Assembly: GCF_002937075.1 (NCBI RefSeq)
Contig: NZ_NHSJ01000140.1
Span: forward strand, 17,060-81,059
Reading direction: 5' to 3'
Length of the DNA stretch: 64,000 nucleotides
Source of the DNA: Rhodoblastus sphagnicola
Lineage (GTDB): Bacteria; Pseudomonadota; Alphaproteobacteria; Rhizobiales; Beijerinckiaceae
The notes beneath the pieces were generated by a model that saw only the letters and a list, made by a program, of their open reading frames with translations, made no database searches and was not told where the DNA came from. Shown here piece after piece: positions 1-64,000 of this stretch; positions within the stretch are counted from its first letter, which is position 1, and each line of letters begins with the position of its first letter. Both the position numbers and the translations under genes were made by a program.

Positions 1-2
1 TT

Positions 3-473
3 CTCGCCCCGCGCGACGAGTCCGTTCCCCAGGCGGCGCGCGACGCGCTGCTGGCGCTGCACTATGTTGCGCTGGTCCAGGCCCATGAGTTCCTGAGGCC
101 GGGGGGCGCGGTGCTGTCCACCATCGGCGCCCGCGTGCCGCTGTCGGCGCTGACGGACATGGCCGAGGCGGCCGGGTATGTCGCGCGTTTCCTGGGCTAT
201 TGGTGGAAGGCGCAGGTCGATCCTGAAGCGATCGTCGGGTCCTATGCCCAATGGCGGCGCCAGGGTCTGGGGCCGTTTCACTTCTACGAGGTGGACGTTC
301 TGGAAGCCGCCTTCGCCGGGCTGGAGCTGGAACAGGCGGGCCGCGACGCCCTGTCGATCGAACAGGCCCTGCGCCCGCATCAACTGGATGCGGAAGCGGC
401 GCTGGCGGGGTTGCGCCAGGGTCGGCGCATCGGCCACACCGTCGCGGCGCTGCTGTCGGAGCCGAACAGATGA
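3..473 (+). CDS. C-terminal part of a probable SAM-dependent methyltransferase-like protein (5' end outside window)
   Basis: The reading frame is open from base 3 to a TGA at 471-473 and its start lies left of the window, so only about 156 residues are visible. A hydrophobic strand followed by an R-P-G-G turn (LRPGGAVLSTIG) resembles the late Rossmann strand of class I methyltransferases. No SAM-binding glycine loop can be seen because that part is missing, so the family is an inference. The stop overlaps the next start (ATGA), so this gene is the visible first member of a four-gene coupled operon with a DMSP-lyase-like cupin and two Cys/Met-metabolism PLP-family proteins. That context fits methylated sulfur chemistry but does not prove it. 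Confidence 0.5.
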   Translation, partial: LAPRDESVPQAARDALLALHYVALVQAHEFLRPGGAVLSTIGARVPLSALTDMAEAAGYVARFLGYWWKAQVDPEAIVGSYAQWRRQGLGPFHFYEVDVLEAAFAGLELEQAGRDALSIEQALRPHQLDAEAALAGLRQGRRIGHTVAALLSEPNR

Positions 474-1060
474 GCGCCGATCTCGCCGCCCTCGTGGCGC
501 TGCTGCGGGGCCGGCTGACACGGGCCGAGGGCAGGGCGGGCGCGGAGGCGGCCAAGGTGAGCGGCCTGCTCGACCGCGCGTCGGCGGAGGCCCCCTATGC
601 GGCGAGCGCGCATCCGCTGGTCCGCCATCTGCCGGCCGCGCTGGCCGGACTGGAGCGCGACGCCCCGGACATCGCCGCCTTGCTTGGCCCGCTCGCCCAA
701 GGCCTGCCCTGGCGCTACGGCTATGACGCCCGCGCCGACCTGCCGGATCTGCATCTCAACATGGGGTGGGCGGAGTTCGTCGGTCCGGCCGCGCCGTTGC
801 GCAGCGACGAGGTCTGTCTCGGCCTGACCCTCATCGGCCCCCACACCCATTACCCGGCCCATCGCCATCCCGCCGTGGAGCTCTATCATGTGCTCACGGG
901 CGCCGCCGAATGGAGCGGCGACTGGCGCCCGCCCGGCGCCTTCATCCTTCACGAAACCAACCAGGAGCACGCCATGCGCGCCGGTGATGAACCGTTGCTC
1001 GCCCTTTACACATGGAGCGGCGACGTCGTCTCTCCCTCGGTCTGGAGCGCGCCGTCATGA
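470..1060 (+). CDS. DMSP-lyase-like cupin protein
   Basis: This 196-residue protein has the cupin metal motif H-x-H-x3-E-x-Y-x4-G exactly (H131, H133, E137, Y139, G144), followed by histidines at 161 and 167 that suit the second cupin motif. That combination is typical of the cupin dimethylsulfoniopropionate lyases (DddL/DddQ/DddK-type), which cleave DMSP to dimethyl sulfide and acrylate using a bound metal. The N-terminal 120 residues are mostly helical, as in that family. The start is the ATG overlapping the previous stop (ATGA) and the stop overlaps the next ATG, so translation is coupled in a four-gene operon ending in O-acetylhomoserine sulfhydrylase. The fold and family are fairly secure. 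The true substrate could be another sulfonium or methylthio compound. Confidence 0.7.
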   Translation: MSADLAALVALLRGRLTRAEGRAGAEAAKVSGLLDRASAEAPYAASAHPLVRHLPAALAGLERDAPDIAALLGPLAQGLPWRYGYDARADLPDLHLNMGWAEFVGPAAPLRSDEVCLGLTLIGPHTHYPAHRHPAVELYHVLTGAAEWSGDWRPPGAFILHETNQEHAMRAGDEPLLALYTWSGDVVSPSVWSAPS

Positions 1061-2223
1061 GCCTGCATCCCCAAACCCAGGCGCTGCACGCCGGCCATCG
1101 CGCCGACCCGCATACCGGGGCGGCGGCGGCGCCGATCTATTTCACCACCTCCTATCACTATCCCAGCGCCGAATATGCGCGCAGCCTGTTCGCCCTGGAG
1201 GTGGTCGGCTACACCTACACCCGCACCAGCAATCCCTCCCGCGACGTGCTGGAGCGCCGCGTGGCCGCCATCGAGGGCGGCAAGGCGGCGCTGGCCATGG
1301 CCTCGGGCGTGGCGGCCGTGGGCAACGCGCTGCTGGCCCTGACCCAGACCGGGGACAATATCGTGGTCGCGCGCCGGACCCTTGACGGCGGCGGGCGCGA
1401 TCTGGCGATCCAGTTGCGCCGCTTCGGCATCGACGTGCGCGAGGCCGCCACGGTCGAGGATTTTGTCGCGGCCACCGATGCGCGCACCCGGCTGTGGTTC
1501 GCCGAAAGCCTTGATGTCCCCAGCCTGGAGCGCTTTCCCATCGCCGCCGCCGCGAAGGCGGGCCGGACGCTGGGCGTTCCGCTGGTGATCGACAATTCCA
1601 ACCTGCCCTTCCTCGTCCGCCCGTTCGAGGAGGGGGCGGCCGTCACCGTCTATTCCACCGCCGCTTACCTGACCGGCCGCGCGGCGTCGCTTGGCGGGGT
1701 TCTGGTCGATGGCGGGACGTTCTCCTGGGAGACTGAACGCTTCCCGACCCTCCACACGCCCGACCCGTCCTATCATGGCGTGGTCTGGACCGAACTGGTC
1801 AAGCAATGGAACGCCTCGCCCCTGATCGCCCGGGCGCGCGGCGGCATCTTGCGCGATCTCGGCGCCGCCATCAGCCCGATGGCGGTGTTCGAGATCCTGC
1901 AAGGGCTGGAAACATTGCCGCTGCGCATGCGCGCCCATGCCGAAAACGCCGCGAAGGCGGCTGCGTTTCTGGCGTCCAGACCCGAAGTGACCGGCCTGAA
2001 AACCGAGGGCGGACTCGTCGCCCTCGACCTCCCCGATCCCAAGAAATTCGTGGCCGGGCTTGCGCTGTTCGGGCGCGGCGAAGACCTCGGAGGCCTCACA
2101 AGCTCGGTCGCGGTTTTGGCCGACGGCCGCATCCTGCTTTCGGTCGGCGTGGAACATGCCGACGACATTCTGGCCGACCTCGCGGCCGCCCTGACTCCTG
2201 AACAACAGAGAGACGCGCCATGA
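1057..2223 (+). CDS. Cys/Met-metabolism PLP-family paralogue lacking the PLP lysine (probable pseudoenzyme)
   Basis: This 388-residue protein aligns along its whole length with the O-acetylhomoserine sulfhydrylase encoded next to it, keeping the YxR...NP region, the V-I-D-N aspartate motif and the C-terminal SVGVEHxDDILADL end. The Schiff-base lysine is gone: the active enzyme has S-T-T-K-Y, here the codons read S-T-A-A-Y with Ala203 (GCT) at the lysine position. The aromatic residue that stacks on PLP (Tyr109 in the neighbour, DLYGG) is Asp110 here (TLDGG). The frame is intact and coupled on both sides by ATGA overlaps, so this is a maintained gene and not a decayed one. It is probably a non-catalytic partner, scaffold or sensor for the adjacent enzyme; that role is inferred. 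Confidence 0.8.
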   Translation: MSLHPQTQALHAGHRADPHTGAAAAPIYFTTSYHYPSAEYARSLFALEVVGYTYTRTSNPSRDVLERRVAAIEGGKAALAMASGVAAVGNALLALTQTGDNIVVARRTLDGGGRDLAIQLRRFGIDVREAATVEDFVAATDARTRLWFAESLDVPSLERFPIAAAAKAGRTLGVPLVIDNSNLPFLVRPFEEGAAVTVYSTAAYLTGRAASLGGVLVDGGTFSWETERFPTLHTPDPSYHGVVWTELVKQWNASPLIARARGGILRDLGAAISPMAVFEILQGLETLPLRMRAHAENAAKAAAFLASRPEVTGLKTEGGLVALDLPDPKKFVAGLALFGRGEDLGGLTSSVAVLADGRILLSVGVEHADDILADLAAALTPEQQRDAP

Positions 2224-3503
2224 CGCTGAAACCCGAAACCCTGGTCCTGCACGCGGGCTACCGCAGCGATCCCACCACCACCTCGGTGGCGGTGCCGATC
2301 TACCAGACCACCAGCTACCAGTTCCGCGACACCGAGCACGCGGAAAAACTGTTCGGACTGGCCGAACTCGGCAATATTTATTCGCGCATCATGAACCCCA
2401 CCAATGATGTGCTCGAAAAACGCCTGACCGCGCTCGAAGGCGGCGTCGCCGCGCTCGCCGTCGCCTCCGGTCAGGCGGCCAGCACCTTCTCGATCCTGAA
2501 CGTGGCCCAGGCCGGCGACAATTTCGTCACCTCCACCGACCTCTATGGCGGCACCTGGAATCTGTTCGCCAACACCTTCAAGCAACTCGGCATCGAGGCC
2601 CGCTTCGTCGATCCGTCGGACCCCGAAAACTTCCGCCGCGCGACGGATGCGAAAACCCGCGCCTATTACGCCGAAACCCTGCCGAACCCGAAGCTGCAGG
2701 TGTTCCCGATTCCCGAAGTGGCGAAAATCGCCGAAGAGCTGGGCGTTCCGCTCATCATCGACAACACCTCGGCTCCCATCATCGCCCGCCCGTTCGATCA
2801 TGGCGCCCACATCATCGTCTATTCGACCACCAAATACATTGGCGGCCACGGCGTCGCCATCGGCGGCGCGTTGATCGATTCCGGCAAGTTCGACTGGGAA
2901 AAACACGCCGAACGCTTCCCGCTGCTGACCCAGCCCGATCCCAGCTATCACGGCGCGATCTGGACCGAGGCCGTCAAGCCGCTGGGGCCGATCGCCTACA
3001 TCCTGCGCGCCCGCGTCATCCTGCAACGCGACATCGGCGCGGCCGTCAGCCCGTTCAACGCCTTCCAGACCCTGCAGGGCCTCGAAACCCTGCCGTTGCG
3101 CATGCGCGAGCACAACAAGAATGCGCTCGCCGTCGCCGAATACCTGTCAAAACACCCCAAAGTGACAAAGGTGATCCATCCCAGCGTGCAGACGGGCGAG
3201 CCGAGGCGGCGCGCCGACGCCGTGCTCAAGGGCGGCTACGGCGCGCTGGTGGGTTTCGAACTGGAAGGCGGCAAGGAGGCCGGCAAGACCTTCATTGACG
3301 CTTTAAAACTGCTCTACCACGTCGCCAATATCGGCGACGCCCGCAGCCTCGCCATCCATCCCGCGACGACCACCCATTCGCAACTGTCGCCGGAAGACCA
3401 ACTGGCGACCGGCGTGTCCGAGGGCTACGTCCGCCTGTCCGTCGGAATCGAACATATCGACGATATCCTCGCCGATCTCGCCCAGGCTTTGGACGCCGTC
3501 TGA
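2220..3503 (+). CDS. metY: O-acetylhomoserine sulfhydrylase (PLP)
   Basis: The 427-residue length is typical of MetY-type O-acetylhomoserine (thiol) lyases, which make homocysteine from O-acetylhomoserine and sulfide, or methionine directly when methanethiol is the thiol. PLP residues are present: Lys205 in S-T-T-K-Y, Tyr109 in DLYGG, the R-x-x-N-P-T segment near residue 60 and the V-I-D-N-T aspartate. The ATG overlaps the stop of the lysine-less paralogue (ATGA), so the two are probably made in similar amounts. Coming at the end of an operon with a DMSP-lyase-like cupin, it would be the natural sink for released methanethiol or sulfide. A hairpin follows 27 bp after the stop. Confidence 0.9.
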   Translation: MTLKPETLVLHAGYRSDPTTTSVAVPIYQTTSYQFRDTEHAEKLFGLAELGNIYSRIMNPTNDVLEKRLTALEGGVAALAVASGQAASTFSILNVAQAGDNFVTSTDLYGGTWNLFANTFKQLGIEARFVDPSDPENFRRATDAKTRAYYAETLPNPKLQVFPIPEVAKIAEELGVPLIIDNTSAPIIARPFDHGAHIIVYSTTKYIGGHGVAIGGALIDSGKFDWEKHAERFPLLTQPDPSYHGAIWTEAVKPLGPIAYILRARVILQRDIGAAVSPFNAFQTLQGLETLPLRMREHNKNALAVAEYLSKHPKVTKVIHPSVQTGEPRRRADAVLKGGYGALVGFELEGGKEAGKTFIDALKLLYHVANIGDARSLAIHPATTTHSQLSPEDQLATGVSEGYVRLSVGIEHIDDILADLAQALDAV

Positions 3504-3529
3504 ATCCTTGACGCATCCGGTTTCACCTG

Positions 3530-3558
3530 CTCGCGGATTCCGCACCGGATTCCGCGAG
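3530..3558 (+). terminator. Hairpin after metY, possible terminator
   Basis: Two 13-base arms (3530-3542 and 3546-3558) are complementary except for one position, with a 3-base loop. The hairpin starts 27 bp after the metY stop. No T-run follows, so it is either a Rho-assisted terminator or a 3' stabilising structure. Confidence 0.45.
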
Positions 3559-3633
3559 CGCGGGCGTCCGGGCGCGGCCGACGTTGTGCGAAAATGAGCA
3601 AAATCGCCGGCAAAGCGTCATGGACCGTTGAAT

Positions 3634-3650
3634 ACTATTTAGTTTATCGA
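3634..3650. promoter_or_regulatory. Dyad operator-like site 1 (sulfur-regulon motif)
   Basis: In an AT-rich patch within GC-rich DNA, ACTAT, 7 bp, ATCGA form a 17-bp dyad with the same spacing as six other sites in this window. On the minus strand it reads TCGAT-N7-ATAGT. It lies about 145 bp before cystathionine beta-synthase and about 65 bp before the leader ORF. Confidence 0.6.
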
Positions 3651-3714
3651 GTAAGTTAACTAACAACGCCCCGTTTGGGGGGCTGTTGATTCGTCAACCG
3701 GGATCGGAGGCGCC

Positions 3715-3798
3715 ATGTCCAGCGCAGGCAAAGGCTTGAGACGCGCAGCGCAAGGCGCCGACGATTTTCGACCTGTTCCACTTTGGGGGCGCCAATGA
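3715..3798 (+). CDS. 27-residue leader ORF coupled to cystathionine beta-synthase
   Basis: A short ORF begins with ATG five bases after a strong GGAGG ribosome-binding site and runs 27 codons, ending in W-G-R-Q. Its TGA overlaps the ATG of the next gene (ATGA), so ribosomes leaving it are positioned to start the cystathionine beta-synthase. It has no cysteine or histidine. It could be a genuine leader peptide, a translational-coupling device, or chance. The strong ribosome-binding site and exact overlap favour a function. Confidence 0.45.
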   Translation: MSSAGKGLRRAAQGADDFRPVPLWGRQ

Positions 3799-5207
3799 CC
3801 TTGCCGGTTTCTCATTCGCCGATCGCGGCGCCGCCGCCGGTCGCGCGGGGGCTGCTGCCGCTGATCGGCAACACGCCGCTGGTTGAACTCACCAAACTCG
3901 ACGTCGGGTCGTCCAGGCTGTTCCTGAAACTCGAAAGCGCCAATCCCGGCGGCTCGATCAAGGACCGCCCGGCGCTGGCCATGGTGGAGGCGGCCGAGCG
4001 CGCGGGCCAGTTGAAGCCCGGCGGCGTCATCGTCGAAGCCACCGCCGGCAATACCGGCCTGGGGCTCGCCCTGGTCGCCAACGCCAAGGGCTACAAGCTC
4101 ACGCTGGTCATTCCCGACAAGATGAGCCGCGAAAAAATCTCGCACCTGCGCGCGATGGGCGTGGAGGTGGTGCTGACCCGCTCCGACGTCGGCAAGGGTC
4201 ATCCCGACTATTACCAGGACAAGGCGCGTCAGATCGCGGAGGCGACGCCCGGCGCCATTTTCATCAACCAGTTCGAAAATCCCGCCAATCCGCTCGCGCA
4301 CCAGATTGGAACCGGGCCGGAGATTCTCGCCCAGCTCGAAGGCAAGGTTGACGCCATCGTTCTCGGCGTCGGGTCGGGCGGCACCTTGACCGGCCTGAGC
4401 CGTTTCTTTGCCGAACATTCGCCGCAAACCAAATTCGTGCTGGCCGATCCCGCCGGCTCGATCCTCAAGGACGTCGTCGAGAAGCGCACGCCGGGGCCGG
4501 TGGGAAGCTGGCTGGTCGAAGGCATAGGCGAGGATTTCGTGCCGGCCATCGCCGATCTCTCGCGCGTGACGCACGCCTATACCATCACCGACGCCGAATC
4601 CTTCGCGGCGGCGCGCGCGCTGCTGAAAGCCGAGGGCCTGCTCGCCGGCTCCTCGACCGGAACGGCGCTCGCCGCCGCGCTCAAATTCGCCCACGCGCAA
4701 ACCGAGCCGCAGCGAATCGTGGTGCTGTCGCCCGACAGCGGCAACAAATATCTGTCGAAAATGTTCAACGACGACTGGATGCGCGACCAGGGTTTCATCG
4801 AGAACGCGCGCCGCGGCGATTTGCGCGATCTGATCGGGCGGCGTCACGACCAGGGCGCGTCGGTGACGGTCGGCCCCGACGACACCTTGCAGGTCGCCTA
4901 TGCGCGCATGAAGCTCTACGACGTCTCGCAATTGCCGGTGCTCGAAGGCGATCGCGTCGTCGGCCTGATCGACGAATCCGACCTGCTGCTCGCGGTGTTC
5001 GAGCGCGCGCTGGGCTTTCACGATCTGGTCCGCGCCGCGATGGTCAAAGACATCGAGACGGTCGGGGCCAGCCAGCCCATCCAGGCGCTGATCCCGGTGT
5101 TCGACAAGGGGTTTGTCGCCGTCATCGTCGACGGGCCGAATTTCCTCGGCCTGATCACCCGCATCGACCTTCTCAATCATCTCCGTCGTCGCAAGGAACA
5201 ATTATGA
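3795..5207 (+). CDS. Cystathionine beta-synthase with C-terminal CBS pair
   Basis: This 470-residue fold-type II PLP enzyme condenses serine (or O-acetylserine) with homocysteine to give cystathionine. The first about 310 residues carry the family opening G-N-T-P-L, the PLP lysine in G-G-S-I-K56-D-R, the T-A-G-N-T-G substrate loop and a glycine-rich G-S-G-G-T loop for the PLP phosphate. The last 130 residues form two CBS domains, likely regulatory. ATG 3795 is preferred over TTG 3783 because it overlaps the leader ORF stop as ATGA. Its own stop overlaps the cystathionine lyase start. A CBS-domain O-acetylserine sulfhydrylase is the alternative, but the coupled gamma-lyase argues for reverse transsulfuration (homocysteine to cysteine). 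Confidence 0.82.
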   Translation: MTLPVSHSPIAAPPPVARGLLPLIGNTPLVELTKLDVGSSRLFLKLESANPGGSIKDRPALAMVEAAERAGQLKPGGVIVEATAGNTGLGLALVANAKGYKLTLVIPDKMSREKISHLRAMGVEVVLTRSDVGKGHPDYYQDKARQIAEATPGAIFINQFENPANPLAHQIGTGPEILAQLEGKVDAIVLGVGSGGTLTGLSRFFAEHSPQTKFVLADPAGSILKDVVEKRTPGPVGSWLVEGIGEDFVPAIADLSRVTHAYTITDAESFAAARALLKAEGLLAGSSTGTALAAALKFAHAQTEPQRIVVLSPDSGNKYLSKMFNDDWMRDQGFIENARRGDLRDLIGRRHDQGASVTVGPDDTLQVAYARMKLYDVSQLPVLEGDRVVGLIDESDLLLAVFERALGFHDLVRAAMVKDIETVGASQPIQALIPVFDKGFVAVIVDGPNFLGLITRIDLLNHLRRRKEQL

Positions 5208-6412
5208 CCAAAAGTTCTGCGGACAAGAAGACGCCCGGCTTGCAGACGCGGGCGATTCACGGCCGCCAGCATCCCGACCCCCTGACTGGCGCGGTCAATC
5301 CGCCGATCTACGCCAGTTCGACCTTCGTGCAATCCTCGCCCGGCGTGCATTCGGGCTGGGAATATTCCCGCTCCGGCAATCCGACCCGCGCCGCGTTCGA
5401 GGCCGCGCTGGCCGAACTCGAAGGCGGCGCGGCGGGCTTCGCCTTCGCCTCGGGACTGGCGGCGCAGGCCGCCGTGCTGGATCTGCTCGATCAGGGCGCG
5501 CATGTGATCGCCTCCAACGATCTGTATGGCGGTTCGTGGCGGCTGTTGCATCGCGTGCGCGAGCGCACGGCGGGCCTGAAGATCACCCATGTCGACGCCA
5601 GCGACGCCGCCGCGGTCGAGGCGGCGATCACGCCGGAAACCCGGCTGATCTGGATCGAGACGCCGGGCAATCCGCTGCTCAGCATCGCCGATCTCCCGGG
5701 CATTGCCGAGATCGGCAAAAGGCGCGGCCTCATCACCGTCGCCGACAACACGTTCGCTTCGCCGGTGGTGCAGCGGCCGCTGGAGCATGGCTTCGACATT
5801 GTCGTGCATTCCGTGACCAAATATGTCAGCGGCCATTCCGACATTATCGGCGGCGCGGCCATCGTGCGCGACGCGCCTGACCTCATCGACCGGCTCAAGT
5901 TCCTGCAAAACGCCACGGGAGGCGTGCTCGATCCCTTCAGCAGCTTCCTGGCTTTGCGGGGCTTGAAAACCCTGCCGCTGCGGATCGCGCGCCACGCCGC
6001 CAACGCGCGGGCGGTCGCCGAATTCCTCGAAAGCCACGACAAGGTCGCTCAGGTCAGATATCCCGGCCTGCGCAGCCATCCCCAACACAATCTGGCGGCC
6101 CGGCAGATGAGCAGCGGCGGCGGCATGGTGTCGTTCTTCGTCAAGGGCAGTCCGGAACAGACGATCCGCGTGCTCGAAAGCTTGCGCTATTTCGCGCTGG
6201 CCGAATCGCTCGGCGGCGTCGAGAGCCTGGTCGGGCATCCCTGGTCGATGAGCCACGGCTCGATTCCCGAACCGCTGCGCCGCGCCGCCGGCATCACGCC
6301 GCAATTGATCCGGTTGTCGGTCGGCATCGAGGATGTCGAGGATCTGATCGGCGATCTCGAACAGGCGCTTGAAGCTTTGGGCCAAGAGCGTGCGCGCGTC
6401 GTCGTGGCTTGA
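5204..6412 (+). CDS. Cystathionine gamma-lyase / gamma-synthase family PLP enzyme
   Basis: This 402-residue Cys/Met-metabolism PLP enzyme has an intact site: Lys206 in S-V-T-K-Y, Tyr in N-D-L-Y-G-G, the E-Y-S-R-S-G-N-P-T segment near residue 55 and the V-A-D-N-T aspartate. Together with the coupled cystathionine beta-synthase (4-nt overlap) it completes reverse transsulfuration by splitting cystathionine into cysteine, 2-oxobutyrate and ammonia. Sequence alone does not separate lyase from gamma-synthase; the partner gene favours lyase. A 230-bp gap with the next dyad site follows. Confidence 0.82.
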   Translation: MTKSSADKKTPGLQTRAIHGRQHPDPLTGAVNPPIYASSTFVQSSPGVHSGWEYSRSGNPTRAAFEAALAELEGGAAGFAFASGLAAQAAVLDLLDQGAHVIASNDLYGGSWRLLHRVRERTAGLKITHVDASDAAAVEAAITPETRLIWIETPGNPLLSIADLPGIAEIGKRRGLITVADNTFASPVVQRPLEHGFDIVVHSVTKYVSGHSDIIGGAAIVRDAPDLIDRLKFLQNATGGVLDPFSSFLALRGLKTLPLRIARHAANARAVAEFLESHDKVAQVRYPGLRSHPQHNLAARQMSSGGGMVSFFVKGSPEQTIRVLESLRYFALAESLGGVESLVGHPWSMSHGSIPEPLRRAAGITPQLIRLSVGIEDVEDLIGDLEQALEALGQERARVVVA

Positions 6413-6541
6413 AAAGACGGCGCACACACACGCCTCGCAAACGGTTGCGCCGCGCGCCTGTCGCGGCGCGGGACTCGGGGTCCGCATGGCTTGGCGTGGA
6501 TCCCATCGGCGCTCCCGTCGCGCTCAAAATAAATAATCTTG

Positions 6542-6558
6542 TCTATAAAACTAATAGA
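6542..6558. promoter_or_regulatory. Dyad operator-like site 2, perfect TCTAT-N7-ATAGA
   Basis: TCTAT at 6542-6546 and ATAGA at 6554-6558 are perfect inverted half-sites with a 7-bp spacer. The 20 bases 6542-6561 match those at 12351-12370 at 16 positions. It sits 85 bp before the ABC substrate-binding protein in an AT-rich promoter patch. Confidence 0.68.
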
Positions 6559-6642
6559 CTATAGCCTGCTCCCACTTCCGAGGATCGTCTCCCGACCGCC
6601 GATGCGTCCGGGGCCGTCCATCGCCGAACAAGGAACAGGACG

Positions 6643-7728
6643 ATGAAAGACAGCCATAATCCGGGATCGCGCCGCGCCTTTCTCGCCGGCGCGGCGGCTG
6701 CAGGCGCCGCGGTCCCGCTGGGCCTGATGGGCCAGAAGGTGTTCGCGACTCCTCAAATCCTGCCGGCGCCGTTCGCGGACGCGCCGATCTGCACGACCGC
6801 CGCCGGCGCCGCGGCGGCCTCGGCCGGGCCGCTCAAGAAAATCTCCTTTGCCTGGAACGCCGGGGCGCCCTGCCTGCTCAGCGTGACCGTCGCCAAGGAG
6901 AAGGGGTTTTTCGCCCGCAACGGTCTCGACGTCGATCTGGTCAATTATTCCGGCTCGACCGACCAGTTGCTCGAAACCCTGGCGACCGGCAAGGCCGACG
7001 CCGCCGCCGGCATGGCGCTGCGCTGGCTCAAGCCGATGGAGCAGGGGTTCGACGTGAAAATCATCGCCAGCACGCATGGCGGCTGCCTGCGCCTGCTCGC
7101 GCCCACCGCTTCCGCCATCAAGACCCTGACGGATCTCAAGGGCAAGATCATCGCCGTCAGCGACATGAATTCGCCGGGCAAGAATTTCTTTTCGATCCGC
7201 CTGAAGAAGGCCGGCCTCGACCCCGAGAAGGACGTCGAGTTCAAGCAGTTTCCCGGCCCGCTGCTGCGCGTGTCGGTCGAGAAGGGCGAGGCCCATGCGC
7301 TCGCCGACAATGACCCGATCACCTTCCTGTTCCAGAAGGATGGCGCCTTCCGCGAGGTCTCGTCCAATCTCGACGGGGAATATGCCTCGCGCGTGTGCTG
7401 CATCATCGGCGTGCGCGGGAGTCTCATTCGCGACGACAAGCCGACGGCGGCGGCCATCGCCCGCTCGCTGATCGAGGCGGCGGAATTCGCCGCCCACCAT
7501 CCCGAGGAGGCCGCCGCGACCTATGCGCCCTACGGCCCCGGCAAGGTCGAACTCGCCGACCTCGTGACCCTGGCCAAATACCACACCCACGCCCATCACC
7601 CCGTCGGCGCCGATCTGAAGAAACAACTGGCGCTCTACGCCGAGGAGCTGAAACTGGTTTCGATCTTCAAGCCTTCGACCGATCCGGCGAAATTCGCCGA
7701 ACGCATCTATGCCGACGTGTTCGGCTGA
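6643..7728 (+). CDS. ABC transporter substrate-binding protein, SsuA/TauA/NMT1-like, Tat-exported
   Basis: This 361-residue periplasmic binding protein begins with a twin-arginine signal (S-R-R-A-F-L-A-G followed by an Ala-rich stretch), so it is probably exported folded by the Tat route. The body resembles aliphatic sulfonate/nitrate/taurine binding proteins: a W-N-A-G-A-P opening strand, an H-G-G-C segment near residue 145, and a V-S-D-M-N-S-P-G-K ligand loop. AGGA ribosome-binding site upstream. It heads an operon with permease, ATPase, CoA-transferase and crotonase, so the ligand may be an organic acid, perhaps a sulfur-containing one, that is then activated with CoA. Ligand identity is inferred. 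Confidence 0.8.
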   Translation: MKDSHNPGSRRAFLAGAAAAGAAVPLGLMGQKVFATPQILPAPFADAPICTTAAGAAAASAGPLKKISFAWNAGAPCLLSVTVAKEKGFFARNGLDVDLVNYSGSTDQLLETLATGKADAAAGMALRWLKPMEQGFDVKIIASTHGGCLRLLAPTASAIKTLTDLKGKIIAVSDMNSPGKNFFSIRLKKAGLDPEKDVEFKQFPGPLLRVSVEKGEAHALADNDPITFLFQKDGAFREVSSNLDGEYASRVCCIIGVRGSLIRDDKPTAAAIARSLIEAAEFAAHHPEEAAATYAPYGPGKVELADLVTLAKYHTHAHHPVGADLKKQLALYAEELKLVSIFKPSTDPAKFAERIYADVFG

Positions 7729-7737
7729 GGAGGGGAC

Positions 7738-8757
7738 ATGTCGCTGCTCACTTTCGACGCCCCGCGAGCCGACAAGGCCGATGTTCGATATCGCCTGCCA
7801 TCGCGGGCGACGCTTGCGCGCGTCGCCCTGGCTGTCGCCGCCGGCGGCGCCTGGCTGGCTTTCGCCGGCCTCACCGCCTATTGGCCGGATCAGGGCGACT
7901 GGGGACACGGATCGGAATTGGCCGCCGCCGCCGGCATTCTCGGCGGGGCGCTGGCGCTGGCCGGCGTTCTCGGCGGTCTGTGGCCGCGCGGCGCGGCGCG
8001 CCTGCGCCGCTCGACGCCCTGGCTGCTGGCGCTCGGCCTGTTCTTCACCCTTTGGCAGGCGGCGACCGCCAAATTCGCCTGGCTGCCGCAGCCGTTCTTC
8101 CCGCCGCCGCACGCCCTGCTGGAAGTGTTCGTCGACGATTGGGCCAAGCTCTGGACCAGCGTCGTCGCCTCGACCCAGCTTGAACTGCTCGGCTTCGCCG
8201 CCGGCGCGGGCGCGGGATTCATCATCGGCGTCCTGCTCGGCTGTTTCAGCGCCTTCGGCTATTGGGTGCATCCGGTGATGCGGCTGATCGGGCCGCTGCC
8301 GTCGATCGCGTGGCTGCCGATCGCCTTTTTCGCCTTTCCGTCGAGCTGGTCCGCCTCGATCTTCCTGATCGGCCTGACGACGGCCTTTCCCGTCGCGGTT
8401 CTGACGTGGTCGGGCGTCGCCAGCGTGAATTCCGCCTATTACGACGTCGCCCGCACGCTTGGCGCCAGCCGCGCCTTCCTGGTGTTCAAGGTCGCCATTC
8501 CCGCCGCGCTGCCGCATGTGTTCGTGGGCCTGTTCATGGGTCTCGGCGCGTCCTTCGCGGTGCTGGTCGTCGCCGAAATGATGGGGGTCAAGGCTGGTCT
8601 GGGCTTCTACCTGCAATGGTCGCAGGGCTGGGCGGCCTACGCCAACATGTATGCGGCGCTGCTGGTGATGTCGCTGATGTGCTCCGGGCTGGTGACGCTG
8701 CTGTTTCGCGTCCGCGACCGCCTGCTCTCATACCAGAAGGCCGACGTGCAATGGTGA
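7738..8757 (+). CDS. ABC transporter permease, SsuC/TauC-like
   Basis: This 339-residue inner-membrane permease has the BPD_transp_1 EAA loop (A-R-T-L-G-A-S-R-A-F, about residues 239-248), through which it contacts the ATPase. At least six hydrophobic segments are visible, with extra N-terminal helices before residue 110, making it longer than the usual SsuC of about 260 residues. A strong GAGGAGGGG ribosome-binding site lies 10 bp after the binding-protein gene, and its end overlaps the ATPase start by 7 bp. Confidence 0.85.
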   Translation: MSLLTFDAPRADKADVRYRLPSRATLARVALAVAAGGAWLAFAGLTAYWPDQGDWGHGSELAAAAGILGGALALAGVLGGLWPRGAARLRRSTPWLLALGLFFTLWQAATAKFAWLPQPFFPPPHALLEVFVDDWAKLWTSVVASTQLELLGFAAGAGAGFIIGVLLGCFSAFGYWVHPVMRLIGPLPSIAWLPIAFFAFPSSWSASIFLIGLTTAFPVAVLTWSGVASVNSAYYDVARTLGASRAFLVFKVAIPAALPHVFVGLFMGLGASFAVLVVAEMMGVKAGLGFYLQWSQGWAAYANMYAALLVMSLMCSGLVTLLFRVRDRLLSYQKADVQW

Positions 8758-9554
8758 GTCTCGCGCAAACTTCCGCGCGGGAGCGCGCCGCTTTTGAGCC
8801 GGGCGTGGAAATCGCCGTCGAGGAGGTCAGCCATAGCTTCGATCTCGAAGGCGCGCCTTTGCCCGTGCTCGACGGCGTCAGTTTCGCCGCCGCGCGCGGC
8901 GAGTTCGTCGCGCTGCTCGGCCCCTCCGGCTGCGGAAAATCCACGCTGCTGCGCCTCGTCGCGGGCCTGGAGCCGCCGACCAGCGGGGTGATCACCGAAA
9001 ACGGGCGGCGCATTTCGGGGCCGGACCCCTCGCGCGTCGTTGTGTTCCAGGACCCGACCCTGTTTCCCTGGCGCAATGTGCGCGACAATGTCGCGCTCGG
9101 CCTGGAGGCGCAGGGCCTGCTGAAGACCAGGCGATCGCGCATCGACGAGACGCTGCGGCTGGTCGGCCTTGAGAATTTCACCAAGGCCTATCCGCACCAG
9201 CTCTCCGGCGGCATGGCGCAGCGCGTCGCGCTGGCCCGCGCGCTCGTCAACGATCCCGACCTGCTGATCCTCGACGAACCGCTCGGCAAGCTCGACTCGC
9301 TGACGCGTCTGTCGATGCAGGGCGAGATCGTCAACCTCTGGCGGCGCGCCGGCTTTACCGCGCTGCTGGTCACCCACGACGTCGAGGAAGCCCTGTTGAT
9401 GGCCACAAGGGTGATCGTGTTCAGCGAGCGCCCGGCCTCGATCAAGGCCGACATCGCCATCGACAAGCCTTACCCGCGCCACCGCGACGATCCCGACCTC
9501 ATCGCGCGCCGCCGCGAAATCCTCGGCCTGCTCGGCCTTCACGACTCCTGGTGA
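8751..9554 (+). CDS. ABC transporter ATPase, SsuB/TauB-like
   Basis: This 267-residue nucleotide-binding subunit has Walker A G-P-S-G-C-G-K-S-T, signature L-S-G-G-M-A-Q-R, Walker B L-L-I-L-D-E-P and the switch histidine in V-T-H-D. It powers the permease just upstream. The ATG (8751) overlaps the permease end; a GTG three bases later is an alternative. It is clearly related to the second transporter ATPase in this window (45216-46049), which shares the same signature. Confidence 0.88.
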   Translation: MVSLAQTSARERAAFEPGVEIAVEEVSHSFDLEGAPLPVLDGVSFAAARGEFVALLGPSGCGKSTLLRLVAGLEPPTSGVITENGRRISGPDPSRVVVFQDPTLFPWRNVRDNVALGLEAQGLLKTRRSRIDETLRLVGLENFTKAYPHQLSGGMAQRVALARALVNDPDLLILDEPLGKLDSLTRLSMQGEIVNLWRRAGFTALLVTHDVEEALLMATRVIVFSERPASIKADIAIDKPYPRHRDDPDLIARRREILGLLGLHDSW

Positions 9555-9561
9555 TTTCCAC

Positions 9562-10554
9562 ATGCCCAACAAACTGATCTCCCTGGCCGAAGCGGTCCGC
9601 CGTTTCAGCTGGGACGGCATGCAATACGCCAGCGGCGCGGCCTTGCCGATCGGCTCGGACGCCATCGTGTTCGGCCGCGAACTGTTGCGCCAGAAGCGCA
9701 AGGACCTGCACGCCATCTTCCATTGCAGCGGCCAGCAGCTCAACCTGCTGGCGGCGGCCGGCGCGGCGACCAAGGCGGAATGCGGCTTCGCCGCGCTGGA
9801 AGTGGTCGGCTTCGCCAATGGCCTGCGCCGCGCCGTCGAAAGCGGCCGGCTGGCGCTGGAGGATTATTCCAACCTCGCCATGACCCTGCGCCTGCTCGGC
9901 GGCGCGCTGAACTGGCCCTTCGTGCCGGCGACGGTGAACATCGGCTCCGACCTGCAATATCGCAGCGCCTTTTCGCCCGACGAGTTTCCGGCGCGGTCGA
10001 AAATCCCCAGCGTGACCGATCCGTTCAGCGGCCGGGAAATCGGCGCGTTCAGCCCGCTCAGGCCGGATGTCGCCGCCATCCACGTGACGCTGGCCGACCC
10101 CAACGGCAATTCCATCCTGCTCGGCACGGAATGGAGCCGGTTCGAACTGTCGCGGGCGGCGAAAAAGGTGGTGGTGATCGCCGACGCGCTGGTCGATCCC
10201 GCCTGCATCCGCCAATATCCCAATCTCGTCCGCATCCCCGACATTTTGGTGGAGGCGGTGGTGTACTGGCCCTTCGCCGCCTGGCCGCATTCCTCGCCGG
10301 GCATGTACGACATGGACGAAGAGCACACGTTCTTCATGAACAAGGCGCTGGCGAGCGAACAGGGAACGGCGGACTACATCCGCGATTTCGTCGAGAGCTA
10401 TTCCGACCTCGACTCCTATCTCGATCTGATCGGCCGGGAGAAAATCAAGACGCTTTCGGCCAGCGGGTCCAGCTTCCTGCTCGATCCCTATCGCCGCTGG
10501 ATTTTTGCGCCCGAGGACGTTGCAAGTCTGACCGCGCAGGGGCTTTCAACATGA
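9562..10554 (+). CDS. CoA-transferase family subunit A (glutaconate CoA-transferase alpha-like)
   Basis: This 330-residue class I CoA-transferase alpha-type subunit resembles GctA, with a C-S-G-Q-Q-L-N-L glycine-containing loop near residue 55 and a V-V-I-A-D-A-L-V strand near residue 205. Class I enzymes move CoA between carboxylic acids; the catalytic glutamate lies in the beta subunit, encoded next with an ATGA overlap. It follows the transporter ATPase by 7 bp. The likely role is to activate the imported carboxylate as its CoA thioester. The substrate is unknown. Confidence 0.75.
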   Translation: MPNKLISLAEAVRRFSWDGMQYASGAALPIGSDAIVFGRELLRQKRKDLHAIFHCSGQQLNLLAAAGAATKAECGFAALEVVGFANGLRRAVESGRLALEDYSNLAMTLRLLGGALNWPFVPATVNIGSDLQYRSAFSPDEFPARSKIPSVTDPFSGREIGAFSPLRPDVAAIHVTLADPNGNSILLGTEWSRFELSRAAKKVVVIADALVDPACIRQYPNLVRIPDILVEAVVYWPFAAWPHSSPGMYDMDEEHTFFMNKALASEQGTADYIRDFVESYSDLDSYLDLIGREKIKTLSASGSSFLLDPYRRWIFAPEDVASLTAQGLST

Positions 10555-11345
10555 GCGCGGTCCTCGACTACACCCGCCAGGAAATGATGGCCATCGCAAC
10601 GGGGCGCGAAATCCGCGACGGCGAACTGGCGATTTTCGGCGTCGGCCTGTCCATGCTCGCCGGCTTTTTCGCCCAGGCCGACCACGCGCCCAACCTGCGC
10701 ACCATGACCGAAGGCGGGGTTTTCGGCGCGACGCCGGTCGGCGGCCTGCCCTGGGGCATTGAGTGCAACCGCCTCGCCGTCAACGCGACCAGCTTTACCT
10801 CGGCGCTGGACGCGCTCGGCTTTCTGGTGGCCTCCGGCCGCTGCGATGTCGGCGTGATCGGCGCGGCGCAAGTGGACAAGTTCGGCAATGTCAACACCAC
10901 CGGCGTCTGGGACGGCGACATCGGCCCGCATTACCGTCCGCCGAAGACGCGGCTGCCCGGCGCCGGCGGCGCCAATGACATCGCCTGCGGCGCCAAGCGT
11001 TTCCTCATCATGGTGACGCACGAGCCCAAGCGTTTTGCGGAGAAGGTGACCTACATCAGCTCGCCCGGCTATCTCGACGGCGGCGATGCGCGCGCGTCTT
11101 ACGGTTTTGTCGGCGGCGGCCCCTCGGCCATCATCACCACGCTCGGCATTTTGCGCCCGGAGCCCGGCGCGAATGAATTCGTGCTCGATGGCTGGTTTCC
11201 GTTCTCAAGCGTCGAGGAGATCAAGGCCAACACCGGCTGGGATTTGCGCGTCGCCCCCAACGCGCGCGAAATTCCCGCGCCGAGCGCGACCGAACTGGCC
11301 AATTTGCGCAAAGTCGATGAGACCGGCGCCTTGCGCAAGAAGTGA
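10551..11345 (+). CDS. CoA-transferase family subunit B (glutaconate CoA-transferase beta-like)
   Basis: This 264-residue partner of the preceding subunit has Glu54 in M-T-E-G-G at the same position as the catalytic Glu54 of the Acidaminococcus glutaconate CoA-transferase beta subunit, which forms the glutamyl-CoA intermediate. G-A-A-Q-V-D-K-F-G-N-V-N (about residues 100-111) is a strong family motif. Start ATG 10551 overlaps the stop of subunit A (ATGA). The pair is therefore probably an active two-subunit transferase acting on the cargo of the upstream ABC importer. Confidence 0.78.
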   Translation: MSAVLDYTRQEMMAIATGREIRDGELAIFGVGLSMLAGFFAQADHAPNLRTMTEGGVFGATPVGGLPWGIECNRLAVNATSFTSALDALGFLVASGRCDVGVIGAAQVDKFGNVNTTGVWDGDIGPHYRPPKTRLPGAGGANDIACGAKRFLIMVTHEPKRFAEKVTYISSPGYLDGGDARASYGFVGGGPSAIITTLGILRPEPGANEFVLDGWFPFSSVEEIKANTGWDLRVAPNAREIPAPSATELANLRKVDETGALRKK

Positions 11346-11381
11346 CCGTTTCAGACATTCACCCATGATGGAGATGCAGCC

Positions 11382-12167
11382 ATGACAGAGGCTCCCTTGC
11401 TGTTGCGCGCGGACGACCAGGGCGTCGTCACGCTGACCTTGAACCGGCCGCAATCGCGCAACGGCCTTTCGCTCGGCCTGTTGCAGGTTTTGCGCGAGGC
11501 GCTGGCCGAGATCGACGCCGATCCCGATGCGCGCGTCGTCGTCATCGCCGGCGCCGGCCCGGCCTTTTGCGCCGGCCACGACCTCAAGGAATTGCGCGCG
11601 AAAAATTACGACCCCTCTTATGTGGACGAACTTTTCGCCGTGTGCGCCGAGGTGATGCAGGCCATCGTCAATCTGTCCAAGCCGGTGATCGCCCGCGTGC
11701 ATGGCGTCGCCACGGCGGCGGGCGCGCAACTGGTCGCCAGCGCGGATCTGGCCTTCGCGAGCGAGGACGCGCGCTTCGCCACGCCGGGCGTCAACATCGG
11801 CCTGTTCTGCTCGACGCCGATGGTGGCGCTGTCGCGCAATGTCGGCAAGAAGCACGCCATGCAGATGCTGCTCTCCGGCGATCTGATCGATGCGCCGACG
11901 GCCAAGAACTTCGGCCTCGTCAACGAGATCGTCCCGCCGTCGGAGCTTGAGGCGACCACGCTCGCCTTCGCGCGGAAAATCGCTGCGAAATCGCCGCTGA
12001 CCCTCGCCATCGGCAAGAAGGCTTTTTACCGTCAGGCGGAATTGCCGCTCGCCGACGCCTATGCCTTCACCCGCGAGGTGATGGCCGAAAATCTGAAGGC
12101 GCGGGACGCGCGCGAGGGCATCGGCGCCTTCCTCGACAAGCGCCAGCCGGTCTGGACCGGGACCTGA
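11382..12167 (+). CDS. Crotonase-superfamily protein, ECHDC3-like, both hydratase glutamates replaced
   Basis: This 261-residue crotonase-fold protein has the oxyanion-hole elements A-G-H-D-L near residue 64 and the A-A-G segment near 112. The two glutamates that catalyse hydration in classical enoyl-CoA hydratase (in G-G-G-x-E-L and in F-x-x-P-E) are replaced by Gln116 (A-A-G-A-Q-L) and Gly136 (A-T-P-G). That pattern matches the ECHDC3-like branch, whose reaction is not settled. It lies 36 bp after the CoA-transferase with a GGAG ribosome-binding site and probably acts on the CoA ester formed there: a thioesterase, isomerase or lyase step is as likely as hydration. Confidence 0.75.
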   Translation: MTEAPLLLRADDQGVVTLTLNRPQSRNGLSLGLLQVLREALAEIDADPDARVVVIAGAGPAFCAGHDLKELRAKNYDPSYVDELFAVCAEVMQAIVNLSKPVIARVHGVATAAGAQLVASADLAFASEDARFATPGVNIGLFCSTPMVALSRNVGKKHAMQMLLSGDLIDAPTAKNFGLVNEIVPPSELEATTLAFARKIAAKSPLTLAIGKKAFYRQAELPLADAYAFTREVMAENLKARDAREGIGAFLDKRQPVWTGT

Positions 12168-12350
12168 GCGACCTTCACCCTCGCGGCGCCGCGAAAAAAC
12201 GCGCCCGTCTTGTCACACGGTTTCCGCGAGATCGCGATCTGCGATCCGCTGAACAACGGGAGGTCCGAGCGGCGGAAGCAAGCGCCGCCGGCAATTTCTC
12301 AACTGACTCAAAGCGCGCAAGAAATCTCCTCGACTTCTAGAAAGATTGCG

Positions 12351-12370
12351 TCTATAGAATTAGTGGACTA
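12351..12370. promoter_or_regulatory. Dyad operator-like site 3 before the corrinoid operon
   Basis: TCTAT, 7 bp, GTGGA: the left half is perfect and the right half degenerate, but the full 20 bases match the site at 6542-6561 at 16 of 20 positions. It lies about 50 bp upstream of the ferredoxin start, within the only AT-rich part of the 250-bp intergenic region. Confidence 0.6.
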
Positions 12371-12420
12371 ATAGGCGGAACGGCTTGGCAAAACCTGCGA
12401 AAGGACCATCAGGCGCGAAC

Positions 12421-12708
12421 ATGATCGGCTCCCCATCGCAAACACAAACCGAACAGCCCTCCGCCGCCCAGTGCGACGCCTGTCCCGCCGATTGCCTCGA
12501 CGCCTGCTTCAATGAGGCCATCGTCGCCGCGTCCGGCGGCGGCGTCGAGATCGAGGCCGCCAACTGCGCCGGATGCGGCGCCTGCGTCCCCGCTTGCGAA
12601 TTCGGCTTCATCCGCTTGCACGACGGCGTCGCCCGCATCGTCTTCCCGGAGGGCAAGCCCAACACACCTGAATCCAGCCCGTCCCGCGCCCCACAATGGA
12701 GTGAATGA
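12421..12708 (+). CDS. Small 2x[4Fe-4S] ferredoxin-like protein
   Basis: This protein of about 95 residues contains two four-cysteine groups: C-x2-C-x3-C-x3-C (C-D-A-C-P-A-D-C...C) and C-x2-C-x2-C-x3-C (C-A-G-C-G-A-C...C). The second is classical for [4Fe-4S]; the first has a widened spacing. ATG 12421 is chosen; a TTG at 12385 in the same frame is an alternative but would leave almost no leader after the operator-like site. It is followed directly by the corrinoid protein and is the probable electron donor to the corrinoid-reactivating protein at the end of the operon. Confidence 0.7.
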   Translation: MIGSPSQTQTEQPSAAQCDACPADCLDACFNEAIVAASGGGVEIEAANCAGCGACVPACEFGFIRLHDGVARIVFPEGKPNTPESSPSRAPQWSE

Positions 12709-13371
12709 ATGTCCGCCGACCAGGAAGAATTGTTTGAACGATTGGCGACCGCCGTTTTCGAACTGGACGAGGCGCTTGCCGCCAAGCTGTCGCAGGAAGT
12801 GCTCGATCGCGGCTACGACGCCTGGAACGCGGTCGAGCACGGGCTGCTCGCGGGCGTCAACCGGGCCGGCAAGCTGTTCGACGAGGAAGAATATTTCGTG
12901 CCGGAACTGCTGATCGCCGCCGACGCCATGTATGCCGGCTTGGCGATCCTGCGCCCGCACATCAAGGGGCATGACAGCGGCTTCAACCGCAAGGTGGTGA
13001 TCGGCGTCGTCCAGGGCGACACCCACGACATCGGCAAGAATCTGGTCCGCATCATGCTTGAGGTCGCCGGGTTCGAGGTTCACGACCTCGGCCGCGACGT
13101 CCCGCCGCGCAAATTCGTCGAGGCCGCCATCGCCTTGAAGGCCGATGTCATCGCCCTCTCCACCCTGATGACCACCACCATGGAGCGCATGGGCGAAGTG
13201 GTCTCCATTCTCGAAGCCGAGCAGGTGCGCAACCGCTTCAAGGTGATCGTCGGCGGCTCCCCGCTGTCGCAGCAATTCTCAGACCGCATCGGGGCCGACG
13301 GCTATGCGCCCAAAGCCGCTCAGGCGGTGGAGTTGACCAAACGTCTCGTTGGATTGGTGAACGCGGCATGA
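12709..13371 (+). CDS. Corrinoid protein of a methyltransferase system (MtaC/MttC/MtbC-like)
   Basis: This 220-residue protein has the two-part layout of methyl-carrying corrinoid proteins: an N-terminal four-helix cap (about 1-90) and a C-terminal B12-binding Rossmann domain. The cobalt-ligating histidine motif is present as G-D-T-H106-D-I-G-K-N, with the downstream S-T-L and G-G-S loops that hold the nucleotide tail. It carries the methyl group between a substrate methyltransferase and an acceptor methyltransferase. Its ATG directly follows the ferredoxin stop, and it overlaps the first methyltransferase by 4 bp. Confidence 0.9.
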   Translation: MSADQEELFERLATAVFELDEALAAKLSQEVLDRGYDAWNAVEHGLLAGVNRAGKLFDEEEYFVPELLIAADAMYAGLAILRPHIKGHDSGFNRKVVIGVVQGDTHDIGKNLVRIMLEVAGFEVHDLGRDVPPRKFVEAAIALKADVIALSTLMTTTMERMGEVVSILEAEQVRNRFKVIVGGSPLSQQFSDRIGADGYAPKAAQAVELTKRLVGLVNAA

Positions 13372-14447
13372 CCATCGCCATTCGCACCGAACAGAGCGAG
13401 GAACTCTCCTCGCTGGAGCGGGTGGTGCTCGCGCTGCAATACAAGAAGCCGGATCGTGTGCCGGCCGCCCCGCTGGTCTGCGGCGCCTCCTGCCGCGTGC
13501 TCGGCTATTCCTACGACCGCTGGTCGCAGGACCCCAGGATCGCCATCGCCAGCCTGGTCGCCGCGCAGGAGCTGATCGAATTCGACGGCTTCCTCACCCT
13601 GGTCGATCTGTCGGTCGAGGCGGAAGATTTCGGCCAGGAGCTGATCTTCCCCGAACGCAGCACGGCGCTGCCCAATTTCGACAATCCCTTCATCAAGACC
13701 GCCGACGATTATTCCAAGGTCAAGGCGGTCGATCCGCGCAAGTCGCGGCGCATGTCCACGGTGATCGAAATCGTGCGCGGGCTGGTCGAAGCCAAGGGCG
13801 ACACGGTGCCGACCATGGGTTTTGTTTACGGCCCGCTCGGCGTTCTCTCGCAGATTCGCGGCCATGCCGAACTGTTCAAGGACATCATCAGGCATCCCGA
13901 CCGGGTGCTGGAGGCCGTGCACACCATCAACAAGGTGCTGGTCGAATACGCCTTGGCCCAGATCGAGGCCGGGGCGCACGCCATCGTGCTCGATCCGCTT
14001 TATTCCTCGGCCAGCATTTTGAAGAAATCGACCTGGGTCAAATTCGAGGCCGAAATCTTCAAATCCGTGTCCGACGCCATTCGCGACGCCGGCGTGCCGG
14101 TGCTGGTGCACAATTGCGGCGGCGGCGTCTATTTCGACGCCGTGCTGGAGCACATCAACCCCATCGCCATTTCCCACGCCTATCCCGCCCATGGCTCGGC
14201 CAATTGGGAAGAACACGCCGCCAACTGGGCCAAAAAGGTGGTCACCATCGGAGTCGCCGATCCCGCCAAGGTCGGCCACGAATTTTCCCAGGCGCAGGTG
14301 CTGGAAGACAGCCGCCAGCAGATCGAGACGTTCAAAGTCGCCGAAGGCGGGTTCATCCTGTCCAGCGGCTGCGAGTTCCCGCCCAACGGCAATCTGCTGA
14401 GCGCCCGCACCATGGTGCAGGCCGCCCGCCTCTATGGCCGGTATTGA
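13368..14447 (+). CDS. MtaA/CmuA-family zinc methyltransferase 1 (uroporphyrinogen decarboxylase fold)
   Basis: This 359-residue protein of the URO-D-like methyltransferase family moves methyl groups to or from corrinoid proteins with a zinc-activated thiol. The zinc ligands are visible: His248 and Cys250 in V-H-N-C-G-G and Cys335 in S-S-G-C-E. It is the longest and most divergent of the three tandem family members, with a Y-G-P-L-G segment in place of the S-G-P-V-S/I-G-P-V-S of the other two. The start overlaps the corrinoid gene by ATGA. As coenzyme M is unlikely in this organism, the methyl acceptor or donor is probably another thiol or thioether. Confidence 0.8.
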   Translation: MTIAIRTEQSEELSSLERVVLALQYKKPDRVPAAPLVCGASCRVLGYSYDRWSQDPRIAIASLVAAQELIEFDGFLTLVDLSVEAEDFGQELIFPERSTALPNFDNPFIKTADDYSKVKAVDPRKSRRMSTVIEIVRGLVEAKGDTVPTMGFVYGPLGVLSQIRGHAELFKDIIRHPDRVLEAVHTINKVLVEYALAQIEAGAHAIVLDPLYSSASILKKSTWVKFEAEIFKSVSDAIRDAGVPVLVHNCGGGVYFDAVLEHINPIAISHAYPAHGSANWEEHAANWAKKVVTIGVADPAKVGHEFSQAQVLEDSRQQIETFKVAEGGFILSSGCEFPPNGNLLSARTMVQAARLYGRY

Positions 14448-14448
14448 G

Positions 14449-15495
14449 ATGGGCCTCGATCGTCGGGAACGGTTCTTGCGCGCCCTGGCGCGCCAGTCAG
14501 TGGACCGCGCGCCAGTGATCTGCACCGGCGGCAGCATGACCGCGACCCCAGAGGACGTGGTGGCGCTTTCGGGTTTTGCCCTGCCGGAAGCCCATTGCGA
14601 CGCCGCCGCCATGGCTGGACTGGCCCTGGCGGCGGCCCGCATCACCGGCTTTGAATCGGTCGGCGTTCCGCTGTGCGTCACCGTCGAGGCCGAGGCGTTC
14701 GGCGTGAAGATCGATCTGGGCGACGCCCGCACCGAAGCCCGCATCGTCCAGGAGCCCTTCGCGTCGATCGTGGACGTCACCGTGCCTTCGGTGGACGACC
14801 TGTTGCGGCGCAGTCGCGTAAAAGTGACGGTCGAGGCGGTGCGCCGACTGGCCGCGACGGCCGGCGACCTGCCGATCATCGCCAATCTGATCGGTCCGGT
14901 CAGCATCGCGGCCTCCGTGGTCGAGCCGACCGTTTTCTTGCGCGAATTGCGCACCAGGCCGAGCGAAACGGCGGTGCTGTCGGCCCATGTCACCGATTTC
15001 CTGATCGCCTGGTCGCGCCAGTTGATCGCCGCCGGCGCCGACGCCATCGCCATCCATGAAGACACCACCACGCCCGCGCTGGTGGGACCGCGCACTTTTG
15101 AGACGGCGGTGTTTCCGCATCTGCAACGGCTGGTCGCGGCCATCCACGAAGCCGGCGGGCGAGTCCTGCTGCACATGTGCAACGCGCTGGGCAAGTCGGC
15201 CGAAACCGTGGCGCGTCTGGGCGTCGACGCCTATATCCCCGACGCCTCGCTCACCGCCGCCGAACTGCGCGAAAGCCTGCCGGATGTCGCCCTGGTCGGC
15301 AACATCAGCACCTTCCTGCTGCACCAGGGCCAGCCGGGGCCGATCGCCAAACTGGCGGCGCGGCTGTCCGGTCCCGGCGGCTTCGACGCGCTGTCGCCGA
15401 CCTGCGGCATGTCCAGCATCACGCCGCTCCAAAACATTCGCGCCATGACCGGCGCAACAACCCAATCGCCCGAACAGGAGGTCGCAAATGTCTGA
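14449..15495 (+). CDS. MtaA/CmuA-family zinc methyltransferase 2
   Basis: This 348-residue homologue of the next gene opens with R-x-R-F-L-R-A-L-A-x-Q and D-R-A-P-V-I-C-T-G-G, shared with it. Zinc ligands are His242 and Cys244 (L-H-M-C-N) and Cys319 (S-P-T-C-G-M); note N after C where family members usually have G. I use ATG 14449, one base after the previous stop; ATG 14434 would overlap it by 14 bp. It overlaps the next gene by 8 bp. One of the three tandem enzymes may take the methyl group from the substrate and another may deliver it to the acceptor. Confidence 0.8.
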   Translation: MGLDRRERFLRALARQSVDRAPVICTGGSMTATPEDVVALSGFALPEAHCDAAAMAGLALAAARITGFESVGVPLCVTVEAEAFGVKIDLGDARTEARIVQEPFASIVDVTVPSVDDLLRRSRVKVTVEAVRRLAATAGDLPIIANLIGPVSIAASVVEPTVFLRELRTRPSETAVLSAHVTDFLIAWSRQLIAAGADAIAIHEDTTTPALVGPRTFETAVFPHLQRLVAAIHEAGGRVLLHMCNALGKSAETVARLGVDAYIPDASLTAAELRESLPDVALVGNISTFLLHQGQPGPIAKLAARLSGPGGFDALSPTCGMSSITPLQNIRAMTGATTQSPEQEVANV

Positions 15496-16513
15496 CATCG
15501 CTCCAAGCGAACGTCTGAGTCGCGTTCTCGCCAACCAGCCGGTGGACCGCGCCCCGGTGATCTGCACCGGCGGGATGATGAACGCCGCCGTGACCCAGGT
15601 CATGGACGAAAACGGCCCGACCCTGCCGGCGGCGCATTTCGACGCCGAGGGCATGGCCGAACTGGCCCAGCGCGTCCACGCCGCCACCGGCTTCGAAAAT
15701 CTCGGCGTGCCGTTCTGCATGACCGTCGAGCCGGAAATTCTCGGCAGCCGCATCGATCCGGGCACGCTGTCCTGCGAACCCAAAATCGCCGAAGAGGCGT
15801 TCGCCTCCTGCGGCGCGGTCGAAATCCGCGATGTGAAGAAAATCATCCGCGAGGGCCGCATCGCCACCGTCGTCCAGGCCGCCCACCACCTGAAAAAGCG
15901 CAACCCCGACACCCCCGTGATCGCCAGCCTGTCCGGCCCGGTCAGCACCGCCGCATCGGTGGTGACGCCGCTGACCTTTCTCAAGGAATTGCGCACCCGC
16001 CCGCAAGACGCCCATCGCGTGCTCGACTATGTGACGCGGCTGCTGGTGGAATATGCCCGCGAAGTCATCGACAACGGCGCCGATGTCATCGCCATCGGCG
16101 ACCCCACCGCCACCGGCGAGATTTTGGGACCGCGCATCTTTGAAGATTTCGCCGTGCGCTACATCAATCAGGTGTGCGACGCGGTCCACGCCAACGGCAA
16201 GCAGGTGATCGTCCATATTTGCGGCGACATGTCCAAGAGCCGCAACCAGCTCGCCGCGATCCACGCCGACGCCATCAGCGTCGACGCTTTGGTCAATCTC
16301 AAGCAGTTGAAGGCGGACTTCCCCCAGATCAACACAATGGGCAACGTCAGCACCTCCCTGCTCGAATTCGGCGATGCGGAAAAAGTGTCGCGCAACACCG
16401 CCCGTCTCGTGCGCGACGGCATCGACATCATCTCGCCGGCCTGCGGCCTGAGCACCTCGACCGGCCTGCACAACATCCGCGCCCTCACCGAGACCGTGAA
16501 GGGAAACGCGTGA
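15488..16513 (+). CDS. MtaA/CmuA-family zinc methyltransferase 3
   Basis: This 341-residue close paralogue of methyltransferase 2 shares C-T-G-G-M/S-M near residue 26, the S-G-P-V-S-T-A-A-S-V-V segment near 150 and the C-terminal S-P-A-C-G motif. Zinc ligands are His243, Cys245 (V-H-I-C-G) and Cys319. The pair probably arose by local duplication and may form a heterodimer or serve different methyl donors. It is translationally coupled to the corrinoid-reactivating protein by a 1-bp overlap (TGATG). Confidence 0.8.
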   Translation: MSDIAPSERLSRVLANQPVDRAPVICTGGMMNAAVTQVMDENGPTLPAAHFDAEGMAELAQRVHAATGFENLGVPFCMTVEPEILGSRIDPGTLSCEPKIAEEAFASCGAVEIRDVKKIIREGRIATVVQAAHHLKKRNPDTPVIASLSGPVSTAASVVTPLTFLKELRTRPQDAHRVLDYVTRLLVEYAREVIDNGADVIAIGDPTATGEILGPRIFEDFAVRYINQVCDAVHANGKQVIVHICGDMSKSRNQLAAIHADAISVDALVNLKQLKADFPQINTMGNVSTSLLEFGDAEKVSRNTARLVRDGIDIISPACGLSTSTGLHNIRALTETVKGNA

Positions 16514-18213
16514 TGGCGCAGGTTCATTTCCGCTCCCATGACCTGCGCATTGAAGTGGAGAAGGGCTCCTCGCTGCTCGACGCGGCGCGGCGCGGCCGTA
16601 TCCGGCTGGACGCCCCCTGCAATGGCGCGGGCACATGCGGCAAATGCAAGGTGCGCCTCGACGACGACGCCCGCGACGCCGCCCGCATCGTAGCCTCCGA
16701 CAAACTGTCGGAGGCCGACCGTCGCGACGGTTTCGTGCTGCTCTGCACGACGCTGGTCGAAGGCGACCTCGCCCTCGACATGCCGGTCGGCGCCGAGCAC
16801 GGGTTGAAGATTCTGGAGCACGGCCAGCAGATCGACCTGCCGCTGGCGCCGTGGATCGGCAAACGCCACCGGCCCGAGTTGAACGCCACCGAAGTCCTGT
16901 CCGGCGCGGATGTGATCGCGCAGGAGCCCGGCGACACCACGCCCTACAGCTATGGCCTGGCGATCGACATCGGCAGCACGACCATCGTCGCCTCGCTGAT
17001 CGATCTGGGGACGGGATCGCGGGTTGGTTCGGCCTCGGCCCTCAATCCGCAGGCGCACCATGCCCAGGACGTGCTGTCGCGCATCAAACTGGGCTCGACG
17101 CCGGAGGGGCTGGCCTTGCTGGCGGGCGAGGTCATTGGCGAGATCAACCGTCTCATCGGCGAACTCGTCGCCGAGGCCCGCATCCCGCGCCGGCGCATCT
17201 ACGAAGCGGTGATCGCCGGCAACACCTGCATGCTGCATCTGGCCGCCAAGGTCGATCCCGAACCCTTGGGCCGCTATCCCTACACGCCGACGCTGACCGG
17301 CGACCGCCATCTGTCGTCCCGGGCCTTGGGGCTGGCGATTTCGAAATCCGGGCTGGTCTATGTGCCCCCGATCGTCTCCGGCTTCGTCGGCGCCGACATC
17401 ACCGCCGGCATGTTGTCCGCCAGCCTCGCCGAGGCCAAGGGCGTCACCTTGTTCGTCGATATCGGCACCAACGGCGAGATGGTCTTGGCCCGCGACGGCC
17501 ATTTGCAGGCGACCTCCACCGCCGCCGGCCCGGCCTTCGAGGGCATGAACATCGCCTGCGGCATGCGGGCGGCTCAAGGCGCCATCGAGCGCGTCAGTCT
17601 CGAAGGCGGCGACGTCAGCGTGCAAACCATCGGCGACGCGCCAGCTGTCGGCCTGTGCGGCAGCGGCCTGCTCGACGCCATCGCCGAACTGGCCGTGCAT
17701 GGCGTGATCGAAAGCTCCGGCCGCTTCACCAAAAATCGCGGCGCGCTGCCGCCGGGCCTGCAAGCCCGCTTTGGCGAGCGCGACGGCAAGCCTGTGTTTC
17801 ATCTCACCGAAACCGTCTTTCTGTCGCAGGGCGACATCCGCCAGGTGCAGCTCGCCAAGGGCGCCGTGCGCGCCGGCATCGACGTGCTGCTGCGCCGCAA
17901 CGGCCTGATCGCGGCGCAAGTGGACCGCGCGCTGATCGCGGGTTCGTTCGGCTATCACCTGACGGTGCGCAGCCTGCTGGATATCGGCCTGTTCCCGCCC
18001 GAATTCGACGGCAAGGCGGAATATGTCGGCAACACCTCGCAGACCGGCGCTGAAGCCCTGCTGACCCACGCGCCGAGCCGGGAGTCGCTCGCGCGGCTGG
18101 TGCGCGCGGTCGAAGCGGTGGAGCTGGCCAATGACGACGCCTTTACCAAAGTGTTCGTCGCCGCCATGGCGTTTCCCCGCCCCAACCGCCCTGAACTGGA
18201 AGCCGTGGCGTGA
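16513..18213 (+). CDS. Corrinoid-activating protein, [2Fe-2S] ASKHA type (RACE/RACo-like)
   Basis: This 566-residue ATP-dependent activator reduces the inactive Co(II) form of a corrinoid protein back to Co(I). The N-terminal plant-type [2Fe-2S] domain has Cys36, Cys42, Cys45 (C-N-G-A-G-T-C-G-K-C) and Cys78. The actin-like part has phosphate loops A-I-D-I-G-S-T-T (near 155) and F-V-D-I-G-T-N-G-E (near 315), and the nucleotide loop L-C-G-S-G-L-L-D-A. ATG 16513 overlaps the previous stop. Members of this family accompany O-, N- and S-demethylase corrinoid systems, so its presence says the upstream corrinoid protein works redox-sensitively. The upstream ferredoxin is the likely electron donor. 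Confidence 0.88.
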   Translation: MAQVHFRSHDLRIEVEKGSSLLDAARRGRIRLDAPCNGAGTCGKCKVRLDDDARDAARIVASDKLSEADRRDGFVLLCTTLVEGDLALDMPVGAEHGLKILEHGQQIDLPLAPWIGKRHRPELNATEVLSGADVIAQEPGDTTPYSYGLAIDIGSTTIVASLIDLGTGSRVGSASALNPQAHHAQDVLSRIKLGSTPEGLALLAGEVIGEINRLIGELVAEARIPRRRIYEAVIAGNTCMLHLAAKVDPEPLGRYPYTPTLTGDRHLSSRALGLAISKSGLVYVPPIVSGFVGADITAGMLSASLAEAKGVTLFVDIGTNGEMVLARDGHLQATSTAAGPAFEGMNIACGMRAAQGAIERVSLEGGDVSVQTIGDAPAVGLCGSGLLDAIAELAVHGVIESSGRFTKNRGALPPGLQARFGERDGKPVFHLTETVFLSQGDIRQVQLAKGAVRAGIDVLLRRNGLIAAQVDRALIAGSFGYHLTVRSLLDIGLFPPEFDGKAEYVGNTSQTGAEALLTHAPSRESLARLVRAVEAVELANDDAFTKVFVAAMAFPRPNRPELEAVA

Positions 18214-19196
18214 GCGGCGCGGATTCGCGTATTCCGGTCACGCTGGTCACGGGCTTTCTGGGCAGCGGCAAGACCACCCTGCTGTCCGCCCTGCTACGCC
18301 AGCCCGAACCGGGGCGCCTCGCAATCGTCATCAACGAATTCGGCGAGGTTCCGCTTGATCAGGCGTTGATCGGGCGCACCGAAGGCCAGGTCGTCGTGTT
18401 GAGCGGCGGCTGCCTGTGCTGCGCCATCGGCGGCGACGTGGTCTCGACCCTTCTGGGCTTGCACGCGCTGCGCGCGGAAAAACCGTTCGAGCGGGTCGTG
18501 ATCGAAACCAGCGGTCTGGCCGACCCCGGTCCGATCCTGGCGCCGCTGGTCCAGGCGCCGGAGCTGACCGGTCTGTTCCGCGTGGATGGCGTGGTGGCGG
18601 TGGTGGACGCCTTGCAAGGCCTGCGCGAACTCGGGAGGCAGCGGGTTTGCGTCAAGCAGGTCGCGCTCGCCGACCGCATCCTCCTCAGCAAGAGCGACAT
18701 CGCCGCGCCACTGGCGGTGACGCGTTTGCGGGACCGGCTGGCCGAGATCAATCCCTGGGCGCCGCTGACGACGGCCAATCACGGCGCCGTGGACGCCGCC
18801 TGGCTGTTCGATCCGGGGGCCGCCCGCCCCATCTGCGAACACGCCGGTCACGATCACGACCATTCCCACGGCATCGGCGCGTTTTGCCTGTGGTTCGACC
18901 AGCCCGTGACATGGGAGGCGTTCGCGCGGGCCGTCGGCGACCTGACCGAGGCGCACGGCGAGGCCATCCTGCGCATCAAGGGTCTGCTGAACCTCAACGG
19001 ACGCCCCGTCGCCGTCCATGGCGTGCAACACTTCCTGCATCCGCCCGAACCGCTGCCGGACTGGCCGGACCAGGAGCGCCGCTCGCGGCTCATTGTCATC
19101 GCCGACCGGCTGACAGAGGCGGAGGTGCGATCGTTTTTCTCAAACATGGACTTTGTTGCGCAAGCAAGCCGGAAAGAATGCGCTGACGCTTCCTGA
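18210..19196 (+). CDS. CobW/COG0523-family GTPase metallochaperone
   Basis: This 328-residue G3E GTPase has Walker A G-F-L-G-S-G-K-T-T, the metal motif G-G-C68-L-C-C71 and a His-rich stretch (about residues 211-222, H-A-G-H-D-H-D-H-S-H) that should bind Zn or Co. GTG 18210 overlaps the RACE stop (GTGA), putting it in the corrinoid methyltransferase operon. It may deliver zinc to the three methyltransferases or take part in cobalt/corrinoid loading. Zinc looks slightly more likely given three zinc enzymes, but the sequence does not decide. Confidence 0.82.
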   Translation: MSGADSRIPVTLVTGFLGSGKTTLLSALLRQPEPGRLAIVINEFGEVPLDQALIGRTEGQVVVLSGGCLCCAIGGDVVSTLLGLHALRAEKPFERVVIETSGLADPGPILAPLVQAPELTGLFRVDGVVAVVDALQGLRELGRQRVCVKQVALADRILLSKSDIAAPLAVTRLRDRLAEINPWAPLTTANHGAVDAAWLFDPGAARPICEHAGHDHDHSHGIGAFCLWFDQPVTWEAFARAVGDLTEAHGEAILRIKGLLNLNGRPVAVHGVQHFLHPPEPLPDWPDQERRSRLIVIADRLTEAEVRSFFSNMDFVAQASRKECADAS

Positions 19197-19239
19197 CCAG
19201 GGCAATCGGGTGAACGCAAATAGCGGTTAGGCGGGGACT

Positions 19240-19405
19240 CCTTCTCCCCTTGCGGGAGAAGGTGGATCGCCGCCGTCAGGCGGCGAGACGGATGAGGGGG
19301 TCGGCAGTCACGGAAAAACGCCTTTGTTCTTGCGTTTGAACCCCTCATCCGACCCCCATAGCCCGTCGCATGACGCCCGTCTTGCGATGGGCTTTGGGGA
19401 GAAGG
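19240..19405. repeat. Dispersed palindromic intergenic repeat
   Basis: CCTTCTCCCC (19240-19249) is matched by its exact inverse at 19396-19405, and GGATGAGGGG (19290-19299) by its inverse at 19341-19350. Further small hairpins lie inside. This composition is typical of the repeated intergenic elements of Rhizobiales genomes. It lies between two convergent operons and may act as a bidirectional terminator. Confidence 0.6.
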
Positions 19406-19482
19406 AAACACGACCGCGCGTGCTTCTTCTTCATTCACCTGATTGCCCTGGTTCCCTGACAAGCGACAGGCGGTCGTTCTTC

Positions 19483-20841
19483 TCAATCCCGCGCCAGCGC
19501 CAGCTTTTGACCGAACGGCGGCGCGGCGCGCGCGTGGGAGTCCGGCACGGCCCAGATCACCGGCCATTCCGGCTGGAAGCGCGCCGGTCCCTCCAGGTCG
19601 GTCAGGACCACGCCAATGTCCGGCCGATACAGGTCGGCGCGCTCGAGCAGCGGCGTGAAATCGGTGCCGCCGCCGCCGGCGAAATCAATGTCGTCCAAAT
19701 CAATGTCGCGCAAGTCGAACGCGCCCGGCTCGAAGACCTCGACACGACGGACCCGGTCATCGCCGATCACCACAATGAGGCCAGCCTCCTGCCGGCGGCT
19801 GATCGCCGCGATCTCCGTGGCGAATTGTTTGAGCAGATCGTCGTCGATCGAGCCGGACACATCGACGATCACGGCGATGCGCGGCGCGTTGGCGTTGGCG
19901 CAGGAACCGGGCTCGAACGGCAGGCGCCGGTTCGGGCCGGCGCGTCCCTGGTTGGCGATATAGGAGCGCGTCGGCCGCGACCACGACACCGCCTGCTTTC
20001 GCGAAAGTCCTCTGGCGAGCCGCGTGCGCAAAACCTGGCGCCAGGGGGTGCGGGTGCGCGGCAGATCGGCGATCAGGGCGCGCAGCATGGAAAAATCGCC
20101 GTCGCCGGCATGGCCGCGCAACAGGCGCTCGCTCCATTCGCGGGCCTGTTCGGTTTCAAGCTCCGGCGCGGATTCCGCGTCGAGGTTCGGCGCGAGGTCG
20201 TAAGCGATTTGAGCGCCGAGTTCGCGCGCCCGCGCCGCGCGCGGGCCATCTTGGGCGCTTGGCTGGGCGCTCGGCTGAAGCGGGTCGCCGGTCTGGCGTG
20301 GCGAACCGTCGCCCTCGGCCTGGGACGCGCGCGCCTTGGCGCCGGTCTCCGCCCGCGCGCCCTTGCCGCGATCGTCGATGCTGCGGTAGAGCCGCTCGAC
20401 ATCCCATTGCAACAAAGCGGTTTCGACATCCTGTTTCACATTCAGCGCCTGCGCCAGCAACTCGTCGAGGAAAACGGACGAAGCCGGCAGGCGCAGCCAG
20501 CCGAGATGCCCAAGCGCGCTGTTGACGATGGCGTCTGCGCAGATGTTGAACAATTGCATGTCGAGATCGCCAAGCACGCGCCGCAGATCGAGCGCGCGTT
20601 GCGGGTGGCGCAGCGCGATGTGCAGAACCTCGTGCGCGACAAATCCCGTCTGTTCGGGCAGGCCGAGGCGCTCGAAGGCGGGGCCGTACAACACCCGGTC
20701 GCCGTCGGTCATCACCATGGGCGCGTCGTCGTCGATTATGTCCTGGTGCCCGACCCAGAGCGCGAGACCGCCAGTGGACGGCGCGAATTCCACCATGCGC
20801 TGGATCGCGCGGACGCCCCGGTGATCATGCATCGACGCCAT
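19483..20841 (-). CDS. VWA-like domain protein with HExxH metallopeptidase-like N-terminus
   Basis: This 452-residue protein of the DUF2201 type has an N-terminal metallopeptidase-like domain with H70-E-x2-H74 (H-E-V-L-H-I-A-L-R-H), a low-complexity linker (about 165-215), and a C-terminal von Willebrand A-like domain with a D-V-S-G-S metal-adhesion motif. It is encoded directly after and overlapping a MoxR-like AAA ATPase, the usual pairing, in which the ATPase and VWA protein act together in assembly or maturation of a partner. The partner here is not identifiable. ATG 20841 is used; an ATG nine bases further in is possible. Confidence 0.75.
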   Translation of the reverse strand: MASMHDHRGVRAIQRMVEFAPSTGGLALWVGHQDIIDDDAPMVMTDGDRVLYGPAFERLGLPEQTGFVAHEVLHIALRHPQRALDLRRVLGDLDMQLFNICADAIVNSALGHLGWLRLPASSVFLDELLAQALNVKQDVETALLQWDVERLYRSIDDRGKGARAETGAKARASQAEGDGSPRQTGDPLQPSAQPSAQDGPRAARARELGAQIAYDLAPNLDAESAPELETEQAREWSERLLRGHAGDGDFSMLRALIADLPRTRTPWRQVLRTRLARGLSRKQAVSWSRPTRSYIANQGRAGPNRRLPFEPGSCANANAPRIAVIVDVSGSIDDDLLKQFATEIAAISRRQEAGLIVVIGDDRVRRVEVFEPGAFDLRDIDLDDIDFAGGGGTDFTPLLERADLYRPDIGVVLTDLEGPARFQPEWPVIWAVPDSHARAAPPFGQKLALARD

Positions 20842-21934
20842 CCCGGCGGCGCAATTCGGCGTAGCGTCGGTAGGACGGACTGTCCAGAATCGCGGCCTCC
20901 AGCCCCGCGGCGAGCGCGCGCTGCATCAACAGCTCCATCGTCAGGGTCTGCGCCTCGCGCAGCGGCAGCGGCGTGGCCCCCTTGATATCGGGCAATTGCT
21001 CAACAATCTCAAGCGCGCGCGAAAAAGTCCGGTCGTCGGCGCAGGCGGCCAACAGCCCGTAGATCATGCCGTAGAGGGCGTCGAGCGATCTCGGCAGCAG
21101 GGCGGCGGTCTCGGCGCCGGGACGCGCCGCCAGCAGGCGCACCACGTCGGCGCCGGCCTGGATCTCGCGCAGCACGCCAAAAAACTCCGCCGCATTGGCG
21201 GCGCCTATGCGCCCCTGCACGAACACGCGTTTGGCCGAGGCGGACAGGCCGGATTTCAGCACATTGGAAATGTCCTCCCAGCCGCGCGGGCTGGCGCCGA
21301 TCAGATGGTCGCCCGCAAGCTGCGCCTGGGAATCGTCGAGCTTGTCCGGCCGGATTTTCAGATAAGCCATAACCTCCGGCGCGAAATTCATGGAGGTCGC
21401 GTGGTCGAGAAAAGCCTCGATCACCGTCTGCACGTTGAAGTGGAACATGCGGTCGGCCAGCGCCGTTCCCATATCGTGGCCGACCGCGCCATGGAAACTG
21501 GCGTTGCCGGCGGCGATCACCTGCCAGCCATCGGGCAGAACGTAATTGCCGACGCGGCGATCGAGGATCAGGGAATAGGCCGAGATTTGCAGCCGTTGAT
21601 CGGCGGCGGTCAGTTCGTCGAGAAACAGGATGCCATCGTGCGCGTCGGGCGAGGGCAGGAATTCAGGCGGGAACCACACGGTTTTCGCCAGTGCGTCGTC
21701 GGCATAGATGGCGCCGCGAATATCGACCGGCTCGATGGTGGTCAGACGCAAATCGACCAGCGGAATCTTGAAATGGTCCGCGACCTGCCGGACGACGGAC
21801 GACTTCCCGACGCCGCGCGCGCCCCACAGCATCGAGGCGCGGCGCCGCAGCACCGGGTCTGAATATTGCTCGATCAAGGCGGCTTTCGCCGTCGCGATCG
21901 AAATCGGGGGAATGTTCATGGGATTGCCGCGCAT
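20825..21934 (-). CDS. MoxR-like AAA+ ATPase
   Basis: This 369-residue AAA+ ATPase has Walker A G-A-R-G-V-G-K-S-S, Walker B G-I-L-F-L-D-E and a sensor region A-A-G-N. It is paired with the downstream VWA/metallopeptidase protein (17-bp overlap) and preceded by a membrane protein (1-bp overlap), giving a three-gene coupled module. MoxR/VWA pairs act as chaperone-like machines for metal enzyme or envelope complexes; the target here is unknown. Confidence 0.85.
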   Translation of the reverse strand: MRGNPMNIPPISIATAKAALIEQYSDPVLRRRASMLWGARGVGKSSVVRQVADHFKIPLVDLRLTTIEPVDIRGAIYADDALAKTVWFPPEFLPSPDAHDGILFLDELTAADQRLQISAYSLILDRRVGNYVLPDGWQVIAAGNASFHGAVGHDMGTALADRMFHFNVQTVIEAFLDHATSMNFAPEVMAYLKIRPDKLDDSQAQLAGDHLIGASPRGWEDISNVLKSGLSASAKRVFVQGRIGAANAAEFFGVLREIQAGADVVRLLAARPGAETAALLPRSLDALYGMIYGLLAACADDRTFSRALEIVEQLPDIKGATPLPLREAQTLTMELLMQRALAAGLEAAILDSPSYRRYAELRRRDGVDA

Positions 21935-22968
21935 CAGGCCCTTTCTTCATCGATGAGATGGGGTTCAACCGACGCTTCCGGACCTTCGCCAACGTCCGGC
22001 AAGGGAAACCATGACGGAGCCTTGGAAGGACGCGGCAGCGGCGGAATTTCGAAACGCGGCAGTTCACGCATGGCGAACAGCATGAAAAGCAGCACCGGCG
22101 GAAAGTTGAAGATCAGAAACCGGAAGGGGGAGTCCTCGGGGATGCCCGCGAAGGTCAGCGCCCCGGCGCCGGCGATCAGGGCGACGGACACCAACAGGGG
22201 GATCAGGCGCCGGAACACCACGGCCCAGCGCGCCCGCAAAAACCTGTCGTGGAATTGGCGCGGCGGCTCGGCAAAAGTCCGAGCGAGATGCGCCACGGTT
22301 CGCTCCAGCGCGCTCTCGATGTGGCGGCTGCGGCGGGGCTCCTTGCCCGGCGCGCGCAAGGAGCTGGTCCAACCGGCCCCGCGCGGTCGCAGCACCCGCC
22401 AATCCCAGCCTAAAATCGCCAGCAAGTCTTCCGGCAAGTCTTCCGGCATGGCCAGCGCACAATCCGGCCGGGGCGACAGCTCGATCTCCGCCGGATATCC
22501 TGTTCCGGTGTCCGCCTTCACGGCCAGATCGAGGCGATCGAGCCGGGTTTGCGCCGATGTGAGCGCCATCGGCATCGGCCGCGTCGCATCGCCCGGCTTA
22601 GGCGTCAGCCGGTAGCTGAAGGCGATGGGAATATCCGCGACCCAGCGAAACTGGCGCTCCAGCGGAACGGCCTCGACGCGGGCCAGCAGCTCTCCGGGAT
22701 CGTCGCCCTCCGTCGTCAGCTTCGCTGTCGCGCCGCTTGCAAGGGTCACGACGCGGATCAGCCTGAACAGCGGGGGGCGTGGGTTCTCAAGCTGAAGGAT
22801 TTCGCTCGCGCCAGCGCAGCCCGTCGTTGCGCTGTCGCGCACGATCGGCTTGAAGGCGAGGCGCCGCTCGATGCGGTTGCTCGCGGAGAGATCGACATGG
22901 CGGCCGCGACGGGTGAAAGGTTCGATCAGGCCGAGAATTTCGTGGTGGGTCAGAGGGGGCGCCGTCAC
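21934..22968 (-). CDS. Hypothetical membrane protein of the MoxR/VWA module
   Basis: This 344-residue protein of unrecognised family has a soluble N-terminal part of about 250 residues and two adjacent hydrophobic segments (about 258-278 and 288-307) followed by a proline-rich tail. It overlaps the AAA ATPase start by 1 bp, so it is translated together with the module and may anchor it to the inner membrane. No catalytic motif was seen. Confidence 0.7.
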   Translation of the reverse strand: MTAPPLTHHEILGLIEPFTRRGRHVDLSASNRIERRLAFKPIVRDSATTGCAGASEILQLENPRPPLFRLIRVVTLASGATAKLTTEGDDPGELLARVEAVPLERQFRWVADIPIAFSYRLTPKPGDATRPMPMALTSAQTRLDRLDLAVKADTGTGYPAEIELSPRPDCALAMPEDLPEDLLAILGWDWRVLRPRGAGWTSSLRAPGKEPRRSRHIESALERTVAHLARTFAEPPRQFHDRFLRARWAVVFRRLIPLLVSVALIAGAGALTFAGIPEDSPFRFLIFNFPPVLLFMLFAMRELPRFEIPPLPRPSKAPSWFPLPDVGEGPEASVEPHLIDEERA

Positions 22969-23173
22969 GCCGCCTTGTCCGCGCGATAGGCCGCCGTCCG
23001 ATGCAGACGCCGCCAGCCAAAGAAACGCCAGACAACAAAACGCGGACGCGTCCGCCGCTCACCAAACGTCAATCGATCGCCTCCAGCGCGCTTCACGCCC
23101 AAAGCGTATATCGGATCGGTCCAGTGTCAAAGCGCATCCGCCCCGACGGCGGGCGCGGGCCGGTCTCCGCCTT

Positions 23174-23365
23174 TCAGGCGGCGTCGCCCTGGCGCGACTG
23201 TCCTCTTTGCGACGCCAGCATTTGCAACTGTCTCACGGCTTCATCGACATGGTCGCGGGCCCTTTGCCGGGCGACCGCGTCCATGCTCGAGACTTCCAGT
23301 TCGGCGCGCGCGTAAAGCATGTGAATGAGCGCCAGTTCCATGATTTCCGCGATTTCGCTGTCCAT
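23174..23365 (-). CDS. Small hypothetical helical protein
   Basis: A 63-residue acidic, helix-forming ORF (E-I-A-E-I-M-E-L-A-L...) with a good GGGGAG ribosome-binding site seven bases before the ATG. It is in the same direction as the MoxR module but 205 bp upstream of it. No family recognised. Confidence 0.5.
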   Translation of the reverse strand: MDSEIAEIMELALIHMLYARAELEVSSMDAVARQRARDHVDEAVRQLQMLASQRGQSRQGDAA

Positions 23366-23611
23366 TCACATGCTCCCCGTGACGCCGCATTGTCTTGTTA
23401 TTTTCGGTCGTCAAGGCCAGTTTCGCACAGGAAGCAAGAAATCCGTATGTCACAGATCAAGTCAGTCTTTATGAATTGACGGGCGCAAGGTTAAGACCGG
23501 CATATAATTTCGGCCTTTTAACTCAACTTTGCCTGCGTCGAGATTCAGGCCAGTTTCGACCCTTTCCCTTGATCCGCGACGCGCGCTTCCAATTCCGGGA
23601 ACGAAACAGCG

Positions 23612-24478
23612 TCACGCCTCGGCCGTGACCGCGACCTCCACCGACAGCCCAAGGAAGGCGTCGGAGGCGCCGACAAAACTGCCGCTGACGGGCATCGCCT
23701 GCCTGAGGTCGCGCGCGACGGCCACCGGGACGAGATTTTGCCCGCCGACGCTCCGGTTGGTCGGGTCGAAGGTGATCCACCCGGCGCCGGGCGCATAGAC
23801 TTCCGCCCAGGCGTGGGTCGAGCCGGCGTCGGCCGATCCTTTGAGCCCCTCCGCCACGAAGAGATAGCCCGAAACGATCCGCGCCCCAAAACCCAGGCAT
23901 CGCGCCGCCTCGACAAACAGCACCGCGAAATCGCGGCAGGATCCCCAGCCGCGATCGAGCGTCTCGACCGGCGATTGCACGCCTTCGTCCTCGCGGCTCT
24001 GGTAGCGGATCCAGAGGGAAACGCCCGCGCTAAGATCCTTGAGCAGCGCCAGCGTGTCGGTCTGGACGCCACGGACGAAAGCCCACGCCCAGTCGCGCAG
24101 CCGCCCCGTTGGATCGAGGTATTGCTGGAACATCAGGGCGCCGAGATCGGTCTGCTCGTCGTCGGCGTAGCGAAACGGATAGGTCATGGCGCGAACCTCG
24201 AGGTCGAAGATCGGCCAGGGGTCGTCGGCGAGCTGGAGTTGCGCGACGCTGTCGATGACGAGCGTGTCGGCCGTGTTGGAAAAGGTGGCGACGGCGACGC
24301 TGTTGCCGAACACGTCCTGGGACCAGGTCAGCGTGGCCGGCGGCGTGATCGTCACCTCGCTCGAAATCAGCCGGAGGTCGCGGCTCTCCCTGGGGCGCAA
24401 CATCAGGCGGTGAGGGTTCAGGCTCACCGGGTGGCGATAGCGATAGGTCGTCCTGTGCGCGATCCTGAGCGTGATCAA
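23612..24478 (-). CDS. Transglutaminase-like cysteine protease family protein
   Basis: This 288-residue protein carries the papain/transglutaminase triad Cys181 (G-S-C-R-D-F), His222 (T-H-A-W-A-E-V-Y) and Asp238 (F-D-P-T-N), preceded by the N-terminal beta domain typical of bacterial proteins of this class. I start it at TTG 24478 because AAGGAG lies six bases ahead and the protein then opens with the usual I-T-L-R-I-x-H-x-T-x-Y. An ATG 48 bases earlier has no such site. Bacterial members are thought to be peptidases or amidases of peptide bonds; the substrate is unknown. Confidence 0.78.
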   Translation of the reverse strand: MITLRIAHRTTYRYRHPVSLNPHRLMLRPRESRDLRLISSEVTITPPATLTWSQDVFGNSVAVATFSNTADTLVIDSVAQLQLADDPWPIFDLEVRAMTYPFRYADDEQTDLGALMFQQYLDPTGRLRDWAWAFVRGVQTDTLALLKDLSAGVSLWIRYQSREDEGVQSPVETLDRGWGSCRDFAVLFVEAARCLGFGARIVSGYLFVAEGLKGSADAGSTHAWAEVYAPGAGWITFDPTNRSVGGQNLVPVAVARDLRQAMPVSGSFVGASDAFLGLSVEVAVTAEA

Positions 24479-24781
24479 GAAACTCTCCTTTTCACCGCAA
24501 GGGAATGTGGGTTCGCGTAAAGACAACGCGTCGAGGAGGGGTTTTAGCGCGCACGCGGCCAGATCGGCAATCCATGAATGAGCGCATGAAATATTATATA
24601 GCTTTTCACTTGTAAAATTGACGGGACTCGCTAAATTGGTGAAGTCGAACGGTGGCTTTCAGGCATGGTTTCCGAGGAAACTACTCGCGATCGCCCCACA
24701 CATATCCTGCTAAAAAGTGCAAATTCGACTGCCGGCGACCGCGCTGGCACGCATTTCCGGCTTATCTAGAAAGGGGTTTCC
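24479..24781. other. Divergent intergenic region between transglutaminase gene and csp
   Basis: 303 bp holding the 5' leader of the cold-shock gene. It is AT-rich around 24590-24645. A weak promoter candidate (TTGTAA, 16 bp, TAAATT) lies about 150 bp before the cold-shock ATG, which would give the long leader common for csp mRNAs. No sulfur-regulon dyad is present. Confidence 0.35.
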
Positions 24782-24994
24782 ATGTCTCAGGGAACCGTGA
24801 AGTGGTTTAATTTCGAAAAAGGCTTTGGGTTCATCGCGCCGGATGGCGGCGGTCAGGACGCCTTTGTCCATGTCAGCGCGGTCGAGCGCGCCGGCATCAG
24901 CCAGTTGCGGGAGGGCGACAAGGTCTCCTTCGAACTCGTCGCGGACCGCAGGACCGGCAAGATGTCGGCTGAAAAGCTTGAAATCGTGACCTGA
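24782..24994 (+). CDS. cspA: Cold-shock protein (CspA family)
   Basis: This 70-residue single cold-shock domain has both RNA-binding motifs: RNP1 K-G-F-G-F-I and RNP2 D-A-F-V-H-V, starting with the family opening G-T-V-K-W-F-N. It binds single-stranded RNA and DNA and helps translation. The AAAGGGG ribosome-binding site is six bases ahead. It is monocistronic and followed by two hairpins. Confidence 0.92.
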
Positions 24995-25366
24995 CCTTCA
25001 CGCCGGAGGCGAGCCGACCACGGATGTACTGGCGGCCCGCCTCCGGACCTTGAAGGTCCGGCCCCCTCGATCTTGGGGGCTCCCGCGCGAAAAACGACTC
25101 CGCGCCAGGGTTCGTTCGGCGAACGCCCGTTCACCGGGCGATCGCCATTTTTATTTCATATTGTTGTCCGGCGAGAAGGTCCGCGTCCGCGGACGCCCGG
25201 ACCATTTTTCGCAAACATGCCTGCATTTTCAAGCCAAGGAAATGCCGGGTCGCGTGAACAACACGCCCCCCAACCAAAGCCCCCTGTTTTCGCGCTTGAG
25301 GACGCCTGTCGTCGCGCGGGGGCATGAGGGCGCGACACCCGTTCCGACTTCGATTCGAGGCTCTTC
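24995..25366. other. Intergenic region with two consecutive hairpins after csp
   Basis: 372 bp. CCGGACC/GGTCCGG (25043-25049 and 25055-25061) and GCCCCC/GGGGGC (25061-25066 and 25075-25080) form two adjacent stem-loops about 50 bp after the cold-shock stop, a likely transcript end. The rest shows no gene I can support; GAGG six bases before the TTG start of ndvB is its ribosome-binding site. Confidence 0.45.
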
Positions 25367-28300
25367 TTGACATTTGTCCGCAACCTGTTCGCACGCGCGC
25401 CCTCGGCCTGGGACAATCCCGAACCCGTTCGCGAAGAGTTGTTCAGCGCCGAGCGCATCGAGGAGCACGCGCGCAGCCTCGCGGCCGCGCAAACCGTGAC
25501 GCGAGAGCCGATCAAGGGACATCCGCTCGCCGCCCGCCTCGCGCAAAACGGCGCCGTGCTGCTCGCCGCTTACAAAAACCTGCTGCTGGGAGCCGACGAG
25601 GGCCGCGCGGTCACGCCGGCGGCCGAATGGCTGATCGACAATTATCATCTCATCGAAAAGCAGATCCGCGAGATCCGCTCGGACCTGCCCGCAGGCTATT
25701 ACCGGCAATTGCCAAAGCTCCTGGACGGGCCGTTCGCCGGCTATCCCCGCGTGTTCGGCATGGCCTGGGCCTTTGTCGCCCACACCGACAGCCGTTTCGA
25801 CTCAGAAATGCTGGTCGGCTATGTGCGCGCCTACCAGGAGGTGCAGCCGCTGACCATCGGCGAGCTGTGGGCGGTGTCGATCACGCTGCGCATCGTGATG
25901 ATCGAGAACCTGCGGCGCCTCGCCGATGAGATCGTCCAGGGACGGGCGGCGCGCCATCTGGCGGACGCTCTCGCCGACCGCCTGCTCGGCGTGTCCGGCA
26001 AGGAAGCGGAGCCGGCAAGAGTCGTGCTCGCCGACCACGAGGACGACTCGCGCTCGAAAGCCTTCGCCGTCCAGTTGATCCACCGGCTGCGCGACCAGGA
26101 TCCGAAGATCACGCCGGCGCTCAACTGGCTCGACCAGCGCCTCGCCGCGCAAAAGACCAGCGCCAACGATGTGGTGCGCGAGGTGCACCGGCGCCAGGGC
26201 GCGGCCAGCGTCACCGTGCGCAACATCATCACCAGTCTGCGCCTGATCTCGGACGTCGATTGGCAAGACCTGTTCGAGGAGGTCAGCCTCGTCGACGCGG
26301 CGCTTGGCGAACACGCCGCCTACAAGGACATGGATTTCCCGACGCGTAATCTCTACCGCACCGCCATCGAGGATCTGGCGCGCGGCTCCGATGGCGCCGA
26401 ACGCGACATCGCCCGCCAGGCCGTCGCGACGGCCCGGCGCTTTGATACGCTTCCGCCCGAGCAAACCGACGCGCGCAAGAGCGATCCCGGCTATCATCTG
26501 ATCGGCGGGGGGCGCCGGGATTTCGAGACCGAGATCGGCTATCACCCGCGCCGGCGCCGGTGGCGGGCGCGGCTGCATCGGGCGAACGGCATCGGCCTTT
26601 ACGCGGGCGTGATCGCTTGCGCCGCCCTCATCCTGCTCGCCGCGCCGCTGCTGGCGCTCGCCGCGCTCGGCGCCGGCGCGGGAACGCTGGGGCTTCTGGC
26701 GTGTCTCGGCGCGATCCCCGCCATCGACGCGGGCGTCGCGCTGGTCAATCGCGCGGTTGGATTCGGCTTCCACGCCAACCTGCTGCCAGCTCTGGAGCTG
26801 GCCAAGGGCGTTCCCGCGCATTTGCGCACACTGGTCGCCGTGCCAACCCTCTTGACCAATGCGCAATCGATCGAGGAGCAGATCGAGGGTCTCGAAATCC
26901 ACCATCTCGCCAGCCCCGAGGGCGACCTGCATTTCGCGCTGCTGTCGGACTGGCTCGACGCCGACGCCGAAAGCGTCGAGGGCGACGAAGACCTGCTGGC
27001 GGTCGCCGTCGCGGGCGTGGCGCGGCTGAACGCGCGTTATGGACCCGCGCCCGGCGGTCCGCGCTTCCTGCTGCTGCATCGCCGGCGCGTCTGGAACGAA
27101 AGCCAGTCGCGCTGGATCGGCTGGGAGCGCAAGCGCGGCAAGTTGCACGAATTGAATCGGTTTTTGCGCGGCGCTGATGGCGCCGGCTTTATCGCCTTCG
27201 ATGGCGTCGCGCCCGTTGCGCCGGCGAACATCCGCTATGTCGTGACGCTCGATGGCGACACCCGTCTGCCGCGCGAGACCGTGCGGCGCCTGATCGGCAA
27301 AATGGCGCATCCGCTCAACCGGCCGCGTTTCGACGCCGCCGCCGGCCGCATCGTCGAAGGCTACGGCGTGCTGCAACCGCGCGTGACGCCGTCGCTGCCG
27401 GTCGGCCGCGAAGGCTCGCTGTTCCAGCGCATCTTTTCGAGCCTGAGCGGCATCGATCCTTACGCCTCCGCCGTTTCCGACGTCTATCAGGACATGTTCG
27501 GCGAAGGCTCCTACGCCGGCAAGGGCATTTACGATATCGACGCGTTCGAGGCCGCCATGGCCGGTCGCGTCTCCGATTCGATGCTGCTGAGCCACGATCT
27601 GTTCGAGGGCATATTCGCCCGCGCCGGTCTCGCCTCCGATGTCGAGGTGGTCGAGGAATTTCCGTCGCGCTACGATGTCGGGGCCTTGCGTCATCATCGC
27701 TGGGCGCGCGGCGACTGGCAGTTGCTGCCGTGGATTGTCGGAATGGGGCCGCGCGCGCCGGGAGCGCCGAAATCCGCCGCCGCCATGCCGGCGATCGGGC
27801 GCTGGAAAATGCTCGACAACCTGCGCCGCACCCTTTCGGCGCCCCTGGCGGTTTTCGCCCTGCTCGCGGGCTTCCTGCTGCCGTTTCCCGCCGCCCTTGT
27901 CTGGACGCTGTTCGTCGTTGCGACCATCGCCTTGCCGCCGATGATTCCGGTCATCGCCGCGGCTTCGCCGCCGCGCCCGGGCATCACGCTCAAGAGCCAT
28001 TTTCGCGCGCTCGGCGGCGATTTTAAACTGGCGCTGATCCTGTCCGCGCTCACCATCACTTTCCTGGCCGATCAGGCCTGGCTGATGGGCGACGCCATTC
28101 TGCGCACGCTGCACCGTCTGCTGGCCAGCAGAAAAAACCTGCTGGAATGGGTTCCCGCCGCGCAGGCGTCGCAAGCGCGCCGGCTCGACCTCGGCGGTTA
28201 TTACCGCCGCATGTTCGGCGCCTCGGTCTTCGCCGCGCTCGCCCTGGTCGCGGGTGCTTTCGCAGGCGGCGCCAATGCGCTGCTGGCGAGCGTCTTCGCC

Positions 28301-31300
28301 GCGCTCTGGCTGGCCTCGCCGGCTCTCGCGCGCTGGGTCAGCCTGCCGCCGCGCATCGCGGCGCGCGCGCCGCTGTCGGAGGAAGACGCCAACGGCTTGC
28401 GTCTCACCGCGCGGCGCACCTGGCGCTTCTTCGAGACCTTCGTCACCGAAGCCGATCACATGCTGCCGCCCGACAATTTCCAGGAGGATCCGACGCCAAG
28501 ACTGGCGCGGCGGACCTCGCCGACCAACATCGGGCTTTATCTGCTGTCGGCGGCCAGCGCCCGCGATTTCGGCTGGATCGGACTTGAGGAGACCGTCGCG
28601 CGGCTTGAGGCGACGCTGGCGACCATGAGCGGCATGGCGCGGTTTCGCGGTCATTTCTACAATTGGTACGACACCGGCGACCTGCGTCCGCTCGATCCGA
28701 AATATGTCTCCTCCGTCGACAGCGGCAATCTCGCCGGGCACCTGATCGCGCTGGCCAACGCCTGCCGCGAATGGCGCTTCGCGCCGGCCGACGACGCCCG
28801 CGCGCTCGCCGGCGTCCGCGACGCCGTGGCGCTGGCGCGCAAGGAAGCCGCCGGCCTGCGCGACGGGCCGAAGACGCAGACCGTGACCTGGCGCCAGCTC
28901 GACACCGCGCTGGCGGAATTTTCGCGCGCGCTGAGCGAGCCGGCTTGCCCGCGCGACGATTTCCCCAACCGCCTCGTCAACCTCGCGCTCCAGGCCGCCA
29001 CCATGGTCGACATGGCCAGGGCGCTGGCCAGCGAGCGCGGCGACGCGGCGGGCGCGGACATGCTGTTCTGGGCGCAGGCCGGCGTCAACGCCATCGCCGC
29101 GCATCGCGCCGATTATTCACGCGGCGCCGCCGCCTTGGCTGCGCTTCACGCGCGGCTGGAAGCGCTGGAGGACGCCGCGCGGTCGATGGCGCTCGACATG
29201 GACTTCGCCTTCCTGATCGACCGCCAGCGCAACCTGTTGTCGATCGGCTGTCTCGCCCCCGAAGGCGCGCTCGACGCCAATTGCTACGATCTGCTGGCCT
29301 CCGAAGCGCGGCTCGCCAGTTTCTTCGCCATCGCCAAGGGCGATCTGCCCGCCCGACACTGGTTCCATCTCGGCCGCACCGCGATCCCGGTCGCCCATGG
29401 CGCCGCGCTGATCTCGTGGTCGGGATCCATGTTCGAATATCTGATGCCGTCGCTGGTGATGCGGGCGCCGACGGGCAGCCTGCTGGACAATACCAACCAT
29501 CTGGTCGTGGCCAAGCAGATCGCCTTCGCCACCAGGCTGGGCCTGCCCTGGGGCGTGTCGGAATCCGCCTATAACGCGCGCGATCTGGAACTGACCTATC
29601 AATATTCCAATTTCGGCATTCCCGGCCTTGGATTGAAACGCGGACTGGCGGACAGCGTCGTGCTGGCGCCCTATGCGACGGGGCTGGCGACCATGGTCGA
29701 TCCCCATGCGGCGCGCGCCAATCTGGAGCGCCTCGCCAACATCGGCGCGCGCGGCCGCTATGGCTTTTACGAGGCGCTGGACTACACGCCGGCGCGCGTG
29801 CCCTTCGGGCAGGATTGCGCCATCGTCCGCGCCTTCATGGCCCACCACCAGGGCATGACCATCGTCGCCATCGCCAACGCCGTGCTCGACGCGAAAATGC
29901 GGACGCGGTTTCACAGCGAGCCGATGGTGCAGGCCACCGAGCTTCTGTTGCAGGAGCGCATGCCGCGCGATGTCGCGGTCACCCATCCCTGGGCCTCGGA
30001 AATCAAGTCGCCCGCAAGGAAGGGGCGCGATGTCGAGCCGCTCGGCGGCCGGCGCATCTTCTCGGCGCATCAGGCCCATCCGGCGACGCATCTTTTGTCC
30101 AACGGATTCTTTTCCACCATGCTGACGGCGGCCGGCTCAGGCTACAGCCGCTGGGGCAAACAGGCCCTGACGCGCTGGCGCGAAGACTCGACCAGCGACG
30201 ATTTCGGCTCCTATGTCTTTCTGCGCGACGTTCACAGCGATGCGGTGTGGTCGGCGGCGTTCCAGCCGATCGGCGACCAGCCCGACTCCTATCATGTCGC
30301 CTTCAACGAGGATCGCGCCGAATTCACGCGGCGCGACGGCGCGCTGACGACCACGCTCGATGTGGTGGTGTCCTCCGAGGACAATTCCGAAGTGCGGCGC
30401 GTCAGCGTGACCAACGGCGGCGCCCGCGTGCGCGAGATCGAGATCACCTCCTATGCCGAACTGGCGCTGGCGCCGCAGGCGGCCGACGTCGCCCATCCCG
30501 CCTTTTCGAAACTGTTCGTCGAGACCGAGTTCCTGCCTGATGTCGGCGCGCTCGTCGCCACGCGGCGCCGGCGCGATCCCAACGAGCCGGAAATCTGGGT
30601 CGGCCAGCTCGCCATCGTCGATGGCGAAACCATCGGCGGGCTTGAGTTCGAAACCGACCGCGCGCGCTTTCTCGGGCGCGGTCAGGGCATAAGGACGCCG
30701 TTCGCCATGAGCGACCGGCGACGGCTGTCGAACGGCGTCGGCGCCGTGCTCGACCCGATCTTCGCGCTGCGCCGCCGCGTGCGCATCGCGCCCGGCGCGG
30801 TCGCGCGCATTTCGTTCTGGACCATGGCGGCCTCGACGCGCGAAACGCTGCTCGACATCGCCGACAAGCACCGCGACGACGCCGCTTTTGCGCGGGCGAC
30901 GACGCTGGCCTGGACGCAGGCGCAGGTGCAATTGCACCATCTCGGCGTCACCGCCGGCGAAGCCAGCCTGTTCCAGCGTCTGGCCAGTCCCGTGATCTAC
31001 GCCAACGCAACGCTGCGCCCGCCGTCGCCGACGATCGTCGCCGGCGCCGGCGCGCAATCCGGGCTGTGGCCGCAGGGGATTTCCGGCGACCTGCCGATCG
31101 TGCTGCTGCGCATCTCCGACGCCGACGATATCGACGTCGCCCGCGAATTGCTGCAAGCGCACGAATATTGGCGCATGAAGCAGCTCGCCGTCGATCTGGT
31201 GATCCTCAACGAGCGCCAGTCCTCCTATGTGCAGGACCTTCAGATCGCTCTGGAAACCCTGATCCGCGCCCGCCAGATGCGGCCCAGGCTGCGCGGCGAG

Positions 31301-33928
31301 GAGTCCGGCGGCTCCGCCTTCGTGCTGCGCAGCGATCTCATTCCCGCCGAGACGTCCGCGCTGCTGGCCTCCGTCGCGCGCGTCGTGATCGTGGCGCAGC
31401 GCGGCGGGCTGTTCGAACAGCTCGAACGCATTGTCGAAGCGGCCCGGCCGCCGGCCGGCGCGAAGGCGAAACGCCCGGTCGAACTCGCCCCGCCGCCGGC
31501 GCCGCCGTCCACGAAAAACCTGGAATTCTTCAACGGGCTCGGCGGCTTCGCGCGCGACGGCCGCGAATATGTCACCATTCTCGGACCGGGGCAGGCGACG
31601 CCCGCGCCCTGGATCAATGTCGTCGCCAATGAAAGTTTCGGCTTCCAGGCGGCGACCGAGGGCGGCGGCTACACCTGGTCGCTCAACAGCCGGGAGAACC
31701 AGCTCACGCCCTGGTCCAACGATCCGGTCTCCGACCGTTCCGGCGAAGCGTTCTACCTGCGCGACGAGGACAACGGCGACTATTGGAGCCCGACGGCGCT
31801 GCCGATCCGCCTGGAGGAGGCGACCTATGTCGCCCGCTTCGGCCGCGGCTACAGCCGGTTCGAACACACCAGCCACGACATCCAGTCCGAGCTGCTGCAA
31901 TTCGTTCCGACCGACGGGGCGATCAAGATCTCGCGCCTGAAACTGCGCAACCTCACGGGGCGCGTGCGCCGCCTCGGCGTCACGGCATTCGTGGAATGGG
32001 CGCTCGGCCCGTCGCGCTCGGCCGGCGTCGCTTTCGTGACGACCGCGCTGGATTCCTCCGGCGCGATCTTCGCCCGCAATCGCTGGAGCGCTGGCTTTGG
32101 CTCCCGCGTCGCCTTCGCCGATTTCAGCGGGCGCCAGACCGACTGGACCGGCGACCGGCGCGAGTTCATCGGCCGCAACGGGACGTTGCGCCAGCCGGCG
32201 GCGATCGCCAGCGGCGCCAGCCTGTCGAACGCCCTGGGCGCCGGCCTCGATCCCTGCGCGGCGCTGCGGTCCAGCCTCACCCTCGCGCCCGGCGCCAGCG
32301 TGGAGGTCGTCTTCCTGCTCGGCCAGGGCGAGGACGCCCAGGCGGCGCGTCATCTGGTCGAATTCTATCGCGCCGCCGATCTCGACGCGGTTTTCGCGCA
32401 AGTCGGCCGCCATTGGGACGACCTGCTGGGCGCGGTCACCGTGAAAACGCCCGACAGGTCGATGGACATCATGCTCAACGGCTGGCTGCTCTACCAGACC
32501 GTCGCCTGCCGCCTGTGGGCGCGCGCGGCCTTCTATCAGGCCAGCGGCGCCTATGGTTTCCGCGACCAGCTTCAGGACGTCCTGGCGCTGGCGGCCTCCC
32601 ACCCCGCCATGACGCGCGCGCAGATTCTTCGCGCGGCGGGGCGCCAGTTTGGCGAGGGCGACGTGCAGCATTGGTGGCTGCCGCATTCCGGCCAGGGGGT
32701 GCGCACCCGCATTTCCGACGACCGGGCGTGGCTGGCTTTCGCCATCGCCCACTATGTCCGGGTCAGCGGCGACGCCGCGGTTCTCGACGAGCAGATTTCC
32801 TTTGTGGAGGGACGGCGCCTGGAGCCGTCGGAGCATGACGGCTTCTTCACGCCGTCAATCACCGAAGAGACCGCCAGCCTCTACGAACATGGCGCCCTCG
32901 CGCTCGACAGCAGTCTGGAGCTGGGCGGCCACGGCCTGCCGCTGATCGGCGCCGGCGACTGGAACGACGGCATGAACCGCGTCGGCGCGGGCGGCGCCGG
33001 CGAGAGCGTATGGCTGGGCTGGCTGCTCTTCGCGGCGCTCAACCGTTTCGCCCCCTTCGCCGAGGCGCGCGGCGAGTTTGCGCGCGCGGAAACATGGCGC
33101 GCGCACGCCATCGCCTTGCGGACCGCGCTCGAGCGCGAGGGCTGGGACGGCGACTGGTACCGGCGCGGCTTCTTCGACGACGGAACGCCGCTCGGCTCCA
33201 GCCAGAGCGAGGAATGCCGCATCGACTGCATCGCGCAATCCTGGGCCGCCCTGTCCGGCGCGGCCTCGCCCGAACGGGCGGCGCAGGCGATGGCTTCGGT
33301 GGGGCGCGAGCTGATCCGTCGGCGCGATGGCCTGGCGCCCCTGTTCGCCCCGCCGTTCGACAAGACCCCGCTCGATCCCGGCTACATCAAAGGCTATCCG
33401 CCGGGCATACGCGAGAACGGCGGCCAATACACCCATGCCGCGCTGTGGTCGGTGATGGCTTTTGCCGAACTCGGCCAGGGCGACAAGGCGGCGAGCCTGT
33501 TCGCCATGCTCAATCCGATCAATCACGCCCGCACGCGGGCGGACGCGCATCGCTACAAGGTCGAACCCTATGTCGTCGCGGCGGATGTCTACACCGTGGC
33601 GCCGCATGTCGGGCGCGGCGGCTGGACCTGGTACACCGGCTCCGCCGCCTGGATGCAGCGCGCCGGCCTGGAAAGCATTTTGGGCGTGCGACGGGAGGGC
33701 GACACGCTCCATGTCGATCCCTGCATCCCGAAAAGCTGGAGCAGTTTTGAGGTCACGCTGCGCCATGGCGACTCCAGCTACGAAATCCGTGTCGAGAATC
33801 CCGACGGCGTCGAGCGCGGCGTCGTTTCCGCCTCCATCGACGGCGAGGTCAATCTGGAGCCGCGCGGCCTGCCGCTGGTCGACGATGGCGCCACGCGACG
33901 GGTCGTCGTTCGGCTTGGATGTGTTTGA
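25367..33928 (+). CDS. ndvB: Cyclic beta-1,2-glucan synthase
   Basis: This 2853-residue inner-membrane enzyme is close to Brucella Cgs and Sinorhizobium NdvB in length. It makes cyclic beta-1,2-glucan from UDP-glucose for the periplasm. The N-terminal half holds membrane segments (about 405-465, 820-880, 940-990) and the GT84 glycosyltransferase with D629-G-D631 and the R-x-x-R-W motif at 775-779 (H-H-R-W-A-R-G-D-W). The C-terminal part is the GH94 phosphorylase-like domain with D2531-W-N-D-G-M-N, which controls ring size. The start is TTG 25367 with GAGG six bases ahead. It is monocistronic, and no regulatory motif shared with the sulfur genes was seen. Confidence 0.93.
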   Translation: MTFVRNLFARAPSAWDNPEPVREELFSAERIEEHARSLAAAQTVTREPIKGHPLAARLAQNGAVLLAAYKNLLLGADEGRAVTPAAEWLIDNYHLIEKQIREIRSDLPAGYYRQLPKLLDGPFAGYPRVFGMAWAFVAHTDSRFDSEMLVGYVRAYQEVQPLTIGELWAVSITLRIVMIENLRRLADEIVQGRAARHLADALADRLLGVSGKEAEPARVVLADHEDDSRSKAFAVQLIHRLRDQDPKITPALNWLDQRLAAQKTSANDVVREVHRRQGAASVTVRNIITSLRLISDVDWQDLFEEVSLVDAALGEHAAYKDMDFPTRNLYRTAIEDLARGSDGAERDIARQAVATARRFDTLPPEQTDARKSDPGYHLIGGGRRDFETEIGYHPRRRRWRARLHRANGIGLYAGVIACAALILLAAPLLALAALGAGAGTLGLLACLGAIPAIDAGVALVNRAVGFGFHANLLPALELAKGVPAHLRTLVAVPTLLTNAQSIEEQIEGLEIHHLASPEGDLHFALLSDWLDADAESVEGDEDLLAVAVAGVARLNARYGPAPGGPRFLLLHRRRVWNESQSRWIGWERKRGKLHELNRFLRGADGAGFIAFDGVAPVAPANIRYVVTLDGDTRLPRETVRRLIGKMAHPLNRPRFDAAAGRIVEGYGVLQPRVTPSLPVGREGSLFQRIFSSLSGIDPYASAVSDVYQDMFGEGSYAGKGIYDIDAFEAAMAGRVSDSMLLSHDLFEGIFARAGLASDVEVVEEFPSRYDVGALRHHRWARGDWQLLPWIVGMGPRAPGAPKSAAAMPAIGRWKMLDNLRRTLSAPLAVFALLAGFLLPFPAALVWTLFVVATIALPPMIPVIAAASPPRPGITLKSHFRALGGDFKLALILSALTITFLADQAWLMGDAILRTLHRLLASRKNLLEWVPAAQASQARRLDLGGYYRRMFGASVFAALALVAGAFAGGANALLASVFAALWLASPALARWVSLPPRIAARAPLSEEDANGLRLTARRTWRFFETFVTEADHMLPPDNFQEDPTPRLARRTSPTNIGLYLLSAASARDFGWIGLEETVARLEATLATMSGMARFRGHFYNWYDTGDLRPLDPKYVSSVDSGNLAGHLIALANACREWRFAPADDARALAGVRDAVALARKEAAGLRDGPKTQTVTWRQLDTALAEFSRALSEPACPRDDFPNRLVNLALQAATMVDMARALASERGDAAGADMLFWAQAGVNAIAAHRADYSRGAAALAALHARLEALEDAARSMALDMDFAFLIDRQRNLLSIGCLAPEGALDANCYDLLASEARLASFFAIAKGDLPARHWFHLGRTAIPVAHGAALISWSGSMFEYLMPSLVMRAPTGSLLDNTNHLVVAKQIAFATRLGLPWGVSESAYNARDLELTYQYSNFGIPGLGLKRGLADSVVLAPYATGLATMVDPHAARANLERLANIGARGRYGFYEALDYTPARVPFGQDCAIVRAFMAHHQGMTIVAIANAVLDAKMRTRFHSEPMVQATELLLQERMPRDVAVTHPWASEIKSPARKGRDVEPLGGRRIFSAHQAHPATHLLSNGFFSTMLTAAGSGYSRWGKQALTRWREDSTSDDFGSYVFLRDVHSDAVWSAAFQPIGDQPDSYHVAFNEDRAEFTRRDGALTTTLDVVVSSEDNSEVRRVSVTNGGARVREIEITSYAELALAPQAADVAHPAFSKLFVETEFLPDVGALVATRRRRDPNEPEIWVGQLAIVDGETIGGLEFETDRARFLGRGQGIRTPFAMSDRRRLSNGVGAVLDPIFALRRRVRIAPGAVARISFWTMAASTRETLLDIADKHRDDAAFARATTLAWTQAQVQLHHLGVTAGEASLFQRLASPVIYANATLRPPSPTIVAGAGAQSGLWPQGISGDLPIVLLRISDADDIDVARELLQAHEYWRMKQLAVDLVILNERQSSYVQDLQIALETLIRARQMRPRLRGEESGGSAFVLRSDLIPAETSALLASVARVVIVAQRGGLFEQLERIVEAARPPAGAKAKRPVELAPPPAPPSTKNLEFFNGLGGFARDGREYVTILGPGQATPAPWINVVANESFGFQAATEGGGYTWSLNSRENQLTPWSNDPVSDRSGEAFYLRDEDNGDYWSPTALPIRLEEATYVARFGRGYSRFEHTSHDIQSELLQFVPTDGAIKISRLKLRNLTGRVRRLGVTAFVEWALGPSRSAGVAFVTTALDSSGAIFARNRWSAGFGSRVAFADFSGRQTDWTGDRREFIGRNGTLRQPAAIASGASLSNALGAGLDPCAALRSSLTLAPGASVEVVFLLGQGEDAQAARHLVEFYRAADLDAVFAQVGRHWDDLLGAVTVKTPDRSMDIMLNGWLLYQTVACRLWARAAFYQASGAYGFRDQLQDVLALAASHPAMTRAQILRAAGRQFGEGDVQHWWLPHSGQGVRTRISDDRAWLAFAIAHYVRVSGDAAVLDEQISFVEGRRLEPSEHDGFFTPSITEETASLYEHGALALDSSLELGGHGLPLIGAGDWNDGMNRVGAGGAGESVWLGWLLFAALNRFAPFAEARGEFARAETWRAHAIALRTALEREGWDGDWYRRGFFDDGTPLGSSQSEECRIDCIAQSWAALSGAASPERAAQAMASVGRELIRRRDGLAPLFAPPFDKTPLDPGYIKGYPPGIRENGGQYTHAALWSVMAFAELGQGDKAASLFAMLNPINHARTRADAHRYKVEPYVVAADVYTVAPHVGRGGWTWYTGSAAWMQRAGLESILGVRREGDTLHVDPCIPKSWSSFEVTLRHGDSSYEIRVENPDGVERGVVSASIDGEVNLEPRGLPLVDDGATRRVVVRLGCV

Positions 33929-34073
33929 ACTGGGCGCATGACTCGTCGAAAATGAAAGAACCCTGGCGGATTTGCTGCATTCGCTCGAGAATGGGCGTAT
34001 GACAGCCATGGGCGCGGTCGGCAAGGCGCACGACCGCGCGCGACGGGTTCCTGACGCGACGATTGGAGTTCGC

Positions 34074-34283
34074 ATGCCCTGGTTCGTGGTCTATCGCAAC
34101 AAGACGATGAACAAGGAGATGCGTTCGCCGCCTTGCCCAACGGAACGCAGCGCGCTGACGCATGCGCGCGCGCTTGACCGGGATGGCGCCGAAGTCTTGC
34201 GCGTCGAAGGCCCGGACGGAGCGGCCGTGCCGGCGCGGATGCTCGACGCATGGCTCGACGACGCTCCAGACATGGCCGATTGA
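34074..34283 (+). CDS. Small hypothetical protein
   Basis: A 69-residue ORF opening P-W-F-V-V-Y-R-N-K with GGAG five bases before its ATG. An upstream in-frame ATG at 33972 exists but lacks a comparable site. It lies between ndvB and a dispersed repeat. No family recognised; composition is ordinary for the region. Confidence 0.45.
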   Translation: MPWFVVYRNKTMNKEMRSPPCPTERSALTHARALDRDGAEVLRVEGPDGAAVPARMLDAWLDDAPDMAD

Positions 34284-34323
34284 CGGACGCGACATGCGAC
34301 GGCGGCCTCATCTTGTCGGCGTT

Positions 34324-34424
34324 AGAGCATTTTCAAGCGAAGCGGACACCGGTTCGCGTGAAAAAATGCGTTAAAACAAGAATCTGGAGTGTTTTCATGT
34401 TTCCACGAAACGTGAAGATGCTCT
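34324..34424. repeat. Dispersed palindromic intergenic repeat with AGAGCAT ends
   Basis: A 101-bp element with inverted 12-base ends: AGAGCATTTTCA at 34324 and its near-inverse at 34413-34424 (one mismatch). The internal GTGAAAAAATGCGTTAAAAC segment is of the type repeated between genes in Rhizobiales. It sits between convergent genes and probably folds into a long hairpin. Confidence 0.55.
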
Positions 34425-34439
34425 GGACGCGAACGGGCT

Positions 34440-34820
34440 TCAGCCGCCCGACGTGAAGAAAATATCCTCGTCGTCGGCGCTGTCGCGCGGCATCGACGCA
34501 AGCGCCTGGCGCCCGGTGAGATAAGCCGCGAGATCGTGAAGCCGAACCGGCTGCGTGGCGCCGACAAGATCAACGGCGACCCCGCGCTGCATCTGGCGCG
34601 CGAGCTGGCCGATAAACTCGGCGATGGCCGCGACCTCCTGCACGCTGAGGTCGAGTTGCTGCACATCGGTGAAATGCCCCGCCGGGGGCGTTTCCGATTG
34701 CCGCAAAATCTCCCCGACGGCGACCTCCACCCGCGACAGCCGCGAGGAGGTCAGGCGCAGGGCTTCGGCGGCCCGCGCCAGCGCGCCCGCCAGATCGTTG
34801 ATTTCCCGTCGCGCCTTCAT
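34440..34820 (-). CDS. Uncharacterised last gene of the chemotaxis operon
   Basis: This 126-residue protein has a helical, coiled-coil-prone first half (A-L-A-R-A-A-E-A-L-R-L) and an acidic tail (D-D-E-D-I-F-F). It overlaps cheD by ATGA, so it belongs to the che operon. I recognise no CheZ, CheX or FliY motif. The acidic C-terminal end recalls CheZ-like tails that bind CheY, but this is only a resemblance. Confidence 0.6.
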   Translation of the reverse strand: MKARREINDLAGALARAAEALRLTSSRLSRVEVAVGEILRQSETPPAGHFTDVQQLDLSVQEVAAIAEFIGQLARQMQRGVAVDLVGATQPVRLHDLAAYLTGRQALASMPRDSADDEDIFFTSGG

Positions 34821-35380
34821 GAGAACAACTCCATGTCGCCCCCGGTGGAAGTCGCGGCGGAGGGAAACGCGCTGGCCTTTGCCGCCTCGGTGGCGGCCAG
34901 TTTCGGCCCCGGCGCGACACAGATCTGTCTGGCGCGGCCGGAGACGGGCCAGAATTGCACGCGCCGGGCGCGTGTGCCGCCGAGATCCTCGGCGACGATC
35001 CGGATGCCCTCGTGGCGCAGGAAGCGCCGGGCGAAATCGGCATTGTCGGCGCCGATGTTGGAAAGCCCGCGCACCATATTGGCGCCGCCGAAGATTTTGG
35101 CGTGGAGCCGTTCGCGGCGGGCGCCGATCTGCATGAGGTCGTTGATCAGCACTTCCATCAGATAGACGCCGTAGCGCTCCATGGTGCGAAGCTGATTGCG
35201 CCCCTCGGCCTGTTCGCCAGGCAGGAGAAAATGGTTTATGCCGCCGACCAGCGCCACGGGATCGTGCAGGCAGACGGCGACGCACGAGCCGAGCACCGTC
35301 GAAAACACCGTCGCAGGGTCGGCGCTGACGGCGCGCTCCCCCTGGACGATTGTCGTCGTGATCAGCGGCGCTTCGATCAT
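34817..35380 (-). CDS. cheD: Chemoreceptor glutamine deamidase CheD
   Basis: This 187-residue enzyme converts receptor glutamines to glutamates, tuning receptor sensitivity. Catalytic Cys33 in L-G-S-C-V-A-V and His50 in G-I-N-H-F-L-L-P are in place, with F-G-G-A-N-M in the middle as in the family. It carries a roughly 20-residue extra C-terminal tail. Its ATG overlaps the cheY stop and its stop overlaps the next gene. Confidence 0.9.
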   Translation of the reverse strand: MIEAPLITTTIVQGERAVSADPATVFSTVLGSCVAVCLHDPVALVGGINHFLLPGEQAEGRNQLRTMERYGVYLMEVLINDLMQIGARRERLHAKIFGGANMVRGLSNIGADNADFARRFLRHEGIRIVAEDLGGTRARRVQFWPVSGRARQICVAPGPKLAATEAAKASAFPSAATSTGGDMELFS

Positions 35381-35769
35381 TGCAGGCGTCCGACCACCGC
35401 CTCGATGGCCTTGCGCACGGCCTCGACCGTGAACGGCTTGGCGACGTAATTGTTCATTTGCAGCGCCTTGCCGCGATCGATCAGCGTCTTGTCGGCGCTG
35501 CCGGTCACCAGGATGAAGCCGATCCGGCTGGTCGAGGGCGTTTCGCGCAGCTTCTTCAGCAGCGTCAAGCCGTCCATGCCCGGCATGTTCATGTCGGAGA
35601 TCACCAGATGGCCCGGCTTGGCCACGATATCCTTCAAGGCCTGCACGCCATCCTTGGCCTGGACGACGCGCGTGATGCCGATCTGTTCGAGCGCGTCGAT
35701 GATGAGGGCGCGGCTCACCGCCGTGTCGTCCACCACGGTGACTTCCAGTCGTTCCGCCAAAGAGCCCAT
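35377..35769 (-). CDS. cheY: Response regulator CheY
   Basis: This 130-residue stand-alone receiver domain has the acidic pair D14-D15, phospho-acceptor D59 (V-I-S-D-M-N-M-P-G), the switch T in V-T-G and the lysine in A-K-P-F. It probably carries the signal from CheA to the flagellar motor or acts as a phosphate sink. It is one of two CheY proteins in this operon, overlapping cheD by 4 bp. Confidence 0.88.
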   Translation of the reverse strand: MGSLAERLEVTVVDDTAVSRALIIDALEQIGITRVVQAKDGVQALKDIVAKPGHLVISDMNMPGMDGLTLLKKLRETPSTSRIGFILVTGSADKTLIDRGKALQMNNYVAKPFTVEAVRKAIEAVVGRLQ

Positions 35770-35770
35770 G

Positions 35771-36790
35771 TTATCGCCTTTCCAAAAAAGTCAAATCCAG
35801 GATGCGCCGTCCGATCTCGTGCAGCGGCGCCTCGCTTTCCACCGCGCCGCATTTTTTCGCGGCGCGGGGCATGCCGTGGACCATGCTGGTCGCCTCGTCC
35901 TGGGCGAGCGTGCGCGCCCCGGCCGCGCGCATGGCCAGCAGGCCGTCCGCGCCATCGTCGCCCATGCCCGTCAGGATCACGCCGACCGCGTTTTTGCCAA
36001 AATTTTTCGCCAGCGCGTGAAACAGCGCGTTGACGGAAGGGCGGAACACATCCCCCGGTTCGCCCGGACGCAAGCGGCAGGCCGGCCGCGAACCATTGGT
36101 GGCCTCGATGTGGACGCCGCCGGGCGCGAGCCAGACCCGTCCGGTTTCGAGCGGGGCGCCGTCCTCGGCTTCCGCCACCTGCGCCTCCGTGGCGGCGTTC
36201 AGGCGTTTGGCGAAGCTCTTGGTGAAAGCGCCGGGCATATGCACGGCGACCAGGGTCGGCGGGCAATCGGCGGGATAGCTGGCGAGCACGGCGAGCAGGG
36301 CCTCGACGCAGCCGGTGGACGCGCCGATGGCGACGATCTTGCCATCCCAGTGATAGGCGGAGTGGCGAAGGTGGGATTGAGGCGTCATGCGCTCGCCCAC
36401 GCGCGCGCCCGCCGCCGCCAGCACGCAGGCCGGCAGGCTGTCGAAGGCGTTGGGATGTTCGATCGTGGGCTTGCCGACGCAGGTCACGGCCCCCAGCTCC
36501 AGCGCCGCGAGGGTCGCGGAAGCGCCGCGCGCCGTCTGGCTCGAAACCATCACCACGGGCATGGGGCGCAGCCGCATCACCTTTTCGAGAAAGTTCAGGC
36601 CGTCCATCTTCGGCATTTCGACGTCGAGCGTCATCACGTCGGGGTTGAGCTGCTTGATCGCCGCCCGCGCCTCGATCGGGTCGCCGGCCATGCCGACCAC
36701 TTCGATCCCGGCGTCGCGCGACAGCGTCGCGGCGATCATGGCGCGCATGGTCGCGGAATCGTCCACCACGAGAACGCGCACCGGCTTCAT
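35771..36790 (-). CDS. cheB: Chemotaxis methylesterase CheB
   Basis: This 339-residue protein has an N-terminal receiver (D56 in T-L-D-V-E-M-P) and a C-terminal methylesterase with serine (G-A-S158-T-G), His184 (V-A-V-H-M-P) and Asp (G-M-G-D-D-G, 278/279). It removes methyl groups from receptors and deamidates glutamines when phosphorylated by CheA. The start overlaps the cheR stop by 4 bp; one base separates it from cheY. Confidence 0.92.
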   Translation of the reverse strand: MKPVRVLVVDDSATMRAMIAATLSRDAGIEVVGMAGDPIEARAAIKQLNPDVMTLDVEMPKMDGLNFLEKVMRLRPMPVVMVSSQTARGASATLAALELGAVTCVGKPTIEHPNAFDSLPACVLAAAGARVGERMTPQSHLRHSAYHWDGKIVAIGASTGCVEALLAVLASYPADCPPTLVAVHMPGAFTKSFAKRLNAATEAQVAEAEDGAPLETGRVWLAPGGVHIEATNGSRPACRLRPGEPGDVFRPSVNALFHALAKNFGKNAVGVILTGMGDDGADGLLAMRAAGARTLAQDEATSMVHGMPRAAKKCGAVESEAPLHEIGRRILDLTFLERR

Positions 36791-37662
36791 GACGAAACCT
36801 CCGGCGCGGTCGCGGTATTGCGGCGGTAGCTGGTGACGCCCGCGCTGTCGAAACAGGCGGCGGCGGGTCCGTCCACCCGCTCGGAATGGCCGATATAGAG
36901 CCAGCCGCCGGGCGCGAGCATGGCGGCGAATTTCGCCCACAGGGCGCGCTGGGTGGCGTCGTCGAAATAGATCGCGACATTGCGGCAGAAAATGGCGTCG
37001 AACGGGCCGCGCATCGGCCAGGCGGCGTTGAGATTGAGGCGACGGAAGGCGATCATCCGCCGCAAATCCGCGCCGGCGCGCCGGCCGGCGCCCTCCTTGG
37101 CGAAGTAGCGCTGCAAGGCCTGGGGCGGAACGTCCTCGACCAGCGCGGCCTCGGGATAGAGGCCCTCGCGGCCATGGGCGATCATGCGGGGATCGATGTC
37201 GGTCGCCAGCACCTTTATGTCGAGATCGGCCACTCTCGGGTCCAGATGCAGCGCGGTCAGGGCGATGGAATAGGGCTCCTCGCCGCTGGAGCATGCGGCC
37301 GACCACAGTCGCGCCCGCTCGCCGCGCCGCGCCCGCGCCAGCAGCGGCGGCAGCACGGAATGTTCGAGATGATCGAAATGATGCCGCTCGCGGAAGAAGC
37401 GGGTGACGTTGGTGGTCAGCGCCGACAGCATTTCCTGCCGCTCGCCGTTGTCCTCCTCGCGCAGCAGCGCGCAATAATCGGAAAAGCTCTCCAGGTTCAG
37501 CGCCCGCAGCCGCTTGATCAGCCGCGAATAGACCAGGCTGGCCTTGTTCTCCGTCAAAAAAATGCGCGCGTCCGCATAGAGCATATCGGCGATGTCGCGA
37601 AAATCCTCACCCGTGAGCGGGTAGTCGCCTTCGATCAGATTGCCCTTGCGGAGCGCGCTCAA
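36787..37662 (-). CDS. cheR: Chemotaxis methyltransferase CheR
   Basis: This 291-residue SAM-dependent receptor methyltransferase has an N-terminal helical domain with T-N-V-T-x-F-F-R, the SAM loop S-A-A-C-S-S-G-E-E-P-Y-S and the F-C-R-N-V strand of the C-terminal domain. The start is TTG 37662 overlapping the cheW stop (TTGA). It opposes CheB in adaptation. Confidence 0.92.
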   Translation of the reverse strand: MSALRKGNLIEGDYPLTGEDFRDIADMLYADARIFLTENKASLVYSRLIKRLRALNLESFSDYCALLREEDNGERQEMLSALTTNVTRFFRERHHFDHLEHSVLPPLLARARRGERARLWSAACSSGEEPYSIALTALHLDPRVADLDIKVLATDIDPRMIAHGREGLYPEAALVEDVPPQALQRYFAKEGAGRRAGADLRRMIAFRRLNLNAAWPMRGPFDAIFCRNVAIYFDDATQRALWAKFAAMLAPGGWLYIGHSERVDGPAAACFDSAGVTSYRRNTATAPEVSS

Positions 37663-38126
37663 GCGGCTTCTCCGATCGAGGGCGGCGTCAGATGGTCGAG
37701 GCGGATCAGGCCGACCATGCGATCGTCAAAAGCGAACACGCCCTGCACGTAGAGTTTCACCACCTCGGACGCGACATCGGGAATCGGCTGGATGGTTTCG
37801 GACGGCTGCGACAGGATGTCGGACACCGCATCGACCAGCAGCCCCACCAGCCTGCTGCCGATCTGCACCACGATCACCACCCGGCGGGCGGAAATTTCGA
37901 TCGGAGGGAACCCCAGCCGCTCCGCCAGATCGACGATGGGCAGCACCGCGCCGCGCAGGTTGATCACGCCGCGCACGTAGGAGGGCGCGTGCGGCAAGGC
38001 CGTGGCGGGAGTCCAGCCGCGAATCTCGCGCACCGCCATGATGTCGATGGCGAATTCCATCGCGCCGAGCCGGAACACGATGAATTCCTTGGAAACGCCG
38101 GCGCTGTTGTCGTTGTGTTCGATCAT
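37659..38126 (-). CDS. cheW: Coupling protein CheW
   Basis: This protein of about 155 residues with a single CheW domain (F-R-L-G-x-x-x-F-A-I-D, V-R-G-V-I-N-L-R-G, P-I-V-D-L) bridges receptors and CheA. ATG 38126 is preferred because GGAG lies six bases ahead; a GTG at 38138 overlapping the cheA stop is possible. Confidence 0.9.
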   Translation of the reverse strand: MIEHNDNSAGVSKEFIVFRLGAMEFAIDIMAVREIRGWTPATALPHAPSYVRGVINLRGAVLPIVDLAERLGFPPIEISARRVVIVVQIGSRLVGLLVDAVSDILSQPSETIQPIPDVASEVVKLYVQGVFAFDDRMVGLIRLDHLTPPSIGEAA

Positions 38127-38134
38127 GGCTCGGC

Positions 38135-40246
38135 TCACTCCGCGGCCAGCGGCGATTGCGCATGCGCGGATGCGCCTGCGACGAAGATATCAATGTCCAG
38201 GATCAGGGCGACGCGGCCGTCGCCGAGAATGGTCGCGGCGGCGACGCCGGGGATGTGCTGGTAGTTGGTTTCAAGACTCTTGATCACCACCTGGCGCTGG
38301 TCGAGGATGGCGTCCACGATCAGGGCGCAGCGCCGGCCGCCCTCGCTTTCGACAATGATGACCACGCCCAAAGTGGGGTCGGCCTCGTCGTCGCGATAGC
38401 CCATCTCGCGGCCGACATCGATCAGCGGGACGAACACGCCACGGTCGGCCAGCACCCGCGTCTCGACGCCGAGACGATGCACCTGCTGGGCTTTCGGCCG
38501 CAGCGTCTCGACGATGGCGGTGAGCGGCGCGACAAGCGTCTGGTCGGCGACCCGCACCACCATGCCGTCGAGAACGGCGAGAGTCAGCGGCAGGCTCATG
38601 GAAAAGGTCGTGCCCAGTCCCGGCCGCGACGTTATGGAAATGCGGCCGCCGAGCGACTGGATCGAACTGCGCACCACATCCATGCCGACGCCGCGCCCGG
38701 AAATGTCCGACACCGTCGAAGCCGTCGAAAAGCCCGGCAGGAACAGCAGGCTGTCGATCTCGGCGCTGGACAGCTGCGCGTCGGCGGCGATCAGATCCTT
38801 CTCCACCGCCTTGGCTTTCACGCGGGCGCGGTCGATGCCCTTGCCGTCGTCGCTGACGTCGATGAAGATGCGGCCCGAGCGATGCGCGGCGCTGAGGCGC
38901 ACCTCGCCCTGATCGGGCTTGCCCGCCGCGCGGCGTTCCTCGGGCGATTCCAAGCCGTGGTCGATGGCGTTGCGGATCATGTGCGTCAGGGGATCGGCCA
39001 GTTTTTCGAACACGGTGCGATCCACTTCGGTCGCCTCGCCCTCGGTCTTCAGCCGCACCTGCTTGCCGGTCATGTCGGCCAGTTCGCGCACGATGCGGGT
39101 CATGCGCTGGAACAGCGGCTTCACCGGCTGGGCGCGGATCGCCATGATGCCTTCCTGGATTTCGCGCGTGAGCTGCTCCAGCGAGGTCAAATCGTCGAAG
39201 GCTTTGCACGCGCGAGGAAGGCCCGCGTCGAGAATGCTTTGCGACAGCATGGCCTGATTGATCACGAGTTCGCCGACCAGATTGGCCAGCCGGTCCACCC
39301 GTTCGAGATCGACGCGGATGGTTTGCGAAACCGGCGCCTCCGCTTTGGCGGTTTCGAGTTTGGCGATCTCGGGCTTGGGTTTTTCGCGCGGTGTCGCGGC
39401 GGCTTCAGGCGCGGGCAGGTCGATGGTCAGCGGCGTGAAATCCAGTCCGTCGCCGTTGGCCGCTTCATCTTTCGCCGCCGACGCCGCCGCGACGGTCTCG
39501 ATCGTGAGTTCGCAATCGTCGCGCACGAAGTCGAACACCTCCTCGACGGCGTCGCGGGGCGCGGCGGTGGCGAGGTCGATGGTCCAGGCGAGATAGGCGC
39601 CGTTGGGGTCGAACGCGTCGAGCAGGGGCAGCGCGGAGGCGTCGCAGCGCGTGCTGACAGCGCCGAGTTGGGCCAGTTCGCGCAAAATGCGGGCAGGCTC
39701 ATTGCCGCGCCGGTAAAGGTCGGGCATGGGCCGGAAAAAAATCCGCCAGTCTTGCATCGCCGCGACGGGCGCGAAACCGTCGAGCGAGAGGGTCAGGGGC
39801 TGAAAGCCGAAGGAATCGCCTTCGTCCGACGCAGCCGCCGGCGCCGGGGCTTCGTCCTCCGAGAGTCCCGCGAGATCGGCGGAGAGCGCCTGGAGGCGCG
39901 CGTCCTCGACCTCCTGCTGGCCCTGCGCCTCGCGCACCAGATCGGCGAGCAGGTCGGCGGAGCGCAGCATGATCTTCATCACCCCCGGCGAGGGCTCCAT
40001 CCGATGGTCGCGCAGGCGGTCGAGCGCGGTTTCGAACTTGTGGGCGAAGCGCACGAGACGCTCGAACTTGAAGGCGCCGGCGCCGCCCTTGATCGAATGA
40101 ACGGCGCGGAACACGGCGTTGACGGTCTCGGCATCGGCCTCGCCGATTTCGAGCGCCAGCAGCCCGGTCTCGGTTTCGTTAAGCTGCTCCTCGCATTCCT
40201 GGAAAAAGGTCTGCCGGATCGTCGCCATTGTGTCCACGGCGGTCAT
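38135..40246 (-). CDS. cheA: Chemotaxis histidine kinase CheA
   Basis: This 703-residue kinase has its domains in order: Hpt with phospho-His50 (R-A-V-H-S-I-K-G), a linker region with a receiver-docking-like segment (about 150-270), dimerisation, ATPase with the N-box H-M-I-R-N-A-I-D-H-G and G-boxes D-x-S-D-D-G-K-G-I and G-R-G-V-G-M-D, and a C-terminal CheW-like domain. It phosphorylates the CheY proteins and CheB in response to receptor state. It is followed directly by cheW. Confidence 0.93.
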   Translation of the reverse strand: MTAVDTMATIRQTFFQECEEQLNETETGLLALEIGEADAETVNAVFRAVHSIKGGAGAFKFERLVRFAHKFETALDRLRDHRMEPSPGVMKIMLRSADLLADLVREAQGQQEVEDARLQALSADLAGLSEDEAPAPAAASDEGDSFGFQPLTLSLDGFAPVAAMQDWRIFFRPMPDLYRRGNEPARILRELAQLGAVSTRCDASALPLLDAFDPNGAYLAWTIDLATAAPRDAVEEVFDFVRDDCELTIETVAAASAAKDEAANGDGLDFTPLTIDLPAPEAAATPREKPKPEIAKLETAKAEAPVSQTIRVDLERVDRLANLVGELVINQAMLSQSILDAGLPRACKAFDDLTSLEQLTREIQEGIMAIRAQPVKPLFQRMTRIVRELADMTGKQVRLKTEGEATEVDRTVFEKLADPLTHMIRNAIDHGLESPEERRAAGKPDQGEVRLSAAHRSGRIFIDVSDDGKGIDRARVKAKAVEKDLIAADAQLSSAEIDSLLFLPGFSTASTVSDISGRGVGMDVVRSSIQSLGGRISITSRPGLGTTFSMSLPLTLAVLDGMVVRVADQTLVAPLTAIVETLRPKAQQVHRLGVETRVLADRGVFVPLIDVGREMGYRDDEADPTLGVVIIVESEGGRRCALIVDAILDQRQVVIKSLETNYQHIPGVAAATILGDGRVALILDIDIFVAGASAHAQSPLAAE

Positions 40247-40249
40247 CGC

Positions 40250-40615
40250 TCAGGCCGCCACGCGGCGCACGGCGCTGACCAGCTTTTCGGCGTCGAACGG
40301 CTTGACGATCCAGCCCGTCGCGCCGGCCTTGCGCGCCCGGTCCTTTTTTTCGGGCGCGTTTTCCGTGGTGAGGACCAGGATGGGAATGCTGCGATAGCCG
40401 GGATCGTTGCGGACAGCCTCGATGAAGCCGAAGCCGTCGAGCCGGGGCATGTTGATGTCGGTGATGATGACGTCGGGTTTTTCCTCGCGCAGCCTTTCGA
40501 GCCCGTGGGCGCCGTCCACCGCATCCACCACGCGGTAGCCGGCCTCGGACAAAGCGAGGTTGAGCATGTCGCGCATGGTGCGCGAATCGTCCACCGTCAG
40601 GATGGTCATGGGCAT
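40250..40615 (-). CDS. Response regulator CheY, second copy
   Basis: This receiver domain of about 121 residues has the D-D-S-R opening, phospho-acceptor D53 (I-T-D-I-N-M-P), T-T and V-K-P-F. It is closest in type to the CheY that precedes cheA in many alphaproteobacterial operons. ATG 40615 has GGGAGA nine bases ahead; ATG 40609 is the alternative. Confidence 0.88.
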   Translation of the reverse strand: MPMTILTVDDSRTMRDMLNLALSEAGYRVVDAVDGAHGLERLREEKPDVIITDINMPRLDGFGFIEAVRNDPGYRSIPILVLTTENAPEKKDRARKAGATGWIVKPFDAEKLVSAVRRVAA

Positions 40616-40632
40616 GGTTTGAGGTCTCCCGA

Positions 40633-40926
40633 TCATTCTTGCGAAAACTCTTGCGCGGGATCCACGCCCATCGCACGGATCTGGCTCGAGGGTTCGTCTC
40701 CCAGGTTGATCAGCGTCAGCGCGACGCCATCGGCGCGCCAGCTTCGCGCGGCGGAGAGAAGGGTTTGCAGGCCCTGGGCGCCGATCCGGCGCGTGGCCTG
40801 GGCGTTCAGGGTCAGGGGCGCGTAACGCAGGTCGCACAAGGCGTTGGCCAGAGGCGCGGCGCCGTCGGCGTCGAGCACGGCCGGCAGGGCGAATTCAGTC
40901 TGCTTGTCTTCCAGCGTGAGCTTCAT
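40633..40926 (-). CDS. STAS-domain protein of the chemotaxis operon
   Basis: A 97-residue STAS-like domain of the anti-sigma-antagonist fold, with a strand L-T-L-N-A-Q-A preceding the usual loop and an I-G-A-Q-G-L-Q-T-L segment. Small STAS proteins are frequent at the start of alphaproteobacterial che operons; the role is not established. It lies between the globin-coupled receptor and cheY with short gaps. Confidence 0.7.
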   Translation of the reverse strand: MKLTLEDKQTEFALPAVLDADGAAPLANALCDLRYAPLTLNAQATRRIGAQGLQTLLSAARSWRADGVALTLINLGDEPSSQIRAMGVDPAQEFSQE

Positions 40927-40935
40927 GGCCGCGCC

Positions 40936-42702
40936 TCAAAATTCGCGCCAATCTTGATCGTCCTCCTCCACGGCTGCGCGTCCGGAAAATCCGCCGCCCG
41001 CCGCTTTTTGCGGCGGCGCCCGCCTGGAGCGCGCGGGGGGCGCGGCCTTCTGCGCATAGGGCGCCGCCTTGGGCGCGGAAGACCCGGCCTTGGGCGCTGG
41101 CCCGGGCTTGCGGAAGGCGTGCGGGGCCGCCCGCTCCAGCTCGCGCCGCATGGAATGATCCGGCGCGCCGGGAATGTGGAATTCGGAGATCATCATGGCC
41201 AGACGGTCGGTTTCCTGGGCCAGCGACTGGCTCGCCGCCGTCGCCTGTTCCGACATGGCGGCGTTCTGCTGCGTGCCCTGATCCATCTGGTTCACGGCGC
41301 TGTTGACCTGTTGCAGCCCGGTGGCCTGCTCCTCGGCGCTGGAGGCGATGTCGGTGATGACGCCGGCGATTTCCGAGACCCTGTCCTCGATCTGCGACAG
41401 CGCCTTGCCGGTTTCCGCCACCAGCGACACGCCTTCGCTGACCTGGCTGCTCGACGTCGAGATCAAATCCTTGATCTCCTTGGCCGCGCCCGCCGAACGC
41501 TGCGCCAAGGCGCGCACTTCCGAGGCGACGACGGCGAAGCCGCGCCCGGCGTCGCCGGCGCGGGCCGCCTCCACGCCGGCGTTGAGCGCCAGCAGGTTGG
41601 TCTGGAACGCGATTTCGTCGATCACCCCGATGATCTGGCTGATCTGATGCGAGGATTTCTCGATCTTGCTCATGGCCTCCACGGCCTTGCGCACGATGGC
41701 GCCGCCGTGCTGGGCGTCGACCCGCGCGCCGCTGACGGCTTCGCGCGCCACGCGGGCGCCCGCCGCCGTCTTGTTCACCGTGGCGGTGATCTGGTCGAGC
41801 GCCGCCGCCGTCTGTTCGAGGCTGGCCGCCTGTTGTTCGGTGCGCCGCGACAGGTCGTTGGAGGCGACCGCGATTTCCTCGGCGCCGGAATGGACCGAAT
41901 CCGTGGAGGCGCGCACGCCCTCGAACGCGTCCGCAAGCTGCTCGATCGCCGCGTTGAAATCGGCCTGCAATTGCGCGTAGGCCTCCGGCATGTCCTCGGT
42001 GATGTGATAGGTGAGGTCCTTCTCCGCCAGTTTGGCGAGGCCGGCGCCGATGGTGCGCGCCACGGCCGAGCGCTCCCTGGCCAACGCCTCGGCTTCGGCG
42101 TGCTTGCGCGTCTCCTCGGCCTTGGCGGCCATGTCGCGCTCGCGTTCGGCGGCCTCAGCCTCCTGGCGCTTGCGCGCCTCCTCGGCGGCGTCGATATAGA
42201 CCGAAATCGACAGGTCCATGTCGAGATAGATGCCCTTCAGCAGCGCGGACAGCGACTTCGCCAGATCCTCCGCCTTGGCTTGCGCGCCGAACGCCAGCAT
42301 CCCCTTGGGCCAGGCCTCCTTGACGATCGCCGTGACGAGGTATTCCGTGATCAGGGCGTAGGAGCCGATGTACCAGCGCGGCTCCAGCCCGATGCGCGCA
42401 TGGGTCTCGCCGATGCGGCGGACCTGGGTGTAATAGCGCTGGTCGAACTGGCCGGAGCTGATCGCGGACCAATGCCCGAGCTGCATGGTCTTGGCGCGGG
42501 TAATTCCGCCTTCGTTGGAGAAGAACCGCCGCGTTTCCGGCGTCGCGCGCACCTGTTCGTAGAATTTGTCGAGCGCGGCCGGCAGCTCGCGCTCGATCAC
42601 CGGCTTGATCTTCAAAATGGCCGCGCTGGCGCCCGCGTCCATCCGGATGAACTGCAATCTTTCGTTCAATGGGTCCGCATGCGACAAGTTCTGCTCAGTC
42701 AT
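40936..42702 (-). CDS. Globin-coupled methyl-accepting chemotaxis protein (HemAT-like)
   Basis: This 588-residue soluble receptor has no transmembrane segment. The first about 190 residues are a protoglobin sensor with proximal haem ligand His101 in [11 protein letters not shown] and P-R-W-Y following, as in HemAT. A short charged coiled coil and a long signalling domain follow, with the hairpin tip [13 protein letters not shown] and adaptation helices. It probably senses oxygen for aerotaxis and heads the che operon. ATG 42702 marks the start of the globin domain. Confidence 0.88.
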
Positions 42703-42871
42703 GGCTGATATCTCGCAATGCGGCGCCAGCTCGAAGCCGATCAGCCGGCCGCGACGCGCTTGATGGAATTGGAAACAACGTAAGGAGACATGCCGCTTCA
42801 ACGCGACGGAATCGGGCGGCGTCATGCCTCAGGATCTCGCGGCGGAGCGCGGGAATGCCGATCACTGGATA

Positions 42872-42885
42872 TTGATACAGATCAA
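42872..42885. promoter_or_regulatory. Perfect FNR/FixK-type box
   Basis: TTGAT-ACAG-ATCAA matches the FNR/FixK consensus TTGAT-N4-ATCAA at every defined base. It lies 170 bp before the globin-coupled receptor that opens the chemotaxis operon (minus strand). Oxygen-responsive control of the whole che operon is the natural reading. Confidence 0.65.
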
Positions 42886-42960
42886 ATATTGCGCCGCTAT
42901 TAACGCCGCCAAATAAACCCGGCCGCGGCGGCGCGCGGATGACCTTGCGTCACAGCAGGT

Positions 42961-45075
42961 TCAGGCGCCGACCGGAACGGCGATGCGCAGGGCGCCCCAA
43001 TGCTCGCCGCGAACGACCACCGGCATCGAAATGTCCTTCATCATGTCCACGACGCCGCCGCCGAGGTCGCGCGGGTAGGACTGCACCAGCACGTCCTGGA
43101 GATTGCGCGCCGCCGCCAGTCCCGCGCGATCGTCGAAGATGCGCCGGTTGCGCGAATGGCGCGCGTTCCAGACGGGATCGTCGCCCTGGGGCTGGGACCA
43201 GATCTTGTTATGCACGGGAATGTAGCCATTGCGATCGGTGACGAGGCAGAACGTCAGGCGCGGGTCTTCGGTAAGCGCGGTTTCCAGGATCGGCGGCAGA
43301 ATCTTTTCGAGCAGTTCCAGCGACACGGTCGTGACCTGCTCCGGGTCCGTGCCGGGAATCGGGCTGTAGTCGGCGCTGAACAGATCCTCCGGCGAAATGT
43401 CGCCTTGGGCCAGCGCTCGTTCGAACGCCTCCTGAACGCTGTCGCGCCGTCGCGCCGCCAGGGCGCGCAGCGGCGCGTCCTTGTCGATCTCGCGGCGCAC
43501 CAGTTCGGCCAGATCGCCGCGCTGGGCGGGCGACAGCTCGACGAATTCGACGCGCAAGATGTCAGGGTCGCGCGCGCGGCATTTGCCCTGAATGGAGCCG
43601 ATGCCCGGAAGGTTCATGACAATGTCCTCGCCCTCCTCAAGCCCGTGCGAGGCGATCCAGAGCGAGCATCCGCCTTCGGAAATCTCCATTGTCGAAACGT
43701 TCTCGCGACGGCCGTGAAGATCGAGGGTCACCTGTAGCTTGACGGGAATGCGCGGGTGGCGGCGCCCATCCACACCGAGAAAACCGCGCACGGTGATGGT
43801 GAGCCGGTTGGTCAACCCGCGCAGCATGCCCGCGACCTTGGAGCCGAAATTCTGGACGTTCAAGGCGATGTTTTCGATCTCGACGACGCCGGCGGTGAAC
43901 ATGCGCGCGCTGCGGCTGAGATCGTTGGCGCTGTTTGCCGCCGACTTGGCGTTGCCGGTGATTTCCTCCAGTTGCGCGACCTGATGCGCGGCATGGGTCG
44001 CCACCCCGCGCGCCATGCCATCCATGTCGCCGATCATTTCGCCGACCCGGCTCAGGGCGGCGGAGGCCGCCTCGGTCGCCGTGACGATTTCGGCGATCTG
44101 GTCGGAAATTTCTCGGGTCGCGACAGCGGTTCGCTGCGACAATTGCTTGACTTCGCTCGCCACCACGGCGAAGCCGCGTCCGGCCTCGCCGGCGCGCGAG
44201 GCCTCGATGGTCGCGTTGAGGGCCAGCAGGTTGGTCTGGGCCGAAATGGTGGTGATGAGCTTGACGATTTCGGCGACGCGGCCGGCGGTTTCGGTCAGCC
44301 GCACCATCCGTCGCGCCGCCTCCTCGGAGACGGCGACCGCCTCGGTCGCCATGCGCGATGTTTGCTCGGCCTGGTCGCCGACGTCGCGGCTGCTCGCCTG
44401 CAACTCGTCGATCGCCGCCGCGACGGCCTTGATCTCGTCGCGGTTCGACTTGGAGCCGCCTTCGATCATCTCGAAACCGCGCCGCAACTCCTCCATGGAG
44501 CGGGACAGTTCGCCGACAATCTCGGTCAGGTCGTCGGATCGGGCCTTGGCGGTCCGGTGCGCGACCATCACCTCTTCTTCCACCGACTTGACCATTTGCT
44601 GCGCGCCGCGGTGGAGCATCTGGTCTTCGGCGTTTTCGACATAGGCCGTGAGCGTCAGCTCCATGTCGAGAAAGAGGGCGCGGGCGAGGGCGATCAGTTC
44701 CTCTGGCGCGCGGGCGTTGTGGTCGCCCGCGACGACCAATTCGAAAAGAAAGAGATAGCCTTGCAGGACGAAACGCGGGGTGACGCCGGCCTTGGCGTTC
44801 TCCAGGCCGATCCGCCGCACGCTCGCTTTGAAGGCGTCGTCGTCCGCGCCCGTCAGCAGGCCGCGCCAATGCTCGGCCAGTTCCTTCTTGAACGCTTCGA
44901 GGCCCGCCTGCCGCGTCAGCACGGCCAGTTCGGGATCGTCGCGGAATTTTTCGTGATAGGCTTCGATGAGCGCGTCGAAGCGCGGCATGATGCGCGCGGT
45001 GGCCCGCGCAAGCGCGCCGCTTCCGGAGTTGGCGGACTGGGTCTTTCTCGCGCGGAGGCGAGAGAACTGCAACAT
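42961..45075 (-). CDS. Globin-like MCP with PilZ and C-terminal sensor domain, haem histidine replaced
   Basis: This 704-residue soluble receptor has an N-terminal protoglobin-like domain (about 25-160) aligned with the neighbouring receptor, but the proximal histidine position is Asn93 ([10 protein letters not shown]). The signalling domain follows ([12 protein letters not shown]), then a PilZ-like domain (R-R-H-P-R-I-P and E-I-S-E-G-G), and a C-terminal domain of about 190 residues that ends in a Cache-like strand ([14 protein letters not shown]). It therefore probably does not bind haem in the usual way, and may respond to c-di-GMP and a cytoplasmic ligand. ATG 45075 chosen with GGAG upstream. 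Confidence 0.78.
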
Positions 45076-45154
45076 GATGGGTCCAACTCCGGTAGGATCG
45101 TCGAGCGAACCATCGCGGGCTGGCGCGAAGCTTGCAGCCGCCGGCGCGCATGCC

Positions 45155-45186
45155 GGCAGGTCTGGATGGCGGCAGGTCTGGATGGC
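45155..45186. repeat. Two perfect 16-bp tandem copies
   Basis: GGCAGGTCTGGATGGC occurs twice in a row (45155-45170, 45171-45186), upstream of the minus-strand receptor gene. Probably a recent slippage duplication; an operator pair is possible. Confidence 0.6.
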
Positions 45187-45215
45187 GGCGCGGAAATCCC
45201 GCAACCGCAAAACGT

Positions 45216-46049
45216 TCAGGCGGGCGCGGCTTCGCGCGCGTCCGCCTCGCGCGCAAGCGAAAGCTCGGCGCCGTTGTACGCCACGCCCAGCAGCGCCAGA
45301 ACCTGATCGCGCAAGCCGATGAATCCGGGGCTCGACCGGTCGTGGGTCTGCGGTCCCGACACCGACAGCACGGTCGCGACCCGGCCGGGATCCGGCCGCA
45401 TCACCACCACGCGGTCGCCGAGATAGACGGCTTCATCGACATCGTGCGTCACCAGGATCGCGGTCGCGCCCTCCTGACGCACGATGCGCAGCAGTTCATT
45501 CTGCAAGCGCAGGCGGGTCAGGGCGTCGAGCGCGCCGAGCGGCTCGTCGAGCAGCAGGAACCGCGGCCGGTTGACCAGCGCCCGCGCGATGGCCACGCGC
45601 TGCGCCATGCCGCCGGACAATTGCGCGGGATAAGCGTCCGAAAAGCGCTCAAGGCCGACGAGGCGCATCTGCGCGTCCACGCGCTCCGCCTTTTCCGCCT
45701 TGCCGAGCGGACTGTGGCGCAGGGCGACGGCGATGTTCGACCGGACATTCAGCCAGGGCAGCAGCCGGTGATCCTGAAACACGATGGCTCTGTCGAGACC
45801 GGGCGTCTTCACGCGAACGCCATCGATGCGCACCTCGCCCTCGTAATCGGTGTCGAGGCCGAGGATCAGGCGCAACAAGGTGGATTTGCCGCAGCCGGAC
45901 GCGCCGACGATGCTGACGAACTCGCCCTCGTCGACATGGAGATCGACGCCGCTGAGCGCCAGCATTTTTCGCCCGGAGACGAGGAAGCGTTTGCTGACGT
46001 GGGAGATGTCCAGCGCGTGCGCGGCGGTTTCCCGCGCGGGCGCCGTCAC
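45216..46049 (-). CDS. ABC transporter ATPase, second SsuB/TauB-like system
   Basis: This 277-residue nucleotide-binding subunit has Walker [10 protein letters not shown], signature L-S-G-G-M-A-Q-R, Walker B F-L-L-L-D-E-P and the switch region V-T-H-D. GTG 46049 overlaps the stop of the upstream permease (GTGA). It completes an importer with two permeases and the binding protein encoded at 47981-49090. It is a paralogue of the ATPase at 8751-9554. Confidence 0.87.
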
Positions 46050-46885
46050 AACGTCCTCCAGCGCAGCAGACGCCGCTCGGCCGCCCGGGCCAACAGGTTG
46101 AAGAGGAGGCCGACGCCGCCCAGCAGCAGGATGCACAGCAGCAGCCTGTCCATCTGGAACAATTGCTGGCCCTCGTTCATCTGGCCGCCGATGCCCGGCG
46201 CGATGTTGAACAGCAGTTCCGCGCCAACGGTCCCCGCCCATGCGCAGATCAGGGCGGAATGCAGGCCGGTGAAGATTTGCGGCAACGCGCAGGGCAGGGC
46301 GATCAGCCAGACGAAGCCCAGGCGGCCGAACAGCAGCACATTGGAAAGCTCCCGATAGGATTTGGGGACTTCCGCGACGCCGCGCCAGCTGTTGACCAGG
46401 GTCGGCTGGAACGCGGCCATGGCGATGAAGGCGATCTTGCCGGCCTCGTTGCCGCCGAACCACATCGACACCAGCGGAATCCAGGCGAACAGCGAAATCT
46501 GCCGATAGGTCATCAGGGTCGGGCCGAGCGCCCGCTGCGCCAGGGGCGAAAAGCCCAGCACAAGACCCGCCGATACGCCGGCGCAGGCGCCGAGGACGAA
46601 GCCGGCGAGATCGCGCCCGAGACTGGCGAGCACATGGTGAAACAGGTCGTCATGAACAAAACCTCGCCAGCCGCGAACCGCGACGGCTTCCAGCGACGGA
46701 AGAAATCTGGCGTCGACGCCGGGCAGATGCGCGCCAATCTCCCAGACCAGCAACGCCGCCAGCGGCGCGAGCCAAGGGCGCCAGCCGCTGGCGCCAAGTT
46801 TCGAGACGAGACGCGACAGCAAGCCCGGTCCCGCGCCTGGGCGGCTTTTCGCGCGCGCGGCGCCCAGCGCGACGGTGAAATTCAT
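46046..46885 (-). CDS. ABC transporter permease, SsuC-like (second of two)
   Basis: This 279-residue inner-membrane protein has about six hydrophobic segments and an EAA-type loop in a divergent form (V-P-K-S-Y-R-E-L-S-N-V-L-L). ATG 46885 overlaps the stop of the first permease (ATGA). Because it is distinct from that one yet coupled to it, the pair probably forms a heterodimeric channel. Confidence 0.82.
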   Translation of the reverse strand: MNFTVALGAARAKSRPGAGPGLLSRLVSKLGASGWRPWLAPLAALLVWEIGAHLPGVDARFLPSLEAVAVRGWRGFVHDDLFHHVLASLGRDLAGFVLGACAGVSAGLVLGFSPLAQRALGPTLMTYRQISLFAWIPLVSMWFGGNEAGKIAFIAMAAFQPTLVNSWRGVAEVPKSYRELSNVLLFGRLGFVWLIALPCALPQIFTGLHSALICAWAGTVGAELLFNIAPGIGGQMNEGQQLFQMDRLLLCILLLGGVGLLFNLLARAAERRLLRWRTL

Positions 46886-47736
46886 GCGGCGCCCTCCAGA
46901 TGCCAGCGGCTCAAGCGGAGTTCGACCCATCGCAGCAGGGTGTGGAAAATGAGACCGATGAGCGCGATGACCGCCATCGCGGCCATCACCAGCTCCAACT
47001 GGAACAGCTGGCGGCCGTAGGCCATCATGTAGCCAAGCCCTTCAAACGAGGCGAGCAGTTCGACGGCCACCAGCGCGTGCCAGGCATTGGCCAGGCCTTC
47101 GCGCAAGCCGGTGAAGATCGAGGGCAGGGCGCAGGGCAGGATGATCGTGGAAAAAGTCGCGCGCCGGTCGAACATCAAGACCCTGCCGAGTTCGCGGTAG
47201 CCGGCCGGCACGTCGCGCACGCCCTGCAATGTGCAAAGCGTCGCCGGCAGGAACGCCGCCCAGGCGATCAGCACGATTTTCAAAGTCTCGCCAATGCCGA
47301 ACAGCAGCATCAGCACCGGCATCCAGGCGATATGCGGAATCTGGTTGAAGGCGAGAAAGAAGGGCTCGATATAGCCGCGCAGGGTCGCCGACGCGCCGAG
47401 CGCGCCGCCGACGCCGACTCCGGCGACGATCCCGACGGCGAAGCCGGACAGGACACGCTGGAGACTGACGAGCGTGGCGCTTTGCAAGCTTCCGTCCGCG
47501 GTAGTTTCGCGCAGCGTCTGCCAGACCGCGTCCGGCGACGGCAGGATCTGCTCGGGAATCCAGTTCCACCGCGCGCAAAAGAACCAGGCGGCGGCAAGCC
47601 CGACGGGAACCGCGAGGCCCGCCAAGGCCTTGGCTGCGAACTTGGCGGCGAAGGCGCCGAACCGGCGCAGGCGGTCCGACATCGACATCCCGATCCCCGG
47701 TCGGGCGGGCAGGGCTAGGGTTCGTCCGAGGCTCAT
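46882..47736 (-). CDS. ABC transporter permease, SsuC-like (first of two)
   Basis: This 284-residue inner-membrane permease has at least five membrane segments and the loop V-P-A-G-Y-R-E-L-G-R-V-L (about 170-181), the counterpart of the EAA motif. ATG 47736 chosen with GAGG upstream; GTG 47742 and later ATGs are alternatives. It is separated from the binding-protein gene by 240 bp that contain their own dyad site, so permeases and ATPase may be transcribed separately. Confidence 0.82.
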   Translation of the reverse strand: MSLGRTLALPARPGIGMSMSDRLRRFGAFAAKFAAKALAGLAVPVGLAAAWFFCARWNWIPEQILPSPDAVWQTLRETTADGSLQSATLVSLQRVLSGFAVGIVAGVGVGGALGASATLRGYIEPFFLAFNQIPHIAWMPVLMLLFGIGETLKIVLIAWAAFLPATLCTLQGVRDVPAGYRELGRVLMFDRRATFSTIILPCALPSIFTGLREGLANAWHALVAVELLASFEGLGYMMAYGRQLFQLELVMAAMAVIALIGLIFHTLLRWVELRLSRWHLEGAA

Positions 47737-47913
47737 CGTCACCGCCTCGTCGGCCTGGATGTCGGGAGGCCCGCGACAGAGCGGCCGAAGCCCAGACCTC
47801 CCGTTCGTTCGACTGTCATGCGCAAGGCCTCCGACCTGGAATTTCCGTGGGGATCGCGCATCGCTTTCGAGGGCTGACCGCTGACGCGCGCGCCGGTATT
47901 ATTTATGAGTAAG

Positions 47914-47930
47914 CCTATAGTCTTTATATT
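47914..47930. promoter_or_regulatory. Dyad operator-like site 4
   Basis: CCTAT, 7 bp, ATATT, in an AT-rich patch between the binding-protein gene and the first permease, 178 bp before the permease start. One half-site is good, the other has two deviations. It has the same spacing as the other sites. Confidence 0.45.
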
Positions 47931-47980
47931 GTTTTAGTAAAAGGCATTCGCGCCCTCGTCAAGCGCTTTCTGGCAAACCC

Positions 47981-49090
47981 TCACTGGCTGGCGCTTCGGG
48001 TTTTTTCGACCTCGCCATCGGAAATCTTGTCGCCCTTGGCGTCATAGGCGGGCCAGAAATGTTCGAGGCCGAGTTCTTTCAACGCGTGATCGAGATATTT
48101 GGGCTCCAGCCAGGCATCGACATCGACGTCCTTTTTCAACAGGCCATAGGCCTTGGCGCGCTCGGTTTGCGCCTTGTAGCGACCGATGGTGTAGGGGTCT
48201 ATCAGCGGGCTGATCCGCCACGCCAACCGCTCGCCCTGATGGTCGGCGACGAAGCTGCTCACAGGCAGGCCTGATTTCGCCCAGATCTCGAACACCTTGT
48301 CGCGATTGGCTTCGTCGGCGGTGAAGCCGGCGGCCTTGACGAAGGCGTTGACGACCTTTTGCGTCGTGTCGGGATGCGCCTTTTCAAAATCCTCGGTCAC
48401 GAAGATCGCGGCGTTGCGGCCCAATGCGCTGACCTCGTCCTTGTTCGAATAGACGATCTTGACCAAGCCGTTTCGCGCGAGATCGAGATATTCGACCTGG
48501 CCGAACACCGCGTCGACATTGCCCGACAGGAGGGCGGAAACCGCCGCGGCGGAGTCGAGGCTGACGAAGCGGACGTCCTTTTCCGTCAGGCCATGCGCCG
48601 CGAGCGCGAGATCGGTGGCGATCTGAAGATTGGTGCCGCGAAACTGCGACACCTTGCGTCCCTTCAAGTCCGCGATGGAATGGATATCGGAATTGGCGGG
48701 AACCGCGAGATAGAGCGGTTCGCGCACGCTGGCGCTGAGCAGGAGGCGGGTGCGCAGGCCCCGGGATTTTCCGACCAGCGCCGGCAGGTCGCCCAGCGCG
48801 AAGACATCGATCTGTCCGGCCGCGATCGCCTCGTTGATCACGGGGCCGGCGCCGCGAAAGAAGGTCCAGGTCACCTTGACGTCGGGCTGGTCCTTGAACT
48901 CGTCCTCGACGAAGCGCTGCACATGCGCCACCGCGACAGACGTGCTGTGAACAAAGGGCCGGCCGTCGAGACCCGTTCCAGGGACGGCGATGCGAATTTC
49001 GGTCTCCGCCCATGCGGATGTCGCGGCCAGCGCGCAAAAATTCAGCGCCGACAGGGCGAGGGCGAACATCGAGGCGAGTTTTCGAACCAT
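47981..49090 (-). CDS. ABC transporter substrate-binding protein, SsuA/TauA-like
   Basis: This 369-residue periplasmic binding protein has a Sec signal peptide (about 1-28, cleavage after S-A-W-A). The body shows the sulfonate/taurine-binding layout: a T-F-F-R-G-A-G-P segment near 78, D-V-F-A-L-G-D-L-P near 95, G-R-K-V-S-Q-F-R-G-T near 150. GGAG eight bases before the ATG. With two permeases and an ATPase downstream it forms the second sulfonate-type importer in the window. Its ligand is unknown and probably differs from that of the first system, as the two binding proteins are quite different. Confidence 0.82.
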   Translation of the reverse strand: MVRKLASMFALALSALNFCALAATSAWAETEIRIAVPGTGLDGRPFVHSTSVAVAHVQRFVEDEFKDQPDVKVTWTFFRGAGPVINEAIAAGQIDVFALGDLPALVGKSRGLRTRLLLSASVREPLYLAVPANSDIHSIADLKGRKVSQFRGTNLQIATDLALAAHGLTEKDVRFVSLDSAAAVSALLSGNVDAVFGQVEYLDLARNGLVKIVYSNKDEVSALGRNAAIFVTEDFEKAHPDTTQKVVNAFVKAAGFTADEANRDKVFEIWAKSGLPVSSFVADHQGERLAWRISPLIDPYTIGRYKAQTERAKAYGLLKKDVDVDAWLEPKYLDHALKELGLEHFWPAYDAKGDKISDGEVEKTRSASQ

Positions 49091-49160
49091 TTTGATGTCT
49101 CCGGCTCGCGAAAGACGCGGGACGGCGGTCGTTGCATCTTGCGCGAAGTTAGATTGTTAT

Positions 49161-49177
49161 CCTATCGTATTAATAGA
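49161..49177. promoter_or_regulatory. Dyad operator-like site 5 between divergent transporter genes
   Basis: CCTAT (49161-49165), 7 bp, ATAGA (49173-49177): nine of ten half-site bases fit a perfect dyad. It lies 71 bp before the ABC binding-protein gene and 60 bp before the MFS gene, so one site could control both directions. Confidence 0.66.
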
Positions 49178-49236
49178 TAAATACCAGCACTCACAACCCG
49201 CGCTCACGACCCGCTCTTTGCCGCCAAGGATTTCCG

Positions 49237-50442
49237 ATGCCCTCTTCGCCCGCCCGGCGCCTGATCCTGGGCTATGTCCTTCTCAACGCCTCCAGCGGCG
49301 TCGCCGTGGGCATGACGCAACTCGCCATGCCGCTGTTCGCGCTGCATCTCGGCGCCTCGCCGCCGGAGATCGGCATGATTCGCGCCGTGGCCGGAGCGGG
49401 CCTGCTGCTGACGGCGATCCCCGCCGGATTCCTCAACGACCGCTTCGGCGCCGCGCCGATGTTCCATCTCGGCAACGCCGCAGGCATTGTGTGCTGCCTG
49501 ATGCTTCCCGCGATTGATTCGCTCTGGCTCCTGCTGCTTGCGCTGGGCGCGGAAGGGATCGCGCGCTCGATCAAATTCAATGCGTTGAGCAGTTCGTTCT
49601 ACCGGGCGTTGCCGGTCATGGGCGTCGACAAGGTCGGCTGGCCGCGCGGCTCGCTGTCGATCGGGCTCGGCTTCGCCGGGCCGCTCCTCGCCGGCCTTCT
49701 CATCGCGCGCGGCGATTTCGTCGCGGTATTCATGATCGCGGCGGCGATCCAACTGGTTCCCAGCCTCATTTTTTTCAGACTGGCGCCGGTGCATCCGCGC
49801 GACGACGACCGGCCGAAACTGGCCCTGGGCTTCAGAGGCGCCGCGCGCGCTTACGCCGATGTCATCGCCCATCGCAACGTTGCGGTCGCCCTTGGGGCGG
49901 AAGCCATCGGCGCCGGCGGCTTCTGCATCTTCAGCACGTTCATCGGCGTGGCCGCGACCTCGGACCTCGGCTTTCCCGCCTGGACCTCCGCTTTGTTCAT
50001 CGGCGCCGAGGGCCTCGCCTATATTCTGTCGCTGTTCTTGCTGGGGCGGCTGACGCAGAGTCGGTCCTACCGGGAGACCGCGCTGACCGGACTCGGTCTG
50101 GTCGCGCTGGCGCTGACGGGCGTGTCGCTGTCGTCGCGACTCGACCTGCTCATGGGATTTTCCGCGCTGCTTGGCGTCGGACTCGGCGTGCTCAACCTCG
50201 TCAGTTCGACCCGCGCGGCCACGGTTCCCGGCGAGAAAGGCAAGGTGGCCGCTCTGTTCGCCACCGCCGTCAGCGTCGGCATCGTCATTGGGCCGATCTT
50301 CGCCGGTTTCGTCGCGGCCATGTTCGGCAGTCGCGCCGTCTTCATCGCCTTCGTCCCGCCCTGCCTGCTGCTGGCGGCTTTTACCGCCCGCAAACAACAA
50401 GCGTTTCCGCCCGAAGCGGAAGAGGCCGCCGAGGCGGCCTAG
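49237..50442 (+). CDS. MFS transporter
   Basis: This 401-residue major facilitator has about 12 hydrophobic segments and the loop motif G-F-L-N-D-R-F-G-A between helices 2 and 3 (a variant of G-x-x-x-D-R-x-G). AAGGA six bases ahead of ATG. It is transcribed away from the second sulfonate-type ABC importer and shares its control region, which suggests export of a by-product or import of a related compound. Substrate unknown. Confidence 0.82.
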   Translation: MPSSPARRLILGYVLLNASSGVAVGMTQLAMPLFALHLGASPPEIGMIRAVAGAGLLLTAIPAGFLNDRFGAAPMFHLGNAAGIVCCLMLPAIDSLWLLLLALGAEGIARSIKFNALSSSFYRALPVMGVDKVGWPRGSLSIGLGFAGPLLAGLLIARGDFVAVFMIAAAIQLVPSLIFFRLAPVHPRDDDRPKLALGFRGAARAYADVIAHRNVAVALGAEAIGAGGFCIFSTFIGVAATSDLGFPAWTSALFIGAEGLAYILSLFLLGRLTQSRSYRETALTGLGLVALALTGVSLSSRLDLLMGFSALLGVGLGVLNLVSSTRAATVPGEKGKVAALFATAVSVGIVIGPIFAGFVAAMFGSRAVFIAFVPPCLLLAAFTARKQQAFPPEAEEAAEAA

Positions 50443-50489
50443 CGCATAGTCCCGAAAAGTGTGCGCGGTTTTCGGACAAGACTATGCGC
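50442..50489. repeat. Near-perfect palindromic repeat (REP-like)
   Basis: GCGCATAGTC (50442-50451) and GACTATGCGC (50480-50489) are exact inverses, with inner arms CCGAAAA and TTTTCGG. This is the pattern of a common Rhizobiales intergenic palindrome. It begins at the MFS stop codon and lies between convergent genes, so it probably ends transcription from both sides. Confidence 0.65.
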
Positions 50490-50500
50490 CAATTCAGAGA

Positions 50501-51265
50501 TCAAAGCATCCAGCGCCCGCCGTTGACGTCGAGCGTGGCGCCGACCAGATAGCTCGCGCCCGGCGACGCCAGGAACAGCACGGCGGCGACGATCTCGGCG
50601 TTTTCGCCAAGTCTCCCGATCGGAATATCCGAGAGATAACGCGCCCTCAGCTCGCGCGGCACATTGTCCCAGACCGAATCGAGGCGGGGGCTTGACCGGA
50701 TGATGCCGGGCGCGACCACATTGACGTTGATTCCGAACGGCGCGACCTCGCGCGCGACCTGCCGGCTGAACGCTTGCACCCCGGCTTTGGCGGCCGAATA
50801 GGCGGGACCGCCGAGGATGGTCATCGCGCGTCCCGCCTGCGAGGAAATGTTGACGATCTTGCCATCGCCCTGCTGCTTCAACAGGGGAAGCACGGCCTGC
50901 GTCACCAGGAACACGCTCTTCAGATTGGCGCCGAGCACGCGATCCCAATCGTCCTCGGAAATCTCCTCGACCTGCTTCGGACTCCCATCGCCGCCGGCGT
51001 TGTTGACGAGAATGTCGACGCGGCCGAACGCATCGCGCGCGCTGGCGATCAGCCCCTCGACCTCGCTCTTGTTGGCGACGTCGGCCCGCACGCCGATCGC
51101 CTGGCCGCCGGCGTCGCGAATCCTGGCGACCACGCGCGCGATTCGGCCGGGGTCGCGGCCATTCACCACCACCGCCGCGCCCTCGGCGGCGAAGGCGACC
51201 GCGATCGCCTCGCCAATGCCTGATGAGGAGCCCGTGACCAGGGCGACTCTTTTGTCGAAACTCAT
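50501..51265 (-). CDS. Short-chain dehydrogenase/reductase
   Basis: This 254-residue classical SDR has the NAD(P) loop T-G-S-S-S-G-I-G, N-N-A-G, catalytic serine region (N-I-S-S-Q) and Y-S-A-A-K. GGAGAGA six bases before ATG. It is divergent from the radical SAM/nitrogenase-like operon with the dyad site between, so it is probably co-regulated with that system and may oxidise or reduce an alcohol or ketone derived from its substrate or product. Confidence 0.85.
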   Translation of the reverse strand: MSFDKRVALVTGSSSGIGEAIAVAFAAEGAAVVVNGRDPGRIARVVARIRDAGGQAIGVRADVANKSEVEGLIASARDAFGRVDILVNNAGGDGSPKQVEEISEDDWDRVLGANLKSVFLVTQAVLPLLKQQGDGKIVNISSQAGRAMTILGGPAYSAAKAGVQAFSRQVAREVAPFGINVNVVAPGIIRSSPRLDSVWDNVPRELRARYLSDIPIGRLGENAEIVAAVLFLASPGASYLVGATLDVNGGRWML

Positions 51266-51359
51266 GAATTCTCTCCGACTCGGAAAATCCCACGCCGCCC
51301 GGGCGCGACAGGTTCAAACCTCTTGCGCTGCCGAGCGGATCGTTCTAAATAACATCATA

Positions 51360-51376
51360 ACGATAGGGTTTATAGG
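51360..51376. promoter_or_regulatory. Dyad operator-like site 6 before the nitrogenase-like operon
   Basis: ACGAT (51360-51364), 7 bp, ATAGG (51372-51376); on the other strand CCTAT-N7-ATCGT. It lies 56 bp before the radical SAM gene and 95 bp before the divergent SDR. It has the same spacing as sites 1, 2 and 5. Confidence 0.6.
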
Positions 51377-51431
51377 TAATTTGAAGGCAGTTTCGCGCGT
51401 CGGGCCGCTTTCGGCATCTGGAGAGACAACA

Positions 51432-52652
51432 ATGGCGACGTCTGAAATCGGATTGAAAAACCGTTTGTATCAGGAGTTGGCTCTCAAGGCCGAATTGCAG
51501 ACCGATGGCCTCGCTATCGATTCGGAGACGCTCAGCTTCATCGCGCCGGGCGTGAAAACGCAGGAGGCGGTGCATTGCCTGTTCGCCATGGATTTCGAGG
51601 TCTACAAGGGCCAGTTGCCGGCCTATTTCCGCCTTCCGCTCGGCCTTGTCGCGCCGTTCCGCTGGAACCCCAAGTCGCGCAACCGGCTCGCGCTGGATGG
51701 CGAGCGCGTCATTGTCGCGCGCGGTGACAATGAACTCAGCGAAGCCACCTTCCCCGAGCGTCCGGGCTTCTACGGCAAGAAGACCAGCGACGGCTCCGCG
51801 ATGGAGACCATCGGCCTGCTCGGCGCCGAACGGCAGTTGTTCATCGCCTATTCCAATGAGTGCTCCTACAAGGAGAAGGGCGAGGACTGCCTGTTCTGCA
51901 ACATCAATTTTACCGCCGACACCTACGGCGAGCGCGAAGGCATTTTCTGGAAGAGCGCGCGCCAGATCGGCGAAGTCTATGCCGAGGCGCGCCGGCTCGA
52001 TCTCGTCGACAAGGTCACGATCTCCGGCGGCGTCATCCCCGAGCGGCGCGAACTCGAATATTACAACGACGTGGCCGAAGCGATCCAGCATTTCGGCGGC
52101 GTCGTGGATTTCAACGGCACCGCCGTGGTCGCCGCCCCGATCGACCTGCGCAACATCGACCGCTTCAAGGAGGCCGGCTACCGCACCACGGCGATGAACA
52201 TCGAGATCTGGGAGAAGGGGATCTATGACGTGATCTGTCCGGGCAAGTCGCGCGAAAGCGGCGGCTGGGACCATTGGCGCTCCGCGCTGGAATATGCGGT
52301 CAAAGTGTTCGGCCACGGCCATGTCCGCTCGAACATCGTCGCGGGGATCGAGCCGAAGCGCTCGACCCTGAAGGGCATCGAATATCTGTCGGAACGGGGC
52401 GTCGTCGCCACGGCGAGCATCTGGTGCCCCAATCCCGGCTCCGAGCTTTACGGCCATCGCGCGCCCGAGCCGGAATGGTATGTGGACCTCGCGCACAAGA
52501 TCGCCGCGATCTGGGGCAAGGCCGGCTTCACCTGGGCCAATCTCTACGATTCCAACGCCGGCGTCGAAACCTTGCAGCACGACATCTGGCGCATCGAGCG
52601 CGAGACGCTGCCGATCTTCCCGCGCAAGCAACTCGCCGCCGCCGCCGAGTGA
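51432..52652 (+). CDS. Radical SAM protein with CX8CX2C cluster motif, nitrogenase-like operon
   Basis: A 406-residue protein with three cysteines at 144, 153 and 156 (C-S-Y-K-E-K-G-E-D-C-L-F-C). The spacing C-x8-C-x2-C departs from the usual C-x3-C-x2-C, but the context (T-I-S-G-G-V near 200, typical of the SAM-binding G-G-x-P-like strand) supports a radical SAM fold. It is not a canonical NifB: the motif differs and no NifX-type extension is present. GGAGA lies seven bases ahead of the ATG. It is followed after 69 bp by the NifH-like gene. It may modify a cofactor, the substrate or the partner protein; function unknown. Confidence 0.72.
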   Translation: MATSEIGLKNRLYQELALKAELQTDGLAIDSETLSFIAPGVKTQEAVHCLFAMDFEVYKGQLPAYFRLPLGLVAPFRWNPKSRNRLALDGERVIVARGDNELSEATFPERPGFYGKKTSDGSAMETIGLLGAERQLFIAYSNECSYKEKGEDCLFCNINFTADTYGEREGIFWKSARQIGEVYAEARRLDLVDKVTISGGVIPERRELEYYNDVAEAIQHFGGVVDFNGTAVVAAPIDLRNIDRFKEAGYRTTAMNIEIWEKGIYDVICPGKSRESGGWDHWRSALEYAVKVFGHGHVRSNIVAGIEPKRSTLKGIEYLSERGVVATASIWCPNPGSELYGHRAPEPEWYVDLAHKIAAIWGKAGFTWANLYDSNAGVETLQHDIWRIERETLPIFPRKQLAAAAE

Positions 52653-52721
52653 CGCTGGCCGAATGACGTTCTTGCTGAGCGGCCCGCCGGCCGCTCCGAA
52701 ACCCTTCGGAGGAGAAGATCC

Positions 52722-53594
52722 TTGAGCGCGAAACCCAAGCATATCGCCATTTACGGCAAGGGCGGCATCGGCAAGTCCACCACCACGTCCAACATCAGCG
52801 CCGCGCTCGCCGAGTCGGGTTTTCGCGTCATTCAGATCGGCTGCGATCCCAAGAGCGATTCCACCGTCATCCTGCGTGGCGGCGCCGAACTGCCAACCGT
52901 GCTGGACTCCCTGCGCGATCGTTCCCGGCCGAAGCTGGAGGACATTTCCACGCTCGGCTTCGGCGGTGTGCTGTGCATCGAGGCTGGCGGCCCGGTTCCC
53001 GGCGTCGGCTGCGCCGGGCGCGGCATAGCGGCGGCCGTCGATTTGCTCGAAGAACTCGACGTGTTCGGGACTTTCAAGCCGGACTATGTGCTTTACGACG
53101 TGCTCGGCGACGTGGTTTGCGGCGGCTTCGCCGTGCCGATCCGCGATGGCATCGCCGAGGCCGCTTTCGTCGTCGCCTCCTCCGATTTCATGGCGATCTT
53201 CGCCGCCAACAACCTGTTCAAGGCGATTGACAAATATGCCGCGACGGGCGGCGCCCGGCTCGGAGGCGTCATCGCCAACAGCCTGCAAACCCCCTATGCG
53301 CGCGACCTGCTCGACGATTTCGCGGCCCGCACCGGCACGGAAATCGTCGGCTATGTGCCGCGCTCGCAAGCTGTCGCGCAGTCCGAGCTTTATGGCCAGA
53401 CGGTGATTGAGGCGCAGCCCTATTCGGAGCAGGCCGAAATCTATCGCGCGCTGGCGCGCCGGGTGGTCGGCGACCATCCCACCCGCCTGCCAAAGCCGCT
53501 CGATGGACCGGACCTGAAGGACTGGGCCAAGCAATGGGGCGATCGCATCTTCGGCGTCGAGCATGGCGCGAAAAACTCCGCGGCGAGGCTCTGA
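52722..53594 (+). CDS. NifH/BchL-like ATP-dependent reductase of a nitrogenase-like system
   Basis: This 290-residue Fe protein homologue is NifH-like along its whole length: P-loop G-K-G-G-I-G-K-S-T, switch region G-C-D-P-K-S-D-S-T, and the two cysteines that hold the [4Fe-4S] cluster between subunits, Cys97 (V-G-C-A-G-R-G) and Cys133 (D-V-V-C-G-G-F-A). It should pass electrons one at a time, with ATP hydrolysis, to the two following subunits. TTG 52722 is the start, eight bases after a strong GGAGGAGAAG site. It is one base away from the next gene. The homologue classes are nitrogenase, protochlorophyllide reductase, Cfb and methylthio-alkane reductase; the reductase alone does not choose among them. 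Confidence 0.93.
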   Translation: MSAKPKHIAIYGKGGIGKSTTTSNISAALAESGFRVIQIGCDPKSDSTVILRGGAELPTVLDSLRDRSRPKLEDISTLGFGGVLCIEAGGPVPGVGCAGRGIAAAVDLLEELDVFGTFKPDYVLYDVLGDVVCGGFAVPIRDGIAEAAFVVASSDFMAIFAANNLFKAIDKYAATGGARLGGVIANSLQTPYARDLLDDFAARTGTEIVGYVPRSQAVAQSELYGQTVIEAQPYSEQAEIYRALARRVVGDHPTRLPKPLDGPDLKDWAKQWGDRIFGVEHGAKNSAARL

Positions 53595-53595
53595 C

Positions 53596-54966
53596 TTGGC
53601 GCGCCGTCCCCGCTTGCAAACGCGAGAAACCCGCCTCGGCGCGCTGGGCGCGCGGCTGGGAGACGCCGAATCCGTCGTCGCCGATTTCGCCGGCGACGAC
53701 CTGCCGCAAAAACGCATCCGCACCTTCTCGGAAGCCGCCCACGACGATCTCAGCGCCGCGCTGGACGTGCTCGGGCTGGTCGAGGATCTCGGTCTCGTCG
53801 TCCACGGGCCGCGCGGCTGCGCGGTCGGGCCGGGCGCCGCGCAGGAGAGCGCCACACTCGCGCGCATCGCGGTCACCGACCTCGACCAGCGCGACACCGT
53901 GCTCGGCGCCGGCGATGCGCTCGCCCGCACGCTGAAGCGGCTCAATGATGCGGTCAACCCCGCCGCGCTCGTCGTGCTGGGATCGCCGGTCGTCGCCATC
54001 AACAACGATGAAATCCGCGCCGTGGTCGCGGAGGTCGCTACGGAAATCGGCAAGCCCGTGGTTTGGGCGCGCACGGACGGTTTCCGCTCCCACATCGCCG
54101 CGACCGGCGCCGACGCCGCCGCCGACGCCCTGCTGAACATCGTCGATTTCCAGGGCGAACGCGAGCCGGACTTGGTGAACCTGCTGACGTCCTGGACTGG
54201 CCCCGCCATTGACGATTTCGCGGCGGCGATTTCGACGCTGGGCCTGCGCGTGAACGTGCTGCCGGCGGGCGCCAAGGTCGCCGCGCTGCATCGGGCGGCG
54301 CGCGCGCGTGCGAGCGTGGTTCTCGACCCCGACGGTCTCGACGCGCTGGCCTCGGGCCTGTCGGAGCGCTTCGGCGTTCCCGTTCTCGACGCGCCGCCGC
54401 CGATCGGGCCGAAGGCGACCGCCTTGACGCTCACGCGCCTCGCGGATCTCACAGGCCGCAAGATCCACGCGGAGGCGTCAGCGGCGGCCGTCGACTTTTT
54501 GCGCGACAAGCGTATCGTATTGGCGGGGCCATCCGCCTTCGCTTTCGCGCTGGCCGATCTCGCGGAAGCCGCCGGCGCCGAAGTTGTCGGCCTCACCCTG
54601 CCGCATCTCGACCGCACCCATTCCGAGCCGCTCGCCCGTTTCTCCGAACGCCGCCCCAAGGCGCAAATTCACATCGGGGAGGCGCAGGGTTTTGAACTCG
54701 CCAATGTCCTGCAACGGCTCGCGCCGGATCTGGTCGTCGGCGCCCCGGACGCCGTCGCGGCCGCGCTGCGGCTGGGCATTCCCGCCGCGCGGCTCGACCC
54801 CGCCGATGTGATCGGCGTATCCGGCGCCGACGCCTTCGCCAAAGCCGTCAGCGACGCTTTCGCCGGCGCGGCGCTGGCGCGGCGTCTCGCGCGCAGCTCG
54901 GCGCGCTATTCCGCCGGCTGGCTGCGCCGCAGCCCGGACTGGCACGTCAAGCTGGAGGTGAAGTAA
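53596..54966 (+). CDS. Nitrogenase-like component 1 subunit with a single cysteine (NifN/BchB position)
   Basis: This 456-residue component 1 homologue has the family outline (G-P-R-G-C near 71-75, then Q-R-D-T-V-L-G-A-G, then S-P-V-x-x-I-N-N-D-E-I). The whole protein contains only one cysteine, Cys75. The position of NifD Cys154 is Ser130, and there is no equivalent of the FeMo-co ligand Cys275. One cysteine here plus three in the next subunit would hold a single bridging [4Fe-4S], as in NifEN or protochlorophyllide reductase. The start is taken as TTG 53596; ATG 53563 would overlap the NifH-like gene. The stop overlaps the next ATG by one base. Confidence 0.85.
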   Translation: MARRPRLQTRETRLGALGARLGDAESVVADFAGDDLPQKRIRTFSEAAHDDLSAALDVLGLVEDLGLVVHGPRGCAVGPGAAQESATLARIAVTDLDQRDTVLGAGDALARTLKRLNDAVNPAALVVLGSPVVAINNDEIRAVVAEVATEIGKPVVWARTDGFRSHIAATGADAAADALLNIVDFQGEREPDLVNLLTSWTGPAIDDFAAAISTLGLRVNVLPAGAKVAALHRAARARASVVLDPDGLDALASGLSERFGVPVLDAPPPIGPKATALTLTRLADLTGRKIHAEASAAAVDFLRDKRIVLAGPSAFAFALADLAEAAGAEVVGLTLPHLDRTHSEPLARFSERRPKAQIHIGEAQGFELANVLQRLAPDLVVGAPDAVAAALRLGIPAARLDPADVIGVSGADAFAKAVSDAFAGAALARRLARSSARYSAGWLRRSPDWHVKLEVK

Positions 54967-56270
54967 TGGCCCGTCCGCTGGTGGGATTCCACGACGGCTG
55001 CGCCCTGCATGGCGCGCTGGCGACGGCGGCGGCGATCGAGGGCGTGACGCCGCTGGTCCACTCGACGCCCGGTTGCGCGCTGCGCGGCGCGTTCTCGAGC
55101 ACCGGCGCGCAAAATTTTCGCGGCGCGCCGATCCACCTGTCGCCGATCTCCTCGACCAATCTGGCGGAAAAACACATCGTGTTCGGCGGCGCGTCGCGGC
55201 TGCGCGAGCAGATCAAGAACACTCTGTCCGTGCTGCCGCGCGGCTTGCTCGTGGTCATCACCGGCTGTCCCACCGAAATGATCGGCGACGACGTCCCCGC
55301 CATGGTGCGGGAGGCCGTCACCCAGGGCGAAGCCGTGGTCGATGTCGGCGCCGCCGGTTTCCTGGGCTCCGCCCATCGCGGCTACGAACGCCTCGTCTCC
55401 GTGCTGGCGTCGCGGGTCGGCGAGCTCAATCTGGCGCCCGCGTCGGAGGCGCCGGGCCTCGTCAACATCTTTGGCATCGTTCCCCGCTACGACGAAACCT
55501 GGGCTTCCGACCTCGATGAAATCAGCCGCCTGCTCGCCGGCGTCGGCCTCACCGCCAATCCGATCTTCGGACCCGGCGGCGGCCTGTCTTCGCTGGCGGC
55601 CCTGCCCAAGGCCGTCGCGAGCCTCGTCCTCTCCCCCTGGGGCCTTGCCCCGGCGCAGGCGCTGCAAGAAAAGTCCGGCGTCGCGACCGTCGTCGCCGAT
55701 GGCCTGCCAATCGGCGCGGACGCGGTGGAAAAGCTTTTGCGACAGCTCGCGGCGGCGACCGGCGCCGTCGAGGAAACCGCGATCGAGCGCCTGCTGAGTT
55801 CCGAGCGCCGCTACGAGGATTTCGCCCTCGACGAAACGCTTGATGCGCTGAGCCGTCTCGGTCGCCGCCGCGTCGCGCTGGTCGGCAACAGCCTGCTGGC
55901 GGGATCGCTGGCGCGCTTCCTGGTTTCGACGCTGGGCTGGGAGGCCAGCGCCCTCGTCCTCACCGACGAACCCGACGGCCCCCTCCCGACCGATCTGGCC
56001 GGACGGGTCGTCGCGACGGCGGACGGGGTTGAGACGGCGGCGGCGATCCGGGCGTCGGGGGCGGACTTCCTGATCGCCGGCGCGCGCTATGGCGCGCTCG
56101 CGGCTGAACTCGGGATTCCCCTGGCGGCCATCGCGGATCTGGGCGGCCGCGCATCGCTGTCGGGCGGTTTTGTCGGCGCGCGCGGCGCCGCCCGGCTGCT
56201 CGCCGCGCTCACCGCGACACCCGTCGCGCCAAAGCTTTTTACCCCGCAGGCGGCGCTCGCGGCGCGATAG
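54966..56270 (+). CDS. Nitrogenase-like component 1 subunit with three cluster cysteines (NifE/BchN position)
   Basis: This 434-residue component 1 homologue contains exactly three cysteines: Cys12 (H-D-G-C-A), Cys37 (T-P-G-C-A) and Cys101 (I-T-G-C-P-T-E-M-I-G-D-D). The spacing of 25 and 64 matches the three P-cluster-site cysteines of NifE, NifD and BchN. The E-K-H-I-V-F-G-G segment near 68 is also a family mark. With the single cysteine of the preceding subunit they can coordinate one [4Fe-4S] cluster between subunits; no ligand for a large catalytic cofactor is seen, so the substrate probably docks directly near that cluster as in protochlorophyllide reductase. A nitroreductase-type flavoprotein follows after 30 bp. 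Confidence 0.87.
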   Translation: MARPLVGFHDGCALHGALATAAAIEGVTPLVHSTPGCALRGAFSSTGAQNFRGAPIHLSPISSTNLAEKHIVFGGASRLREQIKNTLSVLPRGLLVVITGCPTEMIGDDVPAMVREAVTQGEAVVDVGAAGFLGSAHRGYERLVSVLASRVGELNLAPASEAPGLVNIFGIVPRYDETWASDLDEISRLLAGVGLTANPIFGPGGGLSSLAALPKAVASLVLSPWGLAPAQALQEKSGVATVVADGLPIGADAVEKLLRQLAAATGAVEETAIERLLSSERRYEDFALDETLDALSRLGRRRVALVGNSLLAGSLARFLVSTLGWEASALVLTDEPDGPLPTDLAGRVVATADGVETAAAIRASGADFLIAGARYGALAAELGIPLAAIADLGGRASLSGGFVGARGAARLLAALTATPVAPKLFTPQAALAAR

Positions 56271-56300
56271 CCGGCCGCCACAAGCAAACAGGAGAAGATC

Positions 56301-56897
56301 ATGACCGTCATAACCTCACCCCGCCCGCTCGAACATGAAGTCGCCCCGCTGTTCGCCAATCGCTGGTCGCCGCGCGCCTTCACCGACGAGCCGATTTCCG
56401 ACGCCGATTTGTTCGCCGCTTTCGAGGCGGCGCGCTGGGCGCCGTCGGCCCGCAACGTCCAGCCCTGGCGTTTCGTCTATGCCCGCAAGGGAACGCCTGC
56501 CTTCGATAAATTCATCGGCGTGCTGTGGGAGCGCAACCAGACCTGGGCGCGCAACGCCGCCGCGCTGGTGTTTATTCTGTCGAAGAAGACCTTTGAGGTC
56601 GAGGGCGAGGAAAAGCCGCTGCGCAGCCATTCCTTCGACGCCGGCGCGGCCTGGGTCAGCTTTGCGCTCCAGGCCAGCCTGAAAGGCTGGAGCACCCATG
56701 CGCTCGGCGGCCTGGACTATGACAAGGCGCGCGAGGTCCTGGGCGTTCCCGATGATTTCGAATTGGAAATCGGCATCGCCATCGGCCGTCGCGGCGACAA
56801 GGCGCAATTGCCTGAATCGCTGAAGGCGCAGGAGGCGCCGAAATCGCGCCTGCCCCTGACCGAACTCGTTTCCGAGGGCCGTTTTTCCGGCAAGTGA
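56301..56897 (+). CDS. Nitroreductase-family flavoprotein
   Basis: This 198-residue FMN protein has the family N-terminus R-W-S-P-R-A-F and A-A-R-W-A-P-S-A-R-N-V-Q-P-W, which binds FMN phosphate, and a G-G-L-D-Y segment near the dimer interface. An AGGAGA ribosome-binding site, 30 bp after the nitrogenase-like subunit, makes it the likely last gene of that operon. It could supply electrons to the NifH-like protein's donor, or reduce an intermediate or product. Substrate unknown. Confidence 0.82.
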   Translation: MTVITSPRPLEHEVAPLFANRWSPRAFTDEPISDADLFAAFEAARWAPSARNVQPWRFVYARKGTPAFDKFIGVLWERNQTWARNAAALVFILSKKTFEVEGEEKPLRSHSFDAGAAWVSFALQASLKGWSTHALGGLDYDKAREVLGVPDDFELEIGIAIGRRGDKAQLPESLKAQEAPKSRLPLTELVSEGRFSGK

Positions 56898-57011
56898 TCT
56901 GAACCGGCGCCGCGCGTGGCGGCGTCGCATTTCAGCTTTTCCGGCCGTCCTCCGGCGCATCGCCGCCGACGAGGGCGCCGGGTATCATGCGTTATCGTCA
57001 GGACTCTGTTC

Positions 57012-59381
57012 ATGCGTCGTCAAATCCCTGCGTTCACCGCCTTCGTCCTCGGCTTGACCCTGCCGCTCGCCAACGCCGGCGCGGAAAATTTGCCCAGGCC
57101 CGATGCGCCTTTCACGGGCGTTGTCGCCGACACGCGCGAGAAATCGACGCCGGCCTTTCCCGAACCCGTCAAGGCGCCGAAAGGCGCGCCCAACGTCCTC
57201 CTGATCCTGCTCGACGATGTCGGCTTTTCCGCAAGCTCCACCTTCGGCGGCGCCGCCGCGACGCCGGAACTCGACAAGCTGGCGGCGGGGGGGCTGCGCT
57301 ACAACCAGTTCCACACCACCGCGATCTGCTCGCCGACCCGCGCATCCCTGCTCACCGGCCGCAACCAGCACCAGACCGGTTTTGGCAATCTCGCCGATGT
57401 CGCCACCGGCTATCCCGCTTACAATTCAATCTGGAAGAAGGAAACGGCCTCCATCGCGCAGGTGCTGAAACTCAACGGCTACAGCACCGCCGCCTTCGGC
57501 AAGTGGCACAACACCCCGACCTGGGAAATCTCGCCCGTCGGCCCGTTCGACCGCTGGCCGACCGGTCTCGGTTTCGAATATTTCTACGGGTTCCTGGCCG
57601 GCGAAACCAGCCAGTTGGAGCCGCAGCTCTATCGCAACACGGTCGCCGTCGAGCCGGGCAAGACGCCGACGCAGGGCTATCACCTCACCAGCGACATCGT
57701 CGACGATGCGGTCAAATGGCTGCACAATCACGAGTCGGTCGCGCCGGAAAAACCGTTCTTCCTCTATTTCGCCACCGGCGCGACCCACGCGCCGCATCAT
57801 GTGCCGCAAGAATGGATCGACAAGTACAAAGGCCAGTTCGACCAGGGCTGGGACAAGTTGCGCGAGGAGAATTTCGCCCGGCAAAAGACGCTCGGCGTCA
57901 TTCCCGCCAACGCCGAACTGACGCCGCGTCCCGAAGGCCTGCCGGCCTGGGAGACGCTGTCGGCCGATCAGAAGAAGCTCTACGCCCATCAGATGGAGGT
58001 CTATTCGGCCTTCCTGTCCCACACCGATCATGAAGTCGGCCGCCTGCTCAAGGCGCTGGACGACGAGGGCCGCGCCAAGGATACGCTGGTGCTCTATATT
58101 GTCGGCGACAACGGCGGCAGCGCGGAGGGCGGGCTGAACGGCTCCGACGCCAATCTCGGCACGCTCCAGGGCGCCAATACCGACGTCGCCTTCCAGTTGC
58201 AGCATCTGTCCGATCTGGGCAGCCCCAGTTACGACAACCATTACGCCGCCGGCTGGTCCTGGGCGACCACCACGCCGTTCCAATGGATGAAGCAGATCGC
58301 CTCGCATTTCGGCGGCACGCGCAATCCGCTGGTGGTGTCGTGGCCGGGCCATGTCGCGCAGAGTGAGGCGATCCGCGCCCAGTTCGGCCATGTCAACGAC
58401 ATCGCGCCGACCGTTTACGCCGCCGCCGGCGTCGCCTTCCCCGAAAAGGTCGATGGCGTCGCGCAGACGCCGCTCGAAGGCAAGAGCCTGCTGCCCAGCT
58501 TCTCGGACCCGAATGTGAAGAGCGCGCATACCGAGCAATATTTCGAAATTTTCGGCAATCGCGCGATCTACAAGGATGGCTGGGTCGCCGGCGCGCGGCG
58601 TTACCAGCCCTGGGAGATTTTCACCGACATCACCAAAATTTTCCGAGGTGGATTCGAGAACGACAGGTGGGAGCTTTACCACGTCGAGGAGGATTTTTCG
58701 CAAGCCCATGACCTCGCCGACAAGAACCCCGAAAAGCTGGCCGAGCTGAAGGCCGAATTCGACAAGGAGGCGCGCCGCAACGGGGTTTATCCTCTGGTCC
58801 CGATCCCCGAACCGGGCAAGCGCCCGATACCCGCCGCCGGCAAGACTCATTTTGTCTTCTATGACGGCGTGGACCGGCTGCCGGCGCAGGCGCTGCCGGA
58901 AATCGGCGCCCGCAGCCACCGCATCACCGCCACCCTCGACAATGCCGACGGCAAGGCGGAGGGCGTGATCATCGCCGATGGCGGCCGTCACGGCGGCTTT
59001 TCGCTCTATGTGAAGGACGGCAAGCTGATCTACGCCAGCAATCTGTTCGGCCAGAAACTGGAGCGGGTCGTGGGCAAGGCCCTGCCGAAGGGCAAGGCGA
59101 CTGTGGTCTACGAGTTCGACGTCGATTTCTCGCTCAAGGAAGCGGCCAAGGGGCTTGTGTCCGCCGCGCTGGTCGCCAAGGCGCGGCCGGGGCAGGCGCG
59201 GCTGACGGTCAATGGCGAGGAGGTCGCCAGCGAACATTTGTCGTCCTTCGGCGGGTTCGGCAGCATCGGCACGGAAACGCTGGATATCGGCAAGGATCTG
59301 GGTTCCCCGGTCTCGCCCGATTACGAGTCGCCGTTCGCCTTCACCGGAAAAATCGAGAAGGTCGAACTCGAACTGAAATGA
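57012..59381 (+). CDS. Arylsulfatase (type I, formylglycine)
   Basis: This 789-residue exported sulfatase has a Sec signal peptide (about 1-24) and the maturation motif C106-S-P-T-R-A-S-L-L-T-G-R, whose cysteine becomes formylglycine. Metal-binding D-D-V-G-F (near 69) and the D-N-G-G region (near 359) are present. It would release sulfate from sulfate esters in the periplasm, fitting the sulfur-scavenging setting. ATG 57012 with AGGA eight bases upstream. No dyad site is visible just upstream, so it may be read from the nitroreductase side or have its own promoter. Confidence 0.88.
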   Translation: MRRQIPAFTAFVLGLTLPLANAGAENLPRPDAPFTGVVADTREKSTPAFPEPVKAPKGAPNVLLILLDDVGFSASSTFGGAAATPELDKLAAGGLRYNQFHTTAICSPTRASLLTGRNQHQTGFGNLADVATGYPAYNSIWKKETASIAQVLKLNGYSTAAFGKWHNTPTWEISPVGPFDRWPTGLGFEYFYGFLAGETSQLEPQLYRNTVAVEPGKTPTQGYHLTSDIVDDAVKWLHNHESVAPEKPFFLYFATGATHAPHHVPQEWIDKYKGQFDQGWDKLREENFARQKTLGVIPANAELTPRPEGLPAWETLSADQKKLYAHQMEVYSAFLSHTDHEVGRLLKALDDEGRAKDTLVLYIVGDNGGSAEGGLNGSDANLGTLQGANTDVAFQLQHLSDLGSPSYDNHYAAGWSWATTTPFQWMKQIASHFGGTRNPLVVSWPGHVAQSEAIRAQFGHVNDIAPTVYAAAGVAFPEKVDGVAQTPLEGKSLLPSFSDPNVKSAHTEQYFEIFGNRAIYKDGWVAGARRYQPWEIFTDITKIFRGGFENDRWELYHVEEDFSQAHDLADKNPEKLAELKAEFDKEARRNGVYPLVPIPEPGKRPIPAAGKTHFVFYDGVDRLPAQALPEIGARSHRITATLDNADGKAEGVIIADGGRHGGFSLYVKDGKLIYASNLFGQKLERVVGKALPKGKATVVYEFDVDFSLKEAAKGLVSAALVAKARPGQARLTVNGEEVASEHLSSFGGFGSIGTETLDIGKDLGSPVSPDYESPFAFTGKIEKVELELK

Positions 59382-59415
59382 GGCGCGCGCTCTCGAAATC
59401 GGTTAAGTCCGCCGC

Positions 59416-61341
59416 ATGAGAATCTTGCTTCGTCTTGCTGCGGGCTGCGCCCTTCTGGCCACCCTTTGTCTCGCCGTCGGGCGCGCGCCAACAGCCGCGC
59501 CCGACGTTTCCTATGTCGGCGCGCAAACCTGCGCCGGTTGCCATCAGGCGCAAGCGAAAGGCTGGGCTGGCTCGCATCACGCCAACAGCATGACGGCGCC
59601 GACGCAAAAAAATGTGCTGGGCGATTTCTCCGGCGTGGACCCGCGCTTTTTCCGGCGCGGCGACGATTTTCTCATTCACGCCGAAGGCGCGGACGGCAAG
59701 CCGGCTGATTTCCGCGTCGCCGCGACGTTTGGCGTCGCGCCCCTTCAGCAATATCTCCTGGAATTTTCCGGCGGTCGCCTGCAAGCCTTTCCCACCGCCT
59801 GGGATTCGCGTGCGAAAAGCGAGGGCGGGCAAAAATGGTTCAGCCTCTATCCCGGCGAGAAGATTCTCCCCGGCGATCCCCTGCATTGGACCGGGCGCAA
59901 CGCCACCTGGAATTTCATGTGCGCCGATTGCCATTCGACCAGCGTCGCAAAAAACTACCGTTTTGACACCGACAGCTATGACACGCGCTGGCGCGAGCAA
60001 AACGTCGCCTGCGAGGCCTGCCACGGGCCGGGCGCGCGCCATGTCGCCTGGGCGAATGCCGGAGGGGGCGGGGCCGACAATGGCCTCATTCCCCTGAAAG
60101 AAGTCTCTGGCGTCTGGGCCGATTTTGACGCGCGCGGCATCCGGCATTGGCAGGGCGAAGCGCGGAAAAATCCGTCGGAAGACATTTGCGCGCCCTGCCA
60201 TTCCCGCCGCCGCCCGATCGCGCCAGCCAAACCCGGCGACGCCTTTCTCGACGCTTTTTCGCCGGCGCTGCTTGACGCCGGCCTCTACTTCCCCGACGGC
60301 CAGATCAAGGACGAGGTTTTTGAGTGGGGTTCGTTCCAGCAGAGCCGCATGCACGGCGCCGGCGTGACCTGCATCGACTGCCACGAGCCCCACGGCGCCG
60401 CTCTGCGCGCCCAAGGCAATGTTTTGTGCGGCCAATGCCACGCGGAAAGCGTGTTCGACCAGCCACAGCATCACCATCACGCGGAAAACACGCCCGGCGC
60501 GCAATGCGTCTCCTGCCACATGCCGCAACGCACCTACATGCAGGTCCATGTCCGCCACGATCATTCGCTGCGCATCCCCCGTCCGCAGGAGAGCGCGCGC
60601 GTCGGCGCGCCCAACGCCTGCACTGGCTGCCATGCCGACAAAAACGCCGATTGGGCGGCGGAACGCCTGCGCGACTGGGGCGCGAAGCGCCAGTCGCCGG
60701 AACAGCCGGCCTCGGACATCGCCAAGGCCACTGCGCTCGCCGCTCTCGCCGCGCAACCCCGCCCCGCCGCCCTGCAAAGCCTGATCCCGGCGCTGCGCTC
60801 GTCCTCGCCGCTGTTGCGCCTCGGCGCCCTGCGTGGCCTCGCGCCCTATGACGAGAGTTTTCGCGAAAAACTCGCCGGGCCGCTGCGCGACGATTTTTCG
60901 CGCGCGGTCCGCATCGAGGCCGCGCGGCTCACGCCACGAACCGACAGCGCCGCGCTCGACGAATGGCGCGCGGCGGAAACCCTCGCCGCCGACCGCCCGG
61001 AAAGCCACCTCAATCTCGGCGCGCTCGCGGCTGAGCGCGGCGACGCATCGGAGGCGGAGACCGAATTCCGCCGCGCGCTAAAACTGGACGAAAACTTCGC
61101 CTCCGGCTGGCTCAATCTCGCCGACCTCCTGCGCGCCACCGGGCGCGATTCCGAGGCGGAAGCGCCGTTGCGAAACGCGCTGGCGCGCGCGCCCGAGGAC
61201 GCGGATACCCATTACGCGCTGGCGCTGTGGCTGGTGCGGCAGAAACGGCTCGCGGAGGCGCGGACGCAGGCCGAACAGGCGGCGCGGCTCTGGCCAGACG
61301 ATGCGCGGTTCGGACAATTGAGCCGTCTGCTGAGACCGTGA
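59416..61341 (+). CDS. Octahaem c-type cytochrome with TPR C-terminus
   Basis: This 641-residue exported protein has a signal sequence (about 1-28) and eight C-x2-C-H haem sites: C-A-G-C-H, C-A-D-C-H, C-E-A-C-H, C-A-P-C-H, C-I-D-C-H, C-G-Q-C-H, C-V-S-C-H and C-T-G-C-H, spread from about residue 36 to 410. The last 200 residues are HEAT/TPR-like repeats (R-A-L-K-L-D-E-N-F-A-S-G-W). Such proteins are periplasmic electron carriers or reductases; no K/C-haem variation that would mark NrfA-type catalysis was found. It follows the sulfatase by 34 bp on the same strand. Partner unknown. Confidence 0.85.
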   Translation: MRILLRLAAGCALLATLCLAVGRAPTAAPDVSYVGAQTCAGCHQAQAKGWAGSHHANSMTAPTQKNVLGDFSGVDPRFFRRGDDFLIHAEGADGKPADFRVAATFGVAPLQQYLLEFSGGRLQAFPTAWDSRAKSEGGQKWFSLYPGEKILPGDPLHWTGRNATWNFMCADCHSTSVAKNYRFDTDSYDTRWREQNVACEACHGPGARHVAWANAGGGGADNGLIPLKEVSGVWADFDARGIRHWQGEARKNPSEDICAPCHSRRRPIAPAKPGDAFLDAFSPALLDAGLYFPDGQIKDEVFEWGSFQQSRMHGAGVTCIDCHEPHGAALRAQGNVLCGQCHAESVFDQPQHHHHAENTPGAQCVSCHMPQRTYMQVHVRHDHSLRIPRPQESARVGAPNACTGCHADKNADWAAERLRDWGAKRQSPEQPASDIAKATALAALAAQPRPAALQSLIPALRSSSPLLRLGALRGLAPYDESFREKLAGPLRDDFSRAVRIEAARLTPRTDSAALDEWRAAETLAADRPESHLNLGALAAERGDASEAETEFRRALKLDENFASGWLNLADLLRATGRDSEAEAPLRNALARAPEDADTHYALALWLVRQKRLAEARTQAEQAARLWPDDARFGQLSRLLRP

Positions 61342-61365
61342 GTCCAACAAGAGGGATCCTCAACC

Positions 61366-62181
61366 ATGGATTGGCGGATCGAACGGTTGATCGACCAGAC
61401 GATTGACGGCTTTCGCGCCCCCGGCGCGCCCCGTTATGATATCGGGGATATGAATGCTTTCGTGTCGCCTCTCGAAGAACGGGCCTCGAACGCTTGGCCG
61501 GCCGCGCGCGCGATCCTGGTCGGCGGCTGGGCGTTTCGCTTCGCCAATGGGTTCTCCAAGCGCGCCAATTCGGCGAACGCCTTGTTCCCCAATACGGACT
61601 TTGCCGAAGTGCGTCAGGCGGCCGAATGTTTCTACACGCGCCATCGCTTGCCCGTGATTTTTCGCCTGACGCCGCTGGCTCCGCCCGAGGCCGACAGCGC
61701 GTTGGAGCAAGCGGGATATGCCAGGATCGAGCCTTGCCGTGTGATGGTCGCCGACATCGGCGCGGTCGCGCGCGGGTCCCTGTCGCTGGATGACGCGCCC
61801 TCACCCCAATGGCTGGATGGTTTTGCCCGCGCCAGCGGCGAGTCGCTTGAGGCGCGGCGCGACCACGCCGCACTTCTGGAAAGGATTTTCGCTCCGCGCG
61901 TTTTTGCGACGGCCCATCGTCAGGGCGCGCCCGTGGGCTTTGGCATGGCTGTGCGCGAAAGGGGCCAGATCGGGCTGTTCGATCTCATGGTCGCGCCGGA
62001 GCATCGCGGAAGCGGAATCGGGCGGAAGATCATGCAGGCTTTGCTTCATTGGGGGCGGGAGGCCGGCGCGCGCCAAGCCTACCTCCAGGTCCATCAATCA
62101 AACGCGGTCGCCCTGAACCTCTACGAAAGCTTCGGTTTCAGAGCGGGTTACGACTATCATTATCGCTTCAAGCCCATTTGA
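61366..62181 (+). CDS. GNAT-family N-acetyltransferase
   Basis: This 271-residue protein has a C-terminal GNAT domain with the acetyl-CoA motif A-P-E-H-R-G-S-G-I-G (a Q/R-x-x-G-x-G/A form) and the Y-E-S-F-G-F-R end strand. The N-terminal 140 residues resemble the degenerate first half of two-domain GNATs. Short spacing (25 bp) from the cytochrome gene. Substrate unknown. Confidence 0.78.
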   Translation: MDWRIERLIDQTIDGFRAPGAPRYDIGDMNAFVSPLEERASNAWPAARAILVGGWAFRFANGFSKRANSANALFPNTDFAEVRQAAECFYTRHRLPVIFRLTPLAPPEADSALEQAGYARIEPCRVMVADIGAVARGSLSLDDAPSPQWLDGFARASGESLEARRDHAALLERIFAPRVFATAHRQGAPVGFGMAVRERGQIGLFDLMVAPEHRGSGIGRKIMQALLHWGREAGARQAYLQVHQSNAVALNLYESFGFRAGYDYHYRFKPI

Positions 62182-62305
62182 GTTGGCATCCTGCCCGCTC
62201 CGCCCCTGCGCGACCTCCGCGCCGACGGCAAAAACAATGGTAAATAGATCGGATTAATCAAAAATAATATCAAGCGCCGGGTCCGCGAACGAGGCGACAA
62301 AAATC

Positions 62306-62337
62306 AGGCCCGAACGGCCAGAGATCCGTCCGGGCCT
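62306..62337 (-). terminator. Rho-independent-type terminator (minus strand)
   Basis: Arms of 12 bases (62306-62317, 62326-62337) pair with one mismatch around an 8-base loop; in the minus direction the stem is followed by GATTTTTG. It ends the short transcript of the 68-residue gene next to it. Confidence 0.65.
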
Positions 62338-62415
62338 GGACCCATGCGTTTCGCGCATTCGGAAACGCCTGGGGTTTTTGACGCCAAGAGCCATGCGTCA
62401 AGCTGTTTTCCGCGT

Positions 62416-62622
62416 TCAGGCGGAATGATCCCTCGACCCGCGCGCGCCCTTGTCGCGTCGCAGGGTGTCGGCGGCGCGCTGCGCCTTGGCCAGACTGTCG
62501 AACAGGCGGCCATCCAGTAACCGAAAGGCGTCGGCGGCGGCGTGAAATACAAAACCGCGACGCTCGCGGGTGACGATGCCGGCGGCGAATTCACCGGTTT
62601 CAATGATATAGGCGTTATGCAT
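62416..62622 (-). CDS. Small hypothetical protein downstream of cysE
   Basis: A 68-residue ORF (opening M-H-N-A-Y-I-I-E-T-G-E) between a recognisable promoter (62740-62768) and a terminator (62306-62337), both on the minus strand, which supports a real transcript. The ribosome-binding site is poor. The frame stays open for about 30 residues upstream with plausible composition but offers no ATG, GTG or TTG start. No family recognised. Confidence 0.55.
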   Translation of the reverse strand: MHNAYIIETGEFAAGIVTRERRGFVFHAAADAFRLLDGRLFDSLAKAQRAADTLRRDKGARGSRDHSA

Positions 62623-62739
62623 GGGAAAACCCGCAAGGATGCGCGCCCTAAGGCGCTGGAACAGCTCAATCGAGATTGCGCCAATCCGGACATCGAAACG
62701 CGAGATTCATGACCTAAGCCTCTTCAAAACCATATTAAA

Positions 62740-62768
62740 ATAATAGGAAAATAGCGGAGATTAGTCAA
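62740..62768 (-). promoter_or_regulatory. Sigma-70-type promoter for the small gene
   Basis: On the minus strand TTGACT, 17 bp, TATTAT, close to the consensus with ideal spacing. Transcription would begin near 62733 and read the 68-residue gene, with a leader of about 110 bases. Confidence 0.55.
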
Positions 62769-62815
62769 CGGCAAGGTCTTGCGAAATATTTCCCAAATGG
62801 AGTGAAAATTCCTCC

Positions 62816-63691
62816 TCAGATCGCATAGCTGAAGGAATCGTAGGCGAGCTGGCCCAGCACCTGATCCATTTCGCGATAGGGCTCGCCCTGATGCCGCGCC
62901 ACGATTTTGGCGGGCACGCCGGCGACGGTGGTGTGGCCCGGCACGGCATGCAGCACCACGGAGCCCGCCGCCACCCGCGCATATTCGCCCACTTCGATAT
63001 TGCCGAGGATCTTGGCCCCGGCGCCGATCAGCACGCCGCGCCGCACTTTCGGATGGCGGTCGCCCGCCTCCTTGCCGGTGCCGCCCAGCGTCACATTTTG
63101 CAGGATCGAGACGTCGTCCTCGATGACCGCGGTCGAGCCGACGACGAAGCCGGTGGCGTGATCGAGAAACACGCCATGACCGATGCGCGCGGCCGGGTGA
63201 ATGTCGGTCTGGAACAGGTCGGAGGAGCGGCTTTGCAGATAGAGCGCGAAATCCTGTTTGCCCTGGGACCAAAGATGATGCGCGATCCGATGGGTCTCGA
63301 TGGCGTGATAGCCCTTGAAATAGAGGAAAGGCTCGATGAAGCGGTCGCAGGCCGGGTCGCGGTCGATCACCGCATTGATGTCGGCGCGAAAACCCGCGCC
63401 GATTTCGGGCGCGTCCGCCACCCCGGCCTCGAAGGCGGCGACCAGATGGCCGAAGGGCAGCAGGTCGTTGCCGAGGCGGCTGGCGATGCGGTGGACGACC
63501 GCGTCCTCGAACGAGTCGCGGTCGAGAATGCATTGCCGCAACAGCGCGCGCAGGTTGGGCTCGGCGTCGAAAGCGCACCGGGCCTCGTCCAGCAGCTTGC
63601 GCCACAGGGCGTCGTGCGCGGCGGCCGGATGGGCCAGAGGCGCGGGCGCTTCAACGGAGGCGATGAGGGTGAGATGGCGGGGATTTGACAT
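62816..63691 (-). CDS. cysE: Serine O-acetyltransferase
   Basis: This 291-residue enzyme makes O-acetylserine, the carbon acceptor of cysteine synthesis. An N-terminal helical domain is followed by F-K-G-Y-H-A-I-E-T-H-R-I-A-H near residue 147 and a left-handed beta-helix of hexapeptide repeats (I-G-H-G-V-F, V-I-E-D-D-V, I-G-A-G-A-K). The C-terminus ends in Ile, the residue that docks into cysteine synthase in known complexes. ATG 63691 chosen; TTG 63727 in frame would extend it by 12 residues into the promoter area. An operator-like dyad lies 45 bp upstream, and an Rrf2-type regulator is encoded before it. Confidence 0.92.
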   Translation of the reverse strand: MSNPRHLTLIASVEAPAPLAHPAAAHDALWRKLLDEARCAFDAEPNLRALLRQCILDRDSFEDAVVHRIASRLGNDLLPFGHLVAAFEAGVADAPEIGAGFRADINAVIDRDPACDRFIEPFLYFKGYHAIETHRIAHHLWSQGKQDFALYLQSRSSDLFQTDIHPAARIGHGVFLDHATGFVVGSTAVIEDDVSILQNVTLGGTGKEAGDRHPKVRRGVLIGAGAKILGNIEVGEYARVAAGSVVLHAVPGHTTVAGVPAKIVARHQGEPYREMDQVLGQLAYDSFSYAI

Positions 63692-63735
63692 TGGAGCTCG
63701 CGAGCGCGGAACGTTTGTTCCATACAATGATTATA

Positions 63736-63752
63736 TCTATAAAAAAGATCAA
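63736..63752. promoter_or_regulatory. Dyad operator-like site 7 before cysE
   Basis: TCTAT (63736-63740), 7 bp, ATCAA (63748-63752), 45 bp before cysE. The left half is perfect, the right half has two deviations. The surrounding 40 bp are strongly AT-rich. Confidence 0.5.
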
Positions 63753-63857
63753 TTAAAAAATCTCCGTCTCCTGAGCGGCCCGACCGCCGGTCGCGCGCCA
63801 CGGCCGCAAGCGCGCCGGAGGGCCGTAAAAATGCTTATTGGATAGGAAAGGTTTGGA

Positions 63858-64000
63858 TTACCGCCCTGGGGCGGCGGCTCTAAGTCCTCTTGCGCGCATG
63901 GTTGCGATGGAGGTTTTGTCGAGGATGAGGGCCATGGCGTCGCGGACGTCGAGCATGACGTCGCGAATCGCGCAGGCTTCGACATCGCCGCAATCGGTGC
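63858..64000 (-). CDS. Rrf2-family transcriptional regulator, C-terminal part (5' end outside window)
   Basis: The last 46 residues of an open frame running in from the right end. T-D-C-G-D-V-E-A-C-A-I-R-D-V-M resembles the Rrf2 (IscR/CymR/RirA) cluster loop, with a C-x5-C pair and the following R-D-V-x-x-A-M helix. In Fe-S members these cysteines hold the cluster; CymR-type members sense cysteine metabolism through CysE or CysK. The gene lies just upstream of cysE and would be an obvious candidate to bind the dyad sites. DNA-binding domain not in view. Confidence 0.7.
   Translation of the reverse strand, partial: TDCGDVEACAIRDVMLDVRDAMALILDKTSIATMRARGLRAAAPGR

Follow-up and report, generated by a model that had tools for sequence, protein, structure and literature searches.

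An isethionate reductase-type operon with a mirrored nitrogenase-family ligand pattern in Rhodoblastus sphagnicola

The window, a 64,000-nucleotide stretch of Rhodoblastus sphagnicola DNA, carries the operon isrBHDK, which by its sequence is a member of the isethionate reductase family, a family already known, and forms one clade with isr of Rhodobacter capsulatus; its product is very likely to release sulfite from isethionate when oxygen is absent. The isethionate reductases are relatives of nitrogenase that were first described in 2024, with isrBHDK as the isethionate reductase of R. capsulatus (Morimoto et al. 2024, PMC11423573). According to that paper, anaerobic growth of R. capsulatus on isethionate needs all four isr genes; Cys74 is the single cysteine of IsrD, and IsrK has three, Cys12, Cys37 and Cys99.

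Results

Operon and protein families

The initial annotation had described a nitrogenase-like operon at 51432..56897, and all five open reading frames are intact at that position (Table 1). For isrD, TTG 53596 is a likelier start than the alternative ATG 53563, which would extend the protein to 467 residues and renumber its cysteine as Cys86, because the database copy P0007 starts at the former.

Table 1 Features of the isr region, in window coordinates
Feature	Position	Strand	Description
isrBHDK operon	51432-56270	+	radical SAM - NifH-like - D-type - K-type; intact
isrB	51432..52652	+	radical SAM protein, CX8CX2C cluster motif, 406 aa
isrH	52722..53594	+	NifH-type reductase, TTG start, 290 aa, cluster cysteines 97 and 133
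isrD	53596..54966	+	D-type subunit, TTG start, 456 aa, Cys75 alone
isrK	54966..56270	+	K-type subunit, 434 aa, Cys12, Cys37, Cys101
Sulfonate-type ABC importer	45216..49090	-	Pfam ABC_tran, BPD_transp_1, NMT1
Importer ATPase	within 45216-46463	-	
Importer permeases (two)	46046-46930, 46882-47742	-	
SsuA-like binding protein	47981-49090	-	
TTATAGGTAA	51370..51379	+	upstream of isrB; possible regulatory site
Like word	49171-49180		ssuA/MFS gap
Like word	63733-63742	-	upstream of cysE

IsrB scores 426.8 bits against the NCBIfam model NF045502 (variant_rSAM; cut-off 125) and matches none of the NifB models at E 0.01; its CX8CX2C motif is present in all 121 proteins compared, namely the query plus the 120 matches listed out of 388. 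IsrH matches Pfam Fer4_NifH with 312.5 bits and lies under the nifH equivalog cut-off (365.7 vs 394.35); its best match among solved structures is chain 9fmg_D of the methylthio-alkane reductase (Mar) complex (388.5 bits), followed by a NifH (284.3 bits). Both IsrD and IsrK match Pfam Oxidored_nitro (169.8 and 219.2 bits, respectively), and their top fold matches are MarD (9fmg_A) and MarK (9fmg_B), each with a TM value of 0.83.

Phylogenetic placement

In a tree of 46 rows, which included 12 of the 37 IsrD rows and carries warnings that the Bch branches are long and residue composition is uneven, a six-row clade with 100/100 support contains both window IsrD and that of R. capsulatus (P0019). 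This clade is contained in an IsrD clade of 12/12 rows (100/100), which is sister to two MarD rows (95/88). The IsrK rows group together with two MarK rows (100/99) and are not separated from MarK as a clade of their own (2 changes; such a clade appears in 56% of 200 bootstrap trees), P0133 and P0139 being IsrK rows without a settled place. The tree puts IsrD outside Mar, Bch and nitrogenase, as had been anticipated, but the broader claim of a position beyond all known functional clades is not supported: it falls in the Isr clade, which was published in 2024 and was absent from the list of clades considered at the time. The earlier view of a sulfur-linked reductase with a small cluster that is not Mar came close, but the family had already been published as Isr; a probable reductase of an organic sulfur compound is what the present data support.

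Cysteine and ligand pattern

The count of one and three cysteines in the two NifDK-like subunits was confirmed, as was retention of both cluster cysteines in the NifH-like protein, whose cysteines are at 41, 85, 97 and 133; Cys97 and Cys133 have the same numbering as the MarH ligands. The D-type set comprises 37 proteins including the window's own, from a search in which scoring was limited to the 7993 candidates with the most shared words. The NifD-Cys88-type cysteine is present in all 37, the Cys154-type position is proline in all 37, and the position of the FeMo-co ligand Cys275 is cysteine in a single protein. In the K-type set (110 of 111 matches, the NifE-named outlier P0153 being left out), the three ligand positions of IsrK are cysteine in 107, 109 and 110 proteins, and the remainder are gaps. 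Because the ligand pattern is kept across D-type and K-type homologues, it is not a product of chance; further cysteines occur elsewhere in many IsrD and IsrK homologues, and a total of exactly four applies to the window pair and to some family members only.

IsrK Cys12, Cys37 and Cys101 align with NifK residues 70, 95 and 153 and with residues 31, 55 and 120 of MarK1 from the same genome. With four cysteines altogether, and none in IsrD before Cys75, the window pair fills at most four of the six P-cluster cysteine positions. The column of MarD Cys66 holds IsrD Asp50, the NifD cysteine being misaligned in that column, and the Cys62-type position in IsrD is given as Arg in PMC11423573. At the positions of the Mar ligands Cys270 and His429 window IsrD has Asp244 and Pro384, and the position of MarD His375 is histidine in 33 of 37 IsrD proteins. 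Cysteine counts and alignments therefore uphold the proposal that there is no full P-cluster set and that there are no FeMo-co ligands.

It is very unlikely that the operon encodes a methylthio-alkane reductase whose ligands were lost, since none of the 37 D-type proteins has the Cys158-type P-cluster ligand and 36 of them lack the Cys270-type cofactor ligand, and IsrD forms the separate clade described above. The absence of matches of IsrB to NifB models points in the same direction, MarB being reported with all NifB motifs, and two Mar-type sets that retain the ligands are encoded in the same genome.

The likeness to NifEN and dark-operative protochlorophyllide reductase (DPOR) suggested in the initial annotation holds for the number of ligands (three plus one) and fails for their distribution, the subunits being inverted: the pattern mirrors NifEN/DPOR because it is the D-type subunit that has been stripped, all three ligands remaining on the K-type subunit. 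Nor is the gene order unusual, as had been claimed from the one-cysteine subunit being encoded first; the tree and the fold matches identify that subunit as D-type and the three-cysteine subunit as K-type, and D followed by K is the ordinary order. An enzyme of the DPOR or NifEN type, with a tetrapyrrole or metal cofactor as its substrate, had in part been proposed by the annotation; it would share the ligand count, but is the least probable of the readings considered here, given that the ligands lie on the opposite subunit, that the nifE model scores are 82.5 and 70.5 bits against a cut-off of 505.1, that the nifN, bchN and bchB cut-offs are likewise far from reached, and that NifE, a second NifE-type protein, BchN, BchB, BchY and BchZ are encoded elsewhere in the genome, over model cut-offs. 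Since separate Nif, Vnf-like, Anf, DPOR and chlorophyllide reductase (COR) sets are present in this genome in addition to the two Mar-type sets, the window set is not a drifted copy that fills one of those roles.

Genomic context and substrate

A sulfonate-type importer near the operon, noted earlier, is borne out by Pfam families and by the best NCBIfam matches, which are importers of the sulfonate, taurine and nitrate kinds, all under every NCBIfam cut-off shown; the SsuA_fam match of the binding protein reaches 129.5 bits (cut-off 163.5). In Rhodoblastus acidophilus a permease and a binding protein are likewise found ahead of isrBHDK, and the order importer - MFS - SDR - isrBHDK is common to both species. 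Window genes were compared by tblastn (E 1e-3) with four related named loci (L009-L012, approximately 8 kb on each side), which came from a scan of named genomes by short exact IsrK words that missed R. capsulatus and is no measure of family frequency. In these loci, SDR and MFS have matches in L009 only, cysE has a weak match alone (E 0.001, L010), and the FMN nitroreductase, arylsulfatase, cytochrome and GNAT protein have none. Within the 17 kb covered of the Clostridium sporosphaeroides locus (L012), IsrH lies approximately 6 kb from IsrK and no IsrB match was found.

Isethionate is the predicted substrate in R. sphagnicola. It is rather unlikely that this Isr-family enzyme acts instead on another organic sulfur compound, e.g., a short alkanesulfonate or a compound derived from a sulfate ester. 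Such a substrate would agree with the arylsulfatase gene downstream of the isr operon and with an importer to which model scores assign no substrate specificity; moreover, the closest relative for which an assay was found is R. capsulatus, whose IsrD homologues (P0019 and P0020, both with a single cysteine at 74) are just 54-55% identical to window IsrD. On the other hand, IsrB is 72% identical to P0158, a radical SAM protein named for R. capsulatus, window and R. capsulatus IsrD share the fully supported six-row clade, and the four related loci yielded no arylsulfatase homologue. In the genome, which is 99.26% complete, no protein exceeds the cut-off for Xsc (best 264.2 bits vs 676.4) or SsuD (best 67 bits vs 518.2), and no PFL-like glycyl radical enzyme was found; the other isethionate-desulfonating enzymes tested are thus absent from this genome.

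The word upstream of isrB recurs in similar form at two further sites (Table 1). The pattern TWATAGRTAW, defined after, and from, these three sites, has three matches in the window with none expected from shuffles; genome-wide it has nine sites, vs 17 for the reversed pattern, and the other six are, as judged by eye, at no evident sulfur gene. Upstream of R. acidophilus isrB there is merely a similar word. Of the motif previously described as common to the operon and cysE, a matching word is present at both, whereas a shared regulator of isrB and cysE acting through it is only suggested.

Discussion

Proposed mechanism

We propose that isethionate (2-hydroxyethanesulfonate) would serve as a sulfur source under anoxic conditions, and that the Ssu-type importer would take the sulfonate into the cell. 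The IsrH dimer, with one [4Fe-4S] cluster, would hydrolyze ATP and deliver single electrons to IsrDK, which would hold one [4Fe-4S] cluster per DK pair, in place of the two large clusters of nitrogenase, with IsrK Cys12, Cys37 and Cys101 and IsrD Cys75 as ligands. The substrate site may be the cavity of the D subunit, which in Mar and nitrogenase is occupied by the large cluster, because most IsrD proteins retain a histidine that in MarD lies beside this site, whereas the cluster ligands have been lost. Cleavage of the C-S bond by two electrons would then give sulfite and, putatively, ethanol; IsrB would be needed either for activation of the enzyme or for making something that the enzyme uses.

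Relocation of the active site to the K subunit together with the ligands is not favoured, as 36 of the 80 invariant positions of D are Isr-specific, against 18 of 72 for K, where Isr-specific denotes a difference from both Mar copies. This count is based on 13 chosen D/K pairs: the window's, ten matched by equal length of the longest contig, one joined by species name and one for which equal identity to the window was the sole basis of matching; D and K are about equally identical to the window (44-80% and 42-79%, respectively).

The strongest form of the proposal is that the sole catalytic cluster of Isr is a [4Fe-4S] cluster held mainly by the K-type subunit, and that Isr, its cofactor cavity emptied, cleaves the unactivated C-S bond of a sulfonate; we advance this tentatively, its chances being slightly below even. 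To our knowledge, no nitrogenase-type protein cleaves an unactivated alkyl C-S bond with a lone [4Fe-4S] cluster, and searches of the open-licence PMC literature yielded no report on the metal content of Isr, its structure or its activity in vitro. The proposed K-side cluster is the reverse of that in NifEN, DPOR and COR, and Mar, the one other member that cleaves C-S bonds, relies on a P-cluster together with a carbide cluster. If Isr works with one small K-side cluster, large clusters would be dispensable for reductive C-S cleavage by this fold, and the R. sphagnicola genome is a good test bed, in which cluster content and substrate can be compared across Nif, Vnf-like, Anf, DPOR, COR and Mar in one cell.

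Alternatively, IsrB could itself cleave the C-S bond, with IsrHDK merely re-reducing or activating IsrB or making its cofactor. We consider this improbable, on a par with another substrate: in those nitrogenase-type complexes that have been characterised, reduction of the final substrate takes place on the D(K) component. In its favour, IsrDK is devoid of large-cluster ligands and IsrB is more conserved than IsrD and IsrK, both toward R. acidophilus (approximately 92% vs 80%) and toward Rhodovulum strictum (72% vs 51-54%); IsrH is conserved as well as or better than IsrB in these two comparisons. PMC11423573 leaves the role of IsrB undecided, and its finding that all four genes are essential does not separate the two cases.

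Comparison with known systems

Isr of R. capsulatus resembles the window system in the order rSAM-H-D-K with a radical SAM partner, in having one conserved cysteine in D, three in K and two cluster cysteines in H, in the lack of FeMo-co ligands, in its clade, and in a nearby sulfonate importer (SsuCAB). The two differ in sequence (identities of IsrD and IsrB as above), in Xsc, which R. capsulatus has and which is not found over cut-off in the window genome, in the two permease genes of the window importer, and in the neighbouring SDR, nitroreductase and arylsulfatase genes.

Methylthio-alkane reductase, MarBHDK (PMC12552129), is the sister lineage. Mar and Isr share an H-D-K complex with a radical SAM partner, reductive cleavage of a C-S bond and, in most cases, the His375-type residue. 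Compared with Mar, which has six P-cluster cysteines and the NifB-like MarB, Isr lacks the D-side P-cluster cysteines as well as the Cys270/His429 ligands of the Fe8S9C cluster, and IsrB falls outside the NifB models.

DPOR and COR (BchLNB and BchXYZ) have one small cluster, as is predicted for Isr from its ligand count, with three ligands on one subunit and one on the other, the latter being Asp in BchB. They place the three ligands on the D-type subunit, whereas Isr places them on the K-type subunit, and Isr sequences are far below the DPOR/COR model cut-offs. NifEN has the same cysteine count of three plus one, with the three ligands on the E subunit, and differs in its L-cluster and maturase role; the K-type NifN keeps one of three cysteines, whereas IsrK keeps all three and IsrD one.

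Identity of the window operon

The operon in the window is intact, with radical SAM and NifH-type genes and genes for D-type and K-type subunits of nitrogenase component 1, and its D and K subunits contain one and three cysteines, respectively. The unusual protein pair that the initial annotation had spotted from sequence alone is real. The operon belongs to a family published in 2024. The isrBHDK genes of Rhodobacter capsulatus have the same order, and PMC11423573, in the part used here, describes a single conserved Cys74 in IsrD, Cys12, 37 and 99 in IsrK, Cys99 and 135 in IsrH, and the absence of both FeMo-co ligands. In agreement with this description, the database proteins P0019 and P0020, named as R. 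capsulatus, have 451 residues and a sole cysteine at position 74 (54-55% identity to the window IsrD), and the R. capsulatus-named IsrB P0158 is 72% identical to the window IsrB.

The same part of PMC11423573 reports that all four isr genes are required: mutation of isrB, isrH or isrDK abolishes anaerobic growth in the light with isethionate as the only sulfur source, the isrDK mutant is rescued by isethionate lyase genes, and R. sphaeroides gains anaerobic-light growth on isethionate sulfur when given isrBHDK and ssuCAB. Usable sulfur is released by R. capsulatus Isr, and the DK complex shows Fe-S absorption and is reducible by dithionite (PMC11423573). IsrBHDK serves as an HMM target in PMC12330013, and the 2024 paper is cited by PMC11659671 and PMC13067680, as seen in parts of these sources. 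The chemical inference of the initial annotation is judged sound; the interest of Isr lies in its unsolved chemistry.

Subunit models and phylogeny

The D gene most likely starts at TTG 53596, directly past the stop of the H gene; this start is preferred since the database copy of the protein (P0007) begins there. AlphaFold2 models of the window D and K subunits, with input from 35 of the 37 D-type and 73 of the 111 K-type proteins found, reached mean pLDDT values of 86.7 and 91.0, and their top fold matches are MarD (9fmg_A) and MarK (9fmg_B), both with TM 0.83. D thus precedes K in the operon, the arrangement also seen in nifDK and marDK.

A tree built from 46 rows (12 of 37 IsrD, 16 of 111 IsrK and 18 paralogues of the window's own genome), which has long Bch branches and drew a warning of uneven letter make-up, unites all 12 IsrD rows in one clade (100/100), with two MarD rows as sister (95/88). 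Within it, the window IsrD groups with its R. capsulatus counterpart P0019 in a six-row clade (100/100). IsrK and MarK group together (100/99), and the distant IsrK rows P0133 and P0139 are unseparated from MarK.

Neighbourhood and distribution

R. acidophilus and the window share the gene order permease, binding protein, MFS, SDR, isrBHDK. In Cereibacter ovatus and Rhodovulum strictum isrB lies immediately 5' of isrH; in Clostridium sporosphaeroides D and K adjoin, H is about 6 kb off, and no IsrB match was found in 17 kb of the locus. All four related named loci have ABC importer matches, which is weak evidence because such families are common. The window SDR is matched in one of these four loci, its nitroreductase and arylsulfatase in none. 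In the C. ovatus locus (L010, 7900-8010), IsrH joins at about residue 180 straight to the final residues of IsrD, so that most of isrD is absent, either by real deletion or by assembly collapse.

Isr is rare near this organism. An IsrD search gave some match in 23 of 60 genomes, own included, and only two of these reach Isr level: the own genome, at 949.6 bits, and a single congener out of ten, at 744.6, all others scoring at most 115.7 bits; IsrB was found at E 1e-60 in two of 199 family genomes, own included. The identities of this congener equal those of the Rhodoblastus acidophilus DSM 137 locus. Since the own genome (99.26% complete) scores below cut-off for both Xsc and SsuD and yielded no PFL-like glycyl radical enzyme, Isr may be the isethionate route of this organism.

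Nitrogenase relatives in the same genome

The 5.09 Mb genome has 23 component 1 family matches. NifD, NifK, NifE, a second NifE-type protein, AnfK, BchN, BchB, BchY and BchZ score above model cut-offs, VnfK lies slightly below its own (862.2 versus 873.95), and R. rubrum MarD has two D-type matches. The partners of these proteins, namely NifN, a second N, VnfD, AnfD and two MarK, were named by adjacent genes and cysteines, not by model. Nif, Vnf-like, Anf, DPOR, COR, two Mar-type sets and Isr make an unusually full set for one genome. The more divergent Mar-type pair keeps the P-cluster-type cysteines and Cys270/His429-type residues, and may have a different substrate.

Features of the window and of its own genome (G000)
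Feature	Location	Strand	Remark
isrBHDK operon	window 51432-56270		
Chemoreceptor-type protein	window 42961-45210	-	protoglobin, MCP signalling and PilZ domains
Multihaem cytochrome c554/c7-type protein with TPR repeats	window 59416-61341	+	downstream of arylsulfatase
Nitrogenase-relative sets	contigs C34, C70, C60, C41, C18, C134, C140		
Second Mar-type DK pair	L019 4392-7583 (G000:C134)		611 bits to R. rubrum MarD versus 989 for the C18 copy

Cluster ligands

What is established here for the window is its gene content and ligand set. In the D-type alignment (37 proteins, the window's own included), the Cys88-type cysteine is present in 37/37, the Cys154-type position is proline in 37/37, and the cofactor-cysteine position is aspartate in 24 and cysteine in one. 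MarD His429 is a cofactor ligand with Arg428 as its neighbour, as given in part of PMC12552129; neither is kept in any of the 37 proteins. The position of MarD His375, beside the cluster, is histidine in 33. We infer that the four cysteines of DK bind one [4Fe-4S], the only cluster that DK would carry; the substrate would occupy the D cavity, and the carbon product would be ethanol.

Thirteen of the 37 IsrD proteins (P0027, P0029-P0039 and P0043) have two extra cysteines, always paired and never single, at window IsrD positions 176 and 242, where the window protein has neither; they align near MarD Phe199 and two residues ahead of the cofactor cysteine. In one Isr subgroup the two might act as ligands in the cavity or form a disulfide.

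A CX8CX2C motif is present in all 121 IsrB proteins examined (the query and the best 120 of 388 matches), and IsrB gave no match to NifB models, which together make it unlikely to be the builder of a NifB-type cluster.

The K-type alignment comprises 110 of the 111 proteins found (the NifE-named P0153 was left out), and the three P-cluster-type cysteines occur in 107, 109 and 110 of them, the remainder being gaps. Among the same-genome K-type proteins NifN, VnfN, BchB and BchZ, the first position has no cysteine in all four, the second is cysteine in three and aspartate in BchB, and the third lacks cysteine in three, with BchB Cys95 aligning there. Judged from these cysteine counts, Isr is the mirror of the NifN, VnfN, BchB and BchZ pattern, with the D side stripped and the K side complete.
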